Assembly: GCA_017447805.1 (NCBI GenBank)
Contig: JAFSMR010000046.1
Location: 1 to 64,000 of the forward strand
Direction of reading: 5' to 3'
DNA: 64,000 bases
From: Kiritimatiellia bacterium
GTDB taxonomy: Bacteria; Verrucomicrobiota; Kiritimatiellia; RFP12; UBA1067
Shown here: in pieces, positions 1-64,000 of the stretch
Position numbering within the stretch: position 1 is the stretch's first letter
Layout: each line of letters begins with the position of its first letter
Program-made: the position numbers and the translations under genes
Notes under the pieces: model-generated
Told to the model about the DNA's origin: nothing
The model's database searches: none
What the model saw: the letters and a program-made list of their open reading frames with translations, nothing else

Positions 1-102
1 AATCCGCTCCCAGTGGGGAGAAAAAACAGATCCAACCAAATAAATCGCGATTCGCAGGATACATCCTCGACAATTGCCAAAAATTATCAAATAAACTTCC
101 GT

Positions 103-1305
103 TTACTTCCAGAACTTGCGTTTAGTTCTAGACACAACGAATTTTTCAATCATCTCCGGCGGTGGCAGAAGGTGCTTGAAGTCGTCAGATGCCTTAATAT
201 TTGCCTCTACGATGTTTCTGAGAATGAACTCGTTTATGAGATTCGTTTCATCCTGCTGCTTGACAAAATTGATGAAATCCTCGAGTTTCGGCTCTTCTGT
301 AGGCGCATCGACCTTGATTAGAATATGGCTTGCGCGGCACTTTTCAGGCTCGGCGGGAGAATTTTCTGTCGCTTCCTTGGCAGGAATCTTATCGGTCGTC
401 ATTATCAAATGATAGCCGAATTGGGTCTTTACAGGACCGGAAATTTCGCCGACATTCTGTGCAAAAGCGACTTCTTCAAACTCCTTGACCATTACACCGC
501 GAGTAAACACATCGAGGTCGCCACCCTTCCTTGAAGATGGGCAATTCGACTTTTCCTTCGCGATTTCAGCAAACTTTGCCGCCCTTTCAGCTTCCGGGAC
601 AGCGTCAATTTCCGCCTTGATAGCTTCAATTATCTTCTTTGCTTCTTCAAAATCAGCGGCGCCCTTTTCTTTCGCTTGGTTATAGCGTGCGAGCAAGAGC
701 TGCGCCTCGACAGTATAATCTTTCGTATTCTTCGCGATTACTTCACCCTTAATCATCTTATCGATCAAGACGCCATCGCGAAATTCGGCTAGAGCCCTTT
801 CTTTGCCCATTGGGCTTTTCTCGGCGGCTTCCTCGATTGAACGAGGCGCGTTAGGACGACCAGCGAGCCCTTTAATCACTTCTTCTTCCTTCGCCTTGAC
901 TTCCTCGTCTGTTACGCTGTAGCCGAGTTCTTTCGCCTTCTTGCCGAGTACATTGGAGACGATGAACGATTTTGCGAGCTGATTTGCGATTTGCTGAGCG
1001 GCATATTCTTTTTGCGCTTCAGGAACCTTTTCCTCAGCGAAGATTTTTGCGACTGCCTTATCTATATCGCTACGATTAAGAGTAGCTTCGCCGATTGTGA
1101 GAACTGCTTCATCAGCCTCGGGGGATGGCGCAACATCGCTCGCCGGTGCTACCTCCGGCGCGGCCTCGGACGCTGGCGCGACTTCTACCTGAGCTGGTGC
1201 ACTTTCATCGGCCGCTTGAGGCTGCACTTCATTCTTGGAGCAACCTGCAATCGCTGCTGCCGAGGCAATTAAACTTGCGCATATTACATATTTCGTATTA
1301 GCCAT
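103..1305 (-). CDS. Parvulin-type peptidyl-prolyl isomerase lipoprotein
   Basis: Probable periplasmic, lipid-anchored chaperone that isomerises proline bonds in exported proteins. The 400-residue product starts with a hydrophobic signal and lipobox (AAIAGC, Cys about 22), then an Ala/Pro/Glu-rich linker and a SurA/PrsA-like helical region (about 70-190). Next come parvulin landmarks: EKSNCPSSRKGGDLDVF, FEEVAFAQNVGEIS and QFGYHLI. Oddly, the classic first parvulin strand (RASHILIK) lies after these, near residue 317, while the usual place holds a weak EAQLLLARY strand. The fold may be rearranged, or a second, incomplete domain may follow. An AAGGAG ribosome site 6-7 nt upstream fixes the ATG. 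It is the last gene of the CPBP-mtaB-recO operon, 12 nt after recO. Confidence 0.85.
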   Translation of the reverse strand: MANTKYVICASLIASAAAIAGCSKNEVQPQAADESAPAQVEVAPASEAAPEVAPASDVAPSPEADEAVLTIGEATLNRSDIDKAVAKIFAEEKVPEAQKEYAAQQIANQLAKSFIVSNVLGKKAKELGYSVTDEEVKAKEEEVIKGLAGRPNAPRSIEEAAEKSPMGKERALAEFRDGVLIDKMIKGEVIAKNTKDYTVEAQLLLARYNQAKEKGAADFEEAKKIIEAIKAEIDAVPEAERAAKFAEIAKEKSNCPSSRKGGDLDVFTRGVMVKEFEEVAFAQNVGEISGPVKTQFGYHLIMTTDKIPAKEATENSPAEPEKCRASHILIKVDAPTEEPKLEDFINFVKQQDETNLINEFILRNIVEANIKASDDFKHLLPPPEMIEKFVVSRTKRKFWK

Positions 1306-1317
1306 TATCTTTCTCCT

Positions 1318-2016
1318 TTAGTAATTAAATTTTGATATCAACTGCAGAACCTGACGTCTTCCTTCAACGCCATTATCCACATGGAACTGATAGAATACAC
1401 CAATTACCCTTGCCGCGTCAAGGAGGAAGGCTATATTTTTTTCTCTCAGCGGCGCTTGCAGGGTTCGTGCGACATCTCGTAAAACGGGTATTTTTCTCTC
1501 TCCCCGCAAGTAAAAAGCGCCTTCACCCCCCGAAATTTCCGGTGAAATTCCAGCTAAATCCAATATCTTCATCTCGAAATCCACGAGTAAAGCTAGCGGG
1601 TTTATGCGATTTTCAGCATCTTTTTGCAAATTATCTACAAGTGCGTCAAGGGATGAACCTAAAAGCGAATACCAACTTGCGGCATCTGGTCCGTTAGGGC
1701 ATATCAGCTCGACTAGTCTACGGAATCTATCCGCAAGAGCGAGAGATGGAAGATCTTCACGCAACTCGGGTCTTAGGGAGGTCGGCCACGATTCTTTGAG
1801 CGTGCGAAGCTCGCCTAAGCCCCGCGCGTAATATACGATTTCGCAAGAATAATTCAAATCATACTGTCCGAGGAATGCGCTTTTGGGTCTTACGGCCCCC
1901 TTGACGAGCGTGTTAAGCCGGCCGTGCGGGGTTATCCAAGCAACTACATGGCTAGTTTGCGACCATGGTGAAATCCTAAGGCAAATGCCAGAGCTCTTAA
2001 TCGTTTCTCCAGCCAT
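1318..2016 (-). CDS. recO: DNA repair protein RecO
   Basis: RecO works with RecF/RecR to load RecA onto SSB-coated single-stranded DNA. The 232-residue product has the family layout: an N-terminal OB-fold (about 1-80, with VVAWITPHGRLNTLVKGAVR close to the usual pattern) and a helical C-terminal domain. The zinc-finger cysteines seen in many RecO proteins are not evident; only isolated Cys residues are present. The ATG at 2016 is preferred over the in-frame TTG just before it. The gene overlaps the end of mtaB by 20 nt, so translation is probably coupled. Confidence 0.88.
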   Translation of the reverse strand: MAGETIKSSGICLRISPWSQTSHVVAWITPHGRLNTLVKGAVRPKSAFLGQYDLNYSCEIVYYARGLGELRTLKESWPTSLRPELREDLPSLALADRFRRLVELICPNGPDAASWYSLLGSSLDALVDNLQKDAENRINPLALLVDFEMKILDLAGISPEISGGEGAFYLRGERKIPVLRDVARTLQAPLREKNIAFLLDAARVIGVFYQFHVDNGVEGRRQVLQLISKFNY

Positions 2017-3226
2017 CAAGGGGACTCCCTAAGAGAATATGTTCATTTACCTCTACGACTTTCATGCGAACTAGACTCTTTCGCTTCAAGCCGAGGTTTG
2101 CGGAAATTTTGGAACGCGCTTGACACCAAAGATATTCACTCGTCCAGCCGGCGAGATTCTTTTCGTCTTCAATAATAACTTCCACTACTCTATTGAGAAA
2201 TTTCTTCGCATAATGCGATCTTTCCGTAGAAGCGACCTGCGCGAGCGTTCTCGCTCGCTCGTGCCTGATCTCGCGCGGCACAGAATTCGCGAAAACCGCC
2301 GCAGGGGTGCCAGGTCGTTCAGAATAGGGGAAAATGTGCGCGCGCGAAATCGCGAATCTCTTGAAGAGTGAATTCGTCGTAAGAAATTCAAGCTCTCCTT
2401 CGCCCGGGAAACCCGTCATTAAATCGCAGCCGATTGAAATTAGCGGAATTTTCTTAACTGCTTCTTTTGCGATCGTCTCGACTAATTTGAAAGGATATGG
2501 TCTATTCATCGCCGCAAGGATCGCTGGCGAGCCTGATTGTATCGGCAGATGCAAATATCGGCAGATATTCGGCTTTTCGCACATTAAATCGATTATCTCC
2601 AGAGCGACTTGCGAAGGTTCTACCGAGCCAAGACGAATTCTGCAATTTGCATCAAGTTCAGAAAGCGCTTTCACTAAATCCGCCAGATTCTTGCCATCGG
2701 AGCGATACATCGAAAGATTGCAACCAGTCAGGACGATTTCATGATAGCCTGCTGCGATAAAGCTTCTCGCTTTTTCTAGTACGGCCGCGAAATCCACACT
2801 AACGGACTTTCCTCGAAATTGCGGCACTATGCAAAAGGAGCATGCGCAACTACACCCATCCTGCACCTTGAGATAGGCGCGCGCCGTCCGCATCGGGACG
2901 CTAGCTCCCATATTGCCACCGCCCTCCAGGTGAGTTCTTTTCGCACCTTTTAAAGCGATATCCCTAAGCCAGTGTTCATTGCGCTTTTCCTTGAGGCAAC
3001 CAGTTACGACTATCCTTTTATTAGGATATTTCTCCTTTATGTGGAAAATCAATTTTTCGCAATCATGCTGTGCGCGCGCAGTTACCGAACATCCGCGTAT
3101 TATTATCAAATCAGCATCTTGATGAGAATCCGTCAAGCTCCAGCCACGAGCAAGGAATTGTGCTTCTTGCTCAAGCGCCTCAGAGCGGGAAAGGCGGCAT
3201 CCAAATGTCTCGAAACAAACTTTCAT
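1997..3226 (-). CDS. mtaB: Radical SAM tRNA methylthiotransferase, MtaB type
   Basis: Predicted to add a methylthio group to t6A37 in tRNAs that read ANN codons. The 409-residue product has an N-terminal UPF0004 domain starting KVCFETFGCR, with cluster cysteines in FGCR, RGCSV and TGCLK. The radical SAM motif CxxxCxxC follows within GCSCACSFCIVP, and then a C-terminal TRAM-like region. MiaB (ms2i6A) is the main alternative, but the short N-terminus and sequence style favour MtaB. The start is the ATG at 3226, which forms a 4-bp ATGA overlap with the stop of the upstream CPBP gene. A TTG codon 15 nt further upstream is less likely. Confidence 0.85.
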   Translation of the reverse strand: MKVCFETFGCRLSRSEALEQEAQFLARGWSLTDSHQDADLIIIRGCSVTARAQHDCEKLIFHIKEKYPNKRIVVTGCLKEKRNEHWLRDIALKGAKRTHLEGGGNMGASVPMRTARAYLKVQDGCSCACSFCIVPQFRGKSVSVDFAAVLEKARSFIAAGYHEIVLTGCNLSMYRSDGKNLADLVKALSELDANCRIRLGSVEPSQVALEIIDLMCEKPNICRYLHLPIQSGSPAILAAMNRPYPFKLVETIAKEAVKKIPLISIGCDLMTGFPGEGELEFLTTNSLFKRFAISRAHIFPYSERPGTPAAVFANSVPREIRHERARTLAQVASTERSHYAKKFLNRVVEVIIEDEKNLAGWTSEYLWCQARSKISANLGLKRKSLVRMKVVEVNEHILLGSPLDGWRND

Positions 3227-3798
3227 TTCACGCCACAGCAAAGATACAAGAACATGTTGAGCGAATTGAAAAGGACATGATTAAGAATCGGAGCAAATAT
3301 ACTACGCGCCTTTAGATATGCCCAGCATTGTATAACGCCAAACGCAACTAGTCCAATGAATGCGTTATCCGGGAAGGGACTCGGGCCAAAATAGTGCGCC
3401 GACATAAAGAAGATAGAAGATAAAACCGCTACGCTCCATACTACCAGGCGAGTCGAGTTTCGCGCCTCATACACAGAAATCTTGGTTCCGCCAGGGGCTT
3501 TTAACCAAAGAATAAACCAAGCCGCCCAATTGAACAAGACAACACGAAACAAAATTTCTTCCACGACAGGCATCAGGATCGCCCCGTAGCCGATAAAATA
3601 CACTAGCTTCTTGCCGTGAAGTTTATCCAAAATTTCAAATGCGAGCTGCGGCTTAAGTTCATATCCAAATAGCGACGCCACCTTTGTAGTCAAAACGATA
3701 AGCGCCGAAGTGCTTATATAAGTAATGATAAGCACAAGAGGCGCAAGCTTCAGAATTCGCTGAAACTTTCCTTCATATTGCTGATTTTTCTCACACAT
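3223..3798 (-). CDS. CPBP-family intramembrane metalloprotease
   Basis: Membrane protein of the CAAX-protease/bacteriocin-processing (Abi) family. Within about 191 residues there are several hydrophobic segments. The EExxxR motif appears in PVVEEILFRVVLF, a second motif in SAHYFGPSPFPD, and a third His/Asn motif in PILNHVLFNSLN. These are the three metal-binding and catalytic motifs of the family. The substrate cannot be read from the sequence. The frame stays open further upstream, but that stretch contains the promoter (3860-3888), so the first usable ATG is at 3798. It heads the operon with mtaB, recO and the parvulin lipoprotein, none of which explains its role. Confidence 0.8.
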   Translation of the reverse strand: MCEKNQQYEGKFQRILKLAPLVLIITYISTSALIVLTTKVASLFGYELKPQLAFEILDKLHGKKLVYFIGYGAILMPVVEEILFRVVLFNWAAWFILWLKAPGGTKISVYEARNSTRLVVWSVAVLSSIFFMSAHYFGPSPFPDNAFIGLVAFGVIQCWAYLKARSIFAPILNHVLFNSLNMFLYLCCGVK

Positions 3799-3859
3799 AA
3801 ATTCTATCTCATCCTCGTCACCGAACTTATCTTTTATCCAACTCGGACAAACGCGACAT

Positions 3860-3888
3860 ATTATACCAAATTCCCCTCTCTCGCGCAA
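3860..3888 (-). promoter_or_regulatory. Sigma70-type promoter for the CPBP-mtaB-recO operon
   Basis: Read on the minus strand: TTGCGC, 17-nt spacer, TATAAT, with the extended TGG just before the -10. It is one of five near-identical promoter elements in the window, preceded by a GC-rich block (3889-3900). Confidence 0.85.
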
Positions 3889-3901
3889 GGGCGCGGCGGG
3901 C

Positions 3902-3930
3902 TTGATTTGTGCGACAAAATTTGCTAAAAT
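3902..3930 (+). promoter_or_regulatory. Promoter for fucU
   Basis: TTGATT, 17-nt spacer, TAAAAT on the plus strand, ending 32 nt before the fucU ATG. It diverges from the CPBP promoter, and the two -35 boxes are separated by only 13 nt. Confidence 0.75.
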
Positions 3931-3962
3931 ATGCGGCGTAAACCCGGAAGGAATAATTTATC

Positions 3963-4382
3963 ATGCTTAAAGGTATATCGCCAGTAATATCGCCATCGCT
4001 TCTGAAAATCCTCGCGGAGATGGGTCATGGAGATGAAATAGTAATTTCCGATGCACATTTTCCGGCGCATACTTTCAACAATACTGTAGTTCGCGCCGAT
4101 GGAGTCGCGGCTGAGGCGCTCCTAAAAGGCGTTGCGCCGATTTTCGAGCTAGATTCTTATGCTACCCCTGTAATCATGATGCAGGCAGTGGAGGGCGATT
4201 CGCTCGACCCGAATGTCGAAGCATCATATCGAGCAGCACTCGGCTATAGCGGCAAGATCGAACTCGTGGAGCGCTTTGCCTTTTACGAACGCGCAAAAAA
4301 AGCTTACGCCGTAGTAATAACAGGCCAGACGGCAAAATATGGAAATGTAATCCTGAAAAAAGGCGTCACGCCATTATCGTAA
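3963..4382 (+). CDS. fucU: L-fucose mutarotase / RbsD-FucU family protein
   Basis: Interconverts alpha and beta anomers of a sugar; FucU acts on L-fucose and RbsD on ribopyranose. The 139-residue product matches the usual length and carries the family signatures: [15 protein letters not shown] near the N-terminus (His22 and Asp24 as likely catalytic positions), [10 protein letters not shown], and a C-terminal [16 protein letters not shown] with the sugar-contacting Tyr and Asn. The longer C-terminal part favours FucU over RbsD. A GGAAGG ribosome site lies 11 nt before the ATG. No fucose-catabolism genes are adjacent, so the physiological sugar is uncertain. Confidence 0.85.
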
Positions 4383-4383
4383 A

Positions 4384-4476
4384 ATGACGAAGCAAAAGAA
4401 GAATCTAGTCTTAGCGCTGATGCTTATAGCGTCCTTCTTCGGCGCAGTAGAAAAGTCATTGCCAGCCGCCAACTAG
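4384..4476 (+). pseudogene. Truncated start of a Gx-transporter-like membrane protein
   Basis: A 30-codon reading frame starts 1 nt after the fucU stop. It encodes a charged start, a single hydrophobic stretch (LVLALMLIASFFGAVEKSLP) and then a stop. The pattern of basic start, first helix and a Glu followed by SLP resembles the beginning of Gx-transporter (HepS/ThiW-like) proteins, but the rest of such a protein is missing. The sequence beyond belongs to the convergent methyltransferase gene, whose end overlaps by 4 nt. Most likely a remnant; a genuine 30-residue membrane peptide is possible. Confidence 0.4.
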
Positions 4477-5303
4477 AATTCTGCGCGGCAGAACACGCCG
4501 CTTGGGCATGCGAGGCGCTTGCCTTCGAGGAGCATTTCGCCTGAAACCAGCTTCGCTTTCGGGAAGAGGCGCGAAAGAATATTTTCGGCGGCAATTGGCG
4601 AAAGCCCAGCAGTATGGGAAGAGAAAAGCACAAATAGCGGCTTTGGCGCCAATAGGCTTTTCACTAGCTCAAGGGTTTCTTTCAAATCACGCTCAATTTT
4701 ATACATTTCGCCATTAGCGCCGCGTCCAAACGTCGGCGGGTCGAGGATAATGCCTTCATATTGCCGCTGACGACGAATTTCGCGGCGCATGAATTTATGC
4801 GCGTCATCGACAATCCAGCGGATGGGGTGGTTTTCTAAATTATTCGCTTTCGCGTTTCCCCTCGCCCATTCCACCATGCCTTTGGAAGCATCGAGATGAC
4901 ATACCTCAGCGCCGCCTAGTGCCGCAGCTAAAGTAGAGCCGCCAGAGTAGGCGAATAGGTTCAAGATTCTCGGCGTTTGGCCTCGCGCGACGCTCGCAGC
5001 GCATATTTCACGAATCCAGCGCCATTGTGCTCTTTGTTCGGGGAATATTCCAAGATGGCCAAAATCCGTGCCGGAAAGATTGAACTTGATACCCGCCGTC
5101 TCGATTCGCCATTCTTTGGGCAGATTTCCCCTTCCGTGCCAACGATTACCTTCTTCGCGATCGAAACTCGCGTCGGCGCGCAACCATTCGCTTTGCGGAA
5201 GCTGCGGCGACCAAAGAGCCTGCGAACAAGGGCGCGCGAGGAGATATTTACCAAATCTCTCGAGTTTTCTGCCGTCCCCGGAATCTACAAGCTCGTAATC
5301 CAT
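4473..5303 (-). CDS. Class I SAM-dependent methyltransferase, RlmI/RlmK-like
   Basis: Probably an rRNA methyltransferase. The 276-residue product has a short N-terminal part, then a Rossmann-type domain: motif I in ILNLFAYSGGSTLAAA, the acidic SAM-ribose residue in CHLDASKGMVEWAR, DDAHKF, and motif IV as LDPPTFGRG. The layout (FPEQRAQW just before motif I, and DPPxF) matches the C-terminal catalytic half of RlmI/RlmL-K type enzymes. It lacks the N-terminal PUA/THUMP RNA-binding domains found in full-length RlmI. The target base cannot be fixed from sequence. It starts 3 nt after the solute-binding-protein gene and is cotranscribed with it. Confidence 0.8.
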   Translation of the reverse strand: MDYELVDSGDGRKLERFGKYLLARPCSQALWSPQLPQSEWLRADASFDREEGNRWHGRGNLPKEWRIETAGIKFNLSGTDFGHLGIFPEQRAQWRWIREICAASVARGQTPRILNLFAYSGGSTLAAALGGAEVCHLDASKGMVEWARGNAKANNLENHPIRWIVDDAHKFMRREIRRQRQYEGIILDPPTFGRGANGEMYKIERDLKETLELVKSLLAPKPLFVLFSSHTAGLSPIAAENILSRLFPKAKLVSGEMLLEGKRLACPSGVFCRAEF

Positions 5304-5306
5304 AAA

Positions 5307-7331
5307 TTATTGGTTGCTTTGAGTGCCTTGCTCTTCGCTAGCTACGGCTTCGGAGGCTTGTTCGGCAGGCTGAGGAAGCGCAGCAGGAATTTCCGCTGTA
5401 CATGCTTCTTCCTGCGCCGAGGGAAGAGTAGAATTTGAAATAGCGCGAAACGCAGCATCGAATTCCACGGTTTCTTCGACCTTGGGAAGGAATAGCCCAT
5501 TATCCATTGCCTCCTTCAATTCTGCGGCCTTATCTTCATCAAACCACCAATAGGTCAAAATCGCTTCTTCGTTGGAATAGCGCGAAAGCACTGTATCGGG
5601 CATACCAAACTTGTTCCAGTAAAGAAGACGGGTTTCCTTCATATTCCAAAGGAACGCATAGGGCGCTTCTTCTGTAACGAGTTTATCGATCTGCCTATAG
5701 TAGGCATTGCGCTCTTCCATCGTAGTAGTCAGCTTTTCGGCATCAAGTAGCTTATCGACTTCCTCCGATTTGAAGCCGACTGTATTATTGCTCTGCTTGC
5801 GATCGGCTTCAGTCGAGCGCCACATGATTTCCGGCGTTTTGAAGAGGCTGCCACCCCATGATTGCCAAGTCATATCAAAACAGAAACCATCCATATCTCT
5901 CATCCACGCGGCGAAATCCTTTCTCTCGATATGCATATCGATACCTAGCTCCATGAGCGCGGCATTGAATGATGAGAGGAATTTATCTTCGGTCGAAGAA
6001 CGGGAAAGGAAGGTGAATTTGAATTGGCGGCCATCCTTTTCTAGCTTGCCGGTCTTTGGATTCTTCGCAAAGCCAGCTTCTTCGAGGAGCTTTTTCGCGC
6101 CATCGAAATCGTAGAGGTAGAAAGGATTCTCGCATGGATGCGTATCGTCATAGATATCGCTGAATATGGATTTCTGCAAGAAATATTCATTGAACATCAT
6201 TGTGCGATTCATCATCTCGCGGTCGACTAGTTTAGCCATCGCGATTCTTACACGCTTATCATCAAAAGGCCATCTGCGCATATTCATCGCAAATCCCTGA
6301 AAGCCCGAAGGCTGATGATTTGCAACGCGCCTCTTTAATATCCAATTCTTCTCGAATTTCTCGCCGTGCGTTTCATTATTCATGATTCGAGCGGTATATA
6401 CGGGATACACATCGATACTGTGCTTCTTCAGAGCTTCAAAAGCGTTTTCGTTATCGATATGATAGCGAATAAGAACATTATCGAAATTGCAGACATTCTT
6501 TCCGCTAGGCCAGTCGCCGCGCCACCAATTTTTATTGCGCGTAAATTGCGTCTCGACCTGCTCTACTACGCGAGTTAAGCTATACGGACCGCTCACCGGC
6601 GCATTCAAGAGGTCGATTTTATTGAAATCTTGTCCTTCGAATGCGTGTTTTGGCATAACATAAATATCACATCCGCACATCATCAAATCGCGCCAATCTT
6701 TCTTCTCGTTGCCCTTCTTGCGGAATAGAAGAGTATAATCATCGAGTATTTCCGGACTCTCGAAGCGTCCGAATATCATCTTCCACGAGCCTGTATCGCT
6801 CATTGGTTCCATTACCGTATCAAAAGTCCACTTCACATCATACGCCGAAACAGGCACGCCATCAGACCACATGGCCCTATCATCGATCTCGAAATAAAAC
6901 TCTGTTCCATCCTCGGAAACCGCCCAGCGCTTCGCTAGGCTTGGTGCGAATTCGAGGGTTTCGGAATCTGTGCCGAGCAAAGTTTCATACATAAGCGAGA
7001 ATGTCATTCTCGTATATGTATTGTTATCGGTGTAGCTATTGAAGCTCTTAGGCGGCATTCCGCCATTGAAGCGAATTGTTCCACCCTTCTTGGCGTTTGG
7101 CGAAGCCACGGGGTCGGGCGTATCGACATAATCGGGCCCAGGTTGCCATTTCAGACCTTCCGGCAAAACGGCGCTATGAACAAGATTAGTCCGCACTTCC
7201 GTTTTTTCCGAAACTTTCTGCACCTTATTGCCGGAAGGCAGTATGCACCACACTACTGCAACAACAACTAATACCGCAACGCAAGAAAGTAGAACTTTCT
7301 TGACGACTTCACTCTTCTTTGCACTCTCCAT
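5307..7331 (-). CDS. ABC-transporter solute-binding protein, family 5 (YejA-like)
   Basis: Binds peptides or oligosaccharides for an ABC importer whose permease and ATPase genes are not nearby. The 674-residue product starts with a basic segment and one membrane helix (KKVLLSCVAVLVVVAVVWCIL), suggesting membrane anchoring rather than release. The family-5 fold follows, from KKGGTIRFNGG through MYETLLG, WSDGVPVSAYDVKWTF, GFQGFAMNMRRWPFDDKRVR and a C-terminal lobe. The phrase QPSGFQGFAMNMR is typical of the YejA branch. The C-terminal 60 residues are Ala/Glu/Pro-rich. The ATG at 7331 is only 7 nt from the -10 box, so the mRNA is probably leaderless and any longer N-terminus would precede the transcript. 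Confidence 0.85.
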   Translation of the reverse strand: MESAKKSEVVKKVLLSCVAVLVVVAVVWCILPSGNKVQKVSEKTEVRTNLVHSAVLPEGLKWQPGPDYVDTPDPVASPNAKKGGTIRFNGGMPPKSFNSYTDNNTYTRMTFSLMYETLLGTDSETLEFAPSLAKRWAVSEDGTEFYFEIDDRAMWSDGVPVSAYDVKWTFDTVMEPMSDTGSWKMIFGRFESPEILDDYTLLFRKKGNEKKDWRDLMMCGCDIYVMPKHAFEGQDFNKIDLLNAPVSGPYSLTRVVEQVETQFTRNKNWWRGDWPSGKNVCNFDNVLIRYHIDNENAFEALKKHSIDVYPVYTARIMNNETHGEKFEKNWILKRRVANHQPSGFQGFAMNMRRWPFDDKRVRIAMAKLVDREMMNRTMMFNEYFLQKSIFSDIYDDTHPCENPFYLYDFDGAKKLLEEAGFAKNPKTGKLEKDGRQFKFTFLSRSSTEDKFLSSFNAALMELGIDMHIERKDFAAWMRDMDGFCFDMTWQSWGGSLFKTPEIMWRSTEADRKQSNNTVGFKSEEVDKLLDAEKLTTTMEERNAYYRQIDKLVTEEAPYAFLWNMKETRLLYWNKFGMPDTVLSRYSNEEAILTYWWFDEDKAAELKEAMDNGLFLPKVEETVEFDAAFRAISNSTLPSAQEEACTAEIPAALPQPAEQASEAVASEEQGTQSNQ

Positions 7332-7338
7332 GGCTAGT

Positions 7339-7367
7339 ATTATACCAAATTTTCCGCCCGCGCGCAA
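7339..7367 (-). promoter_or_regulatory. Promoter for the YejA-like gene (leaderless start)
   Basis: TTGCGC, 17 nt, TATAAT on the minus strand, then 7 nt to the ATG. It is a copy of the repeated promoter element; its GC-rich block (7368-7382) abuts the stop of the C10-peptidase gene and could form a hairpin there. Confidence 0.85.
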
Positions 7368-7381
7368 GGGCGCCGCGGGCT

Positions 7382-10300
7382 TTAGCGCGGCGGCCACTGA
7401 ACCTTGACTCGGAAGAAGCGGTTATCTTCGCCAGGCTCATCAAACGATTCGCAATTCTCGAAGTCGTCAGTAAGCTTCGGCTTGCCCTGAAGAATATACT
7501 CGATATCTCCGCTCACCTTAAGAGTTTCGTTAGTTGGCGAATAGGTAACTACCGGTGTTTGACCATCCATCGTAATCGTCACCTTGAACTCCTCATCGGC
7601 TTTCGTCGGATCAAGCCCAAGCACATAGCATTCCCACCAAGTATTCTTGTTGTTCGCAGCTTTGGTCTCGGCTTTTTCCGCAATCGCCTCGTCGGTCGTC
7701 AACTCATCATCATAACCAATAAACCACGAATGCGGAACAGGATAAGCACCATCTCCCGTCGGGGTTGTCTTTTCTACCTGCGTGAACTTGGCTGTATAGA
7801 TAGCGTCACCGGTTACCGCCACGATTTCAGGGGCCCAACCATCGAAAGTATAAGTATATTGCGCAGTAGCATCTTTGGTCGGAGTATCGCCAACATACTC
7901 TGGCATATCTCCAAGCTTGGCAGTTGTAATCGTGTAGAGCGTAGTTTCATCATGGTTCTTGAATGTTATAGTCTTATAGCTCTCGAGCGAATAAACACCT
8001 TCTACTTTCTTTACATAAGAACCAGCCACCGTCGTCTCAGGCTCGGGAGTAGCCGTTGCCGCAAGTGTAGCATCTGCCGAGGTTAGAAGAATCTTGCCTC
8101 CGACGGTATTCTTGCTTGGACGCGCCGAGCCAACTGCAATACCCGCATCGCCTGTCACCGTCAAGGTGCCGTTGAACGCGCTGACATCATTGACGAGAAT
8201 ATAAGCCGAGTAATCGTAGGTCCATGTTGCCGCATTGCCAAGCAGGTTGTTGGCATCTGCCACCGCAGTAACGGCAAAGGTACCCGCGCCCTTCAAAACA
8301 TTAAGATTATACTTGAAGCTGGGTGAAAAGCCGGTTATTGTAAGCGTTTTCCCTTCGGGTATCTCGATTGCAGGATTGATTACAGCAGGCTGGGAAGAGC
8401 TCTCCCTCTGAATCCATCCCGCTACATTCGAGGCCAGGCGGACGGTCGAGCCGCTCTTGCCGTGGTAGTTGAAGTGGAAATCGCTCCCGATGCCTGCAAG
8501 TGCATCAGGCAACTCCACCGTACCAGTCCATTCGCCGAAGCTCATGGCCGAAGAACGCACTCCCGCCAGCGTCAGCGTCCCGGAGCCGGAAAGCGTGCCG
8601 GTATATTGGTTGGCTGCCGTCTCGGTTATCGTGATCTTGCCGGCGAGGCTGACATTCTCGCTACTTGCGAGCAGAAGCGAAATCTCTACCGCTTCCGCCT
8701 CAGAAGCGTTTGCGGCATCAATCGCCGCCTGAAGCGATGCATAGTAGTCGCCGCCCACGATCTGCGCCACCGCCGCGACGGGGGCGATGTATCCGGCCGG
8801 AACGCCGATGCTCGTCGTATCCGCCGCAATCGTCACCGTCTGACTCTGGTCGGCGCCGACGAACGCGCCTGCAACCGTATATTCGATTGTAACGGTGTCG
8901 CCGACCGTTCGCGTCAACTCGGTATTGGCCGCATACGCCTCGCCATCCACCGTCACGGTCATATTCTCCGGCACCTCGACCGTGAATGTCACGCCCGGAG
9001 GATTGCCGACGATGTAGGTGAACAGGGTGTCTTCCACTACAACGGTTCCATCGGCATCCTTGACATGGAAATAATAGAAATTCGTCCCCGACGTGGTCAG
9101 CGCAACCGGTTCAGTGTATTGCGTGTAATCGGCGTCGCCATATTTTTTGTACCAGATGGTGGCAGTAGCGTCGTCGTAGGCCGCAGTCAATTCCGCACCC
9201 CACTCTACCGACGTTCCGGTTGCCGGCAAGACGGTGAGTTCGGGCGGCTTGGGGAATGTGTAGAAATCGCGCTCGTCCGCGTCAAGACTGCGCGTAAAGA
9301 CGGCAATCGCCTCGATTTTCATTCCGGTCGCGTTTTTCCAGGTGTTTTGCGTCGCCTGCTGCCTATATCCGCCAATCGTCGCGCCATAAATGCTCGTATT
9401 GTTGCTGTCGGCAGCGTATTTGAGACTGCTATTCCAGAAGTTCGTATTATTGAGGCTCCCTTCCGCGCTGCCGCTGTAGAGCATCGTCGCCGTATTCGCA
9501 ACCGAATCGTCGCCGTAGGAGAATACCATATAGCCGCTTGCAGGCGGTACGCCAGTTCCGTTCGAATGATCGGTTTCGGCGGTGCCGGAGGAGGTCGAGC
9601 CGTTGTAGCTGCCCATTATTGCATTGCCGGTCGTGAGGCGGAGCGCGGTGCGGTCGTAGGTCTTGCCGCTGTCGGCGCAGCTGGTGAAGAACACTCGGCC
9701 ATTGGATGAGCTGTAGGCTAGGTTGCTGTATTTGACGATGACGGTTATCGTTTTGGCGCCGGACGCAAGGTTCACATCCACGCCCTGAAAGCCATCGTTT
9801 ATTGTGATTGCGCCGTTTGCGAACGTGTTGTCGTGCCAATTGAGAGAGCAAGTGTCGAATGTCGTATCAAAGTCACCAGTCCAGACTGCAATCGGCACAG
9901 CAGACGGCACTTTATAATCGGCCGGACGCGTATAGGTGGTATTGGTTGTGCTGGTGGTTATCACCTTGCCGCGCTTGTCGGCGAATGCGATCGTGCCGCC
10001 GGAGAGCGTGACACCAGCCGCGGCGAATGTGTCCATCGCCTGGCGGTCGGTCAAAACCACCGTAAGCGTCGCTCCGCTGCCGACGACGACATTGCCGAGA
10101 TTTGCGGAATCTATCGTAAGCCCGATATCGGAAATGGAAATCTTGCCGGTTGTCTGCGAAAGGTCGCCGGAGAGCGTGACGCCCGCCGAGATGTCGGCGT
10201 AGATTGTGCCCGTGTAGGCGGCGGGAAGCCCCTGCAGGACGAACGCGCCGTCAGATTTGGAGGACGTGAGGTAGACATCCCCCGCGCCGGAGAAGAAGTT

Positions 10301-13300
10301 GGGGCCGAGCGTCATCACCTTTCCGTTGGCGTCGAGCGTCGTGCATTTACCCGCCGCCGCGCAGAAGTTGATTGTCGCAGTTTCCCTGAACGCATCCGCA
10401 CCTTCTTTGACTCGGTAAGTTCCGGCCTTGAAGTTGAGCGTTGGATTATAATCGTTGACCGAAGCGGCCGACACTTGCAGGACGGCGTCATCTTCAAGAG
10501 TAATTGAAGCGCCAGCGCCGTATGTCGTGACATTCTTCGTCTCGACCGCACCATTGATTGTCAAAGCGCCGCCTGCTCCAAGATACAAGCCGCCAGCCGC
10601 CGCCCAAGTCGCCCCTTCCGCAACTGTCGCTGCCTGACAGATATGCAACTTACCATCATTGCCCGTATAAGAGGTTGGGGTTGCAGAGCCTATCGCAATC
10701 GTTTTGGAAGCTAGGTCGAACGAGCCCGTCCAACCCGAGATATCCTTAAGGAGGATATTCAGCGTATTGGCACTTCCCGAGGTCTTGAACATGCCTGTGC
10801 CAGTAACAGAGCCGATTATCAAAGGATAACTACTATTACCAGAACTCAAATTAAGTGCGGGCGTTTCGCCATAGTCCACCAGTTCCATCGTTCCGGCAAA
10901 AGTTCCATCACCACGAATAGAACCGGCTACACCATTGAATCTAATCTTGGACTGGGCGTTGCCATAATTTGGAAGTTCCAGACTGCTTATGTTCCTATTG
11001 CAGAACACAACAGTTCCACGCCAATAATTGGCATCCGGCAACGAGCTTCCACCAGTTTCGTGCTTTTTCAAGTTGTCGGCATAAGTGGAATCCAATTCGC
11101 AAGAAAGGATAAAACCCGAGGAAGTGGACAGTTTCTTACGCGGGATTACGGTCTTAGGCTGGAAGTAGGAGGTGGTAATATGCGTCTCGACTTCGTTTTC
11201 CAAGACATCCGTCGAAAGCAATGCCGAGGTGGAATTTTTATACACGCCAATCTCCAACTTGTCTGTACCCTTAACAAGTACATATCCAAGATTTCTCGGG
11301 GAAGTCAGATTCAAAGCCATCATTGTGCCCTCACTGGTGCCAGTTTCCATCCAGTCATTAAGCTCGGATTTAAATATTACATAATCCCCTTCGTTCGGCA
11401 AACCGTTGGACCATTTGGCGGAATATGTTTCGCCAAATGTGGCATAATCAGTACCTGTCCAGACATTGGCCTCGGATGAATGCGCTATCTTTATGCCAGG
11501 CGTTGCGGATGTTGTCGTTGCATTAACTTCGGTGCCATCATAAAGCACAAATTTGACTATGCCAGAAGTATAAAGCGGTAGCCACCAATCGTACCCCAAT
11601 ATGGACTGCGCCTTGGAGAGTTGTATCTTCAATGTTCCTCCGCCAACTGCTACGGGCGAGTAGTCGCTGGTTCCGGCAGGTATTGTCAACTCGCCGCCAA
11701 AAAGTTTTACCGTTACCGACGATGTAACTGCGCCAGACAAAACGCTTGAACCAGAGGAAATATTGATAGTGCCTCCTCCTGTGATTGTAGACGCGACATT
11801 GACATTATCAAGATTTACAGTTACGCCTTCAGCTATAATAACTTTGGCACTGTCCGACAAGTCATTGGAAAGCGTATAAGTTCCCGAAGTTATGCTGAGT
11901 GTGCCCTCAAACTTCGTCATATCTTCCGGCAAAGTTACGCTACAATCGCTGGTGAAGACAAGCGTTCCACGGAAGTTGTCGAGGCTTGCGAAGGTAAACG
12001 AGCCGCCGCCGACAGAGTCGGTAAGCGTGACCTTGCCTGTCCCTTGGAAGGCGCTCGGGCCGAAACTGACAGCCCTGCCCTTCGCATCAATCGTAGTATC
12101 GCCGCAGAACCAAACGGCGGAATTACTGTCGCCTTCAGCCGCGTCGAATGTTCCGTTGATTACTTGGCGCATGGAGTTGAAACGAAGCATCAGGTTTTTG
12201 TAGGCTTCGGTGCCGTCTTCATTCTTCGCGACGAGCGTCAAAAGAATCATTTCGCCATCTACATTCCATCTTGACAACATATCGATAGCATCGACGCTAA
12301 CCGTGAAAACATTGCCGTTCTGCGTCACGCTAATTTTCTCGTCTGGAATAATGGTTGTGTGGCTCGAATAAGGTGTGAGCGAGGTCGTGGATTCAGAGCA
12401 TGTAACCTTAATGTCGTTAACCTGCCCATAAGCACACTCTATGAAAATATCTTGCTGAAGAAGTTCGATTCCGCAAGCGACGGACGAAACGTTGAGAAAT
12501 TCAGGCGCGGCCTTCGGTTCACCGATTGTTGTTGTTACGCTATTTGCACGAGCTTCCGAAGCATCACTCATCATCGGCGTTACGGTAAAGGTATAGGCGC
12601 CGCCGACATCAAGACCTGTCGCCGTGTAGGTTGTCATCTCTTCATGAGTGTTGATTGTATCGTTTATAGTATCACCGCCAGCCTTTGCGATTTCAATGGT
12701 GAATCCAATTGTGCGGTTTGTATAGCAGGGCGCGATGTGCCATTTGAGCGTCACATCGCTTGTGCTTACTTTCGGGAGCGGCTCGAATTGCACAATCTTT
12801 TGCGGACGGAAGCCCGTCTGGAATGCGGCAAGTACACCGGAATACGTACCAGTCGTAACAGCATCCTTGAGGTTTGTCCAGTATACAGCATTGCCATAGC
12901 CAAGATTTAGGTTGATGTAATCTATCTCATCTTCCTCTCCATTGTTTTCAACTGCATAACCATCGATTACCATCTGGTGTGCGGCGGTATTTATTTGAAT
13001 CGGAGAACCCCAATCGAGGTCTGCCTTGACGGCAGCCCAAAGATTATCGTATCCGTCCCTCCCGTAGGTATAGACACGGCCTTTCTCGTACCCAAATATT
13101 TCGGCGTTACTTGCAAGCTGCTGCGTACCGCCGGAGCCGCCCGGCTTGTAGCCCATGCCGGTCAAGGACTGCGCCCAAAGAGTGAGGTAGGCCGCATTGT
13201 ATGTCGACTGCTTGTCATTCGCCCAAGGTGTAGAAGCGTTTGATTCATCCCTGTAGTGAGATTTAATCTTATCCCAATCGAAGGGAACAAGTCCATTCAG

Positions 13301-14002
13301 ATGCAGATTGAGTGTGTAATAGTTGTTTTGGGCGTCTCTCACGCCATGAGCCGAATAGCGGAATTTTTCACACCTATACGGCCAGCGCCAGTACCTGAGT
13401 TCCTGTCCTGCGGCAGTTGCCATACAACCGCAGAAGTAGTTATAGGGAGAGAGGTCGTTGTAAGGTGCGGTCTGATGCCATGTCGCACCAAGGAACGGCG
13501 CAACATATGGGTCGTATCCAGTGCCATCAGTTCCCGTCGGGAGGGTGCCTCTCGTAGCAGTTAGGAGCAATTTGGTTTTGGTGGAGGTGAGTTTTGACCA
13601 TTGGGCATTATCTTCAGCTGATTCGTCGGCTTCTTTTTCATCGACCCATGCGCTATCGGAGGCGAGTTTTGCGGCAAATGGCGTGCCGACCTCCGGCTCG
13701 GAAAAATCGTCCGTCGAAAACGAAACGATCGGCGAACATTTTGTGGAACCCGAGACCTCGATGTAGCCGGAAGGCGCGAGATGGACGATCCAGAGCGAAC
13801 CATAGGCTTCTACAGAGTCTACGCTTCGCCCGGCAAGAATCTTCTTTGCGACCGAGCTTTGTGCGAGGAACCCTTCTGCCGCGCCCCGCGCAGTCGCTTC
13901 GCTCACGAACTCAGCGCGCGCGAAGAAAACGCCAAATATGGCCAAAAGCGCAAAAATGGCCGATTTTTGCACCGGTTTTTTGAAAAACGAGACTATACTC
14001 AT
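7382..14002 (-). CDS. Giant secreted protein with C10 (streptopain-like) peptidase domain
   Basis: A 2206-residue surface or secreted protein. It has a signal peptide (1-30, ending FFARA) and a Spi-like pro-region (about 30-120). A C10 cysteine peptidase domain follows: WHQTAPYNDLSP (175-186), catalytic Cys193 in CGCMATAAGQ, His342 in AAHQMVIDGY, and YINLNLGYGNAVYW. After it come a fibronectin-III-like segment (about 415-500), several blocks of autotransporter-like beta repeats (about 620-870 and 1040-1340), a LamG/concanavalin-like domain (about 1390-1560), and an InlB-type repeat (FDGWAPEIVAVTGDAIYTAKF) near 2050-2110. The C-terminus ends in RFFRVKVQ and no sorting domain is recognisable. 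The ATG at 14002 has GGAGG 5-6 nt upstream; the in-frame GTG before it is part of that site. The segment at 8.5-10.6 kb is visibly more GC-rich than the rest. Confidence 0.85.
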   Translation of the reverse strand: MSIVSFFKKPVQKSAIFALLAIFGVFFARAEFVSEATARGAAEGFLAQSSVAKKILAGRSVDSVEAYGSLWIVHLAPSGYIEVSGSTKCSPIVSFSTDDFSEPEVGTPFAAKLASDSAWVDEKEADESAEDNAQWSKLTSTKTKLLLTATRGTLPTGTDGTGYDPYVAPFLGATWHQTAPYNDLSPYNYFCGCMATAAGQELRYWRWPYRCEKFRYSAHGVRDAQNNYYTLNLHLNGLVPFDWDKIKSHYRDESNASTPWANDKQSTYNAAYLTLWAQSLTGMGYKPGGSGGTQQLASNAEIFGYEKGRVYTYGRDGYDNLWAAVKADLDWGSPIQINTAAHQMVIDGYAVENNGEEDEIDYINLNLGYGNAVYWTNLKDAVTTGTYSGVLAAFQTGFRPQKIVQFEPLPKVSTSDVTLKWHIAPCYTNRTIGFTIEIAKAGGDTINDTINTHEEMTTYTATGLDVGGAYTFTVTPMMSDASEARANSVTTTIGEPKAAPEFLNVSSVACGIELLQQDIFIECAYGQVNDIKVTCSESTTSLTPYSSHTTIIPDEKISVTQNGNVFTVSVDAIDMLSRWNVDGEMILLTLVAKNEDGTEAYKNLMLRFNSMRQVINGTFDAAEGDSNSAVWFCGDTTIDAKGRAVSFGPSAFQGTGKVTLTDSVGGGSFTFASLDNFRGTLVFTSDCSVTLPEDMTKFEGTLSITSGTYTLSNDLSDSAKVIIAEGVTVNLDNVNVASTITGGGTINISSGSSVLSGAVTSSVTVKLFGGELTIPAGTSDYSPVAVGGGTLKIQLSKAQSILGYDWWLPLYTSGIVKFVLYDGTEVNATTTSATPGIKIAHSSEANVWTGTDYATFGETYSAKWSNGLPNEGDYVIFKSELNDWMETGTSEGTMMALNLTSPRNLGYVLVKGTDKLEIGVYKNSTSALLSTDVLENEVETHITTSYFQPKTVIPRKKLSTSSGFILSCELDSTYADNLKKHETGGSSLPDANYWRGTVVFCNRNISSLELPNYGNAQSKIRFNGVAGSIRGDGTFAGTMELVDYGETPALNLSSGNSSYPLIIGSVTGTGMFKTSGSANTLNILLKDISGWTGSFDLASKTIAIGSATPTSYTGNDGKLHICQAATVAEGATWAAAGGLYLGAGGALTINGAVETKNVTTYGAGASITLEDDAVLQVSAASVNDYNPTLNFKAGTYRVKEGADAFRETATINFCAAAGKCTTLDANGKVMTLGPNFFSGAGDVYLTSSKSDGAFVLQGLPAAYTGTIYADISAGVTLSGDLSQTTGKISISDIGLTIDSANLGNVVVGSGATLTVVLTDRQAMDTFAAAGVTLSGGTIAFADKRGKVITTSTTNTTYTRPADYKVPSAVPIAVWTGDFDTTFDTCSLNWHDNTFANGAITINDGFQGVDVNLASGAKTITVIVKYSNLAYSSSNGRVFFTSCADSGKTYDRTALRLTTGNAIMGSYNGSTSSGTAETDHSNGTGVPPASGYMVFSYGDDSVANTATMLYSGSAEGSLNNTNFWNSSLKYAADSNNTSIYGATIGGYRQQATQNTWKNATGMKIEAIAVFTRSLDADERDFYTFPKPPELTVLPATGTSVEWGAELTAAYDDATATIWYKKYGDADYTQYTEPVALTTSGTNFYYFHVKDADGTVVVEDTLFTYIVGNPPGVTFTVEVPENMTVTVDGEAYAANTELTRTVGDTVTIEYTVAGAFVGADQSQTVTIAADTTSIGVPAGYIAPVAAVAQIVGGDYYASLQAAIDAANASEAEAVEISLLLASSENVSLAGKITITETAANQYTGTLSGSGTLTLAGVRSSAMSFGEWTGTVELPDALAGIGSDFHFNYHGKSGSTVRLASNVAGWIQRESSSQPAVINPAIEIPEGKTLTITGFSPSFKYNLNVLKGAGTFAVTAVADANNLLGNAATWTYDYSAYILVNDVSAFNGTLTVTGDAGIAVGSARPSKNTVGGKILLTSADATLAATATPEPETTVAGSYVKKVEGVYSLESYKTITFKNHDETTLYTITTAKLGDMPEYVGDTPTKDATAQYTYTFDGWAPEIVAVTGDAIYTAKFTQVEKTTPTGDGAYPVPHSWFIGYDDELTTDEAIAEKAETKAANNKNTWWECYVLGLDPTKADEEFKVTITMDGQTPVVTYSPTNETLKVSGDIEYILQGKPKLTDDFENCESFDEPGEDNRFFRVKVQWPPR

Positions 14003-14035
14003 ACTTGCCTCCACTCTTTTGAAATTTTCATGCGT

Positions 14036-14064
14036 ATTATAGCATATACTTCCCTTTGGGTCAA
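14036..14064 (-). promoter_or_regulatory. Promoter for the giant C10-peptidase gene
   Basis: TTGACC, 17 nt, TATAAT on the minus strand, preceded by TGC at the -10. The leader of about 27 nt includes a GGAGG ribosome site. Confidence 0.85.
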
Positions 14065-14110
14065 GGGGATGGATACGAAAGTAACGGAAATCTAGGATGT
14101 TGTGTCGGCG

Positions 14111-15919
14111 CTAGTCTTTAATCGTGCCTTTCAAGACGGCGATAAAGGCAGATTGCGGCACATTCACATGGCCGAATTCTTTCATTCTCGCTTTGCCGCG
14201 TTTCTGCTTCTCGAGGACTTTCATCTTTCGGGTCACATCGCCGCCATAGAGCTTCGCAAGCACATCTTTGCGGAATGGACGAATATCTTCGCGCGCGATA
14301 ATTTCCTTGCCGATTGCCGCTTGCACGGGGATCTTGAATTGATGAGGCGGAATAGTATCTGCCAGCGCCTTGCACATCTGAATTCCGCGTGCGCGCGCTT
14401 TGGAACGATGCACCATCGTAGCAAAAGCATCGACTGTCTCGCCATTTAGAAGAATATCCATCTTCACGATATCGGAAATTTGATATCCGGCGTTTTCGTA
14501 GTCCATCGAGGCGTAGCCATGAGAGACCGATTTCAAGGTATCGTGGAAATCAATCAAAATCTCATTCAGCGGCATAAGGCAATGTAGCATTACACGCTTT
14601 GAATCGATAGTCTCTGTTCCTTCGACTGTGCCGCGGCGGTCCATGACGATTCTCATTACATCGCCAATAGATTCCGATGGAGTAATGATTCTAGCCTTGA
14701 GCATTGGCTCGGCAATCGTCTCAAGCGCCGAAGGGTCGGGCATTTGCAAGGGGTTGTCGAGATTCTTTTCGGTGCCATCCTTCAGCTTCAGCTTATAGAC
14801 GACGCCGGGGCTCGTCGATATGATATCTAGGGCAAATTCGCGCCTCAAGCGCTCCTGCACGATTTCCATGTGCAAAAGCCCGAGAAAGCCACAGCGGAAG
14901 CCAAAGCCAAGCGCAAGCGAAGATTCGTGGTGGAAAGTGAATGCGGAATCATTGAGGTGCAGCTTTTCAAGCCCTTGCGCGACTTTCGGGAATTCATCGG
15001 TCGACATCGGATAAATTCCGCAAAACACGCTAGGGTGAATATCTCTAAAGCCCGGGAGCGGCTCGGTCGCGCCGAGTTTGGTTGTTGTTACAGTATCGCC
15101 GATTTTGATTTCGCTAGGGTCTTTTACGGTGCCGACGAGGTAGCCGACCTGTCCAGCCTCAAGGCTCGCGACGGGCTTTTTGCCGGGCGAGAAAATGCCG
15201 ACTTCATGGACGGTTGTCGTAACGCCGCTTGCCATAAACTGAACACTTTGCCCAGCCTTGACAGACCCATCCATTACTCTTACATAAGTAATAACGCCGC
15301 GAAATTCATCGAATACCGAATCGAATACGAGCGCTCTCAAAGGCGCGTCTATCCCAGCCGTCTCGGGCGGCGGAATTCTTTTTACAATTGCCTCCAAAAC
15401 TTCTTCGCACCCCATGCCGGTCTTTGCGGAGACGAGCAGAGGCTCATCCATAGGAATCGCGAGGATATCTTCGATTTCCCTCGAAACTTCCTTGACATCT
15501 GCGCCCGGCAAATCGACTTTGTTCAATACCGGCACGATTTCGAGCTGGGCATCTTGCGCGAAATAAGTATTTGCGACAGTCTGCGCCTCGACGCCCTGCG
15601 CGGCATCGACGACCAAAAGCGCCCCTTCGCACGCCCCCATCGAGCGCGAAACTTCGTATGCGAAGTCTACATGGCCGGGGGTATCCAGAAGATTAAACAA
15701 ATATTCCTTGCCATCCTTGGCGAGATATTTCATCGACACAGGATGGCTTTTTATCGTAATACCCCTCTCTCTTTCAAGGTCCATCGCGTCAAGAGTCTGC
15801 TCCTTGAGCTCGCGCGCAGAAATTGCGTGGGTAAGCTCGAGAATACGATCCGAGAGAGTAGTCTTGCCGTGATCTACGTGTGCAATTATGCAGAAATTTC
15901 TGATTGTATCGAGGGTCAT
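14111..15919 (-). CDS. lepA: Elongation factor 4 (back-translocating GTPase LepA)
   Basis: Ribosome-associated GTPase that acts on stalled or mis-translocated ribosomes. The 602-residue length is standard. G-domain motifs are clear: AHVDHGKTTLSDRI (G1), RGITIK (G2), LDTPGHVDF (G3), NKVDLPGAD (G4) and SAKTGMG (G5). The EF-G-like domains follow, and then the LepA-specific C-terminal domain with GKEIIAREDIRPFRKDVLAKLYGGDVTRKMK. It is the last gene of the ilvB-to-lepA cluster, 22 nt after panC, with no promoter of its own visible. Confidence 0.97.
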   Translation of the reverse strand: MTLDTIRNFCIIAHVDHGKTTLSDRILELTHAISARELKEQTLDAMDLERERGITIKSHPVSMKYLAKDGKEYLFNLLDTPGHVDFAYEVSRSMGACEGALLVVDAAQGVEAQTVANTYFAQDAQLEIVPVLNKVDLPGADVKEVSREIEDILAIPMDEPLLVSAKTGMGCEEVLEAIVKRIPPPETAGIDAPLRALVFDSVFDEFRGVITYVRVMDGSVKAGQSVQFMASGVTTTVHEVGIFSPGKKPVASLEAGQVGYLVGTVKDPSEIKIGDTVTTTKLGATEPLPGFRDIHPSVFCGIYPMSTDEFPKVAQGLEKLHLNDSAFTFHHESSLALGFGFRCGFLGLLHMEIVQERLRREFALDIISTSPGVVYKLKLKDGTEKNLDNPLQMPDPSALETIAEPMLKARIITPSESIGDVMRIVMDRRGTVEGTETIDSKRVMLHCLMPLNEILIDFHDTLKSVSHGYASMDYENAGYQISDIVKMDILLNGETVDAFATMVHRSKARARGIQMCKALADTIPPHQFKIPVQAAIGKEIIAREDIRPFRKDVLAKLYGGDVTRKMKVLEKQKRGKARMKEFGHVNVPQSAFIAVLKGTIKD

Positions 15920-15941
15920 TGCGAAATCAAGGAATCTTTCT

Positions 15942-16766
15942 TTATTTTACTATCGAATTATCGATAAGACGTGTTTTGCCTGCGAAAGCCGCGACGAGAA
16001 TCGCGTCGCCCTTCTTGATTTTCGCGCTTCTAACCAAAGTCGCGCCATCGACACATTCGAAATAGTCGATTTTCAAACCCGCCTTTTCGATTTTTGCGAT
16101 GCATTTTTTGGAAATGACGGCTGTTTTATCGCCCGCCTTCGGCGTGCGCACGGCTTCAGATAGGACTAGCGCCTTTTTGCGCATATCTTCATCAAGATAA
16201 GTATTGCGCGAGCTCATTGCGAGACCCGATTTCTCGCGCACAATCGGCATTACGACGATTTCGAGGTCGAAATTCAAATCGCGGACCATACGCTTGATTA
16301 CCTGCGCCTGCTGATAATCTTTCTGCCCGAAGATTGCGATATCGCAATGCGAAAGATTGAATAGCTTCGCGACTACTGTGCATACTCCGCGGAAATGCCC
16401 CGGACGCCGCGCGCCGCAGAGGCCTAGCGACAAATCTTCTTCGTTTATATAAACGGAATGGCGATCGAGATACATATTCTCTTTCGTCGGGAAGAATACT
16501 GCGCTGGCTCCCGCCTCGCGGCACTTCTTCCAATCGGCCTTTTCATCTCGCGGATATTTATCGTAATCTTCGTTAGGCCCGAACTGCACCGGATTCACAA
16601 ATACCGAAACGACGACTATATCTGCACGTTTCTTCGCTTCGCGGATTAGCGAGAGGTGACCTTCATGGAGATAGCCCATAGTTGGGACAAGGGCGATTTT
16701 ATTGCCTTTTTTCTTCTGATTGGCGCACCATTTCTGAAGTATTGCGGGGTCGGTAAATTTCTTCAT
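15942..16766 (-). CDS. panC: Pantothenate synthetase
   Basis: Joins pantoate and beta-alanine using ATP, the last step of vitamin B5 synthesis. The 274-residue product shows [14 protein letters not shown] (HIGH-type ATP site), [35 protein letters not shown] and the KMSKS-like [10 protein letters not shown]. The ATG at 16766 overlaps the nfo stop as ATGA; the open frame further upstream lies inside nfo. panB, the preceding step of the pathway, is 30 kb away in the obg operon, so the pathway is split. Confidence 0.96.
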
Positions 16767-17638
16767 TTTCTCAGTCCCTTCAAAAGTTCGATTTCTTCTT
16801 TGTAGCCTTGCAAGTCGCAAGGCGTTTCGAGATAAAACGGTTTATCGGCAAGTTTCGGATGGTTGATTATACGCCCGATTGCCTCAAGGCCAATATGCCC
16901 CTTGCCGATTTTCGCATGGCGGTCTTTATGGGCGCCGAGGGTGTTCATCGAATCGTTTAGATGGATTGCCTTCAAGCGCTCTAAACCGATTACAGCGTTG
17001 AATTCATCCAATACTTTATCGAGCGCGCTCGCGATATCATAGCCGCCATCCCAAATGTGGCATGTATCGAGGCATACGCCGAGGGGAAATTTCGCGGCAA
17101 TTTCCGGCACCGCTTTTTCGGTGCGCTCGATAATCTGCGCGACTTCCTCGAAATTGCGCCCGACCTCGCTGCCCTTGCCGGCCATCGTCTCGAGAAGAAT
17201 GCCAGTCGAAACGCCGCCAAATTTTTCCACATGCTTTTCAAGAACTCTCGCGAGCATCGAAGCAATAAGTTCAATACCCGTCTCGGCGCCTTGCCCTACG
17301 TGGCTGCCGGGATGGAAATTGTAAAGCGCGCCGGGAGTTTCCTCTAGTCTCACCAAATCGTCAGCCATCGTCTTTTCGGCGAATTCGCGAACTCTCTCTT
17401 CGACGCCTGCCGCGTTTAGAGTATATGGCGCGTGCGCGAGAATCGGGCCTATGCCGTTTTTCTCGGCGAAGGCCTTGAATTCTTTCACATCCTCGCGGTC
17501 GATGGGCTTCGCCGCCCCGCCGCGCGGATTGCGCGTAAAGAATTGGAATACATTGGCGCCGATAGAACAGGCTGTCTGGGCCATAGCGAGATACCCGCCG
17601 CTTGCAGAAAGATGACAACCAATCTTAAATTCGCCCAT
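16763..17638 (-). CDS. nfo: Endonuclease IV (AP endonuclease)
   Basis: Cuts DNA at abasic sites during base-excision repair. The 291-residue product follows the zinc TIM-barrel family: [91 protein letters not shown] and FYLETP. These supply the His, Asp and Glu residues of the three-zinc site. The ATG at 17638 follows the yeaD stop by only 2 nt, and the 3' end overlaps panC. The role has no obvious link to neighbouring metabolic genes, so this is a housekeeping operon. Confidence 0.95.
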
Positions 17639-17640
17639 TA

Positions 17641-18543
17641 TTATTCCTCGAGAGAACTTTGAATCGCCGTAAGAAGAGTATGCTCGGCGCCGGGCTCGAT
17701 CGTAAAGCCTGCGTCGCGCCATAATGTCGCCGGCTCTACGCAGAGAAACTTCTTCCAATCGCCTTCTTCTTGATCGGCTAAACGCGTCTCGCGCCCAGGA
17801 TTCCACACCACGAGCTTGCGGTTGCCGGCAGAAACAATCGCAATCGCCCGGCGCAATGTCGGGTCGAGAAGCGCGAATTCGTGCTTTGGCTCGTCCTTTA
17901 GCGTAATTACATGGTCGCTAGCTTCGGTAGCCGCAAAATCTCCCGCGAAAACTCCCTTCGACATATCACGCGCATCGATATATTCTAGACCACCTACGCC
18001 GCGAACAGTAACTTTTTCCCTATCGCCAACGAGGAAATACGGATGAAAACCTTCGGTAAGAAGGAATGGTTTATCACCGGTATTTTTCGTCCTGAGCGAA
18101 AGATTCAACTTCATCGAAACAGAAACCTTTAGCTCGAGATAGAAGTCGTAAGGCCAAATCTTTTTCGTCTCGTCGCTTGATTTCAACGCGAGAGTAATTT
18201 CGGTCATCTCGTCGGTATACTGCGTGCCGCGAACGGTGAACAGACTTAGGCGCGCAAAGCCGTGGGGCTTAGTGCCTTCTTCGCCAGACTTGCCGAACCA
18301 AGGCCAGCAAATCGGAATACCGCAATGCACGGAATCTGCGCGATTGTAGTCGCGCTTCGAAGTGCGATAGATTACCGGCGGCTGACCAGTTGGTTTATAG
18401 GAAAGGATATTCCCGCCTAGAAGCGCAACTTGCGCAGAACCATATTTATTTACTAGCGCAACTTCCGGATAGCCGCAATGTCCTTCGCGGAATACAATTC
18501 TTTCCGGCGCACCAAATTTTCTATTCAGTTCTTCTATCGTCAT
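17641..18543 (-). CDS. D-hexose-6-phosphate mutarotase / aldose 1-epimerase family (YeaD-like)
   Basis: Interconverts anomers of glucose-6-phosphate or a related sugar. The 300-residue beta-sandwich protein shows [48 protein letters not shown] (active-site His and Arg), [13 protein letters not shown] (second catalytic His) and VVWNPGRE with FLCVEPA. The DxxPCVxPW style of the YeaD subgroup fits better than galactose mutarotase GalM. The ATG is preceded by AAAGGAA. It sits between ilvN and nfo, downstream of a GC-rich repeat element. Confidence 0.85.
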
Positions 18544-18570
18544 ATCGTTTTTCCTTTCGTCTTTTCCGGC

Positions 18571-18600
18571 GGCCGCGGGGCGGCGCGCCCTACCGACTCA
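18571..18600. repeat. GC-rich palindromic intergenic element
   Basis: Contains GGCGCGCC, CCGCGG and GCGGCCGC-like palindromes. An exact 15-mer within it (18575-18589) recurs in inverse orientation at 28183-28197, and its GGGCGCGCCGC core recurs near 50050. It lies between ilvN and yeaD. Confidence 0.6.
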
Positions 18601-18607
18601 TACCTTA

Positions 18608-18646
18608 CCCCTAATTCCTAATTTCTAATTTCTAATTTCTAATTTT
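18608..18646. repeat. Short heptad tandem repeat at the end of ilvN
   Basis: Five slightly degenerate copies of a 7-bp unit (ATTAGAA on the minus strand). The array supplies the last six codons of ilvN plus its stop and continues about 17 nt beyond. Confidence 0.75.
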
Positions 18647-18885
18647 TTCCTCGACGTTACTTCGATTACATTAACCTGATTGCGGAGCTGAAGGATAATC
18701 TGCTCGACAACTTTAGCCGTTCCTAAGACATCGATCTTCATACGCGAAACCGTGCCATCTTCGGTCGGCCCGACATTGAGGGTTTGGATATTATAACCGC
18801 GGCCGGAAATCAAGCCGACGATTCTCGCAAGAACGCCTGGCTTGTTTTCCACATAGCAATTCAGCCTATATATTTCTTCGTTCAT
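18625..18885 (-). CDS. ilvN: Acetolactate synthase small (regulatory) subunit
   Basis: Binds valine and regulates the IlvB catalytic subunit. At 86 residues it is a single ACT domain (YVENKPGVLARIVGLISGRGYNIQTLNVGPTEDGTVSRMKI), like short IlvN proteins rather than the longer IlvH type. The ATG at 18885 has GAGGTG, overlapping the ilvB stop, 7 nt upstream; an in-frame GTG 9 nt earlier is less likely. The last residues (KKLEIRN) are encoded by a heptad tandem repeat, so the C-terminus may have been changed recently by repeat slippage. Confidence 0.93.
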   Translation of the reverse strand: MNEEIYRLNCYVENKPGVLARIVGLISGRGYNIQTLNVGPTEDGTVSRMKIDVLGTAKVVEQIILQLRNQVNVIEVTSRKKLEIRN

Positions 18886-18895
18886 TGGCGGCACC

Positions 18896-20629
18896 TCACT
18901 GAAAGACCATTTCGCTTACCGGCTTGCCGGCCGGAATCATCGGATAGACATTTGCCCGCGGCTCGACGATAACTTCGACGAGCGAAGCCTTATCTGATTT
19001 TATCGCTTTGGCTATAACCGAATCGAGCTTCGCCGGGTCGATTACGCGATAAGCCTCGGCGCCATGGGCTTCGGCCATCTTCACGAAATCAGGCAAATAA
19101 TCATATTTCAAATCTTGCTCGAGATGCTCGTTTGCCGGCCGCCCTTTTACGGTAAGGATGGAGCCAGAGTAGTTTTTCGAATAGAAAAGCTCTTGCCACT
19201 GGCGAACCATTCCAAGGCATCCATTGTTGATTATGACGAATGTAACTGGGAGTTTATGCTCTACCGCAACGACCAATTCCTCGAATGTCATCTGCGCGCC
19301 GCCATCGCCGCAAATCGCGACCGTTGTATGGTCAGGCCGCGCGAAGGCCGCGCCAATCGCCGCCGGAATTCCAAAGCCCATAGTCCCCATTCCGCCGGAT
19401 GTGAGGAAGTGGCGTGGAATAGAATAGCGGAAATGCTGTGCCGCCCACATCTGGTGCTGCCCGACATCCGTAACGATTACCGCATGCCCCTTCGTGGCTT
19501 TATCAACGGCTTCCATTACCGCCTGCGGCATGATTACATTCGGGTGCATCTGCTTCCACGAGACGGGATGACTCTTCTTCCAACCATCGATTTTCTCGAT
19601 CCACTCCGGATGCGAAGCTTTCTTTACGCGCGAGCCGACCGTGGTCAGGACATCCTTGACATCCGCAACAATTCCAAGCGTCGCGGCTACATTCTTGCCG
19701 ATTGAAGCCGGGTCGCAATCGACATGCACAATCTTCGCCTTTGGCGCATATTTCGAAATCTTGCCGGTAACGCGATCTGAAAATCTAACGCCAAGCGCAA
19801 TTATTAGGTCTGCCTCATTCATCGCCCAGTTCGCCGCCGGCGTCCCGTGCATGCCGGCCATCCTTAGGGAGAGCGGGTCGTGCTCGTCAAAACTACCAAG
19901 CCCCATTAGCGTAGTAGCTACAGGAATCCCAGCCTTATGAGCGAGCGCGGCGACATCATCCGCGGCGCCGGAAGCGATTACTCCGCCGCCGGCATATATT
20001 ACCGGCCTTTCGGCCTCGTTTATCAGCTTCGCCAGCCTCGTCAGCTGGCTTGCCGTCGCCGCAGATTCCGGGTGGTATGCCCTCAAGGATACGCGCTCTG
20101 GATACTGCGCCTTGGTCAACGCCTGCTGGCAATTCTTCGGTATATCGATTACTACGGGGCCCGGCTTGCCGTGGGTCGCGATATAAAACGCCTGCGCTAC
20201 GATTTCAGGAATTTCATCTGCCGAATGCACGAGGAAGTTGTGCTTTGATACCGCCCTCGTTACGCCTGTAGTATCAGCTTCCTGAAAGGCATCGGTGCCA
20301 ATGAGCGACATCGGAACCTGTCCAGTGATTACAATCAGCGGAATGCCATCGATATTCGCGGTCGCCAGCCCCGTTACCGTGTTGGTCGCGCCCGGGCCGC
20401 TCGTCACCAAGCATACGCCTGGCTTGCCTGTAGAGCGAGCATACCCATCTGCCATGTGCACGCACCCTTGCTCGTGGCGTCCAAGCACAAACGAAAATTT
20501 CGCATCTGTAATGCAGTTGAAGATATCCAGGGCTTGCCCGCCCGGATACCCGAAAAGCACATCCACGCCCGCCTTTTCCAGCGACTCTACCAAGGCACGG
20601 GCGCCTGTTCTTTCTTTGCAGTAATTCAT
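18896..20629 (-). CDS. ilvB: Acetolactate synthase large (catalytic) subunit
   Basis: Thiamine-diphosphate enzyme that condenses pyruvate (or pyruvate with 2-oxobutyrate) in the first common step of branched-chain amino-acid synthesis. The 577-residue product has the catalytic Glu in FVLGRHEQGCVHMADGYAR, the FAD/oxidase-like middle domain with LIIALGVRFSDRVTG, and the ThDP motif from AICGDGGAQM to VIINNGCLGMVRQWQE. It heads the operon with ilvN. The -10 box is 9 nt from the ATG, so the transcript probably has almost no leader. No attenuator peptide is present, unlike pheA next to it. Confidence 0.97.
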   Translation of the reverse strand: MNYCKERTGARALVESLEKAGVDVLFGYPGGQALDIFNCITDAKFSFVLGRHEQGCVHMADGYARSTGKPGVCLVTSGPGATNTVTGLATANIDGIPLIVITGQVPMSLIGTDAFQEADTTGVTRAVSKHNFLVHSADEIPEIVAQAFYIATHGKPGPVVIDIPKNCQQALTKAQYPERVSLRAYHPESAATASQLTRLAKLINEAERPVIYAGGGVIASGAADDVAALAHKAGIPVATTLMGLGSFDEHDPLSLRMAGMHGTPAANWAMNEADLIIALGVRFSDRVTGKISKYAPKAKIVHVDCDPASIGKNVAATLGIVADVKDVLTTVGSRVKKASHPEWIEKIDGWKKSHPVSWKQMHPNVIMPQAVMEAVDKATKGHAVIVTDVGQHQMWAAQHFRYSIPRHFLTSGGMGTMGFGIPAAIGAAFARPDHTTVAICGDGGAQMTFEELVVAVEHKLPVTFVIINNGCLGMVRQWQELFYSKNYSGSILTVKGRPANEHLEQDLKYDYLPDFVKMAEAHGAEAYRVIDPAKLDSVIAKAIKSDKASLVEVIVEPRANVYPMIPAGKPVSEMVFQ

Positions 20630-20638
20630 GATTCGCGT

Positions 20639-20667
20639 ATTATACCAAAATTTGCCGTTTTTCGCTA
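20639..20667 (-). promoter_or_regulatory. Promoter for ilvB (near-leaderless)
   Basis: TATAAT with extended TGG at 20639-20644, 9 nt before the ATG. The -35 position reads TAGCGA, a poor match, so the extended -10 probably dominates. Confidence 0.65.
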
Positions 20668-20685
20668 GGGTATTAGGCTAAATTT

Positions 20686-21834
20686 CTATACTTCTTCATA
20701 CGCCCCCAAGAAGGTGAAATGCTCGATTGCAGGGTCGTCGGCAAGCTCGCCGATTAACCTCAAGACCGATTCATCGCCGGGAATCGCCTCGAAATCGAAT
20801 GTGAAGCGGAATTCGAAATCCATGCCGGGGATTGGACGCGACTCGAGTTTCGTCAAGTTTACCCCAATTGAAGCAAATCGCGCAATTACATCGCTCAATG
20901 TGCCTGGCTGGTGCGCGAGGCTCATCATTACGGAAAATTTGCGCGCTCCGGGATATATCTGCGGCGTCTTCGAGATAAGTATGAATCGCGTATAGTTGAA
21001 CGCCGCATCGGTTATGTTTTCCGCTAAGATTTCGAGTCCATATAGCTCTGCGCACCTGCGCGAGGCGATTACCGCGCGCGCGCTATCTGCGCTTTGCGCC
21101 AAGTCTTTGGCCGCGACTGCCGTGTTTGTGCTCGGTATTTCGCGCACTTGAGGGTTTTTCTTCAGGAACTGACTGCACTGCGCGAGCGCGTGGGGGTGGC
21201 TGGCGATTTCCTTGATATCCTCAAGCTTTGCGCCGCGCACGCCTAATAGCACATGGTCGACCTTAAGCCTAAGCGCCTTTACGATGTGGAACGAATGCTT
21301 ATCCATCAAATCGTAGACTGATGCGACCGACCCCGCCGCAGAATTTTCTATCGGCAATATCCCATACGGGCACAGCCCCTTTTCAACCGCATCGAACACT
21401 TTATCGAATGAACGGAAATACATTATCGTAGGAACCGTGAACAAAAGCGAGCACGCCTGCTGGGCATAGCCGCCCTCTACGCCGGGACACGCCACCACGC
21501 CTCTTGTCGGGAAAACCCCGCTCGTTTCTTTGCACGCCTGCCGGATTTTCGTGACCAGCGCATTCTCGCCTTGCAGAATCTTCCTTTGGCGCGCGCGCGA
21601 AATTCCGAACAGAGTCGAGAAAAGCCTCATCGCGCCATTTTCATATTCCGGCCCAACGAAATCCGCCACCTTGGAAAGTATCGCCCTTTCCCTCGCAGGG
21701 TCGAACACAGGCGAATTCGTAGCGGCCTTCGCCGCTGCTACGCGCTCTACGATTTCGAGACGCTCCTTGTATAGCTTGGCGAGCGATTCGTCAATCGCGT
21801 CAATCTTTGCTCTTATATCTTTTAGTTCTTCCAT
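20686..21834 (-). CDS. pheA: Chorismate mutase / prephenate dehydratase (P-protein)
   Basis: Bifunctional enzyme converting chorismate to prephenate and then phenylpyruvate, for phenylalanine synthesis. The 382-residue product has an AroQ chorismate mutase domain (1-90, IRAKIDAIDESLAKLYKERL), a dehydratase domain (about 108-285, GYAQQAC, ENSAAGSVASVYDL, NYTRFILIS with the catalytic Thr), and a C-terminal ACT domain (about 298-375, HQPGTLSDVIARF and LESRP) for phenylalanine feedback. Transcription starts about 170 nt upstream and passes through a Phe-rich leader peptide and a terminator hairpin, so regulation by attenuation is expected. Confidence 0.96.
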   Translation of the reverse strand: MEELKDIRAKIDAIDESLAKLYKERLEIVERVAAAKAATNSPVFDPARERAILSKVADFVGPEYENGAMRLFSTLFGISRARQRKILQGENALVTKIRQACKETSGVFPTRGVVACPGVEGGYAQQACSLLFTVPTIMYFRSFDKVFDAVEKGLCPYGILPIENSAAGSVASVYDLMDKHSFHIVKALRLKVDHVLLGVRGAKLEDIKEIASHPHALAQCSQFLKKNPQVREIPSTNTAVAAKDLAQSADSARAVIASRRCAELYGLEILAENITDAAFNYTRFILISKTPQIYPGARKFSVMMSLAHQPGTLSDVIARFASIGVNLTKLESRPIPGMDFEFRFTFDFEAIPGDESVLRLIGELADDPAIEHFTFLGAYEEV

Positions 21835-21840
21835 ACTACT

Positions 21841-21872
21841 TAAAAACCCTCGCCTTTCTTTTGGCGGGGGTC
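21841..21872 (-). terminator. Rho-independent terminator used as pheA attenuator
   Basis: On the minus strand CCCCCGCC and GGCGAGGG form an 8-bp stem with one A-C mismatch around an 8-nt loop, followed directly by five Ts. It lies between the leader peptide and pheA, whose ATG is only 7 nt past the hairpin region, so it can only act conditionally. Confidence 0.85.
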
Positions 21873-21903
21873 CTTCCTTTTATTAGTTCATCAGATTTTC
21901 ATC

Positions 21904-21987
21904 TCACAAGGAAAACGCCGCCGCCTTACGATCGACAAAGACCGTAAATACGAATCCGACGAAATAGCTATATTGCTTAACCATCAT
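21904..21987 (-). CDS. pheL: Phenylalanine leader peptide controlling pheA
   Basis: A 27-codon peptide between the promoter and the terminator: MMVKQYSYFVGFVFTVF, then VDRKAAAFSL. It has five Phe and two Tyr, with Phe at 9, 12, 14 and 17 clustered just before the attenuator. AGGGA precedes the first ATG. Codons 21-24 contain GGCGGCGGCG (21916-21925), which can pair with the 5' arm of the terminator (21863-21870) to make an antiterminator. A ribosome stalled on Phe codons would leave that arm free; one reaching the stop would cover it. This is the classic amino-acid attenuation design, here inferred from sequence only. The gene name is by function, as the sequence differs from the E. coli leader. 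Confidence 0.85.
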   Translation of the reverse strand: MMVKQYSYFVGFVFTVFVDRKAAAFSL

Positions 21988-22009
21988 ACTTTCCCTGCAA
22001 GTGCCGCAT

Positions 22010-22039
22010 ATTATAGCATTTTCTCCGTCCTCTTGTCAA
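22010..22039 (-). promoter_or_regulatory. Promoter for the pheL-pheA transcript
   Basis: TTGACA, 18 nt, TATAAT on the minus strand, with TGC before the -10. The -35 and -10 hexamers both match the consensus exactly, suggesting strong initiation that is then limited by attenuation. Confidence 0.88.
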
Positions 22040-22510
22040 CTGCCGGACGCGACAAGCGCCCCGCTGAAAACTTTCATCCTTCAAACAACATAAAAAAGCG
22101 GCGAAGCTGCTAGTAGCTCGCTAATTTATCAGAAAAATACCGCCGCGCGCCCCGCGCTGGGGAGGGGGAGGGGGATTTTGCTTTCTCTTCTTCTCTCTTT
22201 GCTACTTTCTCTCTCTTCTCTTTCATTTGCATTGCTGTTTATGGGTACAATTCGCCTTACTTGCCCTATTGCTCAGGGTTGATTATATTTTGGTCTTCTT
22301 CTACAGCTGCTCGAGGAACAATGAAAAAGGGGCGCTCAAATATCAATGGCCCTCTATATCACAAGCACAGATTTTTTGAAAATCTCAGAAAATTCGACTC
22401 AAAAACGATACACCGGATATCGATTTCACCCCTGATTTTATTGGCTAAAATAACTTTTTTCATTTTTTTTGCGTGTGAAGATTATGGCTCTCTAGCGCCT
22501 CCTCTAGCCC
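22040..22510. other. Non-coding stretch with pyrimidine tract
   Basis: No convincing gene. It holds an imperfect hairpin near 22090-22120, a GC-rich patch (22140-22180) and a long CT-rich tract on the plus strand (22180-22235). It also has AT-rich sequence with a possible plus-strand promoter (TTTCAC, 16 nt, TAAAAT near 22424-22451) pointing toward the hairpin array. The stretch could encode or lead an untranslated RNA, but nothing identifies one. Confidence 0.4.
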
Positions 22511-22694
22511 CGCCACTTTTGTGGCGATGCTTTCGCGCGGCTGCGCAACCTCCGCCACTTTTCTGGCGAGACTTTCGCGCTACTGCGCAACCTCCGCCAC
22601 TTTTGTGGCGAGACTTTCGCGCGTCTGCGCAACCTCCGCCACTTTTCTGGCGATGCTTTCGCGCGTCTGCGCAACCTCCGCCACTTTTGTGGCG
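22511..22694. repeat. 42-bp tandem array of hairpin units
   Basis: Four full copies and a partial fifth, starting at 22511, 22553, 22595, 22637 and 22679. Each copy opens with CGCCAC-TTTT-GTGGCG or a variant that still pairs (CGCCA/TGGCG), followed by TTTCGCGC and CTGCGCAA segments. The plus strand stays open through it as a 14-residue repeat, but no coding support was found. It lies just past the 3' end of the dsbD-like gene. Confidence 0.85.
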
Positions 22695-22736
22695 GCGGCG
22701 GTCACGGGGTGAGCGCCCTACCGCGGCGGCGAGGGG
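22695..22736. repeat. GC-rich block sharing GGCGGCGGTCAC
   Basis: Follows the 42-bp array directly and touches the stop of the dsbD-like gene. It shares the 12-mer GGCGGCGGTCAC with 59211-59222, where a second, unrelated 42-bp tandem repeat is also adjacent, and CGCCCTACCG with the element near 18586. Confidence 0.5.
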
Positions 22737-23903
22737 TTAATCAAACATCAGGAAGAGAGGGAGACTCCAATTTTGCTTTTCCTTGAAATCTTTCAGTTCG
22801 TCCATTTTGTTAAGCTCTTCGTTGAGCTCGTCTATTTGCTCTGCTTGAAGGCGGATTATCGTAAATTCACGAAGCTTTTCCTTTACCTGCTCGTTGCGAA
22901 GGGTTCTTTTTTCCATTGCGCGGCAATTCTTGCACCAAGTAGCCCAGCAATCCACGAGCACTGGTTTCTTTTGTGCTTTAGCGAAGGCAAGAGCACGAGA
23001 AAGCGTCTTTGGAGTGACAGATTCGCCATTTTCGAAAACTACCGCCATAGCGCCGGTATTTTCATCTTCGGCTAATTTGAATGCGGCATCTTGAAGCTCT
23101 GCTTCAACAGCCTTTCTGTGGGCGCGGATAGAAAATCCGTCGTATGCCAGATACGCATACCACGCGGCAAAGCCAAGTACAATTATACCGAATAGAACAT
23201 TCACTTTCTTCATCCAAGCGCCGGGCTTAGGCAAAACCTGCATACCCGCGCCGGCAAATGGCCAAGGCAAAGCCATTCCTAGGCTGAAAACGAAAGGCAG
23301 AAGAATCGCCGCCTTGTTGCCTTGTGCTGAAAGCGCCGCGGTCAAATTCAATACCGCAAGAAGCATAGGCGCAACACAAGCCCCCGCGAGCACGGCAGAT
23401 ACTACACCCATAAATAGCGCGAACAAGCCTGGTAGCATCTTGGATTTTAGCGCCACAACGCCGCTGCGCCTTCCTGAAAAATCGATAAAGAATACATCGA
23501 ATAACGATAGCGCCAGTGCAATAAAAATCACCGCCATCGTAATATTGAACCAGGGGTTGCCTTGAATCGCGCCAAAGGCCATGCCGCCGAATACCGCGAG
23601 AAGACCAAGGACCCCGTAGGCTATGGCGATTCCTAGACCATACAAAAGGCCTCTCGTGAATGATTTGCCGATAATCATAAGATTAATCGGCGCCATAGGC
23701 AAAACACAAGGCGTCAAATTCATCAAAAAACCGCTTGCAAAAATCAACGCGAGCATGCCTAGAAGCGACATTCCGGCAAAGGGATTTGATTGCGCCGCTT
23801 GCGCGATCTGTTCGCTTGCGCCAGACCCGGCGAGCGAGAGGAAGCCGAGAAATTTCTCTACTCCCGTCATGCCTTCCCAATAATATGCAGCTGCAAAAAA
23901 CAT
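22737..23903 (-). CDS. DsbD-like thiol:disulfide interchange protein, shortened at both ends
   Basis: Carries reducing power across the inner membrane to periplasmic disulfides or cytochrome c maturation. The 388-residue product has the transmembrane DsbD-beta domain with paired cysteines Cys66 (TPCVLP) and Cys176 (GACVAP), and then a thioredoxin-like gamma domain with Cys324-Cys327 (TWCKNC). The N-terminal alpha domain of classical DsbD is absent. The thioredoxin part stops at LPLFLMFD, roughly 30-40 residues earlier than in DsbD, exactly where the GC-rich repeat block begins. It may have been trimmed by repeat insertion. GGAGAG precedes the ATG. Last gene of the ribH operon. Confidence 0.82.
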   Translation of the reverse strand: MFFAAAYYWEGMTGVEKFLGFLSLAGSGASEQIAQAAQSNPFAGMSLLGMLALIFASGFLMNLTPCVLPMAPINLMIIGKSFTRGLLYGLGIAIAYGVLGLLAVFGGMAFGAIQGNPWFNITMAVIFIALALSLFDVFFIDFSGRRSGVVALKSKMLPGLFALFMGVVSAVLAGACVAPMLLAVLNLTAALSAQGNKAAILLPFVFSLGMALPWPFAGAGMQVLPKPGAWMKKVNVLFGIIVLGFAAWYAYLAYDGFSIRAHRKAVEAELQDAAFKLAEDENTGAMAVVFENGESVTPKTLSRALAFAKAQKKPVLVDCWATWCKNCRAMEKRTLRNEQVKEKLREFTIIRLQAEQIDELNEELNKMDELKDFKEKQNWSLPLFLMFD

Positions 23904-23919
23904 TTTTCTCTCTCCTATT

Positions 23920-24720
23920 CTATTCTTTGCCGGTCGATTTGTTTTTCAGAAATTCCAGCGCTTCCACAAGAAATTCTTCTGGAGTAGAAGCGCCAGCGGT
24001 AAGCCCTAGCAATTCCACCCCGTCCATGTCGATTTTTTCCAGCTCTTTTCTTGTCCCTGCCACAATCGCCTTGCACCTCGCGACTTCGGCAAGGCGCTTC
24101 GTATTACTCGAATTGGCGCTTCCGAGGACAAGCAGCAAATCACCCTCGAACGCCTTGACGGCATCTTGCCGCGCCTTTGTGGCATTGCAGACTTTTGCGC
24201 TTTCTACGACTTCGTAATCTTTGCGGAGCTTTTCCACGATTTCGGCGACTTCATCGGAATTCATCGTAGTTTGCGAAACTACGCCGATTTTTCTCCCCTT
24301 CGGGGGCAAATCAGGATACACCCAAGCCCTCGGCACTTCGCCGACAATTCCCTTTACCTCGGCGTGCCCCTTATTGCCGACTACTACGACCTCGAGCCCT
24401 TGGTCGGAAAACGATTTTGCATCCTTATGCACTTTGGCGACAAAAGGGCAAGTCGCATCTACGATTTTCAGATTCCTCTTTCGGGCTTCTTCGCGAACGA
24501 GCGGGCTTACGCCGTGAGCTGAAAAAATCACAGTCTCGCCGGAAGGAATTCGATCGATAGATTCCACAAATTTCATTCCGCGCGACTTGAGCTTTTCGAC
24601 CACGAGTTCATTATGGACTATTTCGTGAAGACACCAAGCTTCGGGGTATTTGCAAGCTCTCTCCAGCGCCCCTTTTACTCCGGCGCAAAATCCATGCGGC
24701 TCTAGGACTTGTATCTTCAA
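23920..24720 (-). CDS. ispH: 4-hydroxy-3-methylbut-2-enyl diphosphate reductase
   Basis: Iron-sulfur enzyme making IPP and DMAPP in the last step of the MEP isoprenoid pathway. The 266-residue product has the three cluster cysteines Cys12 (HGFCAGV), Cys91 (DATCPF) and Cys178 (KVCNAT). It also has the conserved VIFSAHGVSP, GHAEVKG, SQTTMN and SSNTKRL motifs and the terminal GLTAGASTPE. The C-terminus is slightly shorter than usual but all active-site residues are present. Its ATG overlaps the mazG stop by 4 bp. Confidence 0.96.
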   Translation of the reverse strand: MKIQVLEPHGFCAGVKGALERACKYPEAWCLHEIVHNELVVEKLKSRGMKFVESIDRIPSGETVIFSAHGVSPLVREEARKRNLKIVDATCPFVAKVHKDAKSFSDQGLEVVVVGNKGHAEVKGIVGEVPRAWVYPDLPPKGRKIGVVSQTTMNSDEVAEIVEKLRKDYEVVESAKVCNATKARQDAVKAFEGDLLLVLGSANSSNTKRLAEVARCKAIVAGTRKELEKIDMDGVELLGLTAGASTPEEFLVEALEFLKNKSTGKE

Positions 24721-25523
24721 TGGATTTCTTCTTTGGCTTTGGCTTCATTCCAAAGTTTATCCATTTCGGCCAAAGTCATATCTTTCAAATTTCTGCCTTC
24801 AGCCTTGGCCGCCTGCTCTACAGCCTCGAATCTGCGCGAAAATTTTGCTGTTGCGCCCTCGAGAGCAGATTCTGCATCAATCTTGAGATGGCGCGCTAGA
24901 TTCGCGGCAGCGAAAAGGAAATCGCCGAATTCTTCCTTTACGCGAGAAGAATCTGCCGGGCTCATGCTGATTCTTTGCGCTTCAGCTTCTTCCAATTCCG
25001 AAAGCTCCTCGCGGATTTTTTCCTTTGGCCCGGATGCATCTTGCCAATCAAACCCTATTCGCGCAGCCTTCTCTTGCGTCCTTTGCGCCTTGAGAAGCCC
25101 CGGCAAAGTCTTCGGCACGCCATCCAACGCAGAGTGGCGCTTTTCCTTCTTGTGCTCCTGCTGCTTGATCAGCTCCCAATTCTTCAGCACGGTCGAAGTA
25201 TCGTTTGCGACTACTTCACCGAAGACATGGGGATGGCGGCGAACCAATTTATCGGAAATGGCATTTGCTACATCATCAAAAGAAAAACATCCTTCTTGCT
25301 CGGCCATGACGCATTGGAACATTACCTGCAAGAGGACGTCGCCTAGTTCCTCGATGTAATTCGCCTTATCTTGCGGTTTATCCATGGCCGCAAGGAGTTC
25401 GTATGTTTCTTCAAGAACGCAAGGCTTGAGCGATTCAAGCGTCTGCTCCTTATCCCAAGGGCAGCCCTTTTCAGGGTCTCTTAGGCGAACCATTATTTCG
25501 TGCAAACGCTCGATACCGCTCAT
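24717..25523 (-). CDS. mazG: Nucleoside triphosphate pyrophosphohydrolase MazG
   Basis: Hydrolyses (d)NTPs, including damaged ones, to NMP and pyrophosphate. The 268-residue product contains tandem MazG domains. The first has CPWDKEQTLESLKPCVLEETYELL and EELGDVLLQVMFQ with the metal-binding EExxE and ExxD arrangement. The second has KEEFGDFLFAAANLARHL. Typical bacterial MazG is about 260 residues, so it appears complete. It lies between the HAD-like gene and ispH. Confidence 0.93.
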   Translation of the reverse strand: MSGIERLHEIMVRLRDPEKGCPWDKEQTLESLKPCVLEETYELLAAMDKPQDKANYIEELGDVLLQVMFQCVMAEQEGCFSFDDVANAISDKLVRRHPHVFGEVVANDTSTVLKNWELIKQQEHKKEKRHSALDGVPKTLPGLLKAQRTQEKAARIGFDWQDASGPKEKIREELSELEEAEAQRISMSPADSSRVKEEFGDFLFAAANLARHLKIDAESALEGATAKFSRRFEAVEQAAKAEGRNLKDMTLAEMDKLWNEAKAKEEIH

Positions 25524-25528
25524 TTTCT

Positions 25529-26203
25529 TTACGCCTTCAACTTTGCGGCAATCTTCTCGGCAAGATTGGCATCGACCTTATCTACGATTTCATCGACGCC
25601 GCTGAAATCCTGATATGCTACATGCTCGTTCATTACGGCAAAGGCGCCAACACCCGCCAAAAGCGCGCTCTTTACGCTGAGGCCGGAACCTGCGACGGCG
25701 ATTGTAAGGAAGCTCCTGAGATGATGCGCCGCGGCCGCACGGCGCCAAGCATCCCACTTGACGCATCCGTAAGCAGAAGATACTTCCTGGTAAAGCGCGA
25801 AATCGGGGTTTTCCATAAATTCCGCAAAGGCTTTCTTCGCTTCATCCATGTGAGCTCTAGTAGCTACGACAACCTTCAAGCCCCTCTCGAGAAGAATTCT
25901 CAAAAATGCGCGGAAATCTTCCGTAACCGAGCCGGGTAGCGTCTTGGTAAGCGCATTCGAGAATGTGGTCGAAATATCCTTCGCGGCTTTCTGCGCGGTC
26001 TTCTTGGTCTTGATTTCTGCGAAATATTCCGCAAGCCCCCCTTGATAATTGCCGCCGGCGAGATGAAAAGCCTCTACTCGCTTATCGAAAGGGATTTCAA
26101 CATCGTTCAAGAGCTTCTTTGTTGTATCGAAAAGAATTTGCGCGCCATTGACTACGGCAAAATCGAATTCGATTATTACGCCCTTCTTCACTTCTTCTGT
26201 CAT
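25529..26203 (-). CDS. HAD-superfamily-like protein with degenerate active site
   Basis: Function not recognised. The 224-residue product resembles a HAD hydrolase in layout: a first strand IIEFDFAVVNG near residue 14, a helical cap (about 30-90), VVVATRAH as a motif-II-like strand ending in Thr, and KSALLAGVGAFAVMNEHVAY resembling the end of the core. However, the DxDxT motif is reduced to a single Asp, and the motif III/IV acidic pair is not evident. It may therefore be a non-catalytic or diverged member. AAGGAG precedes the ATG. It is cotranscribed between pfp and mazG. Confidence 0.5.
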   Translation of the reverse strand: MTEEVKKGVIIEFDFAVVNGAQILFDTTKKLLNDVEIPFDKRVEAFHLAGGNYQGGLAEYFAEIKTKKTAQKAAKDISTTFSNALTKTLPGSVTEDFRAFLRILLERGLKVVVATRAHMDEAKKAFAEFMENPDFALYQEVSSAYGCVKWDAWRRAAAAHHLRSFLTIAVAGSGLSVKSALLAGVGAFAVMNEHVAYQDFSGVDEIVDKVDANLAEKIAAKLKA

Positions 26204-26260
26204 TTCGGCTTTCTCCTTCTAAATAGTTGTTCTTGTTGATTTGGCGTCCAATTGCGCTCA

Positions 26261-27523
26261 CTACGCCTTTGTCGCTTCTGATTTTGCTTTCACGATAACC
26301 GTGCGCTTTTTGCGCGGGTAAGGCTGACCGATTTCATCGAGAATCTTGCGGAAGCTGCCTTTGCGGACATTGAAAGGCTTGCCGCCTTTGATACGTGAAA
26401 ATTCGCACGCCTTGATTACGCTGTTGGCGTCCTCGTCCTGTCCCACAACGCCGCTGATGCCCTTAAGAGCACAATCGACCGCGACTTGTGCGCACTTCTG
26501 GATAAGCGCCAAATCCTTCTTGCAAGGTGCGGCGGCGCGTGCATAGTAGCCGGACTTGAAGACTTGTGTCTTCTCGGCACCGAGCATTTCGCCAAAGCGC
26601 TTTGCGATAAACTGCCCGACATTTACTTTATCGAGACGAGGATGACCAAATGCGTCGACCGGCACTTCCTCGCCGCGAGCTTTCATCTGCTTGATGATAT
26701 CGGCGACCCCTGCACCTTCCGAAACGAAAATATTTACGGAATCATACTTATCCATAATCGCTTTGAGGCGCTTGCCTTCGCTGGCGAAATCGATGTGAGA
26801 TTCAGGAACATAGATCGCATGGACATCCTGGCGCTCGCGATTGAGTCCGAATTCCGGCAACATCTTGAGCGAGGCTAGGCGCTTACGGTATACCTGCGCG
26901 GTCTTGTAGGTAAGCCAACCGCAGTTGCGGCCCATTACTTCATGAATCGTAAGCGCTCTTGGGTTGGCGCTGTTTTCTTTCACTACATTCAGGAAGAAAT
27001 TCGCGCCTTCTTCCGCCGCCGTCATTGCGCCGAGCGAAAGCTTGATGGGATAAACATCATTATCGATCGTCTTCGGAAGGCCGACTACGATAAGAGGATA
27101 GTTGTTCGCAGCCAAATAAACCGCCAAATCTGCCGCAGTAGTATTGGTGTCGTCACCACCTATTGTATGCAGAACATCTACGCCATCTTTGACTAGCTGG
27201 TCGGCCGCGACTTTCAGAGGATCTTCGCCTTCCTTTACCAAACCGCGCTTTACGCAGTCCTTTACGTTCGTAAGCTTCACGCGGCTGTTGCCAATCGGGC
27301 TGCCGCCATGCTTCGTAAGAACGAGCGCATTTTTGCGGACTTCTTCCGTTACGGGAATAGAATCGCCTTTTAACAGCCCCATGTAACCATTGATATAGCC
27401 AATCATCTCAACATTCGGCGCTACGCGATTATATTCATCAATTAAAAAGCCGATTGACGAACTTAGGCACGGCGCAAGACCGCCTGCAGTCAAAAATGCT
27501 ACTTTCTTTACTTCCTTTGTCAT
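26261..27523 (-). CDS. pfp: Pyrophosphate-dependent 6-phosphofructokinase
   Basis: Phosphorylates fructose-6-phosphate with PPi instead of ATP, reversibly, in glycolysis. The 420-residue product keeps the PFK fold. Two diagnostic sites point to PPi use: GGDDT at 122-126 (Asp where ATP enzymes have Gly) and PKTIDND at 150-156 (Lys where ATP enzymes have Gly). The substrate site MGRNCGWLT is intact. PPi-PFK is common in anaerobes that save ATP, in line with the Rnf genes at the right edge. The gene lies 39 nt after ribH in the same operon. Confidence 0.92.
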   Translation of the reverse strand: MTKEVKKVAFLTAGGLAPCLSSSIGFLIDEYNRVAPNVEMIGYINGYMGLLKGDSIPVTEEVRKNALVLTKHGGSPIGNSRVKLTNVKDCVKRGLVKEGEDPLKVAADQLVKDGVDVLHTIGGDDTNTTAADLAVYLAANNYPLIVVGLPKTIDNDVYPIKLSLGAMTAAEEGANFFLNVVKENSANPRALTIHEVMGRNCGWLTYKTAQVYRKRLASLKMLPEFGLNRERQDVHAIYVPESHIDFASEGKRLKAIMDKYDSVNIFVSEGAGVADIIKQMKARGEEVPVDAFGHPRLDKVNVGQFIAKRFGEMLGAEKTQVFKSGYYARAAAPCKKDLALIQKCAQVAVDCALKGISGVVGQDEDANSVIKACEFSRIKGGKPFNVRKGSFRKILDEIGQPYPRKKRTVIVKAKSEATKA

Positions 27524-27562
27524 GGTATTTATTCTTTTGTATGTTTGTTTGAAATGGAATTA

Positions 27563-28024
27563 TTAGACGAGTTTCATTACATTTGCGCATTCTATCGCGC
27601 TCTGCATCGCCGCAAAACCTTTATTGCCTTGCTTTGTGCCGCAGCGCTCTACTGCCTGCTCCAGATTTTCTGCAGCAACTACTCCGTCGCATACAGGAAT
27701 ACCCGCCTTTAGCGAAATATCGCAAAATGCTCTAGCTGTCGTTTCATTTATGAGGCTCGCGTGGGGCGTTGCGCCCTGCACTACTGCGCCAAGGCAAACT
27801 ACTGCATCATACTCGCCCTTCGTCGCAAGCGCGCTAGCCGCGAGAGGCAATTCATACGCACCGGGAACTTTCACCAGCGCCAAATCATCCTCATCGCCGC
27901 CTAGCCTTACAAACGCATCTGTTGCGCCTTTTATAAGCTGTTCTACGAGAAAACTATTGAATCGACTCGCGACAATTGCGATTCTTAGCCCTTTAGCGAC
28001 TAATGCACCTTCTATCTGCTTCAT
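27563..28024 (-). CDS. ribH: 6,7-dimethyl-8-ribityllumazine synthase
   Basis: Penultimate enzyme of riboflavin synthesis; forms icosahedral or pentameric shells. The 153-residue product has IVASRFNSFLVEQLIKGA, KVPGAYELPLAA, CLGAVVQGATPHASLI (with the catalytic His) and IPVCDGVVAAENLEQAVERCG. The ATG at 28024 follows AGGA. The open frame extending further upstream overlaps the promoter and is not translated. The other rib genes are not in the window. It heads the operon running through pfp to dsbD. Confidence 0.95.
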   Translation of the reverse strand: MKQIEGALVAKGLRIAIVASRFNSFLVEQLIKGATDAFVRLGGDEDDLALVKVPGAYELPLAASALATKGEYDAVVCLGAVVQGATPHASLINETTARAFCDISLKAGIPVCDGVVAAENLEQAVERCGTKQGNKGFAAMQSAIECANVMKLV

Positions 28025-28060
28025 TGCTTCATTCCTGCTATTATGGACAAAACGGCGCGA

Positions 28061-28090
28061 ATTATACCATATTTTATGGTATTTTGTCAA
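28061..28090 (-). promoter_or_regulatory. Promoter for the ribH-to-dsbD operon
   Basis: TTGACA, 18 nt, TATAAT on the minus strand. Both boxes are perfect and TGG extends the -10. No FMN riboswitch is evident in the roughly 30-nt leader. Confidence 0.87.
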
Positions 28091-28132
28091 TTATCCCCCA
28101 TTAAATATTTTACATGTTCAGAAAGTTCAGAT

Positions 28133-28222
28133 GTTCGGGTAGAGTGGCCGAAGCGCGGCCGCCGTTTAGAAAGTTCAGGCATGGCGCGCCGCCCCGCAGT
28201 TCAACCTTCAAACCTTCAACAA
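28133..28222. repeat. GC-rich element plus CTTCAAA-type short repeats
   Basis: Between divergent ribH and the lipoprotein gene. It contains AGAAAGTTCAG twice (28118 and 28168 areas), a GCGGCCGCCG palindrome, the 15-mer shared with 18575-18589 (28183-28197), and then degenerate ACCTTCAA repeats (28199-28220). Confidence 0.5.
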
Positions 28223-28264
28223 TGTGCGCGAAGCGCCCTGCAGAAAAAATGGCAACTTGAGCAC

Positions 28265-28293
28265 TTGACCGAACCCGAAGGAAATGCTAAAAT
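28265..28293 (+). promoter_or_regulatory. Promoter for the plus-strand lipoprotein (leaderless)
   Basis: TTGACC, 17 nt, TAAAAT on the plus strand, then exactly 7 nt to the ATG at 28301, so transcription should start at or next to the start codon. Confidence 0.8.
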
Positions 28294-28300
28294 ACCGACT

Positions 28301-29146
28301 ATGAAAAAATGCAGTATATTACTCGCCGCTACGGCACTTGCTCTTGCAGGATGCTTTTCCTCTAAAGTCGATTCAAATACCGATAATCAGACGCTAGACG
28401 ATAAATTTTTCTCGGAATATTCGCAAAATCCCGACCCCGCAAAAATCTCTAATGTCCTTCCATTGTTCGGGAATTGGGCTGTTGCCGACAAGGAGAGGAA
28501 TCTTTCAGTTGCCGGGAATATGCCCCTTGTCGCATTCTTCTGTCATGTATTTCATAACAACCCGTCGTATATCGATGGATGGCTGAAACAAATCACAGCT
28601 TTCAAATCTAACGAAATAAAGGAACTGTTCGCAGTAGCCTTTTACCTCGCCGACAACGAAAAAGCCTCGGCAGCCTTCGTCAGTATGAGGAACTCGACCC
28701 AAAAAGATTCTATGTTATGGAATCTCAAAATGCCGCTACCGAAACTAGATGCGCTGATAGATGAAGAAGAAATCAAAACTCCAGAGCAGCTGGATTATTG
28801 CTGGGGAGCTTATGAAGCGACAGGCGAACTTGATTACGCCCTGAGGGTTTTCGAGGTCGCTGTTCGCGAATCGGAAGAGCGCATAAATGGCCGCGCGACA
28901 GTCGATACGACTGTTCTCGCCGCTCGCTGGTCGGTAACATCTTTCATGATTAACGATGTTGCCGTTCGCGAGGCGGTAAACGAAAGATTCAGAGTAGCGC
29001 CAGATGATATGCTCTATTTGTTCGGCGGGGAGCTTAGTAGAGATGTTAAGATAAAAATTTTCGATCCCGATCTTCTGCAGCGAATCAAAGTATTCAAAGA
29101 AAAGATGGATGATCAATCTTCATCATCTTCATCTGCCGAGCGATAG
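28301..29146 (+). CDS. Lipoprotein of unknown function
   Basis: Unrecognised 281-residue exported protein. It begins MKKCSILLAATALALAGCFSS, a type II signal peptide with lipobox LAGC (Cys18), so it should be lipid-anchored. The mature part is mainly helical, with no cysteine motif or known domain that could be named, and ends in a Ser-rich tail (DDQSSSSSSAER). The ATG at 28301 is chosen because a promoter ends 7 nt before it. The 3' end overlaps the convergent lipoprotein gene by 34 nt, and the overlapping region encodes low-complexity tails on both strands. Confidence 0.7.
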   Translation: MKKCSILLAATALALAGCFSSKVDSNTDNQTLDDKFFSEYSQNPDPAKISNVLPLFGNWAVADKERNLSVAGNMPLVAFFCHVFHNNPSYIDGWLKQITAFKSNEIKELFAVAFYLADNEKASAAFVSMRNSTQKDSMLWNLKMPLPKLDALIDEEEIKTPEQLDYCWGAYEATGELDYALRVFEVAVRESEERINGRATVDTTVLAARWSVTSFMINDVAVREAVNERFRVAPDDMLYLFGGELSRDVKIKIFDPDLLQRIKVFKEKMDDQSSSSSSAER

Positions 29147-29610
29147 CGGATTTTCGCTTTCTTCTTAGAGCCGCTTCGCCGCGAGGAATTACCGGATGAG
29201 AATTCTTCTTCATCCCCAGAGTCATTACGACTCCACGAAGAAGATTGCTCCTTTGTCACCAGCACGCTTTTATGATACCCTGCGCGCCACAATACGGCCA
29301 TAAAAGCCCTCGCTTCGCGAAAACGATATGAATCATTGATTGCCGCCTTGCCTTCGTAAAAGGTTTTATCGCCTTCATTAGTGTTGAATTCTTCAAATTC
29401 CGCAACTCGTATATAGATTACCCTGTCTTCCGGAACCTGATAGCGCTTGAGGATTTTCGGCGCTTCCTGCGGCATGATATATTCGCCCTCGAACTTCACG
29501 CCGCTTCCGACAATCTCGAATGTAGGATTGGAAATCCCTAGTTCTATCGAGGAAGAGCTTTTGCATCCGGCGAACAAAAGCGCTACTGCGAGCGCGGCTA
29601 TGAGTTTCAT
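29113..29610 (-). CDS. Small lipoprotein with low-complexity tail
   Basis: Unrecognised 165-residue lipoprotein. The signal is MKLIAALAVALLFAGC (Cys16) followed by Lys and Ser. The middle (about 25-125) looks like a compact alpha/beta domain, with repeated beta-like stretches (FEIVGSGVKFEGEYIM, RVIYIRVAEFEEF) and an Arg/Ala-rich helix. The last 40 residues are Ser, Lys, Arg and Asp/Glu-rich. Its ATG overlaps the kdsB stop by 4 bp, which makes it the last gene of the envelope operon. Confidence 0.7.
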   Translation of the reverse strand: MKLIAALAVALLFAGCKSSSSIELGISNPTFEIVGSGVKFEGEYIMPQEAPKILKRYQVPEDRVIYIRVAEFEEFNTNEGDKTFYEGKAAINDSYRFREARAFMAVLWRAGYHKSVLVTKEQSSSWSRNDSGDEEEFSSGNSSRRSGSKKKAKIRYRSADEDDED

Positions 29611-30386
29611 TTTCCGCCTCTCGCCGCTAAAATCGCGCCGACTCTTTCGGCATCTTCCGGAGTATCTACGCCGATTCCTTCATCCATCGTCTTGACGATG
29701 GCGATTTTTGCGCCCATCCAAAGCGCCCTGAGCTGCTCGAGTTTTTCGGTTTGCTCCAATTCGCAAGGCGGCTCGGAAATATAGCGCTTGAGAAACGCGC
29801 CGCGATAGGCGTATATGCCAAGATGCCGCACATATAGGCCAGAAGATAAATCGGGCGTAGAATCTCTATTCGCGGGAATTGGCGCGCGCGAAAAATACAT
29901 CGCGCCGCCATCGCGATCCATTACTACCTTGACTACGCTCTTTGCCGCGTAATCTTCCAGCGACTTGAGCGGCGTTACGGCCGTTGCCATATCCCACTTC
30001 GCATCGAGCTTGAGTTTCATCGCCAGCTCATCTATCAACGCCGGGTCTATAAGAGGTTCGTCGCCCTGGATATTAACCAAAACATCGTCATCATCGAAAT
30101 CGCTTTTCGAGAGAGTTTCCGCCGCCCTGATTTGCGCCGCACATGCGATTCTATCTGTTCCGCTAGGCAGATTGCTGGGCGTCATTACCGCGACTCCTCC
30201 ATTTTCGCGAACGGCTAGCGCTATTCGCTCGTCATCGGTTGCAACCAATACATCATCTAGGCTTTTCGCTTTCTTTACAGCGTCGACCACCCAATTGACC
30301 AGCTTCTTGCCGGCAATTTCCGCAAGAGGCTTGCCTGGAAATCTAGTCGAGGAATATCGGCTCGGAATTATCCCGTAAGTTTTCAT
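29607..30386 (-). CDS. kdsB: 3-deoxy-manno-octulosonate cytidylyltransferase
   Basis: Activates KDO as CMP-KDO for lipopolysaccharide inner core. The 259-residue product shows IIPSRYSSTRFPGKPLAEIAGK (CTP site), VVATDDERI, MTPSNLPSGTDRIACAA, VNIQGDEPLIDP, YFSRAPIP, HLGIYAYR and LEQLRALWMG. It is direct evidence for a KDO-containing outer membrane. AAGGAG lies 4 nt before the ATG. The start overlaps the end of the upstream 709-residue gene by 44 nt. Confidence 0.96.
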   Translation of the reverse strand: MKTYGIIPSRYSSTRFPGKPLAEIAGKKLVNWVVDAVKKAKSLDDVLVATDDERIALAVRENGGVAVMTPSNLPSGTDRIACAAQIRAAETLSKSDFDDDDVLVNIQGDEPLIDPALIDELAMKLKLDAKWDMATAVTPLKSLEDYAAKSVVKVVMDRDGGAMYFSRAPIPANRDSTPDLSSGLYVRHLGIYAYRGAFLKRYISEPPCELEQTEKLEQLRALWMGAKIAIVKTMDEGIGVDTPEDAERVGAILAARGGK

Positions 30387-32472
30387 TTATCTCCTTATTC
30401 TCGCGCTCTTCCTCCAATTCCACCTTCCTGAAGAAAAGCCTCCTCAAGACCGGCAGACGCCTTTCTTGACGCTCGAGCGACCAGAGGGCGAAACGCCACT
30501 TCTTGTCGAATTTATAGACTGGGGAAAGAGCAGGTTTGAAATTTTCGAGTTTATCGCGCATTACGGAAAGTTGCCATTCCATCGCATGGGTGCGAAATTC
30601 GAATCCACCCATGAAACGCTCGGCGACTTCCGCCATCGAAACATTATGCTTCTTCTGATATTCTTTCAAGGCGTGCGCATAATAGCCGAGATAGAAATTC
30701 ATCATGGAATTGAGATTCTCGTCATCCATCGAAAGATTCGGCCAACCGAAAGAACCTCTTACCGAGCAAGTCGAGACGAATTTCGGAACTACCCGCTCGG
30801 CAATGATATCGTATTCGAATTCGTAGATTTCCTTGCCTACGCCATAAAGCGGCGATTCGGTAGCCGGGTCGAATTTCTTCATCGCCATATTCTGGGCTGC
30901 GGCATCGCCCATTAGGGTAGCAAGGGCGAGGACGACCTCTTTTTCTTCGATGCTTGAATCATCGACATTGCAGAAATAGTTCGCCGGAATCGAATCCATT
31001 GGTTCGCCATCGAGGCGACGACGGATATAATAATCGATTGTGCGATGGCCGGATTTACGGCGACGGCGCAATACGCGATATTCGGAAAGCGTTATCCCCA
31101 GCGCCTTGAAGCACTCGATTCGCGAAAGCATGTACGAAGCATAGTCCTTCGATGATTTCGAAAGCCTCTTCTCGATCATTGAATGCTCGAGTGGGCCGCG
31201 ATTTGTCTTGTATACGATTTCGCGGGTCATTCCTTCGCCAATCGGCGAATCTTCCCCTTCTACCCTAAGCTCGTATACATTCGCATATTCGATCATCTCA
31301 TCCTTCGACATCAGCGAACGGATATTCGAAAGCAATACTTCGCTCCTATCATCCGCGCCAGGATGCATAACCGGCCTGCCATCGATATATGTAGCGCCGG
31401 GAATCGCCGTTCGCCTATCATCGAACGCAGGCGTCGCGCCTTCGCTTGTGCGCGAATAAATTTCGCCCGTAACGCTCATATAGAGCAGCTCTATGCAAGC
31501 CTTGGCTTCATCATTGGCAAAGTCGGGTGAAGCGAGGAGCGATTCGTATAGAGATACAATTTCGCCAATCCTCTTTATGACGTCCTGCTGCTCGATTTTG
31601 CCGAGGGTAATAGCTTCCATCAACCTCTCGAGCTCGGGGATGATCTTTTCTAGCGCAACGCCTTTTTTCAGGCCGAAGAGTTCGATTTCGTGATGACCGC
31701 GAAGCTTCGGCTGGCGAGTGAAAGAATATAAATTGCCTTCGAATACAGAAACAAGCTCCCTCAATACCTTTACGAAAGCTTCCATGTCTTTCGATGCGAG
31801 ATCTGCGAAAGTTTTGAAAGTCGCAAAAGTCATGAAGTGCACGCCCTTCATGGAATGATAGTAGCGAATCTTCGATGAAATTCTCTTCTTGCTGCCGGCG
31901 AGGGCGACTTTCATTTCATCAATAGTCCAGGCGAGCGGCTTTACGCGCCATTCCTGCCCGAGCTGACGATAATGGTCGAGAGTAATATCGTTTCTATCGC
32001 CCATTACTACATCGCCAAGTCCAAAGCCGACTTTATCGGATAGCAGCCACTCGTCTGCCGAATACAATCTCTTCGAAGGCACGTCGCGCTGCGAAATTTC
32101 GAGCTTGCCGGCGACGATATTCGAGCAGAGGATTTCCTTCATCAAAACATCGCCCTGCTTGAGTTTCGGCACTCTGCTCAATTTCCAGAATCGACCATCT
32201 AGAAGCGGGAAAGCGGCGACGGAATGATTGCCGGTAGTCATTGTGAAGACGCGGCCGGGAGTTTTCTTCTTAAGCGAACTTTTTTCTACTATCAATACGC
32301 TCGGATGTTCGCCGAGATGCTTGATTATTTCATTTTCGAAGATAAAAGTATCGTCGCCTATATCCCACGCCGCGAATTCGCGTTCTCTACCCATCGCAAT
32401 CGTCTTTACGGTCGTCGGACGGCGCTTGCCGGCTTTCTTTATTCTACCGAGGAATAGGCGTATCGGGTTCAT
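30343..32472 (-). CDS. Large protein with candidate atypical kinase-like C-terminal half
   Basis: Not assignable to a named family by eye. The 709-residue product starts at the ATG at 32472, in ATGA overlap with the murU-amgK stop. Residues 1-330 are mixed alpha/beta with no recognised motif. From about 410 the order of elements resembles a kinase fold: a Gly-rich turn with following Lys (IGEGMTREIVYK, 411-422), an acidic helix, a Asp-x4-Asn loop (D523-N528, DAAAQN) and a later acidic stretch (EFEYD, 551-555). The Asp-x4-Asn spacing equals that of catalytic loops. The tail is highly charged. The operon with MurU-AmgK and KdsB suggests an envelope role. The kinase idea is inference and would need structure comparison. 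Confidence 0.5.
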   Translation of the reverse strand: MNPIRLFLGRIKKAGKRRPTTVKTIAMGREREFAAWDIGDDTFIFENEIIKHLGEHPSVLIVEKSSLKKKTPGRVFTMTTGNHSVAAFPLLDGRFWKLSRVPKLKQGDVLMKEILCSNIVAGKLEISQRDVPSKRLYSADEWLLSDKVGFGLGDVVMGDRNDITLDHYRQLGQEWRVKPLAWTIDEMKVALAGSKKRISSKIRYYHSMKGVHFMTFATFKTFADLASKDMEAFVKVLRELVSVFEGNLYSFTRQPKLRGHHEIELFGLKKGVALEKIIPELERLMEAITLGKIEQQDVIKRIGEIVSLYESLLASPDFANDEAKACIELLYMSVTGEIYSRTSEGATPAFDDRRTAIPGATYIDGRPVMHPGADDRSEVLLSNIRSLMSKDEMIEYANVYELRVEGEDSPIGEGMTREIVYKTNRGPLEHSMIEKRLSKSSKDYASYMLSRIECFKALGITLSEYRVLRRRRKSGHRTIDYYIRRRLDGEPMDSIPANYFCNVDDSSIEEKEVVLALATLMGDAAAQNMAMKKFDPATESPLYGVGKEIYEFEYDIIAERVVPKFVSTCSVRGSFGWPNLSMDDENLNSMMNFYLGYYAHALKEYQKKHNVSMAEVAERFMGGFEFRTHAMEWQLSVMRDKLENFKPALSPVYKFDKKWRFALWSLERQERRLPVLRRLFFRKVELEEERENKEINENLRDNSEPIFLD

Positions 32473-34211
32473 TTGCCTTCCTCCCCGTGCGCGTGGTGCT
32501 CGTGATGATGGCCGCAGGTGCATTTATGGCCGTCCTCACCATCATGGTGATGATGGCCGCAAGTGCACTTCTTTTGCTCTTTGGCGATAAGATCTTCTGC
32601 GAGCGCGCCGATGGCGTCCAGCCCGGCGGCGTCTGAGGCCGCGAGAAGATTCTCAAGTGCCGGCATGATAAATTTAGCAAATTCGCTCTTTCCTGCCGCC
32701 GTCAATCTTCCATAGGCGCCTAACGCTTGAACCAATCTTTCTACTGCCGCGAAAGGAAGAATTACAACTATCCCTTCATCGCCTGATTTCTTGGCGTATA
32801 GCGCCGCAAGTGCCCTTCTTTCGCCTTCGCGCAAATCGATATACGGGTCAAAGAGCAAACTCGCCAAATCGTACGCCGCAGGCCCGAGTCTCATACCTTG
32901 GAAATCGATGAACTTGAAGTCATCCTTGTTATCTACGCCAACCTTTGTAGACCAAATTATGTTCGAAGATTGGAAATCGCGATGAACGAGTTTTAGCGGC
33001 TGTTTTTCGAGCCTTTGCGCTATCAGAGTAAATTCTTTTTCGACCTCGGCGCTCATATCAATATGATGACGCGCCTTGAGGAAGTGTTCGGTAAAGAGAT
33101 CGCGCTCCCATTTATAAAGCGCAGCATCGAATTTCGGCTCCAGTTCCAGCTTCGAGGCATCGAGATTGCTGAATTTCGCAAGCTCTTCGACGACTGCTAC
33201 ATAATCCCACAATCTATCTTCGCCGCGCCTCTTCGAGCGCTTAAGCAAATCTTCGCTGCCCGCATTTTCTAGAACGAGCGTCTTGAGGATAGTATCTTCC
33301 CACAAAACTTGCGGAACTTTTATCCCCTGCTCCTTAAGCCATCTCGCGTGCGGGGCATAGCGCGCGTTTTCAGGACGCTTTTCATCGTCATAGATGATTA
33401 GATAATCATCGCCAAGACGGAAGAACATTCTATCGCTGCCCCTCGCACCCAAAAATTCCGTCTTTACATCTTCGCCGAGACCTAGCGCCTTGATTGCTTC
33501 TTTGATCTGCGGAATCTCATTATAGGCGTTTTCGCCGTCATGCGAATTCAACTCGAAATAGCTATCGATACTGCCTGCATCTTCCCAGAGGAAATTTTCT
33601 TGCGTTACACCTTTTACGAACTTCCCTTCCATCATCGCCTTTTCAAATGCTTCAATGATGGTGGAAAAGCCGCCCCTCTTCACATAATCGAGGATTTCAT
33701 TCTTTAAAAGCGTAATGCCGGAAAATGTCCAGGTGCCGTTCCAGCCCGGGTCTTGGCTAGCCCAATTCGTCACGAAGGAGCTTTCCGGCTCGATTTCGAT
33801 TGTCCGCGGCCCCGCCTCTGTTACGGCTGCAACCGCAATTACATCCGGCGAAGATTTTTCGAATTCTTTCTCCAAATCCGGCACGCCATCGAATATAACA
33901 TCTCCATTGACGAGATAGAAATCGTCTTTTCCTATCCAATCGCGAAGTTTATCCAGTGCCCCGCCTGTGCCGAGAATTTCTTCTTCTTTGCTCGCCTTGC
34001 AACCATTTGCCTCGGCCCACTCGGCTATTTTATCGCCGAGATAATGGGCGTTCACCGCGATTTCTTCTATTCCCTTCTCGCGGAGGAATTCCACCGCCCT
34101 CGAAATCATCGGCTCGCCCCAAACCGGCAACAGCGGTTTTGGTATAGCAGAGGTAAGCGGCCTCAACCGAGTGCCGAATCCTGCTGCCAAAACTACCGCT
34201 TTCTTTGCCAT
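32469..34211 (-). CDS. MurU-AmgK fusion: sugar-1-phosphate uridylyltransferase plus sugar kinase, with metal-binding tail
   Basis: Predicted to run two steps of cell-wall recycling: phosphorylation of MurNAc/GlcNAc at C1 (AmgK) and transfer of UMP (MurU). In the 580 residues, 1-230 is the nucleotidyltransferase (LAAGFGTRLRPLTSAIPKP, LVNGDVIFDG, GTGGALDKL, WEDAGSIDSY). Residues about 245-520 form an APH/choline-kinase-type domain (LVHRDFQSSNII catalytic loop, FIDFQGMRLGPAAYDLASL). Residues 547-580 form a tail with two CTCGHHH units and about ten His in total. In known systems the two enzymes are usually separate. Fusion in this order keeps substrate passing plausible. The tail probably binds zinc, nickel or another transition metal; its purpose is unknown. 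Confidence 0.82.
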   Translation of the reverse strand: MAKKAVVLAAGFGTRLRPLTSAIPKPLLPVWGEPMISRAVEFLREKGIEEIAVNAHYLGDKIAEWAEANGCKASKEEEILGTGGALDKLRDWIGKDDFYLVNGDVIFDGVPDLEKEFEKSSPDVIAVAAVTEAGPRTIEIEPESSFVTNWASQDPGWNGTWTFSGITLLKNEILDYVKRGGFSTIIEAFEKAMMEGKFVKGVTQENFLWEDAGSIDSYFELNSHDGENAYNEIPQIKEAIKALGLGEDVKTEFLGARGSDRMFFRLGDDYLIIYDDEKRPENARYAPHARWLKEQGIKVPQVLWEDTILKTLVLENAGSEDLLKRSKRRGEDRLWDYVAVVEELAKFSNLDASKLELEPKFDAALYKWERDLFTEHFLKARHHIDMSAEVEKEFTLIAQRLEKQPLKLVHRDFQSSNIIWSTKVGVDNKDDFKFIDFQGMRLGPAAYDLASLLFDPYIDLREGERRALAALYAKKSGDEGIVVILPFAAVERLVQALGAYGRLTAAGKSEFAKFIMPALENLLAASDAAGLDAIGALAEDLIAKEQKKCTCGHHHHDGEDGHKCTCGHHHEHHAHGEEGK

Positions 34212-34235
34212 TCAAGGTTCCTTTTGATGGGTTTT

Positions 34236-35045
34236 TCAGCGATATACGGGCCTTTGCCGCGCCGCCTTTACTTTGGGTTCTTCCAAATGCAGCGAATACC
34301 ACTGATCGCCAATTCCAGAATTGTTGAAATGCAATACTCTATTGTTCATCAGCGCTTCATGATTGCGTTTCAGAGTTTCGTTATCGCTCTTCTTTAGCGC
34401 TTCGCCCAAAACTTTGAATGCCGCATCGGTATCGCCGCGCTTTACCAAAATCCAGCTGTAGCAAGCCGCGGGAAGGACGTTATCGTTATATCTCGCTCTC
34501 ATTACGGCCTTGCGATAAACCTTATCGATTTCCTCAATGCTCTTGCCGAGCATCTGCATACGCGCCATCTTCATCGAGGCGGATACGGGGTCGATTATAA
34601 ACGCCTTAGGCATTAGCTCGTCTACAGCCTTGAAATCTTTGATCATCCAATTAAGATGCATCCTTGCCGTAGCTACTTGCTTGGCAACCATCAAAACCCA
34701 CGGGCGATATTTATCTAGCCGCGAAGTTTCGACGAGCGCCTTCTTTACAGCTACTCGCATATCTTCCTGTATAATCCTCTGCGCTTCCTGAATACTCCCC
34801 GGCGGCCTTAACTGCCAGCGGCGCATCTTTTCTTCCACTCCTTTTTGGGCCTCTGCGATAATACTTTGGACAAAAAGCATATCGGCCTTGACCTTCCTCA
34901 TAAAGAATACGCCAAGCCCGATTTGTATCGCGAGAAACGTCAAAATCGCCCAAGTAATACTCCAGCCCATGCCGACATCCCCCGCCCAGTGAAAGGCGGA
35001 AAACGAACCAAGACCGGCAACAATTGCGGTAATTAGTGTTATCAT
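34236..35045 (-). CDS. Membrane-anchored TPR-like protein
   Basis: Unrecognised 269-residue protein. Two hydrophobic helices at the start (about 3-19 and 28-50) are followed by a helical cytoplasmic or periplasmic domain with repeat-like helix pairs (VLPAACYSWILVKRGDTDAAFKVL, ALKKSDNETLKRNHEALMNNR), suggestive of tetratricopeptide repeats. A distinctive C-terminal phrase is DQWYSLHLEEP. It heads the envelope operon (murU-amgK, kinase-like, kdsB, lipoprotein). The -10 box is 7 nt from the ATG, so the mRNA is expected to be leaderless. Confidence 0.65.
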   Translation of the reverse strand: MITLITAIVAGLGSFSAFHWAGDVGMGWSITWAILTFLAIQIGLGVFFMRKVKADMLFVQSIIAEAQKGVEEKMRRWQLRPPGSIQEAQRIIQEDMRVAVKKALVETSRLDKYRPWVLMVAKQVATARMHLNWMIKDFKAVDELMPKAFIIDPVSASMKMARMQMLGKSIEEIDKVYRKAVMRARYNDNVLPAACYSWILVKRGDTDAAFKVLGEALKKSDNETLKRNHEALMNNRVLHFNNSGIGDQWYSLHLEEPKVKAARQRPVYR

Positions 35046-35052
35046 GCCCTAA

Positions 35053-35081
35053 ATTGTATCAATTTTTCCGCCTCGGGTCAA
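35053..35081 (-). promoter_or_regulatory. Promoter of the envelope operon (leaderless)
   Basis: TTGACC, 17 nt, TACAAT on the minus strand, then 7 nt to the ATG at 35045. The -35 box overlaps the stop codon of xerD. Confidence 0.78.
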
Positions 35082-35995
35082 GTGGCACGAGGATGAAAAC
35101 GCTTATGAATTTCTGCGAAACGCGCGGTATCGACATGCGTATAGATTTGGGTCGTGCCGATATCGCTATGGCCTAGCATCTCTTGTATAGCCCTGATATC
35201 GGCGCCTCTCTGCAACATGTGAGAAGCGTAAGAATGGCGTAAAACGTGCGGAGAAATGCGCTCTTGAGCGATTCCGGCGGCCGCCGCGCGCTCGCGGATG
35301 AGCTTAAACACCCCTTGGCGAGTGAACTTTCTGCCTAGCCTCGTGAGGAACATGTGGGCTTCAAGTTCCCTTCCGCGAGCCAAGAATGGATCTCTTCCAA
35401 GCCGAAGATATCTAGATATTGCGTGCCCGGCGCTTTCGCCTAGCGGCACTACGCGCTCCTTCGCGCCCTTGCCGAAGATTCTCACAAGCTCCCCATCGGC
35501 AATTATATCGCCGAGCTTCATTTCGCATAATTCGCTTACCCTAAGCCCGCATCCATACAAAATTTCGAGCATTGCCCTATCACGAAGATCCTGCGGCTTT
35601 TTACCGCTCACGAGGTCGATCATCCTAGATGCTTCCTCCTCGCTCAATACTTTTGGCAACGGCCTTTCGAGTTTGGGCGAGTCCATGAGTTCGGATGGGT
35701 CTTCCTTTATCTCTTTCATGCTCTTGAGATATCTAAGGAACATCTTGATTGCGCTTATGCGCCGCGCGCGGGTCGAAGAAGCCATCGAAGCGCCCTTTTC
35801 CTCTTCGATGAACGAAGCGATATCATCGCGATTGATTTCGCTAGCCTCATTCTTTCCCTTCGCGATAAGCCACTTGGCAAAGCGCCGCAAATCCCGCGCG
35901 TATGCTTCACATGTATTGCGCGCCATAGATCGCTCGAATTCAAGCGCAAGAATAAAATCTTCGATTTGCCTCTCAAGCTGAGTTTCAGCGCTCAT
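35078..35995 (-). CDS. xerD: Tyrosine recombinase XerC/XerD type
   Basis: Resolves chromosome dimers at dif, or acts as an integrase of the same family. The 305-residue product has the SAM-like N-terminal domain (1-100) and all catalytic residues: Arg152 (GCGLRVSEL), Lys176 (GKGAKER), His250 and Arg253 (HVLRHSYASHML), His276 (LGHSDIG) and nucleophile Tyr285 (TTQIYTHV). Length and an unremarkable housekeeping setting favour a Xer protein. XerC versus XerD cannot be settled from this window. No dif-like site was identified nearby. Confidence 0.88.
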   Translation of the reverse strand: MSAETQLERQIEDFILALEFERSMARNTCEAYARDLRRFAKWLIAKGKNEASEINRDDIASFIEEEKGASMASSTRARRISAIKMFLRYLKSMKEIKEDPSELMDSPKLERPLPKVLSEEEASRMIDLVSGKKPQDLRDRAMLEILYGCGLRVSELCEMKLGDIIADGELVRIFGKGAKERVVPLGESAGHAISRYLRLGRDPFLARGRELEAHMFLTRLGRKFTRQGVFKLIRERAAAAGIAQERISPHVLRHSYASHMLQRGADIRAIQEMLGHSDIGTTQIYTHVDTARFAEIHKRFHPRAT

Positions 35996-36030
35996 ACGAA
36001 AACAAATTCTTTTCTATTTTCCTTTAAGCG

Positions 36031-36855
36031 CTATTTCAACACACGCAAAATGAAATCATCAATCAGCCCGGACATTAAAGACCTCGCCTGCTCGCCCGCA
36101 GCGACAACATCTTCATGCTTTAGCGGCTGACGCGAAATGCCCGCCGCCAAATTCGTTACTAAAGATATGCCGGCGATTTGCATCCCGCACGCCTTCGCAA
36201 AAACTGCTTCAGGTACCGTTGACATGCCGACTACATCCGCGCCGAGAGTTTTGTATGCTTGAACTTCCGCCGGCGTCTCGTAGCAAGGGCCCATTGCGTA
36301 AGCATATATGCCATCCATCGCGCGAATCTGACGCAAATTCGCAATCGAATGGAGCGTCTCGGAAAAATGCTTCGAATAGACTTGGCTCATATCCGGGAAG
36401 CGCTCGCCCCATTCAGGGTTATGTGGACCTACCAGCGGATTCATGCCGATTAAATTTATATGGTCGCGAATAATTACGAAATCGCCTGGCCTTAGGGCTG
36501 GATTGATTCCACCGGAAGCATTGGTCAAGACTACTTTATCTACGCCCATCCTGCGCAAAATTTCGATTGGAAGGATAGCTTGCTCCCAGCCTACGCCTTC
36601 ATAAAAATGCCGCCGACCACACCAAGCCGCGATGCGTCTAGAGTTGCGCTCGTAAAGAATGAATTCCCCCGTATGCCCTTCGATAGTAGCATCCCCTAGG
36701 CCTGGTATATCCCGATAGGGTATTCTTACAAGAATATTATCTGTAATTATCGCTTTGTTCCAGCCGCTGCCGAGTAGAAGGCCAAGAGCGACCTTGCCGT
36801 CAAAACATACATCCGGCAAATATCCCGCGGCTTTATCGAAGAAATTTTTATCCAT
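36031..36855 (-). CDS. Purine nucleoside phosphorylase, trimeric PunA type
   Basis: Splits purine nucleosides (inosine, guanosine) with phosphate for salvage. The 274-residue product shows LGLLLGSGWNKA (phosphate site), GHTGEFILYE, RRHFYEGVGWEQA, LTNASGGINPALRPGDFVIIRDHINLIG, MGPCYETPAEVQAYKTLGADVVGMSTVPEA and LVTNLAAG (base-binding Asn). These match the low-molecular-weight trimeric class rather than the DeoD hexamer. The ATG at 36855 follows a GAGGGGG site. Next to pyrC it places both purine and pyrimidine nucleotide metabolism in one operon. Confidence 0.92.
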   Translation of the reverse strand: MDKNFFDKAAGYLPDVCFDGKVALGLLLGSGWNKAIITDNILVRIPYRDIPGLGDATIEGHTGEFILYERNSRRIAAWCGRRHFYEGVGWEQAILPIEILRRMGVDKVVLTNASGGINPALRPGDFVIIRDHINLIGMNPLVGPHNPEWGERFPDMSQVYSKHFSETLHSIANLRQIRAMDGIYAYAMGPCYETPAEVQAYKTLGADVVGMSTVPEAVFAKACGMQIAGISLVTNLAAGISRQPLKHEDVVAAGEQARSLMSGLIDDFILRVLK

Positions 36856-36880
36856 TGGTGCTACCCCCTCATTCCATCTC

Positions 36881-37975
36881 CTATGATTGCGCAATAGGCC
36901 AGCAATCGAATTCCATCTCGCCGTAAGGACAATTCCGCGAAAGTGATTTGAACGAAGATAAATCCACCTTTTTCTTTTGTCCGATTGTGATTTTCGTATT
37001 GCGCGAAAATTTTTCGTGTCTTTCTGCCGCGGAGCGAGAAAGTATTTCGCGCGGCATTTTCCACCAAAGCGCAGCCCAATCTTCGATTGACATTCCTTCT
37101 TCTTCAACCATTACTTTATATGTAATCGGTATTGCGCACTCCAGCCCTATTATTCCATTTGCACTTTTGGCAAATCCGCAAGATTTCGTTTTGGCGGGAT
37201 GTGGCGCGTGGTCGGTCGCGAACATGAGCAACCCTTCTTTTACCGCTTTGCGTAATTCTGCGCGGTCTTCCCTTGTGCCGAGCGGCGGCGCCATTTTGAA
37301 ATTTGCGTCGTCAGCGGGAATTTCTTCGCAACATAGAAGAAGGTGATGTGGGGTAGCCTCGGCCGTAACTGGCAAACCTTCTTTGCGCGCTTCGTGCACG
37401 AGTTCCACCCCTTGCGCCGTTGAAATATGCTGTATATGAAGCCGGCATCCCGTATCGCGGCAAATGGAAATATCTCGCCTTATCGCCGCGCACTCCGCTT
37501 CAGCAGGAATCGTCGGCAAAGAAAACCGCCGAGCTATTTCGCAATCGCGAATTACACCATTTGCGACAAGACGAGGATCCATCGCGTGCTCGCATATTGC
37601 GATATCCAGCTTTGCCGCGCGTTTCATCGCTTCGGCCATTACTTTATCATCTACGACATACGATCCGTCATCGGTGAAAAATGATGCGCCAGCTTGAGCG
37701 AGAGACTCGAGATTCGCGACTTCCTTACCTTGGCGTCCTTTTGTTATGCAAGCCGATGGCAATATGAGAACAGGGAGCGTTTCGTCTTCTATTTGCTCCC
37801 GAATCCACCCTTCGTTATCGCCGGCAGGCGTAGTATTCGGCATCGTTACGACCGATGCGAATCCTCCTGCCGCCGCCGCCGCGCTTCCAGTTGCACGAGT
37901 TTCCGCGTCGCTCATCCCGGGGTCGCGAAAATGCACATGTACGTCAATAAAGCCAGGAAATTCCTTCTCGATCAT
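36881..37975 (-). CDS. pyrC: Dihydroorotase
   Basis: Cyclises carbamoyl-aspartate to dihydroorotate in pyrimidine synthesis. The 364-residue amidohydrolase has DVHVHFRDPGMSDAETRATGS (first metal His pair and substrate Arg), MPNTTPAGDN, CEHAMD, LHIQHIS, EATPHHLLL, FKMAPPLGTREDR and ATDHAPH. The class I (PyrC type I/ allantoinase-like) pattern is clear. The C-terminal part after about 300 is shortened and less conserved than usual. It follows the small DRTGG gene by 16 nt. Confidence 0.92.
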   Translation of the reverse strand: MIEKEFPGFIDVHVHFRDPGMSDAETRATGSAAAAAGGFASVVTMPNTTPAGDNEGWIREQIEDETLPVLILPSACITKGRQGKEVANLESLAQAGASFFTDDGSYVVDDKVMAEAMKRAAKLDIAICEHAMDPRLVANGVIRDCEIARRFSLPTIPAEAECAAIRRDISICRDTGCRLHIQHISTAQGVELVHEARKEGLPVTAEATPHHLLLCCEEIPADDANFKMAPPLGTREDRAELRKAVKEGLLMFATDHAPHPAKTKSCGFAKSANGIIGLECAIPITYKVMVEEEGMSIEDWAALWWKMPREILSRSAAERHEKFSRNTKITIGQKKKVDLSSFKSLSRNCPYGEMEFDCWPIAQS

Positions 37976-37991
37976 ACTAACTTAACCTTAC

Positions 37992-38330
37992 TTACTTTCT
38001 GGGACTCGGCGGCAAACTCGAAAGCGCAAGCGCTACTTCATATTGCGACATCGCCGTCGATATTATCGCTACTTCCTCCCTCGCCGCGCCTTCTATCATA
38101 TCGGGCGGAGCTGGCCGATTATGGCATAACACTACTACTTGGCATCCCACCAGCGTGCAGACGGCAATTGTATTCAAATGGTTTTGGATAGTAACAAGAA
38201 CACATTCATCCCCGGCATGACCCATTACATCGGAAAGCAAATCGCCAACGTATACATTGGTTGCTTGCTCTTCGCCAGTTCCAGAAAGAATCTTGCCTTC
38301 GATTTTACCGGCTATTTCTTTTGTATTCAT
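37992..38330 (-). CDS. DRTGG-domain protein (first copy)
   Basis: A 112-residue protein with one DRTGG-type domain (GKIEGKILSG, then YVGDLLSDVMGHAGDECVLVTIQNHLNTIAVC, VVVLCHNRPAPPDMIEGAAREEVAIIST). Such domains occur as small proteins and fused to CBS or kinase-like modules; the ligand is not firmly known. Together with the CBS-HATPase gene and the second DRTGG gene it forms a three-gene unit. In some anaerobes a similar unit sits beside iron-iron hydrogenase genes, but none occur here. Its ATG overlaps the stop of the CBS-HATPase gene. Confidence 0.75.
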   Translation of the reverse strand: MNTKEIAGKIEGKILSGTGEEQATNVYVGDLLSDVMGHAGDECVLVTIQNHLNTIAVCTLVGCQVVVLCHNRPAPPDMIEGAAREEVAIISTAMSQYEVALALSSLPPSPRK

Positions 38331-39361
38331 TGCGCTGCTCCTTCTGGCGCCGGCTGCTCGGCTTTAGGCAAATCGAAAATACATTGCACTATAGTGTATT
38401 TGCCGACTTCGCTCGCAATTTCGAATTTGTCCGATACACGCTTGGAATTGGATAGTCCCATCCCGGCGCCAAATCCCATTGAACGAATCCAATCGTTCGC
38501 TGTAGATGTTCCATCTTTGCAAGCCCATTCTACATCTTCGATTCCCGGGCCGCGGTCCTTTGCTGTTATGTGAATGCTGTTATCGGCTATCAACAAAACG
38601 AGAACTCCGCCATGCGAATGAATGCAGATATTGATTTCAAGTTCATACGCGGCGACTGCCACGCGCCTCATGATAGTGCGGTCGATTTTGCGCTCGCGCA
38701 ATATTCCTTTTATCGCGTTTGCGGCATGACCTGCTCGCGATAGGTCGTTGTGGACGACTGCCCATTCTTTTCTGAAGAAATTTTCTTTAGCTTCTTGTTC
38801 TGCCGCAGCCTGGGCTTTCGGCGAACTCTTGCGCTCGAGCTTTCTTATTTCCACCGAAAGCTCGTATAGTAGCGCTCTCATCACATCACGCTGCGATACT
38901 ATACCCACTAGCTTGCGGTTGGAATCAAGGACCGGAAAGCGTCCGTATGTATAGTTATTGAAATATCTCAAGGCAAAAGCGAGCGGCATCCCGGCTTCAA
39001 GAACAACTAGATTCTTCGACATGTGGTCTTCGCAAGAATCCTCCATCCATCCGCCATCCAAGCCCTTGATAATATCGTTTACGGAAACAATCCCGTAAAG
39101 CCGCCCGCCTTCGCTTACAGGCAAGCCTGATATATGATTATCTCGCAAAATCGCCTGCGCATCACGCAAAGTCGCGTTGCGAGGAATCGATATTACCTGA
39201 CGCTTCATCACATCACGGACTTTGAAGCGCTGCAAAAGCTCCATTATGATTTCGCTGGAATCGCCCCCGAGCGCTTTCTCGTCGAGAGGCGTCTTGGCCA
39301 TGATTTCATCATCATTCGTATGCTGCCCTTGCAATATCACAGGCGTATATTCACCACACAT
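38327..39361 (-). CDS. CBS-pair protein with anti-sigma-factor-type ATPase domain
   Basis: Probable regulator that senses an adenine nucleotide and controls a partner through an RsbW/RsbT-like kinase fold. In its 344 residues a CBS pair spans about 46-165 (VRDVMKRQVISIPRNATLRDAQAIL, ISGLPVSEGGRLYGIVSVNDII, FPVLDSNRKLVGIVSQRDVMRAL). A HATPase domain spans about 215-330, with N-box YELEINICIHS, G1-box DRGPGIEDVE and G2-box GFGAGMGLS. No receiver or sigma factor is adjacent. AAAGAGGTGA 7 nt before the ATG is the strongest ribosome site in the window. It is flanked on both sides by DRTGG proteins. Confidence 0.82.
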   Translation of the reverse strand: MCGEYTPVILQGQHTNDDEIMAKTPLDEKALGGDSSEIIMELLQRFKVRDVMKRQVISIPRNATLRDAQAILRDNHISGLPVSEGGRLYGIVSVNDIIKGLDGGWMEDSCEDHMSKNLVVLEAGMPLAFALRYFNNYTYGRFPVLDSNRKLVGIVSQRDVMRALLYELSVEIRKLERKSSPKAQAAAEQEAKENFFRKEWAVVHNDLSRAGHAANAIKGILRERKIDRTIMRRVAVAAYELEINICIHSHGGVLVLLIADNSIHITAKDRGPGIEDVEWACKDGTSTANDWIRSMGFGAGMGLSNSKRVSDKFEIASEVGKYTIVQCIFDLPKAEQPAPEGAAQ

Positions 39362-39406
39362 AAATTCACCTCTTTCTAAACAGCGCCAAGCGCCCCAATC
39401 GGCGCC

Positions 39407-39754
39407 TCACGCCTTCTCTTCAGCAAGAAACGCATCATGAAGTTTTACGCATGCATCGTATTTAGTAAGAGGACTCGAGACCAGCGGAATCGCCAAATCA
39501 TTCGCGACCTGTATCATCGTCTGGGAAAGAGGTTTGGCATTATGAATTACAACACCCATAGCGCCAACGATATGAGCAGTCCTAATCGCCTGGTCGCTCG
39601 CCAGCGACGTAAGAAGAAGAATATCATCAGAATCATCGAGCAGCACGTCGCTCATCAAATCATTCGCGACAACCGCGCCAACTACGCGAGGGCTTGTCGC
39701 ATCGCCCGCAATGAGCTTGCCATTTAGAATCTTTACTACATCTGCTATAGTCAT
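39407..39754 (-). CDS. DRTGG-domain protein (second copy)
   Basis: A 115-residue relative of the first DRTGG protein: MTIADVVKILNGKLIAG, VVGAVVANDLMSDVLL, LLTSLASDQAIRTAHIVGAMGVVIH, PLVSSPLTKYDACVKLHDAFL. Related proteins start at this MTI, and AAGGAG lies 11 nt upstream, so the ATG at 39754 is preferred over an ATG at 39805, which would sit only 11 nt after the -10 box. First gene of the unit that continues with the CBS-HATPase, DRTGG, pyrC, nucleoside phosphorylase and xerD genes. Confidence 0.72.
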   Translation of the reverse strand: MTIADVVKILNGKLIAGDATSPRVVGAVVANDLMSDVLLDDSDDILLLTSLASDQAIRTAHIVGAMGVVIHNAKPLSQTMIQVANDLAIPLVSSPLTKYDACVKLHDAFLAEEKA

Positions 39755-39816
39755 GACCGAATCATCTCCTTCTTTTTGCGACCCCGGGTCGAGGCCTATT
39801 CTCATTTTCTGCGCTT

Positions 39817-39845
39817 ATTATAGCATTTCTTGCGCCAAATTGCAA
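39817..39845 (-). promoter_or_regulatory. Promoter for the DRTGG-to-xerD operon
   Basis: TTGCAA, 17 nt, TATAAT on the minus strand with TGC before the -10. The next 60 nt include the AAGGAG site used by the second DRTGG gene. Confidence 0.82.
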
Positions 39846-39927
39846 CAACGACTTGGAAATATCTAGTCGGTGACGCCAGAGAGGAAAATTGACAATTCCT
39901 CTCTCCAACTCCGACTCTTTACTCCAA

Positions 39928-40596
39928 CTAATCACCTAAAAATCTTTGGGCGTTGGAATCGAGAATCGAAATCAGTTTTTCTTCGTCAATATTTCTTATT
40001 CTTGCGAGGACTCTGGCAACTTCGATGACTTTTGGCGTTACTGCAGCGGTTTCGAGCGTTCTATCTGATTCCACAAGAAGCATGTCGAGTGGAATTTTCG
40101 ATGCAAGCTCGCGATAATTAACAGCGTGATCGTTAAGCAAGGCTGGCCCTATCGAGACAAAGCCATTGAGCGCCTTGATATCTGGCAAAAGTCCGCCAGA
40201 GCGCGAAAAGCCGTGGAAAAGAAAGGCCGGAATCGCTTGAGCGTATCGCTTGGCCTCATTGACTACTTCGCCCCAGCATTTCGCGCCGTGCAACACTACT
40301 GGCCGCTTCATCAACGCGGCGATTTGAAGTTGTGAAGAAAACACGACTCTAGAGCGAGCAGATATTTCTTTCGACTTTAGCCTATCTAACCCTATCTCGC
40401 CGACCCCGGCCCCGGGATTTTCTTCGAGCATTTGACGAAGATGCTCTTCATCGTAGGAATCGACATACCAAGGATGGCAGCCGAAGAAGAGCGCTCTCGC
40501 CCCTTCCGGCGGCTTGAAATCCCCGTTATTCCAGTTTAAGGGACAAATAATCGCTTGGCTTGAAGAATCAGCGACGTGACAATGCGCGTCAATCAT
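39928..40596 (-). CDS. TatD-family metal-dependent hydrolase
   Basis: Probable TatD-type deoxyribonuclease or related amidohydrolase. The 222-residue product has [25 protein letters not shown] (metal Glu), [29 protein letters not shown] and LLVESDRT (metal Asp). These are the TatD landmarks in order, though the protein is about 30-40 residues shorter than E. coli TatD and skips part of the usual loop. Its ATG overlaps the recA stop by 4 bp, pointing to cotranscription with recA and perhaps a role in DNA degradation or repair. Confidence 0.85.
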
Positions 40597-41621
40597 TTCT
40601 TTTTGGCGGCTTGCCCTACAGGCGTCTCTTTTACGAGCTCTACGATCTTCGCGGTTATTTCTGGATTGGCCTTAAGGTATTCGGTCGTTGCGAGCGAACC
40701 TTGCGCAAGCTGAGTATCGCCAAAGCTAATCCAGCTTCCGCGTTTTTCGCAAATTCCGCGCTCGAGAGCCGCGTCGAGGACGCTGCCTTCCCAAGAAATT
40801 CCGCAAGTATAGAGAATATCAAATTCTGCTTCGGTGAAAGGCGGGGCAACCTTATTCTTGACTACCTTTACCCTAGTCCTGTTGCCGACGACTTGGCCGG
40901 CGGTATTCTTGATCGCGCCGATTCTCTGCACTTGCAAGCGGCAGGATGTATAGAACTTCAGAGCCTTCCCGCCAGGCGTAGTTTCGGGATTGCCAAACAT
41001 TACGCCGATTTTATCGCGAACTTGGTTCGTGAAAATCAAGAGAGTATTGGTATTTGCGATAATGCTTGTCAATTTTCTCATCGCCTGCGACATAAGACGC
41101 GCCTGGAGGCCGACATGAGAATCACCCATGGCGCCATCGATTTCCGCCTGCGGAGTAAGAGCGGCGACCGAGTCGACTACAATAACATCAAGCGCGCCTG
41201 ATTTAACGAGTTCCTCGCAAATCGTCAAAGCTTCTTCGCCGGAATTCGGCTGCGAGACGATTAGGTTATCTAGATCTACGCCGATTTTCCTCGCATACTG
41301 GGGATCGAGGGCGTGCTCGGCGTCGATAAACGCGGCTACCCCGCCTGCCTTCTGGGCATTTGCTACGACATGCAGCGCAAGAGTAGTCTTGCCCGAAGAT
41401 TCATGCCCGTAGCATTCGACAATTCTGCCGCGCGGCAAACCGCCGACGCCCAACGCCAAATCGAGAGATAGCGCGCCTGTAGAAATTACAGGAATTTCCT
41501 TATGGATTTCATCGCCTAGGCGCATAATCGACATATCGCCGAAATTCTTTCTAATCTGCCCCAACACCGCCTCAAGCGCGCTTGACGTGGTCTTCTTCGT
41601 AGATGCTGCTTCTTTAGCCAT
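40593..41621 (-). CDS. recA: Recombinase RecA
   Basis: Forms the strand-exchange filament and triggers SOS cleavage. The 342-residue product has [21 protein letters not shown] (Walker A), [22 protein letters not shown] (Walker B), [31 protein letters not shown] (loop L2 region), and the C-terminal domain. Its monotonous acidic tail is reduced, ending [11 protein letters not shown]. No clear LexA box is visible around the promoter, so SOS control of recA cannot be claimed here. AAGGAAGAG precedes the ATG. Confidence 0.98.
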
Positions 41622-41657
41622 ACTCTTCCTTATTCTTCTTTTGAAATTGTTGCTTAT

Positions 41658-41686
41658 ATTATACCAAATTGCCGCGTGCGATTCAA
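41658..41686 (-). promoter_or_regulatory. Promoter for recA-tatD
   Basis: TTGAAT, 17 nt, TATAAT on the minus strand with the AATTTGG extension before the -10. It gives a leader of about 30 nt with an AAGGAAGAG ribosome site. Confidence 0.85.
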
Positions 41687-41699
41687 CGGCCTTGACGAT

Positions 41700-42266
41700 T
41701 TATTTATCGGGATACTTCACCAGCGAATCGACATCATAGCCTTTTAGCGGACCGTTTTTCGCGCCGAACCCGAGCAATTCTACCGGGGAGAGAATCTTCA
41801 TGACTTTTCCACCAAGCCTTTCGATTAGATGCGCGCAAGCAAGCGCCGTCCCGCCTGTCGCCATCAAGTCATCGACGATAACGACATTATCGCCAGGTGA
41901 AATCGCGTCGACATGCATACTAACGGAAGCCGTGCCATATTCCAGCGAATAGCTTTCTGTCACTGTTTCGCGCGGCAGCTTGCCTGTTTTGCGGATTGGC
42001 ACGAGCGCGCAGCCAAGTTTATAAGCAAGCGGCGCGCCGAAAATGAAGCCTCGCGATTCGGGCGCTGCGATCTTATCGACCTTTATTCCGTCCAATAGCT
42101 CGCAAAGTCCATCAATGGTCAGCTTGAAACCTTCCGCGCTATCTAATATGCCGGTGATATCGCGATAGCGAACACCCTCTTTAGGGAAGCCCACGATAGT
42201 TTGGATAAATCTATCGATTCCTTTGGGATCGTATAGAGGGGAAGCTTCTTTTTCTGTAGTTTGCAT
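41700..42266 (-). CDS. apt: Adenine phosphoribosyltransferase
   Basis: Salvages adenine to AMP using PRPP. The 188-residue product has GFPKEGVRYRDITGIL, KVDKIAAPESRGFIFGAPLAY, PIRKTGKLPRETVTESYSLEYGTASVSMHVD and the PRPP-binding VVIVDDLMATGGTALA. The ATG at 42266 follows AGGAAT. An alternative ATG at 42287, which would overlap the tsaB stop, adds seven residues with no family support. Last gene of the obg operon. Confidence 0.94.
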   Translation of the reverse strand: MQTTEKEASPLYDPKGIDRFIQTIVGFPKEGVRYRDITGILDSAEGFKLTIDGLCELLDGIKVDKIAAPESRGFIFGAPLAYKLGCALVPIRKTGKLPRETVTESYSLEYGTASVSMHVDAISPGDNVVIVDDLMATGGTALACAHLIERLGGKVMKILSPVELLGFGAKNGPLKGYDVDSLVKYPDK

Positions 42267-42286
42267 TGTAAAATTCCTAAATTTCA

Positions 42287-42877
42287 TCAATCTCTAACTG
42301 CCGGATTTAGATAAATAGGGAGAGGTTCTTCTATGAGCAGCTCTTCATTCGCGCAAAATGCCCTAGCGAGTTTTTCTGCAGTAACAAGCCCAGAATCGAA
42401 ATACTTCTCGCCAAACTTTTCCTTCAGCGCCTCGCCGATTCTCGCAGTATCGGGAGTCGCGATGCGAAAGAAACCGGGAATATGATTTTCGACTTCGGCG
42501 AATTCGACTTGAAAAACATCTTTCAAAAGCTTAAAGCCGTCGAATAGCGCAATCCAGCATTTGCCGCGGCGCGCGTCGCCAACAACGGCAACCTTTTCAC
42601 CCTCGCTCGCAAAACTGGCAGCGCTCGTGATACCAAAAACTTCACATCCGCTCCCGATCGCATATCCCTGCGCGAACGCTAGGGCACTGCGGATTCCGGC
42701 GAAGGACCCAGGGCCTGTGCCGACTACAATCCGGTCGATTTTTTCGGGGAACTTTAGTCCTCGCCCTTCGCTTTCTTCACGCCATATCCCAAGGCTTACC
42801 TCTTCTATCTTGCCCTCTTCCCCGAGGATTGCCGTTGACGTATTAGCTGTCGAGCGATCTATTACAAGCGTTTTCAT
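42287..42877 (-). CDS. tsaB: tRNA threonylcarbamoyladenosine biosynthesis protein TsaB
   Basis: Scaffold subunit of the TsaBDE complex that makes t6A37 in tRNA. The 196-residue product has an ASKHA N-terminus (LVIDRSTANTSTAILGEEGKIEE) and the conserved IVVGTGPGSFAGIRSALAFAQGYAIG, followed by VVGDARRGKCWIALFD. t6A is also the substrate of the predicted MtaB at 2-3.2 kb. The start overlaps the stop of the upstream solute-binding-protein gene by 4 bp. Confidence 0.93.
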   Translation of the reverse strand: MKTLVIDRSTANTSTAILGEEGKIEEVSLGIWREESEGRGLKFPEKIDRIVVGTGPGSFAGIRSALAFAQGYAIGSGCEVFGITSAASFASEGEKVAVVGDARRGKCWIALFDGFKLLKDVFQVEFAEVENHIPGFFRIATPDTARIGEALKEKFGEKYFDSGLVTAEKLARAFCANEELLIEEPLPIYLNPAVRD

Positions 42878-44493
42878 TTTGCATTCTCCCCAACATTGGC
42901 TTTGTTTGCCCTGTAAAACCTTTCATCTCCATAAGGGAACGCGCTAGGGACATAGTTGCCTACTGTCGGTTGCAGTAGCGAATAGGATTTCGGGAAGTGT
43001 GTGAAAATCCACGGGCAATCCTCGCGCAAAATCCGCTGGCAATTTTTCCAATGAAGAATCCTTTCCTCTTCCGAAGTCGCCTCCATCGCAAGTTCATATT
43101 CCGCGTCGTACAGCGGGTTGGAATAGCAAGAGTGATTGGAACCGGGGCTTGAATTTTTCGTGATAAAGAGTTGCAGAAAATTCTCGGCGTCAGGATAATC
43201 CCCTACCCACCCCATCATATACATCTGACATCGTCCATTGTTGACGGCATCAAGGAACGCTTCCCAAGTATGGAATTTCAGCTCCAGCTTCACGCCGATT
43301 CTCGCGAAGAAGCTTGCCAAAAGTTCGCCCGCCTCTCGACTATCTTGCGTAGGGCGGCCGATAGATAACGATAAAACGAGTCTCCTGCCGGTAGCAGGGT
43401 CTATTCCGCCGGGATATCCGGCCTCGTCCAAAAGCGCCTTTGCTCTTTCGATATCGAATGTATACGGCGGCGCTTCATCTAAATGGCCTGCCAAATCCAC
43501 CGGCACCGGCCCGTCGGCGAAATCGATTCTGCCATTATAGAAATTCCTCCAAGCCTGAAAATCGAATGCACAAGTCAACGCGCGGCGCAACGCTACATTA
43601 TTGCCAAGGACGCTATCGCGCATATTGAACCCGATATACCTGATATCGAGCGATGGCGATACAGCCATACGAATTCCCTTCTCGGCAAGGCGCTTATCGA
43701 GATTTCCCTCTCCATCGACTACGGCATCCCAATTATCGCGCGATACTTCGCCGAGGAAATCGAGTTCCCCTTTCAAAAACATCAGCCACTGGGTCGGCGC
43801 TTCATCGATCGTAAGATAGTTGATTCTTTCAAACGGGCAATCATTGTTCTTCCATCCGCGCCAAGAATGGTTTCTCACAAACGACATTTCATGGTTCTTG
43901 CGCCATACGGCAAGCTTATAGGGTCCAGTTCCATTCCCATCCTTATCGAGAACCGCGGTATAAGCCATAGAAAGCATCCACGGGAAAACATGCGAGCGCT
44001 TCTTTAGCCGTATAACGAGAGTTCTTTCGTCTTGAAGCTTTATCGCATCGACATTTTCCATCGTCCAACCGCCGGGGCTGACTTCATTCGGGTCGCGAAT
44101 TCTCTCGAGCGCGCGCTTTACGTCGCTCGCACCAAGCGGCGCATCTTCAACCATCTTGAGAGTATATTCAAGCCCGTCGGCGGATACTTGGGGTAACTCG
44201 CATAGTCCTGGGCCGAGTCTATATGGTCTGGCCCTGTAATCGACCGTAAGCGGCGTTTCGGCGTATAGCAAAACAGCCCTCGCCGCATAAACCGACTGCG
44301 CCTTGATGGGGTCTAGCGAGCTTACTCTTTCGAGAGGACGGGTAAAAGTTGCGCCGCCCGTATTGCCGTCCTCGCCATCTCTTCGAAGAAATAATAATTT
44401 CGCTCCGAAAATCCAAGCCGCCGCTGCAATAGCGCCGAGGATAAGCGCAATCGCAATATTTTTCTTCGTGAATATATCCGCAAATCTTTTCAT
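42874..44493 (-). CDS. ABC-transporter solute-binding protein, family 5 (OppA/DppA-like)
   Basis: Periplasm-facing peptide-type binding protein of 539 residues, held by an N-terminal helix (about 10-35, NIAIALILGAIAAAAWIFGAKLLFL) with no lipobox. Family-5 features include LDPIKAQSVYAARAVLLYAETPL, GPYKLAVWRKN, YIGFNMRDSVLGNNVALRRALTCAFD, ALLDEAGYPGG, YMMGWVGDYPDAENFLQLF and a C-terminal lobe. No permease or ATPase genes accompany it. It lies in a housekeeping operon between the dciA-like gene and tsaB, in 1-nt TGATG overlap with the former. A GTG 3 nt upstream is a weaker start. Confidence 0.88.
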   Translation of the reverse strand: MKRFADIFTKKNIAIALILGAIAAAAWIFGAKLLFLRRDGEDGNTGGATFTRPLERVSSLDPIKAQSVYAARAVLLYAETPLTVDYRARPYRLGPGLCELPQVSADGLEYTLKMVEDAPLGASDVKRALERIRDPNEVSPGGWTMENVDAIKLQDERTLVIRLKKRSHVFPWMLSMAYTAVLDKDGNGTGPYKLAVWRKNHEMSFVRNHSWRGWKNNDCPFERINYLTIDEAPTQWLMFLKGELDFLGEVSRDNWDAVVDGEGNLDKRLAEKGIRMAVSPSLDIRYIGFNMRDSVLGNNVALRRALTCAFDFQAWRNFYNGRIDFADGPVPVDLAGHLDEAPPYTFDIERAKALLDEAGYPGGIDPATGRRLVLSLSIGRPTQDSREAGELLASFFARIGVKLELKFHTWEAFLDAVNNGRCQMYMMGWVGDYPDAENFLQLFITKNSSPGSNHSCYSNPLYDAEYELAMEATSEEERILHWKNCQRILREDCPWIFTHFPKSYSLLQPTVGNYVPSAFPYGDERFYRANKANVGENAK

Positions 44494-44855
44494 CACTTCC
44501 GAATTTGGAGTATCACATCGAATTTTTTCGGCGCATCCGGCAATTCTTTAAGACGCTTTTTGATTTCAGCGAGCTTCCTGCGAAGAGAAAATAAAATCCC
44601 GGAACTCTTTACGTGCAAAATAAGTTTTCCATCCTCATAATACCCTGGGCGCGCCGGCAAATCGGGGAATAGCCGCGGCCATTCATCGGCGAGCGAATCG
44701 AAAAATGGATTCTTTTCTTTCAAGAGTTCACTCAGCGCCGCTTCGGCGGCAGAAGAAAACGAATTATGCCGACCTCTCTTTTCGGCCTCTTTCGGATGCC
44801 AAATCTCGAGGCGCCGCCCGGATTCATCGACATACCTATCTTCTTCTTCCATCCG
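44493..44855 (-). CDS. DUF721 / DciA-like protein
   Basis: Possible loader or helper of the replicative helicase DnaB, as proposed for DciA (DUF721) proteins. At about 120 residues, the conserved part is FFDSLADEWPRLFPDLPARPG, YYEDGKLILHVKSSGILFSLRRKLAEIKKRL, with the Trp and the V-x-V-x-S-S strand typical of the family. The N-terminus is charged and less conserved. The ATG at 44855 has an AAGGG site. The open frame continues upstream into prfB, with another ATG at 44936 that would overlap prfB's end. The identification is moderate. Confidence 0.62.
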   Translation of the reverse strand, partial: RMEEEDRYVDESGRRLEIWHPKEAEKRGRHNSFSSAAEAALSELLKEKNPFFDSLADEWPRLFPDLPARPGYYEDGKLILHVKSSGILFSLRRKLAEIKKRLKELPDAPKKFDVILQIRK

Positions 44856-44893
44856 CACTTCACCCTTCGCACTCGGCCAGAAACATTCCGGAT

Positions 44894-46048
44894 TTATCGC
44901 GCAGAACTCGCGCCGGATGCCTTCATCTGAAGCCATGCTTCGATGAACGGCTGAATATGACCATCCATCACGCCCTCGACATCGCTCGTCTCGCATTCCG
45001 TGCGCAAATCTTTGACCATCGTATACGGGCAAAACACATACGAGCGAATTTGCGACCCCCAGCCGTTTTCGCTCTTCGCGCCGTAAAAGCGATCCATCTC
45101 GGCGCGCTTCTGGTCTTCATAATATTCATAGAGTTGTGCACGCAACATATTCATCGCTTTTTCTTTGTTCATGTGTTGCGAGCGCTCCTTTTGGCATGCG
45201 ACTACTATGCCAGTCGGCAAGTGGGTCAAGCGGACCGCGGAATCGGTCTTGTTTACATGCTGACCGCCTGCGCCGCCCGAGCGGTAGGTATCGATTCTCA
45301 AATCTTCATCTTTGATTTCGACATCGATATCATCATTGATTTCCGCGACAGTTTCGACCGATGCGAACGAAGTCTGGCGCCGCTTGTTGGCATCGAACGG
45401 AGAAATTCTGACCAATCTATGAATTCCTCTTTCCGCCTTCAGCATGCCGAAAGCATAAGGACCTTCCACCCTGAAATAGACATCTTTCAACCCGGCTTCT
45501 TCGCCAGGCTGCTGGTCGTATTCTTCGACCTTCCAGCCCTGATCTTCGGCGTAGCGCTGATACATTCTGTATAGCATCTGCACCCAGTCGCAGGCTTCGG
45601 TGCCGCCCTGCCCCGCGTGCAGTTTCACGAATACATTGCACTGGTCGAATTTGCCGCCGAGGAGCGATTGCAGCCTCAAGCGAGCGAAATATTCATCTGC
45701 CTTCTTGCACTCGCCGATTGTATCGGCAAGCGCCGTCTGCTGGGCGTGGCCTTCTTCCATTTCCGCAAGTTCCAGCATTACTTTCGCGTCATCTACAGAT
45801 TTCAGCAGCGCATCGTACGGGTTTACATACGCTCTCTCCGCGTTAGTCGCGGCGATTACTTCACGCGCCTTCGATTGATTGCTCCAAAAATCTCCGCTCG
45901 CTTGCTGTTCTTCCAACTCGGCGAGCTTTTTTCTTCTGTCGTCGATCTTTATATAGTCGGCCATTTCGCCGACTCTTCTTTCCAAGTCTTCTATTCCTTG
46001 GCGGACTTCTTCGACTTCCAGAAGTTTTTCTTTCTTTTCTTCTGCCAT
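44894..46048 (-). CDS. prfB: Peptide chain release factor 2
   Basis: Recognises UGA and UAA and releases the finished protein. The 384-residue product has the release-factor-2 recognition tripeptide SPF (RISPFDANKRR) and the catalytic GGQ in RSGGAGGQHVNKTDSAVRLTHLPTG. The frame is continuous from the ATG, so the programmed +1 frameshift that autoregulates prfB in many bacteria is absent. Codons around 20-30 show no in-frame UGA. It lies 15 nt after panB. Confidence 0.97.
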   Translation of the reverse strand: MAEEKKEKLLEVEEVRQGIEDLERRVGEMADYIKIDDRRKKLAELEEQQASGDFWSNQSKAREVIAATNAERAYVNPYDALLKSVDDAKVMLELAEMEEGHAQQTALADTIGECKKADEYFARLRLQSLLGGKFDQCNVFVKLHAGQGGTEACDWVQMLYRMYQRYAEDQGWKVEEYDQQPGEEAGLKDVYFRVEGPYAFGMLKAERGIHRLVRISPFDANKRRQTSFASVETVAEINDDIDVEIKDEDLRIDTYRSGGAGGQHVNKTDSAVRLTHLPTGIVVACQKERSQHMNKEKAMNMLRAQLYEYYEDQKRAEMDRFYGAKSENGWGSQIRSYVFCPYTMVKDLRTECETSDVEGVMDGHIQPFIEAWLQMKASGASSAR

Positions 46049-46063
46049 ATATATTATCTTTTC

Positions 46064-46840
46064 TTAACCGGGGAACGCCCCGCTTTTCACTTCTGCGACA
46101 TACGCTCTAAAGGCGTTTCTTACGATTCCGGCAAGCTCGGCGTATTTCTTCACGAATTTCGGCGGATTTTCATTCAGTCCCAATAAATCGTGCATCACGA
46201 GCCACTGCGCATCGCATACGCCGCCTGCGCCGATTCCGATCGTCGGAATCTTCAAATCTGCCGTTATATGCGCAGCCAGCTCTGCCGGCACGCATTCCAG
46301 CGTTACCGCGAATGCGCCTGCTTCCGCGACGCGCCGCGCATCGCGTATTACCGCCTGCGCTTCTTCGCGCGTCTTGCCTTGACGCTTGAAGCCGCCGTAT
46401 GCATTTACGCATTGCGGCATCATGCCTACATGCGCTAGGACGGGTATCCCAGCCTCGGTCATCCGCTTTATTAGCGAAATCACCCTATCGCTCGCGCCTT
46501 CCAGCTTTACAGCGTCCGCCCCAGCCTTCAAACAAGCGACTGCGTTTTTCATCGCATCGTCTTCGCCGCATTGATATGAACCAAACGGCAAATCGCCGAC
46601 TACTAGCGCTTCCTTCACGCTTCTCGAGACGGCAGCGACCGCGCTTAAAGTTTGCTCCATCATTACTGGCAGAGTCGTCTCGTAGCCGAGAACTGTCATG
46701 CCCATAGAATCGCCGACAAGGATAATCGGAACGCCCGCTTCATCCGCAAGGCGCGCGAAACATGCATCGTAAGCCGTGCAACAGCCGAGCTTCTCTACTC
46801 CCTTTGAGGCCCTGATGGCCGCGACATTCCACTTCTTCAT
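46064..46840 (-). CDS. panB: 3-methyl-2-oxobutanoate hydroxymethyltransferase
   Basis: First step of pantothenate synthesis: adds a hydroxymethyl group from methylene-THF to ketoisovalerate. The 258-residue TIM-barrel product has LGCCTAYDACFARLADEAGVPIILVGDSMGMTVLGYETTLPV, GDLPFGSYQ, KLEG, HVGMMPQ and TIGIGAGGVCDAQ with the catalytic Glu in LECVPAELA. It shares one base with the obg stop (TAATG). Its pathway partner panC is at 15.9-16.8 kb. Confidence 0.96.
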   Translation of the reverse strand: MKKWNVAAIRASKGVEKLGCCTAYDACFARLADEAGVPIILVGDSMGMTVLGYETTLPVMMEQTLSAVAAVSRSVKEALVVGDLPFGSYQCGEDDAMKNAVACLKAGADAVKLEGASDRVISLIKRMTEAGIPVLAHVGMMPQCVNAYGGFKRQGKTREEAQAVIRDARRVAEAGAFAVTLECVPAELAAHITADLKIPTIGIGAGGVCDAQWLVMHDLLGLNENPPKFVKKYAELAGIVRNAFRAYVAEVKSGAFPG

Positions 46841-47997
46841 TAATGTATGTTTCCTCTTGATGGATGAGACTTCTCTTTTGGTTTTTCGAGCTTCAGGAAT
46901 GTCGCGAACCTGAGGGCGTCTTCGGGTATTTCATCGCCCGTTGTATCCGGCATATCTTTCAAATCAGGCGCCTCGACGTGAGTATGGTGAAACTTCAGCT
47001 TCGGCTCTACGATTTTCCTGAGCTCGGTCTTGAATTCTTCGAGCCCGGATTTTTCCGCGCACGAAACTTGAATCGGGGAAACTTGAGTCTCTTCGATAAA
47101 GCGCTCCAAATTTTCTTTCGCTTGGCCAGAATCCATCTTGTTTGCGACAACCAAAAAAGGCCGCTCCGCGAGCTCTATCGAATATTCCTCGATTTCCTTT
47201 TTGAGGATTTTATAATCTTCCCACGGCTTGCGGTTGTCGGTCCCGGCCATATCGATTACATAAACGAGAACTTTCGAGCGCTCGAGATGTTTCAAGAACG
47301 CTAGGCCCAATCCAACCCCTTTTGCCGCACCTTCGATAATCCCCGGCACATCGGCCATTCTCGCCTTCGCCCAATCGTTCCAAACGATTGTGCCGACTAC
47401 CGGGTTAAGCGTAGTAAAGGGATAGCTTGCGATTTTCGGCTTCGCCGAAGACAATACCGAAAGCAACGAACTTTTGCCGGCGTTAGGGAACCCGAGAAGC
47501 CCCGCATCAGCAATCGTCTTCAGCTCCAGCCTAAGGCGCTTCTCTTCCGCCGCCCCGCCGCATGTATGTTCCGTCGGCGCCTGATTTACGCTCGATTTGA
47601 AATGGACGTTTCCATATCCGCCCGCGCCGCCCTTGGCGACAATTACGCTTTGCCCCGCCTCGGTTATATCTGCGATAAGAAGACCAGAATCGACCTCATA
47701 GACCTCGGTACCCTGCGGAACATTTACGATTAAATCTTTGCCCCTCTTGCCGAACATCTTCTGTCCTTGCCCGGGGCCGCCATCTTGCGCAAAGCATTTT
47801 GGATCGTAATATAGCGACAGGAGAGAATTTACATGTTCGCTTGCACGAAATACGACATCGCCGCCTCTGCCGCCATCGCCGCCATCGGGGCCGCCGAATT
47901 CGACCAAAGCTTCACGACGGAATGATGTAGCGCCATCCCCGCCTTTGCCGCTCCTGACGATTACCTCGACCTGATCTATGAATGTTTTAGCCTTCAT
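46840..47997 (-). CDS. obg: Obg/CgtA GTPase
   Basis: Essential GTPase for 50S ribosome assembly and stress control. The 385-residue product has the glycine-rich Obg fold (1-160, VRSGKGGDGATSFRREALVEFGGPDGGDGGRGG), the G domain with LLGFPNAGKSSLL, YPFTTLNP, DVPGIIEGA and NKMDSGQAKENL, and a short C-terminal extension. The -10 box is 8 nt before the ATG, so the mRNA of this operon's first gene should be leaderless. That is notable for such a highly expressed housekeeping operon (obg-panB-prfB-dciA-like-binding protein-tsaB-apt). Confidence 0.97.
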   Translation of the reverse strand: MKAKTFIDQVEVIVRSGKGGDGATSFRREALVEFGGPDGGDGGRGGDVVFRASEHVNSLLSLYYDPKCFAQDGGPGQGQKMFGKRGKDLIVNVPQGTEVYEVDSGLLIADITEAGQSVIVAKGGAGGYGNVHFKSSVNQAPTEHTCGGAAEEKRLRLELKTIADAGLLGFPNAGKSSLLSVLSSAKPKIASYPFTTLNPVVGTIVWNDWAKARMADVPGIIEGAAKGVGLGLAFLKHLERSKVLVYVIDMAGTDNRKPWEDYKILKKEIEEYSIELAERPFLVVANKMDSGQAKENLERFIEETQVSPIQVSCAEKSGLEEFKTELRKIVEPKLKFHHTHVEAPDLKDMPDTTGDEIPEDALRFATFLKLEKPKEKSHPSRGNIH

Positions 47998-48005
47998 CGC
48001 CGTAT

Positions 48006-48034
48006 ATTATACCAAATTCCGCGCCCCGGCGCAA
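48006..48034 (-). promoter_or_regulatory. Promoter of the obg operon (leaderless)
   Basis: TTGCGC, 17 nt, TATAAT on the minus strand, 8 nt before the obg ATG. It is a copy of the repeated promoter element; its GC-rich block (48035-48056) runs up to the trpB2 stop. Confidence 0.85.
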
Positions 48035-48055
48035 GGGCGCGGCGCGCCGCCTCGG

Positions 48056-49408
48056 CTAGCCGCGCGGCGCCGCCGCCGCTAGCTCTTCGTCGGTGGGAAT
48101 ATAATCGCTCATCTTGCCATCGTTGAACGCCTGATATGCCGTCATATCAAAGTAGCCCGTTCCCGTCAGACCGAATACGATATTTTCTTCACGCCCCGTT
48201 TCTTTGCAACGCTTCGCTTCGTCTATTGCCGCCCTGATTGCATGCGATGATTCCGGCGCCGGCAAAATACCTTCCGTGCGCGCGAAAAATTGCGCAGCTT
48301 CAAAAACGTCTGTCTGACGAACACTCCTAGCTTCGATTACGCCCTGGTCGTAGAGTTCGGAAATAATCGAACTCATGCCATGATAGCGCAGCCCCCCTGC
48401 GTGGCTCGCCGATGGAATGAAATCGCATCCTAGCGTATACATCTTCTGGAGTGGACATACCTTGCCCGTATCGCAGAAGTCGTATGCATATTTCCCGCGC
48501 GTGAGTGAAGGACAAGATGCCGGTTCTACCGCGATAAAGCGATAATCCGCTTCGCCGCGAAGCTTCTCGCCGACGAACGGCGCAATAAGTCCGCCAAGGT
48601 TGGAGCCGCCGCCCGCACATCCGATTATTACATCCGCCTTGACGCCGAGATTGCGTAGCGCCTTTTGGGTCTCAAGCCCGATTATCGATTGGTGCAATAA
48701 AACCTGTGCAAGAACAGAACCTAATACATACCTGTAGCCTTCATGGGTTATCGCCGTTTCCACCGCCTCGGAAATCGCGCAACCAAGCGAACCGGTCGTG
48801 CCAGGGTGCTCGGCGTTGATTTTGCGCCCGACTTCGGTTTCCATCGAAGGCGATGGCGTTACGCTTGCGCCATACGTCCTCATTACTTCACGACGAAACG
48901 GCTTTTGTTCGTATGAACATTTTACCATGAACACCTTGCAATCCAGCCCGAAAAAGGCGCAAGCCATCGAAAGCGCCGTGCCCCACTGCCCGGCGCCGGT
49001 TTCCGTAGTGACGCCCTTCAAGCCTTCAAGCTTTGCGTAATAAGCTTGCGCAATGGCGGAATTCAGCTTATGCGAACCGGATGTATTGTTGCCCTCGAAT
49101 TTATAATAGATGTGCGCCGGCGTGCCAAGCGCACGCTCAAGGAAATATGCGCGAACCAGCGGGGAGGGACGGAACATCCTATAGAAATCGGCTACAGGGC
49201 CTGGTATTTCGAACCAAGGCAAAGTTTCATCTAATTCCTGCTTCACAAGCTCCGAGCAAAACACTTTCTCCAGCTCCTCGGCCGTCACGCTTTGGCGTGT
49301 CGCCGGATTCAATAGCGGCGCCGGCTTTTTCTTCATGTCCGCACGCACATTATACCAAGCCGCAGGCATATCCTCGGCAGGCAGATAATATTTATAGGGA
49401 ATTTCCAT
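48056..49408 (-). CDS. Tryptophan synthase beta chain, TrpB2 type
   Basis: PLP enzyme joining indole and serine. At 450 residues it belongs to the longer TrpB2 branch: FRPSPLVRAYFLERALG, YYKFEGNNTSGSHKLNSAIAQAY (PLP Lys), TTETGAGQWGTALS, GCAGGGSNLGGLIAPF (phosphate loop) and GLTGTGYFDM. TrpB2 often acts without a dedicated TrpA, and no trpA or other trp gene is near, so indole rescue is likely. It follows a nitroreductase gene by about 36 nt and shares its promoter. The C-terminus (ELAAAAPRG) is encoded by the GC-rich repeat block. Confidence 0.9.
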   Translation of the reverse strand: MEIPYKYYLPAEDMPAAWYNVRADMKKKPAPLLNPATRQSVTAEELEKVFCSELVKQELDETLPWFEIPGPVADFYRMFRPSPLVRAYFLERALGTPAHIYYKFEGNNTSGSHKLNSAIAQAYYAKLEGLKGVTTETGAGQWGTALSMACAFFGLDCKVFMVKCSYEQKPFRREVMRTYGASVTPSPSMETEVGRKINAEHPGTTGSLGCAISEAVETAITHEGYRYVLGSVLAQVLLHQSIIGLETQKALRNLGVKADVIIGCAGGGSNLGGLIAPFVGEKLRGEADYRFIAVEPASCPSLTRGKYAYDFCDTGKVCPLQKMYTLGCDFIPSASHAGGLRYHGMSSIISELYDQGVIEARSVRQTDVFEAAQFFARTEGILPAPESSHAIRAAIDEAKRCKETGREENIVFGLTGTGYFDMTAYQAFNDGKMSDYIPTDEELAAAAPRG

Positions 49409-49444
49409 GTCTTTGTCTATTCTTGATTCTTATTTAAGCAGATT

Positions 49445-49984
49445 TCACAAAACTCTATAGCGATCAGGACGGATTTCGTAAGCCGCCGGCGCCTCGCCTT
49501 CGGCATATCCTAGCGCGAGGTGGCCAACGCCTTCCCATTCACCCTCAAGCCCTAGGCGCTTGAGGATTTTTTCGCCAAGCGCCCCTTCCATTTCTTCCTT
49601 GGCGCGATGAATCCAGCAGCTCGCAAGCCCCAGCTCATGCGCTTTCAGCATCATATAGCCCAAGGCAAGCGACCCATCATAGACTGCAGTCGGGCGGGAT
49701 TTATCGGCAATCACGAGCAACATGACCGGCGCGGCGTAAAACGGGTCGTCACCGCGGTCGGGCGATGGCGGCTTGCCCATGATTTTAGCGTTCACGGCGG
49801 TAATTTCCGCCTTTAGCCCGGGCTCGTCGATACGAACAATGATAGTCGATTGCATCTTGCGACCCGTCGGCGCCAAAAGACCGGCCTTCACTACCGCATC
49901 GACCATTTCCAAAGACGGCATATCAGGTTTGAAGCGCCTGATGCTCCTGCGAGTTCTGACGATTCTATCGAATTCCGACTCCAT
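49445..49984 (-). CDS. Nitroreductase-family flavoprotein
   Basis: FMN-dependent oxidoreductase; the substrate cannot be predicted. The 179-residue product has VRTRRSIRRFKPDMPSLEMVDAVVKAGLLAPTGRKMQS (FMN phosphate and ribityl contacts), APVMLLVIADKS, DGSLALGYMMLKAHELGLASCWIHRA and GVGHLALGYAEGEAP. The ATG at 49984 follows GGAGG. The open frame upstream of it includes promoter sequence. It is the first gene of a two-gene unit with trpB2. Confidence 0.88.
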   Translation of the reverse strand: MESEFDRIVRTRRSIRRFKPDMPSLEMVDAVVKAGLLAPTGRKMQSTIIVRIDEPGLKAEITAVNAKIMGKPPSPDRGDDPFYAAPVMLLVIADKSRPTAVYDGSLALGYMMLKAHELGLASCWIHRAKEEMEGALGEKILKRLGLEGEWEGVGHLALGYAEGEAPAAYEIRPDRYRVL

Positions 49985-50018
49985 TATTTCATCCTCCACG
50001 AACCACTTTTTGGCGCAT

Positions 50019-50047
50019 ATTATACCAAATTCCTCGCCCCGGCGCAA
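50019..50047 (-). promoter_or_regulatory. Promoter of the nitroreductase-trpB2 unit
   Basis: TTGCGC, 17 nt, TATAAT on the minus strand, with a leader of about 30 nt carrying a GGAGG ribosome site. A copy of the repeated promoter element. Confidence 0.85.
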
Positions 50048-50103
50048 TAGGGCGCGCCGCGGCTAAGCGGCAGTTGTAGTTGGTAGTTGTAGTCGTAGTT
50101 GTA
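50048..50103. repeat. GC-rich block followed by GTTGTAGT-type short repeats
   Basis: GGGCGCGCCGC near 50051 is followed by degenerate GTTGTAGT/GGTAGTTG repeats (50070-50103), the same composite layout as at 18571-18646 and 28133-28222. The remaining 70 nt to radC is AT-rich with no recognisable feature. Confidence 0.5.
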
Positions 50104-50173
50104 GGATGGAATTGTTTATTTTTTTATGATTAAGCAAACCCCATTCTATCCAAGTTCTGCATCCTTTTAAGTT

Positions 50174-50932
50174 TTACTGTTCCCAAAGGCATCCATCGAT
50201 GGAGCGTATCGATACATAGTTGCCGTCGCCGAGGACGAGGTGGTCGAGGAAGCGGATTTCAGCAATTTTGGCAAGCTCGACAAGCCGCTCGGTGAACTTG
50301 ATGTCGGCCTTACTGGGCGCGGGGTCGCCGGAAGGATGGTTGTGCGCGACCATGACTGCCACCGCGCCCCACTTGAGCGCCTCTTTGAATACATCGCGGG
50401 CGAACGCCGGCGCGGAATCCGCCGTGCCGCGTGAAATGCGCAGCGGCTCGCAGATGGGACAATTCTTGTTGTTCAAAAGTAGCGCGTAGAGATTCTCCTT
50501 GTCGTCGCCGGGCGTGAGGACGGTCTTGAAGATGCGATAGGCGGTTTCCGGATCGGTCACTTTGTGCGCCCTCAGTTCGTCTGGCGCAAGGCGGCTCCAG
50601 CGGCGCCCCATCTCGAACGCGGCGGCGAGTTCCAGGCATTTGACATGCCCGAGTCCTTTGATGGGGCGGTCTCGGTTGGTCTTGTTCCAGATCTTGATAC
50701 GCTCCTCCAGAGCGCGCCAATCGGCGGAGACGAGCGACTTCATGGAACCGAACGCCTCGATTAGGCGGCGAGCAAGTTCAATGACATTCAGCCCGTGGGC
50801 ACCCGTCTTGAGAAGAACGGCGACAAGAGCCTCGTCTGGGACGAGCGCAGGGTCTGCTGAGCGTTCCATCAGTTCACGCGGCATAAGTTCTCCACCACGC
50901 TTGTCAAAGTTGTTCTTGGCGTTGTCTATCAT
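50174..50932 (-). CDS. radC: RadC-like JAB-domain protein
   Basis: Member of the RadC/YkfG family, which is widespread on mobile islands and whose biochemical role is unsettled. The 252-residue product has an N-terminal helix-hairpin-helix-like region (about 20-110, DEALVAVLLKTGAHGLNVIELARRLIEAFG) and a JAB1/MPN metalloprotease-like domain with HNHPSGDPAPSKAD (metal His, His and Asp) and FLDHLVLGDGNYVSIRS. The ATG at 50932 forms an ATGA overlap with the RAYT stop. It is the last gene of the restriction operon and probably supports restriction or DNA processing. Confidence 0.85.
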   Translation of the reverse strand: MIDNAKNNFDKRGGELMPRELMERSADPALVPDEALVAVLLKTGAHGLNVIELARRLIEAFGSMKSLVSADWRALEERIKIWNKTNRDRPIKGLGHVKCLELAAAFEMGRRWSRLAPDELRAHKVTDPETAYRIFKTVLTPGDDKENLYALLLNNKNCPICEPLRISRGTADSAPAFARDVFKEALKWGAVAVMVAHNHPSGDPAPSKADIKFTERLVELAKIAEIRFLDHLVLGDGNYVSIRSIDGCLWEQ

Positions 50933-51939
50933 TGCGGGGTCTCCTTTCGAGTGCCGGGGGTTGGGGGGCATCCCCCGTCGTTCGCAGCCACCATCGCCGC
51001 GATACGCGCGTTCATGGCGAGGCAGCCGGGGCGCGTGATTTTAAAGGGCGCGATTTCGGCGCGGTCGAACGAGCTTAATATCAGCTGCCGATGCGCGGTA
51101 AGCCAGCGAGAATCTTCAACCGACGGATCGTAGCGTTCGGGCAGCCCGTATGGCACTGTCTTTATCCAGCGCGAGCGAGGCAACGCTTTCAGCCGCCGTT
51201 CAAATTCGCGCTCCCCGGGCGAAATGAAGCCGCACACCGGCGTCCAGCCTTGTTTGGCGCGCTCGATATGCGCGGCGATTTCGTCTTCGAGTTCGGCGAT
51301 CGTTTTCTTCATTGTGAGACGCACAAGATAGAGGAATGGCGTGGCGAGGATTGTGATGTCGCCGATGGCTGACCATGGAAGCGATGCATCGAGGATGGGA
51401 TGGCGCAAATTGGCGCGGAAGCGGAACATATCGGGGTTGTCCAGTTTCCAGAAATACCGCGCCGGGTTCATCTTGATGTAGCGGCGAATGGCGGCCAGTT
51501 GCCGCGAATCGAACGAGATGTCGATCCAGTAATCGCGCAACCAGGCGAACGAGCGACGGGTGGCTGCGCCCCCCGGCCCCCCTGCGGGGGCATTGGCGGG
51601 GGGTCGGGGGCGGCAGCCCCCGTCGCTCGCAACCCCGTCGTTCGCCGTTGCTTCCATGAATCGATGTGCGAAAACGAGCGGGTTGAAGCGGAACTCGCCA
51701 ACGGAGTTTACGATGAGCAGCAGATGCACATGGTCAGGCATGATCACAAAATCGCTTGCCGTGAAGCGCGGCTCGATTTTATGAAGGCTTAGCCAGAATT
51801 CAACCACCCTCTCGCCTATCGGCAACAATTGAGGCCGCTTTTTGCCGCGCACCGGCCGCGAAAGCACAGGTTGCCGCCCCTCCACGACGAAGGTGAAGAA
51901 GAAAAACCGCCGCCCAGTGTGGATGAGGGGGAAGTTCAT
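50929..51939 (-). CDS. REP-associated tyrosine transposase (RAYT) with extra C-terminal domain
   Basis: Single-strand DNA nickase of the Y1 (HUH) family linked to REP palindromes. In 336 residues the HUH part shows RRFFFFTFVVEGRQPVL, IMPDHVHLLL (His70, His72) and the segment RDYWIDISFDS with Tyr137 as likely nucleophile, followed by RRYIKMNP. Ordinary RAYTs are about 150-200 residues; here residues 210-330 form an added domain (GWTPVCGFISPGEREFERRL, KTVPYGLPERYDPS). Residues 99-130 are Gly/Pro/Ala-rich and come from a REP-like palindrome inside the gene. The ATG overlaps the hsdS stop, so the transposase is translated as part of the restriction operon. Confidence 0.85.
   Translation of the reverse strand: MNFPLIHTGRRFFFFTFVVEGRQPVLSRPVRGKKRPQLLPIGERVVEFWLSLHKIEPRFTASDFVIMPDHVHLLLIVNSVGEFRFNPLVFAHRFMEATANDGVASDGGCRPRPPANAPAGGPGGAATRRSFAWLRDYWIDISFDSRQLAAIRRYIKMNPARYFWKLDNPDMFRFRANLRHPILDASLPWSAIGDITILATPFLYLVRLTMKKTIAELEDEIAAHIERAKQGWTPVCGFISPGEREFERRLKALPRSRWIKTVPYGLPERYDPSVEDSRWLTAHRQLILSSFDRAEIAPFKITRPGCLAMNARIAAMVAANDGGCPPTPGTRKETPQ
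50974..50989. repeat. REP-like 16-bp direct repeat, copy inside RAYT 3' end
   Basis: Identical to 51949-51964 and in the same orientation. The two copies lie 975 bp apart, bracketing the RAYT gene. Next to this copy GGGGG and CCCCC runs form a short hairpin. Confidence 0.7.
51551..51628. repeat. Large imperfect palindrome inside RAYT gene
   Basis: Arms start and end with GAGCGACGGG and its complement, and the core is built of G/C runs. Right-arm copies of the CCCGTCGYTCGC motif follow at 51619-51634 and 51634-51649. It encodes RAYT residues about 99-130 and resembles the REP substrates of such enzymes. Confidence 0.7.
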
Positions 51940-53413
51940 GGTGTGGCTCCCGTCGTTCGCAGCCCGCGCACCACCCCAAGCAGCTCCTCAACCTTCGCCA
52001 CTATCCGCTTCTGCTCCTCAAGGGGCGGAAGAGGAATCAACAGATTGCCGAGGGCGGATTTACCCATGTGTACAATCATGCCACCGGTACAAACAGCTGC
52101 CTTCTGACTGATCATGAATGGCGAGAAAAGGAAATAAACCAATAGCATCGGATCATAAGGATGATTCGTTACCTTGGCCAAATCACCTCCTACGACCAAT
52201 CTCTCTTTGCCGAGATACGCTGTAGCCTTGGCAATCTCTATTTCGTTTTCGCCCGTTAGGGTACATAGAACATCACCAAACATTGCTTCACGACAGTTAT
52301 CAGCAACTTCCTTCGGAACATGTGAAACCGACTGCGAGAACGAATATCCATATTCCGTGTAAACCTCTCCGTATCTTACACACTGGACACCCGACTCGAC
52401 TGTCTCATTCCGTCTGATTCCTGTCCCACGAACAATATCCGATACATCCCCCAGTCTCACCCACTTCCATCCTTCTGGAATCTCGAACGGAGGGTCGATG
52501 GGCGCATCTTGGTTCTTACAGGGGGACTTATGAGAAGTCGCCGCGATGCGCTTCAAGAGTTCGCTTGCCGGTTCGTCGTTCGGGTCTTGCGGCACAAGTT
52601 TGCCGCGAATGGCAAGGTCGAGAATCTTCTTATCGAGGCGTTTCGCCGCCACCTCCAATCCTTCCGCTGCCTCGTCCAGCGAGTCTGCTATCTTGAACAG
52701 TTCCTCGATACGAGCAACTATCCTTTTCTGCTCGACGAGGGGTGGAAGAGGAATTGGCAAAGAAACAAACTTATTCCAAATAATACTTTCAACGGTTGTT
52801 CCTGATTTCTTGTACCCGGCAAGAATAATGGGTTCAAGTGCTCGTAAAACCAAGTACACATATTCCGCCATTTCAGGCTTCCACAATGTGAGCGCTCGCT
52901 GGTCTTGATTAATTGTCAATTCGCATTTCGCAATGGCAACCGGAAATGTTCGCCGAAGTATACCACTTCGCGTGCACATTAGAATAGTATTCGGTTTTAG
53001 AATAGTTAATTCCGTCGCGCCCTTGGCCGATATCTTGATTTGGCTATCATCAATGTACTTGGTTTTCATGTCTTTCGACGTAACCCAGATTACATCCTCA
53101 CCCCAGAGTGACTGGTCACCCGTAGAGGGTGTATGACCGCATGTAAAAACACCTAAACTCTCTAATCTGCACCACGCCCATCCATGCGGCAACTCGAATG
53201 GGACTTCTTCTGGGGACTTCTCATAGGCCGCCCCATCAGAACCAGCTGTCGACCCCTTGCCTTTCTTAATCTTGCCGGCCTTTACAAGCTTCGCCTTCTC
53301 AGCCCTGATTCTGGCAAGGAGTTCGCTTGCAGGCTCGTCGTTTGGATCCTGGGGGACGAGTTTGCCGCGAATGGCGAGGTCGAGAATCCGCCGCTTGAAC
53401 TGATCTACGGCTT

Positions 53414-53417
<4 letters not shown>
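51936..53417 (-). CDS. hsdS: Type I restriction-modification specificity subunit
   Basis: Recognises the two halves of the DNA target for HsdM and HsdR. The 493-residue product has two target-recognition domains (about 75-235, starting FELPHGWAWCRLESLGVF, and about 310-480, starting FEIPEGWKWVRLGDVSDI), each followed by a helical spacer. The phrase LDLAIRGKLVPQDPNDEPASELL occurs twice (residues 12-34 and the central spacer), encoded by 72-nt direct repeats. The last residues (RGLRTTGATP) come from the REP-like 16-mer, so the natural C-terminus has probably been replaced. Both ends are ATGA-coupled: nuclease before, RAYT after. Confidence 0.92.
51949..51964. repeat. REP-like 16-bp direct repeat, copy at hsdS end
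   Basis: Exact copy of 50974-50989, lying inside the last hsdS codons, 10 bp before the RAYT start. Confidence 0.7.
52554..52625. repeat. hsdS internal direct repeat, copy in central spacer
   Basis: Matches 53316-53387 at 61 of 72 positions, encoding the same 24 residues. It could allow exchange of the recognition half lying between the copies. Confidence 0.85.
53316..53387. repeat. hsdS internal direct repeat, N-terminal copy
   Basis: Partner of 52554-52625. Differences are mostly at third codon positions, so the encoded 24 residues are unchanged. Confidence 0.85.
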
Positions 53418-58751
<5,334 letters not shown>

Positions 58752-58764
58752 GCATCACGACCTT

Positions 58765-58869
58765 TCAGAGATTTTCCCATCCAGCCTGGTTGAGCGCAGG
58801 CGTGACAAACCGATTCTTGATGTCCTCCTCGGTCATGTCCTTCTTGTTGATGTCTGATGTAAGCGGCAT
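58765..58869 (-). CDS. Mini-gene resembling an HsdR N-terminus
   Basis: A 34-codon frame with a strong GGAGGAAAG site before its ATG. The middle, MTEEDIKNRFVTPALNQAGW, resembles the opening of another HsdR type (EEDIK, then PAL and GW), but a stop follows at once and hsdR begins afresh 13 nt later. It could be a relic of a former HsdR start or a small translated leader that couples ribosomes into hsdR. Not recognised as a known family. Confidence 0.5.
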   Translation of the reverse strand: MPLTSDINKKDMTEEDIKNRFVTPALNQAGWENL

Positions 58870-58900
58870 GGTCTTTCCTCCATTTCTTTCATCCCACCAC

Positions 58901-59002
58901 TTACCAATGGCCGAAGCGTTTGCCGCCAACTTTTCTCATGCGTTGCGCAAGCTGCCCCTTCTTATAGGTCCCTATCAAGACCACTCTATCATTCTCTGCC
59001 AT
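58901..59002 (-). CDS. Putative 33-residue mini-gene at head of restriction operon
   Basis: First frame after the operon promoter, 33 residues: MAENDRVVLIGTYKKGQL, then a basic tail ending GKRFGHW. No strong ribosome site precedes the ATG. The VLIGTYKKGQL phrase resembles an accessory protein start near restriction genes, but this is from memory and weak. It may be a relic or a leader peptide. Confidence 0.35.
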   Translation of the reverse strand: MAENDRVVLIGTYKKGQLAQRMRKVGGKRFGHW

Positions 59003-59036
59003 AGCGATAAATTCTATTGTTAACTATTTGTCCAAT

Positions 59037-59065
59037 ATTATACCAAATTCCGCGCCTGGGCGCAA
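59037..59065 (-). promoter_or_regulatory. Promoter of the restriction operon
   Basis: TTGCGC, 17 nt, TATAAT with extended TGG on the minus strand. A copy of the repeated element also used by obg, CPBP, YejA-like and nitroreductase genes, with a GC-rich block upstream (59066-59095). The native-looking promoter suggests the island adopted host expression signals. Confidence 0.82.
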
Positions 59066-59095
59066 GGGGCGCTGCTTGCGCCGCGCGCCGCAGTC

Positions 59096-59179
59096 GAAGG
59101 TAGCGTCAAAATTTTGACGGTACTTTCGTCCGTGGTAGAAGGTAGCGTCAGAATTTTGACGGTACTTTCGTCCGTGGTA
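59096..59179. repeat. 42-bp tandem repeat, two copies, each with a palindrome
   Basis: Copies at 59096-59137 and 59138-59179 differ at one base. Each contains CGTCAAAATTTTGACG (59104-59119) or a one-mismatch form (59146-59161), able to fold into an AT-centred hairpin. It lies just upstream of the restriction promoter, with 6 bp of a third copy. Confidence 0.9.
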
Positions 59180-59208
59180 GAAGGTTGTAGAATGTTGCCA
59201 ATGCCAAT

Positions 59209-59281
59209 TGGGCGGCGGTCACAGGATGGCCGCCCGTCGGGTGAGAACACCCGCCCCTGTCTCCCCGGCGGTGAGCGGGGC
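59209..59281. repeat. GC-rich hairpin block between restriction operon and lipoprotein gene
   Basis: Contains GGCGGCGGTCAC (also at 22701-22712), a perfect CGGGTG-AGAA-CACCCG hairpin, and further G/C palindromes. It may end transcripts from the barrel-lipoprotein genes, but no T-run follows. Confidence 0.5.
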
Positions 59282-59282
59282 G

Positions 59283-59678
59283 TCAAAGAAAATCGGAAAG
59301 GTCAAGTTTCCATTCATCGTTTTCGAGGATGAACGGAAGAGCGTTAGGATATTCGCCAAAGCCTTCCGGGTCGTTTATATGAAGCTTCAATATGGCATTT
59401 GTGCCATCGATTGAAACGCCTTGGATATTATACAAGATATTATGGCTTTCCTCAATCATTCTATCGCGCGCATGGCGTTTCATTTCGGGTGTTATCAAGA
59501 ATGCGGAAAGTTCATTTCTGGAATTTTCCGCCAAATACGAAAGCGCCTTGTCGATATCGCCCTTCTGCGCGGCCTCGACCAAATCTTCGAATATTTTATC
59601 TGGCGTGCGCGGCGCGCATCCGGCGACTATAAGCGCCGCCGTAGCGAGCCATATCGACAATTGCCGCAAAATCCACAT
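59283..59678 (-). CDS. Small lipoprotein, DUF4878-like
   Basis: A 131-residue exported protein: signal WILRQLSIWLATAALIVAGC with lipobox VAGC (Cys21), then a compact domain beginning TPDKIFEDLVEAAQKGDIDKALSYL and ending WKLDLSDFL. The helix-then-curved-sheet pattern resembles NTF2-like DUF4878 lipoproteins, whose job is unknown. The start shares one base with the stop of the barrel gene (TGATG), so the pair is coupled and may work together in the outer membrane. Confidence 0.72.
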   Translation of the reverse strand: MWILRQLSIWLATAALIVAGCAPRTPDKIFEDLVEAAQKGDIDKALSYLAENSRNELSAFLITPEMKRHARDRMIEESHNILYNIQGVSIDGTNAILKLHINDPEGFGEYPNALPFILENDEWKLDLSDFL

Positions 59679-61108
59679 CAGAATTTAAGGTCGATTTGCC
59701 AACGCACGAAGAAGGCCGGCTTATCTGTTTCGTAGTAATCGCCAGGGTTGAACAACTCCGCGAGCACATGACCGAAAAGCTCGAATCTGCCACCGGAAGA
59801 TTTATCGGCAATCCAAAGCGGGAAATCATAGCGCACCTGCGAAATGAAGCCCTTATAGTAGCCATCGCCGCCGCCTAGACCATCCTTTTCTTCCGCCCAC
59901 ATCGAAGAAAGAGAAAACTGCACCTTGTGACGATAACCGAAATCTACGCCGAATTGCGTTTTCAAATTAATCATATTCGACCACCACGCGCAACCATAGA
60001 GGCTGCCATAGAGAAACATTTCAGAATCATCGATTCCCCTATACCACATAGGATCCCAAGCAGAATGCCCGCCATCCTCGTTTGCCGCATTCTTATCGCC
60101 GCTCAAGATCAGAACGCCGGTATCCCAAAACGGCCTCCAAGATTTTTCGGCCTCTTCAGATTGCTTCCACGATGTGCCGACATAAGTCGCCCAAGCGTGA
60201 AGAGTATCGCCATCGCCATTCTTGCCGATCTGCGCCATTAATTCGATAGGCGTAGAAAATTCATTCGTCCATCTCGGCACGAGTTTGGTTCCGATAAGAT
60301 TCGTCTGACGGCGGGCATATTTCACCCCATCGCGATGATAGGCCGCGGTATTCTTCTGAATCCAGAATAGCTGGTAGTCAATGAAATCAAGTTTAGAATT
60401 CCAAATTGTGCCAAAGCCCCAGTCGTCCATTTCGCGCTCGCCGCGTCCATAACCTGTCTTTGAAATTCTGCGCGAACGCTTTGAGCCCAACCTCAGCTCT
60501 TCCTGATCATGAGTCCAGAGCGCGAACAAGTCGAGCCAGCTTTCTTCATCGACATGAAACGCCATACGCGCGATATCGGCGTAAGTCGTGCACGAGCCAT
60601 CCCCTGGGGTTCCATCTACGAAAATATGATTAAGGCCATACATGCGATAGAGATCTTGACGGCCAATGCGGAAATCTACCAAATCATCGAAAAGGCCCAG
60701 TCCCTCGAGATAGAGATTGTCGATTACAGCTTCACAGGGCCATTCCTGATTTTTTGTGCGCTGCACAACGCCATAGCGAAATTCATCGGTAATACGCGTA
60801 TAAAAGCGCCAATTATCGCCAGCCTTGAGCTCCATCCAGACATCCGGCCTGAAACGAAGCTGATTCTTCGTTTTGCCGCGATATACGCCTGGACGCCCCA
60901 AGACGCCGTAAGGCAATGTAGCTACATTGTGCATTATTTCTTGACGAATACGCAAATCTGCGCCGGCGTTGAATTTAAAGGGGCTTTGGGATTCGGCGAA
61001 GTCGACGCCTTGCGAGGGAGCTTCGGTTGTTTCGGAAATTTGGTTTTCGGCGCGAGCGCAAAACACTGCGGCTAGCGCAGAAAATAGAGCGATATTCTTC
61101 ATGTTCAT
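59678..61108 (-). CDS. Outer-membrane beta-barrel, alginate-export-like
   Basis: Probable outer-membrane channel. The 476-residue product has a signal peptide (1-20, ending CARAE), a short acidic linker, and alternating amphipathic strands throughout: FNAGADLRIRQEIMHNV, RFRPDVWMELKAGDNWRFYTRI, LYLEGLGLFDDLVDFRIGRQDLYRMYGL, and a last strand ending in Phe (FFVRWQIDLKF), as barrel-assembly requires. The GRQD and LFDDLVDFRIG phrases resemble the alginate-export (AlgE-type) family. No polysaccharide-synthesis genes are adjacent, so the cargo is unknown. GAGG precedes the ATG. Confidence 0.8.
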   Translation of the reverse strand: MNMKNIALFSALAAVFCARAENQISETTEAPSQGVDFAESQSPFKFNAGADLRIRQEIMHNVATLPYGVLGRPGVYRGKTKNQLRFRPDVWMELKAGDNWRFYTRITDEFRYGVVQRTKNQEWPCEAVIDNLYLEGLGLFDDLVDFRIGRQDLYRMYGLNHIFVDGTPGDGSCTTYADIARMAFHVDEESWLDLFALWTHDQEELRLGSKRSRRISKTGYGRGEREMDDWGFGTIWNSKLDFIDYQLFWIQKNTAAYHRDGVKYARRQTNLIGTKLVPRWTNEFSTPIELMAQIGKNGDGDTLHAWATYVGTSWKQSEEAEKSWRPFWDTGVLILSGDKNAANEDGGHSAWDPMWYRGIDDSEMFLYGSLYGCAWWSNMINLKTQFGVDFGYRHKVQFSLSSMWAEEKDGLGGGDGYYKGFISQVRYDFPLWIADKSSGGRFELFGHVLAELFNPGDYYETDKPAFFVRWQIDLKF

Positions 61109-61156
61109 AAAGTTCTAATCCTCAAGGGTTTAACCTTTAATCATTTTATGGCTGGA

Positions 61157-61185
61157 ATTATAGCAAATTTGCCAATCAAGGTCTA
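61157..61185 (-). promoter_or_regulatory. Promoter of the barrel-lipoprotein pair
   Basis: TAGACC, 17 nt, TATAAT on the minus strand with AATTTGC before the -10. The -35 is a weaker match than elsewhere. Confidence 0.68.
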
Positions 61186-61212
61186 GTGGAAAAAGAATAA
61201 TTTTGATTTTGG

Positions 61213-62526
61213 CTATTCGACCTCGCAATATATTCCACCCTTGGCGCCTGACGAAAGGAAGTCCGCGAAAGGCTTGTTTTTAGGGCTGGGGACAAAATCG
61301 ATCTTGGGCGAAAAACCGAGCGATTTTTCAACAAAATCTAGCGCGAAATATTCAATTGTCCTTGCCATCGCCCGGCAACTCATGACAAAATCCGTAATGC
61401 GACGCGCTTGCAAATCTACGATAATATAACAAACAAGCCCCTGGTCGCCGAATTTGTCGCGAGCGCGGAAAGTAAAGATTTTCTTCGAGTTATCTTCAAG
61501 AAGCGCCGTAAACGAAGATTCATTGCGTCTAATCGTCGTTGCATTGAACTGATTGGTCCTTTCGGCCATCTGGACGAGGCGCGGGAGGTCATCGCGAGTG
61601 GCGAGGCGAGGGCGAACTTTGATTTCAAGCGATTTTAGATATTCTTCTTTCGTGCCGAAAGCCGCGAGCTCGAGCTTTCTAGAAGCTTCGCGTGAATAAT
61701 CGCTCGCGCGAAGTTTATCTTCCTCGGTTTTGCCGATATCGCCAAAAGCATATTCCTTAAGGCGTCTTAAAAGAATTGTGGCTCCTTTACTTTGCTCTTT
61801 TTTATCGCCCCAACCATTCCAAGGCACTATCGCAACAAGAGGAAGCGCCGCGCTCATCGCCAATCTTTCGGCCGGATTATCATCAAGGAAAAGAACACTA
61901 TCCACCCCTAGCCCGAGCTCTTTACAAGCCGAAGCAAGATTAGCGGCCTTGGGAAGCCAATTTATTTTCCGCGCGGCAAAATCTTCATCTTTCAACGCAA
62001 AAGCTCGAGGAATAAAATTTTCTTTAGGGTCGTTTTTCGAAAGCAATACGAGCAATACGCCATTATCTTTCAATTCCTTCAAGCCTTGCTGGAATTCGCG
62101 GCATTCGCAAATTTCTGTTTCTCCATCTTCGCCTATTACCCCGCGCCAAAGCGTTTCATCGGCATCCACGGCGAGGATTTTCTTCTTGCTTCCTCGAGAT
62201 AACGCGAGGCGATATTTCAACTCTTCTATCAACGCCTTAATGCCGTTTAGCGAATAAGGCATAGAGGCTAGGCGCTTCATGCGCTCGTCGAAATATCCAT
62301 CTACTTCTTTGGATAATATATTATCATATTCCGTTACATTGAATATGATATCCGGCTTGAATTTATGAAGAGCGGAATTTTCATCAAGTAGCTCCTGCGG
62401 CCAAGTTCCGAATCCGGAAGGAACATAAATTTCAAAACCCTCATCACGAAAATATGGCGCCAGAAAATCGAGCGCCACATTCCCTACGAGGGCAACACGA
62501 AATTTTTTCGCGACTTGCTCGCTCAT
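61213..62526 (-). CDS. FkbH-like HAD-superfamily protein
   Basis: In known cases FkbH proteins load a glyceryl group from 1,3-bisphosphoglycerate onto an acyl carrier protein. The 437-residue product has an N-terminal segment (1-105), a HAD core with VDADETLWRGVIGEDG (Asp121, Asp123), LVLLSKNDPKE and VLFLDDNPAERLAM, and a C-terminal GNAT-like region (about 300-437, LVQMAERTNQFNATT, CYIIVDLQARRITDFVMSCRAMARTIEYF). No carrier protein or polyketide gene is near. It follows rnfG by only 6 nt, an unexpected pairing. Confidence 0.83.
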   Translation of the reverse strand: MSEQVAKKFRVALVGNVALDFLAPYFRDEGFEIYVPSGFGTWPQELLDENSALHKFKPDIIFNVTEYDNILSKEVDGYFDERMKRLASMPYSLNGIKALIEELKYRLALSRGSKKKILAVDADETLWRGVIGEDGETEICECREFQQGLKELKDNGVLLVLLSKNDPKENFIPRAFALKDEDFAARKINWLPKAANLASACKELGLGVDSVLFLDDNPAERLAMSAALPLVAIVPWNGWGDKKEQSKGATILLRRLKEYAFGDIGKTEEDKLRASDYSREASRKLELAAFGTKEEYLKSLEIKVRPRLATRDDLPRLVQMAERTNQFNATTIRRNESSFTALLEDNSKKIFTFRARDKFGDQGLVCYIIVDLQARRITDFVMSCRAMARTIEYFALDFVEKSLGFSPKIDFVPSPKNKPFADFLSSGAKGGIYCEVE

Positions 62527-62532
62527 TGAACC

Positions 62533-63186
62533 TTATTGCACAGGTGCTACAGGAGCAGGCTGTTCAACTGCCGGTGCTTCAACGACAGGCGCTTCAACGA
62601 CAGGCTGTTCAACGACTGGAGCTTCGACTACCGGCGCCTCGACTGCCGGTGCTTCGGCGGCAGTAGCTTCAGCCAAAGACTTAGCGGCAGAATCGATTGC
62701 GCCGCAAACTGCGCGCGAAGTAATCGTTGCCGAGGTAATAGCATCGATATCGCCGCCATCCTTCTTGACTTTCAGGCCAACGCCGCTCTTGCCTTCGAAC
62801 TGCTTGATAAATTCAGGCTTTTCGAGATTCATTCCAAGGCCTGGAGTTTCTGCGATTGGCTTAAGGACCGAATAGCAAACGACTGTCATCTTATCGGCTT
62901 CAAATCCGACCATAAGATTGATATCGCCGCCATATCCGTTTGGATCTGTTCCCTTTACGGCATAGCCTACTACATTGCCTTGAGCATCTTTGCCGACGAA
63001 TATATCGCCTGTTTTTTCGATTGCCTCGACGCCCTTCGGCATAACAGCCTTCGCCGCTTTCTCGGTGTTCTTAATGGTAATTTGGGCGATAGGCTCTTTC
63101 GTCAAAGTATTTACGAAGGCGAGCACACCGGCACAAACCGCAGCAATAAGCGTAAGGCTCAATACAAGACCAAGTATATTTTTCAT
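62533..63186 (-). CDS. rnfG: Electron-transport complex subunit RnfG
   Basis: FMN-carrying subunit of the Rnf complex, which links ferredoxin and NAD to ion pumping. The 217-residue product has one N-terminal membrane helix (ILGLVLSLTLIAAVCAGVLAF), the FMN-binding domain with GYGGDINLMVGF, ETPGLGMNLEK and the covalent-flavin Thr motif SATITSRAV, and then a 35-residue tail of repeated VEAP/VEQP units. That tail is unusual for RnfG and may be a spacer or surface contact. It lies 15 nt after rnfD. Confidence 0.92.
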   Translation of the reverse strand: MKNILGLVLSLTLIAAVCAGVLAFVNTLTKEPIAQITIKNTEKAAKAVMPKGVEAIEKTGDIFVGKDAQGNVVGYAVKGTDPNGYGGDINLMVGFEADKMTVVCYSVLKPIAETPGLGMNLEKPEFIKQFEGKSGVGLKVKKDGGDIDAITSATITSRAVCGAIDSAAKSLAEATAAEAPAVEAPVVEAPVVEQPVVEAPVVEAPAVEQPAPVAPVQ

Positions 63187-63201
63187 CGAAAAATTCTCCT
63201 T

Positions 63202-64000
63202 TTATTTTGCGCCAAACGGCTTAGGCTGGGTCCAACGGTTGATAAGCGGGCAAACGGCATTCATGATGAGAATCGCGAACGAGCAACCTTCTGGATAGCC
63301 GCCGAACTGACGAATCAGCATGCAGAGAAGTCCGCAACCGAAACCGAATATCAGCTTACCCTTGGCAGTAATCGGGCTTGTTACATAGTCAGTCGCCATG
63401 AAGATAGCGCCGATCATAACGCCGCCGGTCAATACTTGCATCATTGCAGGCGCGCCGCCCGCGAAGAGCGAATATACAAAAACCGTCGCGAGGAATGTAA
63501 CAGGGATATGCCAAGTAATAACCTTGCGCCAAAGGAGGTATGCGCCACCCAAGGCGAGCGCTATCGCCGAAACTTCACCAATGCAACCGGGGATATTGCC
63601 AATTGCCATATTCCAAAGGCTCGGCACCCCGCAGCATGCGGAATTGCAAAGGCCGTGGGGCGTTGCCGAAGCAGTGGCTTCTGCCGCGAACCACGTCTTC
63701 ATTGTTGCAAGAGGCGTTGCCGTGGTTATGGCATCCGGGGTTCGCCACCAAAACGGCTTGAGCCAAGTCGTCATGGGACCGGTGAATGAAATAAGCATAA
63801 ATGCGCGTGCGGAAAGCGCCGGGTTGAAAGGATTCATCCCAAGGCCGCCGAATACCTGCTTCGATATGCCAATCGCAAACACCGAGCCGACGATTGCCAT
63901 CCAAAGAGGAATGCCCGCCGGCAAATTCAGCGCGAGCAAGAGGCCCGTAAGGACGGCGGAAAAATCCCCTATCGTATTATTGCGGCCCATCGCCAGACGG
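63202..64000 (-). CDS. rnfD: Electron-transport complex subunit RnfD (5' end outside window)
   Basis: Membrane subunit of Rnf with a covalently attached FMN. The visible 266 or so residues include MGRNNTIGDFSAVLTGLLLALNLP, ISKQVFGGLGMNPFNPAL, the flavin-attachment region DAITTATPLA, and repeated membrane helices. The frame is open to the window edge with RLA before the first visible Met. RnfD is normally about 320-350 residues, so roughly 60-80 N-terminal residues lie beyond. Rnf and NqrB are related; the phrase FGGLGMNPFNPAL favours Rnf. Confidence 0.9.
   Translation of the reverse strand, partial: RLAMGRNNTIGDFSAVLTGLLLALNLPAGIPLWMAIVGSVFAIGISKQVFGGLGMNPFNPALSARAFMLISFTGPMTTWLKPFWWRTPDAITTATPLATMKTWFAAEATASATPHGLCNSACCGVPSLWNMAIGNIPGCIGEVSAIALALGGAYLLWRKVITWHIPVTFLATVFVYSLFAGGAPAMMQVLTGGVMIGAIFMATDYVTSPITAKGKLIFGFGCGLLCMLIRQFGGYPEGCSFAILIMNAVCPLINRWTQPKPFGAK

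Follow-up and report, generated by a model that had tools for sequence, protein, structure and literature searches.

The question raised by this locus is whether the short region preceding pheA acts as an RNA switch and, if so, what it would sense. A sequence-only reading of the window (the whole 64,000-nucleotide stretch of DNA analysed) had placed a promoter, a ribosome site, a 27-residue leader peptide and a terminator with a T-run in this order before pheA, and had interpreted the arrangement as attenuation. Inspection of the minus strand confirmed the succession of consensus promoter, leader ORF, antiterminator, terminator and pheA, and we consider it very probable, judging from the features analysed below, that the element is a classical ribosome-mediated transcription attenuator of pheA. 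Such an RNA switch would most likely sense phenylalanine via ribosome stalling.

Gene context, promoter and leader peptide

The host genome is a draft assembly of 2.25 Mb (93% complete), and the closest named relatives of its PheA come from MAGs of rumen and gut origin that bear the label Kiritimatiellae or Verrucomicrobia, with identities of at most 73%. On this basis the host is a PVC bacterium, as had been supposed, and its phylum is most likely Kiritimatiellota. The pheA gene (20686..21834, minus strand, with its ATG at 21834) encodes a chorismate mutase/prephenate dehydratase of 382 residues with CM_2, PDT and ACT domains, the ACT match scoring below Pfam's own cut-off. It is followed after 56 nt by ilvB (acetolactate synthase large subunit; 18896..20629, minus strand) and then by the gene call for ilvN (small subunit; 18625..18894, minus strand). 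No terminator was found in the gap between pheA and ilvB, and this gap carries an extended −10 promoter of ilvB's own (TGGTATAAT, TATAAT at 20644-20639). In ilvB promoters of this type (window 20639-20647; L320-L331) the ATG lies about 7–11 nt past the −10, which suggests that ilvB is transcribed in the genus into an almost leaderless mRNA. As to the surroundings, a 42-bp tandem repeat (22510-22694; 4.4 copies, 91% matches) is placed between the pheA upstream region and a dsbD-like gene and encodes an ORF with repeats PPPLLWRDFRA, and a second 42-bp tandem repeat is present at 59096-59185 (2.1 copies, 97% matches).

The predicted promoter comprises a TTGACA −35 element (22034..22039, minus strand) and, after a spacer of 18 nt, a TATAAT −10 element (22010..22015, minus strand) which is preceded by TG and is thus of the extended type. 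Together they match the consensus at 12 of 12 positions, the only such match within 17500-23000, and an extended −10 of the same TGGTATAAT type is also found upstream of the leaders of most relatives. The leader ORF (21904..21987, minus strand) consists of 27 codons and a TGA stop (MMVKQYSYFVGFVFTVFVDRKAAAFSL), and AGGGA, which resembles a ribosome site, lies directly 5' of its ATG. Translation confirmed the phenylalanines reported at positions 9, 12, 14, 17 and 25, and further places tyrosines at 6 and 8 and valines at 3, 10, 13, 16 and 18; Phe-rich leaders occupy the same position in relatives. The leader ATG is located 22 nt past the −10, unlike in several relatives, in which this distance is 7–11 nt from the hexamer, which would put the 5' end of the RNA on the ATG or a few bases from it, and these leaders appear to be near-leaderless.

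The valines could extend the attenuator reading, rather than oppose it, if the leader were a two-amino-acid sensor for Phe and Val that couples pheA to ilvBN. The five valines are interleaved with the phenylalanines (FVGFVFTVFV) and their share of 0.19 is the highest among 39 leaders, the next being 0.10; the binomial probability for Val is 6e-4, a post hoc value from one locus. The proximity of ilvBN, 56 nt after pheA with no intervening terminator, would agree with such coupling, as would the leader with Phe and Leu found in a pheA-leuA-leuC relative. However, ilvB has its own promoter in the gap, and when close relatives, whose ilvB genes lie elsewhere, were searched for Val leaders before ilvB, none came to light, just a promoter near the ATG, which lowers the standing of a proposal that we regard as rather doubtful.

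Alternative pairings and the proposed switch

The attenuator reading depends on segments of the leader RNA that pair in mutually exclusive ways. Region 1, the main stretch of control codons, contains Phe 12, 14 and 17 (21937..21954, minus strand), and the codon for Phe 17 (21939-21937) is about one ribosome footprint ahead of region 2, the nearest upstream aromatic codon starting 14 nt before it. Region 2 (GGCGGCGGCGTTTTCCTT; 21908..21925, minus strand) lies inside the last leader codons and ends one base ahead of the stop codon. It is predicted to pair with region 3 (AAGGAAGGACCCCCGCC; 21863..21879, minus strand), the 3' arm of the antiterminator, whose final part (21870-21863) doubles as the 5' arm of the terminator. 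An antiterminator overlapping the last codons had already been proposed between 21916-21925 and 21863-21870; this pairing is real but had been drawn too short, as 21925-21908 forms about 16 pairs with 21879-21863, with small bulges. The longest unbroken run is 5 bp, and the remaining pairs come after bulges. The GC-rich terminator stem (21870-21863 with 21854-21847, loop 21862-21855) contains one C·A mismatch; its 3' arm is region 4 (GGCGAGGG; 21847..21854, minus strand), which is followed by the UUUUU run of the intrinsic terminator (21842..21846, minus strand). With an 8-bp core, one mismatch and five U, the terminator is modest. Folding gives −24.0 kcal/mol for the antiterminator segment and −17.5 kcal/mol for the terminator, and the untranslated leader has a minimum free energy of −53.2 kcal/mol (z = −2.8 against shuffles) in a fold that comprises a 1:2 helix and the terminator, as a classical attenuator would be expected to form.

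These pairings would allow the following operation. When Phe-tRNA is ample, the ribosome would reach the leader stop and cover region 2 (21925-21908), upon which the 3:4 terminator would form and transcription would end near 21842. Under a shortage of Phe-tRNA, the ribosome would stall at Phe 12–17 with its front edge ending at region 2, which would be freed to pair with region 3 (21879-21863), and the resulting antiterminator would block the terminator and let pheA be transcribed. Should the leader not be translated, the long 1:2 helix would favour the terminator again. So described, the predicted mechanism is the same as that of classical pheL and trpL; termination in the cell and its dependence on Phe-tRNA are what we infer from the sequence.

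Region 4 alone among the sequences ahead of pheA resembles a Shine-Dalgarno site, and the 3:4 hairpin, whose end is 12 nt from the pheA start codon, could instead act as a translational switch that hides the pheA ribosome site until stalling frees it. The shortness of the U-run, part of which is taken up by the stem, would fit this possibility, whereas 12 nt is a long Shine-Dalgarno spacing. Terminators are also present between leader ORF and first structural gene in relatives, and since they lie about 20–60 nt upstream of the gene start and often have longer U-runs, hiding of the ribosome site cannot be the general mechanism. As the sole explanation a translational switch is therefore improbable, although it may add to termination.

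Leaders, pairings and operon content among relatives

Taken alone, the occurrence of five Phe among 26 codons carries little weight (P about 0.003–0.009), and a permissive detector yields several other low-scoring matches elsewhere in the 64-kb window. For these reasons, which would favour a chance resemblance in an intergenic region, the significance of the element must rest on relatives. The detector considers only ORF length, the terminator and base complementarity between the end of the ORF and the terminator 5' arm; its thresholds were fixed after the first leaders had been seen by eye, and amino acid composition was not used, so that any aromatic enrichment is an independent outcome. The attenuator architecture was detected in 42 of 186 aroF/pheA upstream regions, deduplicated by sequence although still kin by descent, and 40 of the 42 leaders are rich in Phe, Tyr or Trp. 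In comparison, 200 dinucleotide shuffles gave 1.9±1.3 matches (0.02 aromatic) and the reverse-complement control a single, non-aromatic one. The leaders so found contain 18% Phe, 13% Tyr and 3% Trp, versus 4.5%, 1.9% and 0.3% in PheA and AroF. Together with the partner permutations described below and the orthologous position of the leaders in the pheA clade, the shuffle test refutes chance at the family level, and we give this explanation next to no weight.

In about ten relatives pheA is preceded by a promoter, a leader rich in Phe or in aromatic residues, and a hairpin. In most others pheA is the second gene behind aroF (DAHP synthase) and the leader precedes aroF, carrying Phe, Tyr and often Trp (e.g. 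MNNNRYFYFGFFYFAFTERGVG and MNRYYRFGWYFYFGFMSERGRAH); leaders of aroF(-pheA) with attenuator hairpins were observed order-wide (L139-L168, L006-L009, L083, L093, L118-L120 and others). For most pheA genes of the family no leader stands immediately before the gene; many of these follow aroF, and others belong to different operons or sit close to the end of a contig. In the PheA tree the four pheA genes with Phe leaders and without aroF (L001-L004, that of the window included) form one clade with 100/98 support, and their leaders stay Phe-rich while the peptides share little else; the conservation of Phe codons in a diverging peptide agrees with the sequence-only reading. In the rest of the class, the regions upstream of aroF (families f7-f46, 40 loci) gave no aromatic leaders except at L189, and leaders of aroF/pheA thus look order-restricted. 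The exception (G202:C36) has an aroF like that of L049 and a leader identical to L049's, and this genome is probably misplaced, mislabelled or contaminated. The aroF of the window's own genome (L169, G000:C3) has no leader peptide; a tRNA-Val (TAC) gene (2578-2654, minus strand) separates aroF from a promoter close to consensus, and the tRNA gene and aroF may therefore share a transcript. A candidate leader at L115 (VCWLFLYFLYKKQVFLKV) was rejected, as it is not followed by a suitable terminator and is separated from pheA by a tRNA-like stretch.

The expectation that the stems co-vary was borne out in a set of 36 dissimilar leaders, in which the best-run score of each segment with its own partner was compared with that obtained with the partners of other genomes. 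Region 2 scored a mean of 21.8 with its own region 3 and 17.4 with others' (0 of 10,000 permutations as high, p about 1e-4), the 3:4 pairing 24.1 and 16.7 (p about 1e-4), and the 5' half of the ORF showed no effect (10.67 versus 10.68). Indeed, 2:3 pairs that differ between genomes still match, as in GAGCGGG/CCCGCTC, GCGGAGCG/CGCTCCGC, GGAGCAGGGTC/GGCCCTGCTCC and GCCGGACAC/GTGTCCGGC. With a lower bound of 12 nt, which was our choice, 231 of 277 aromatic codons precede region 2 by that distance or more. The closest of them typically falls 12–20 nt away (24 in one), roughly what separates the A site of a ribosome from its front edge. A ribosome at the stop codon would cover at least half of the unbroken run in 22 of the 36 leaders, the more distant ones fitting less well. 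A metabolite-binding riboswitch or T-box, for which leader translation is not needed, is a common form of transcription control before amino acid genes in other phyla, but the conserved features here are codons and mutually exclusive hairpins rather than an aptamer, and an Rfam search at gathering and permissive thresholds returned no leader family at threshold, its best weak match (His_leader, 13 bits, E = 9.8) being at chance level, so that this explanation is scarcely credible.

A further line of evidence for attenuation comes from the leader codons, which, judging from the sequences compared, change with operon content across relatives. With aroF in the operon, Tyr and Trp average 0.48 of the aromatic codons, versus 0, 0, 0.12 and, in the window, 0.29 in its absence (p = 7e-4, which is optimistic because the relatives share ancestry). 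The leader before pheA-leuA-leuC (L002/L031) contains five Phe and six Leu (binomial P for Leu = 6e-5), and in G065, where pheA is followed by trpE (L057/L105), a Trp-type leader with Trp-Trp (MSNREYFSNCWWRRCGFGLAARFAA) stands in front; the L057 leader was rejected as a Phe-type one, since it matches trp and not phe leaders. Many trpE genes of the order have Trp-Trp-Trp leaders. One of the trp type was also observed in the window's own genome (MNKYWWWPCGFGSAWRMIAS, L249, G000:C35), about 165 nt upstream of the trpE frame (39997-40359, minus strand), with an antiterminator (GGATTCGGTTC/GGACCGAATCC) and a terminator with a U-run before trpE. Other candidates observed in the order are Leu-rich leaders before some leuA genes (L292, L300, L309) and Val/Ile-rich ones before ilvB (L343, L345, L347, L348), and no His-rich leaders were found upstream of hisG.

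Overall, the parts and their order, the spacing, the alternative pairings and their co-variation, and the link between codons and operons in relatives lend good support to attenuation as the interpretation of the pheA leader. It is conceivable, if still tentative, that the order uses rewritable attenuators of a single leader architecture, whose control codons are retuned whenever the operon gains or loses genes (Phe; Phe and Leu; Phe, Tyr and Trp; Trp; and a two-pathway Phe and Val sensor in the window), many of the leaders being on leaderless or nearly leaderless RNAs. The leaders found extend the predicted attenuation in this order to operons for aromatic amino acids, Trp and Leu, and probably to branched-chain ones. 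Operon rearrangements that change the sensed codons constitute a natural experiment, and amino acid sensing in uncultured rumen bacteria can be directly predicted from sequence alone.

Comparison with known systems

The notion that classical attenuation is mainly proteobacterial, taken up in the sequence-only reading, is dated, as cases are known in Actinobacteria (PMC1262725, PMC11802643) and predicted in Chlamydia (PMC3937554). The novelty thus resides not in the mechanism but in the spread of attenuators through one little-studied order of Kiritimatiellota and in the matching of codons to operons; a literature search found no paper joining Kiritimatiellota with leader-peptide attenuation, and the results suggest that attenuators are under-annotated outside model phyla.

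In Escherichia coli, the Phe-rich pheL leader controls pheA by attenuation according to Phe-tRNA availability, as stated in a passage of PMC11802643 that cites Zurawski 1978. The window resembles this system in having a Phe-rich leader directly before a fused chorismate mutase-prephenate dehydratase gene, and differs from enterobacterial pheL in its phylum and in that its leader matches no Rfam leader family. The Phe codons of E. coli pheL come in runs, whereas those of the window are interspersed, and the leader codons of its relatives vary with operon content. In Corynebacterium glutamicum, the aroR leader with Phe-Tyr-Phe precedes a DAHP synthase operon (PMC11802643, PMC4046766) and is reported to respond to Phe and not to Tyr, and attenuation at trpL is also known (PMC11802643). 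The leaders that precede aroF-pheA operons in relatives of the window are similarly placed to aroR-aroF, but the actinobacterial leader has a single short motif and those of Kiritimatiellota 6–10 Phe, Tyr or Trp codons. The uORFC-13-1 of Acholeplasma is a predicted Phe-coding uORF with a terminator before aroF (PMC8632094); it belongs to another phylum, has at least one Phe codon, involves no pheA and is a prediction only. Within the PVC group, a trpL attenuator is predicted in Chlamydia, another phylum (PMC3937554), a case that is contested and coupled to TrpR. The trpL attenuators in general share a leader with codons for the sensed amino acid and a terminator, Trp and its gene taking the place of those in the window. 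Finally, the trpL RNA of Sinorhizobium meliloti starts at its own ATG and is leaderless (PMC7298713), a configuration which the leaders of several relatives of the window appear to share.
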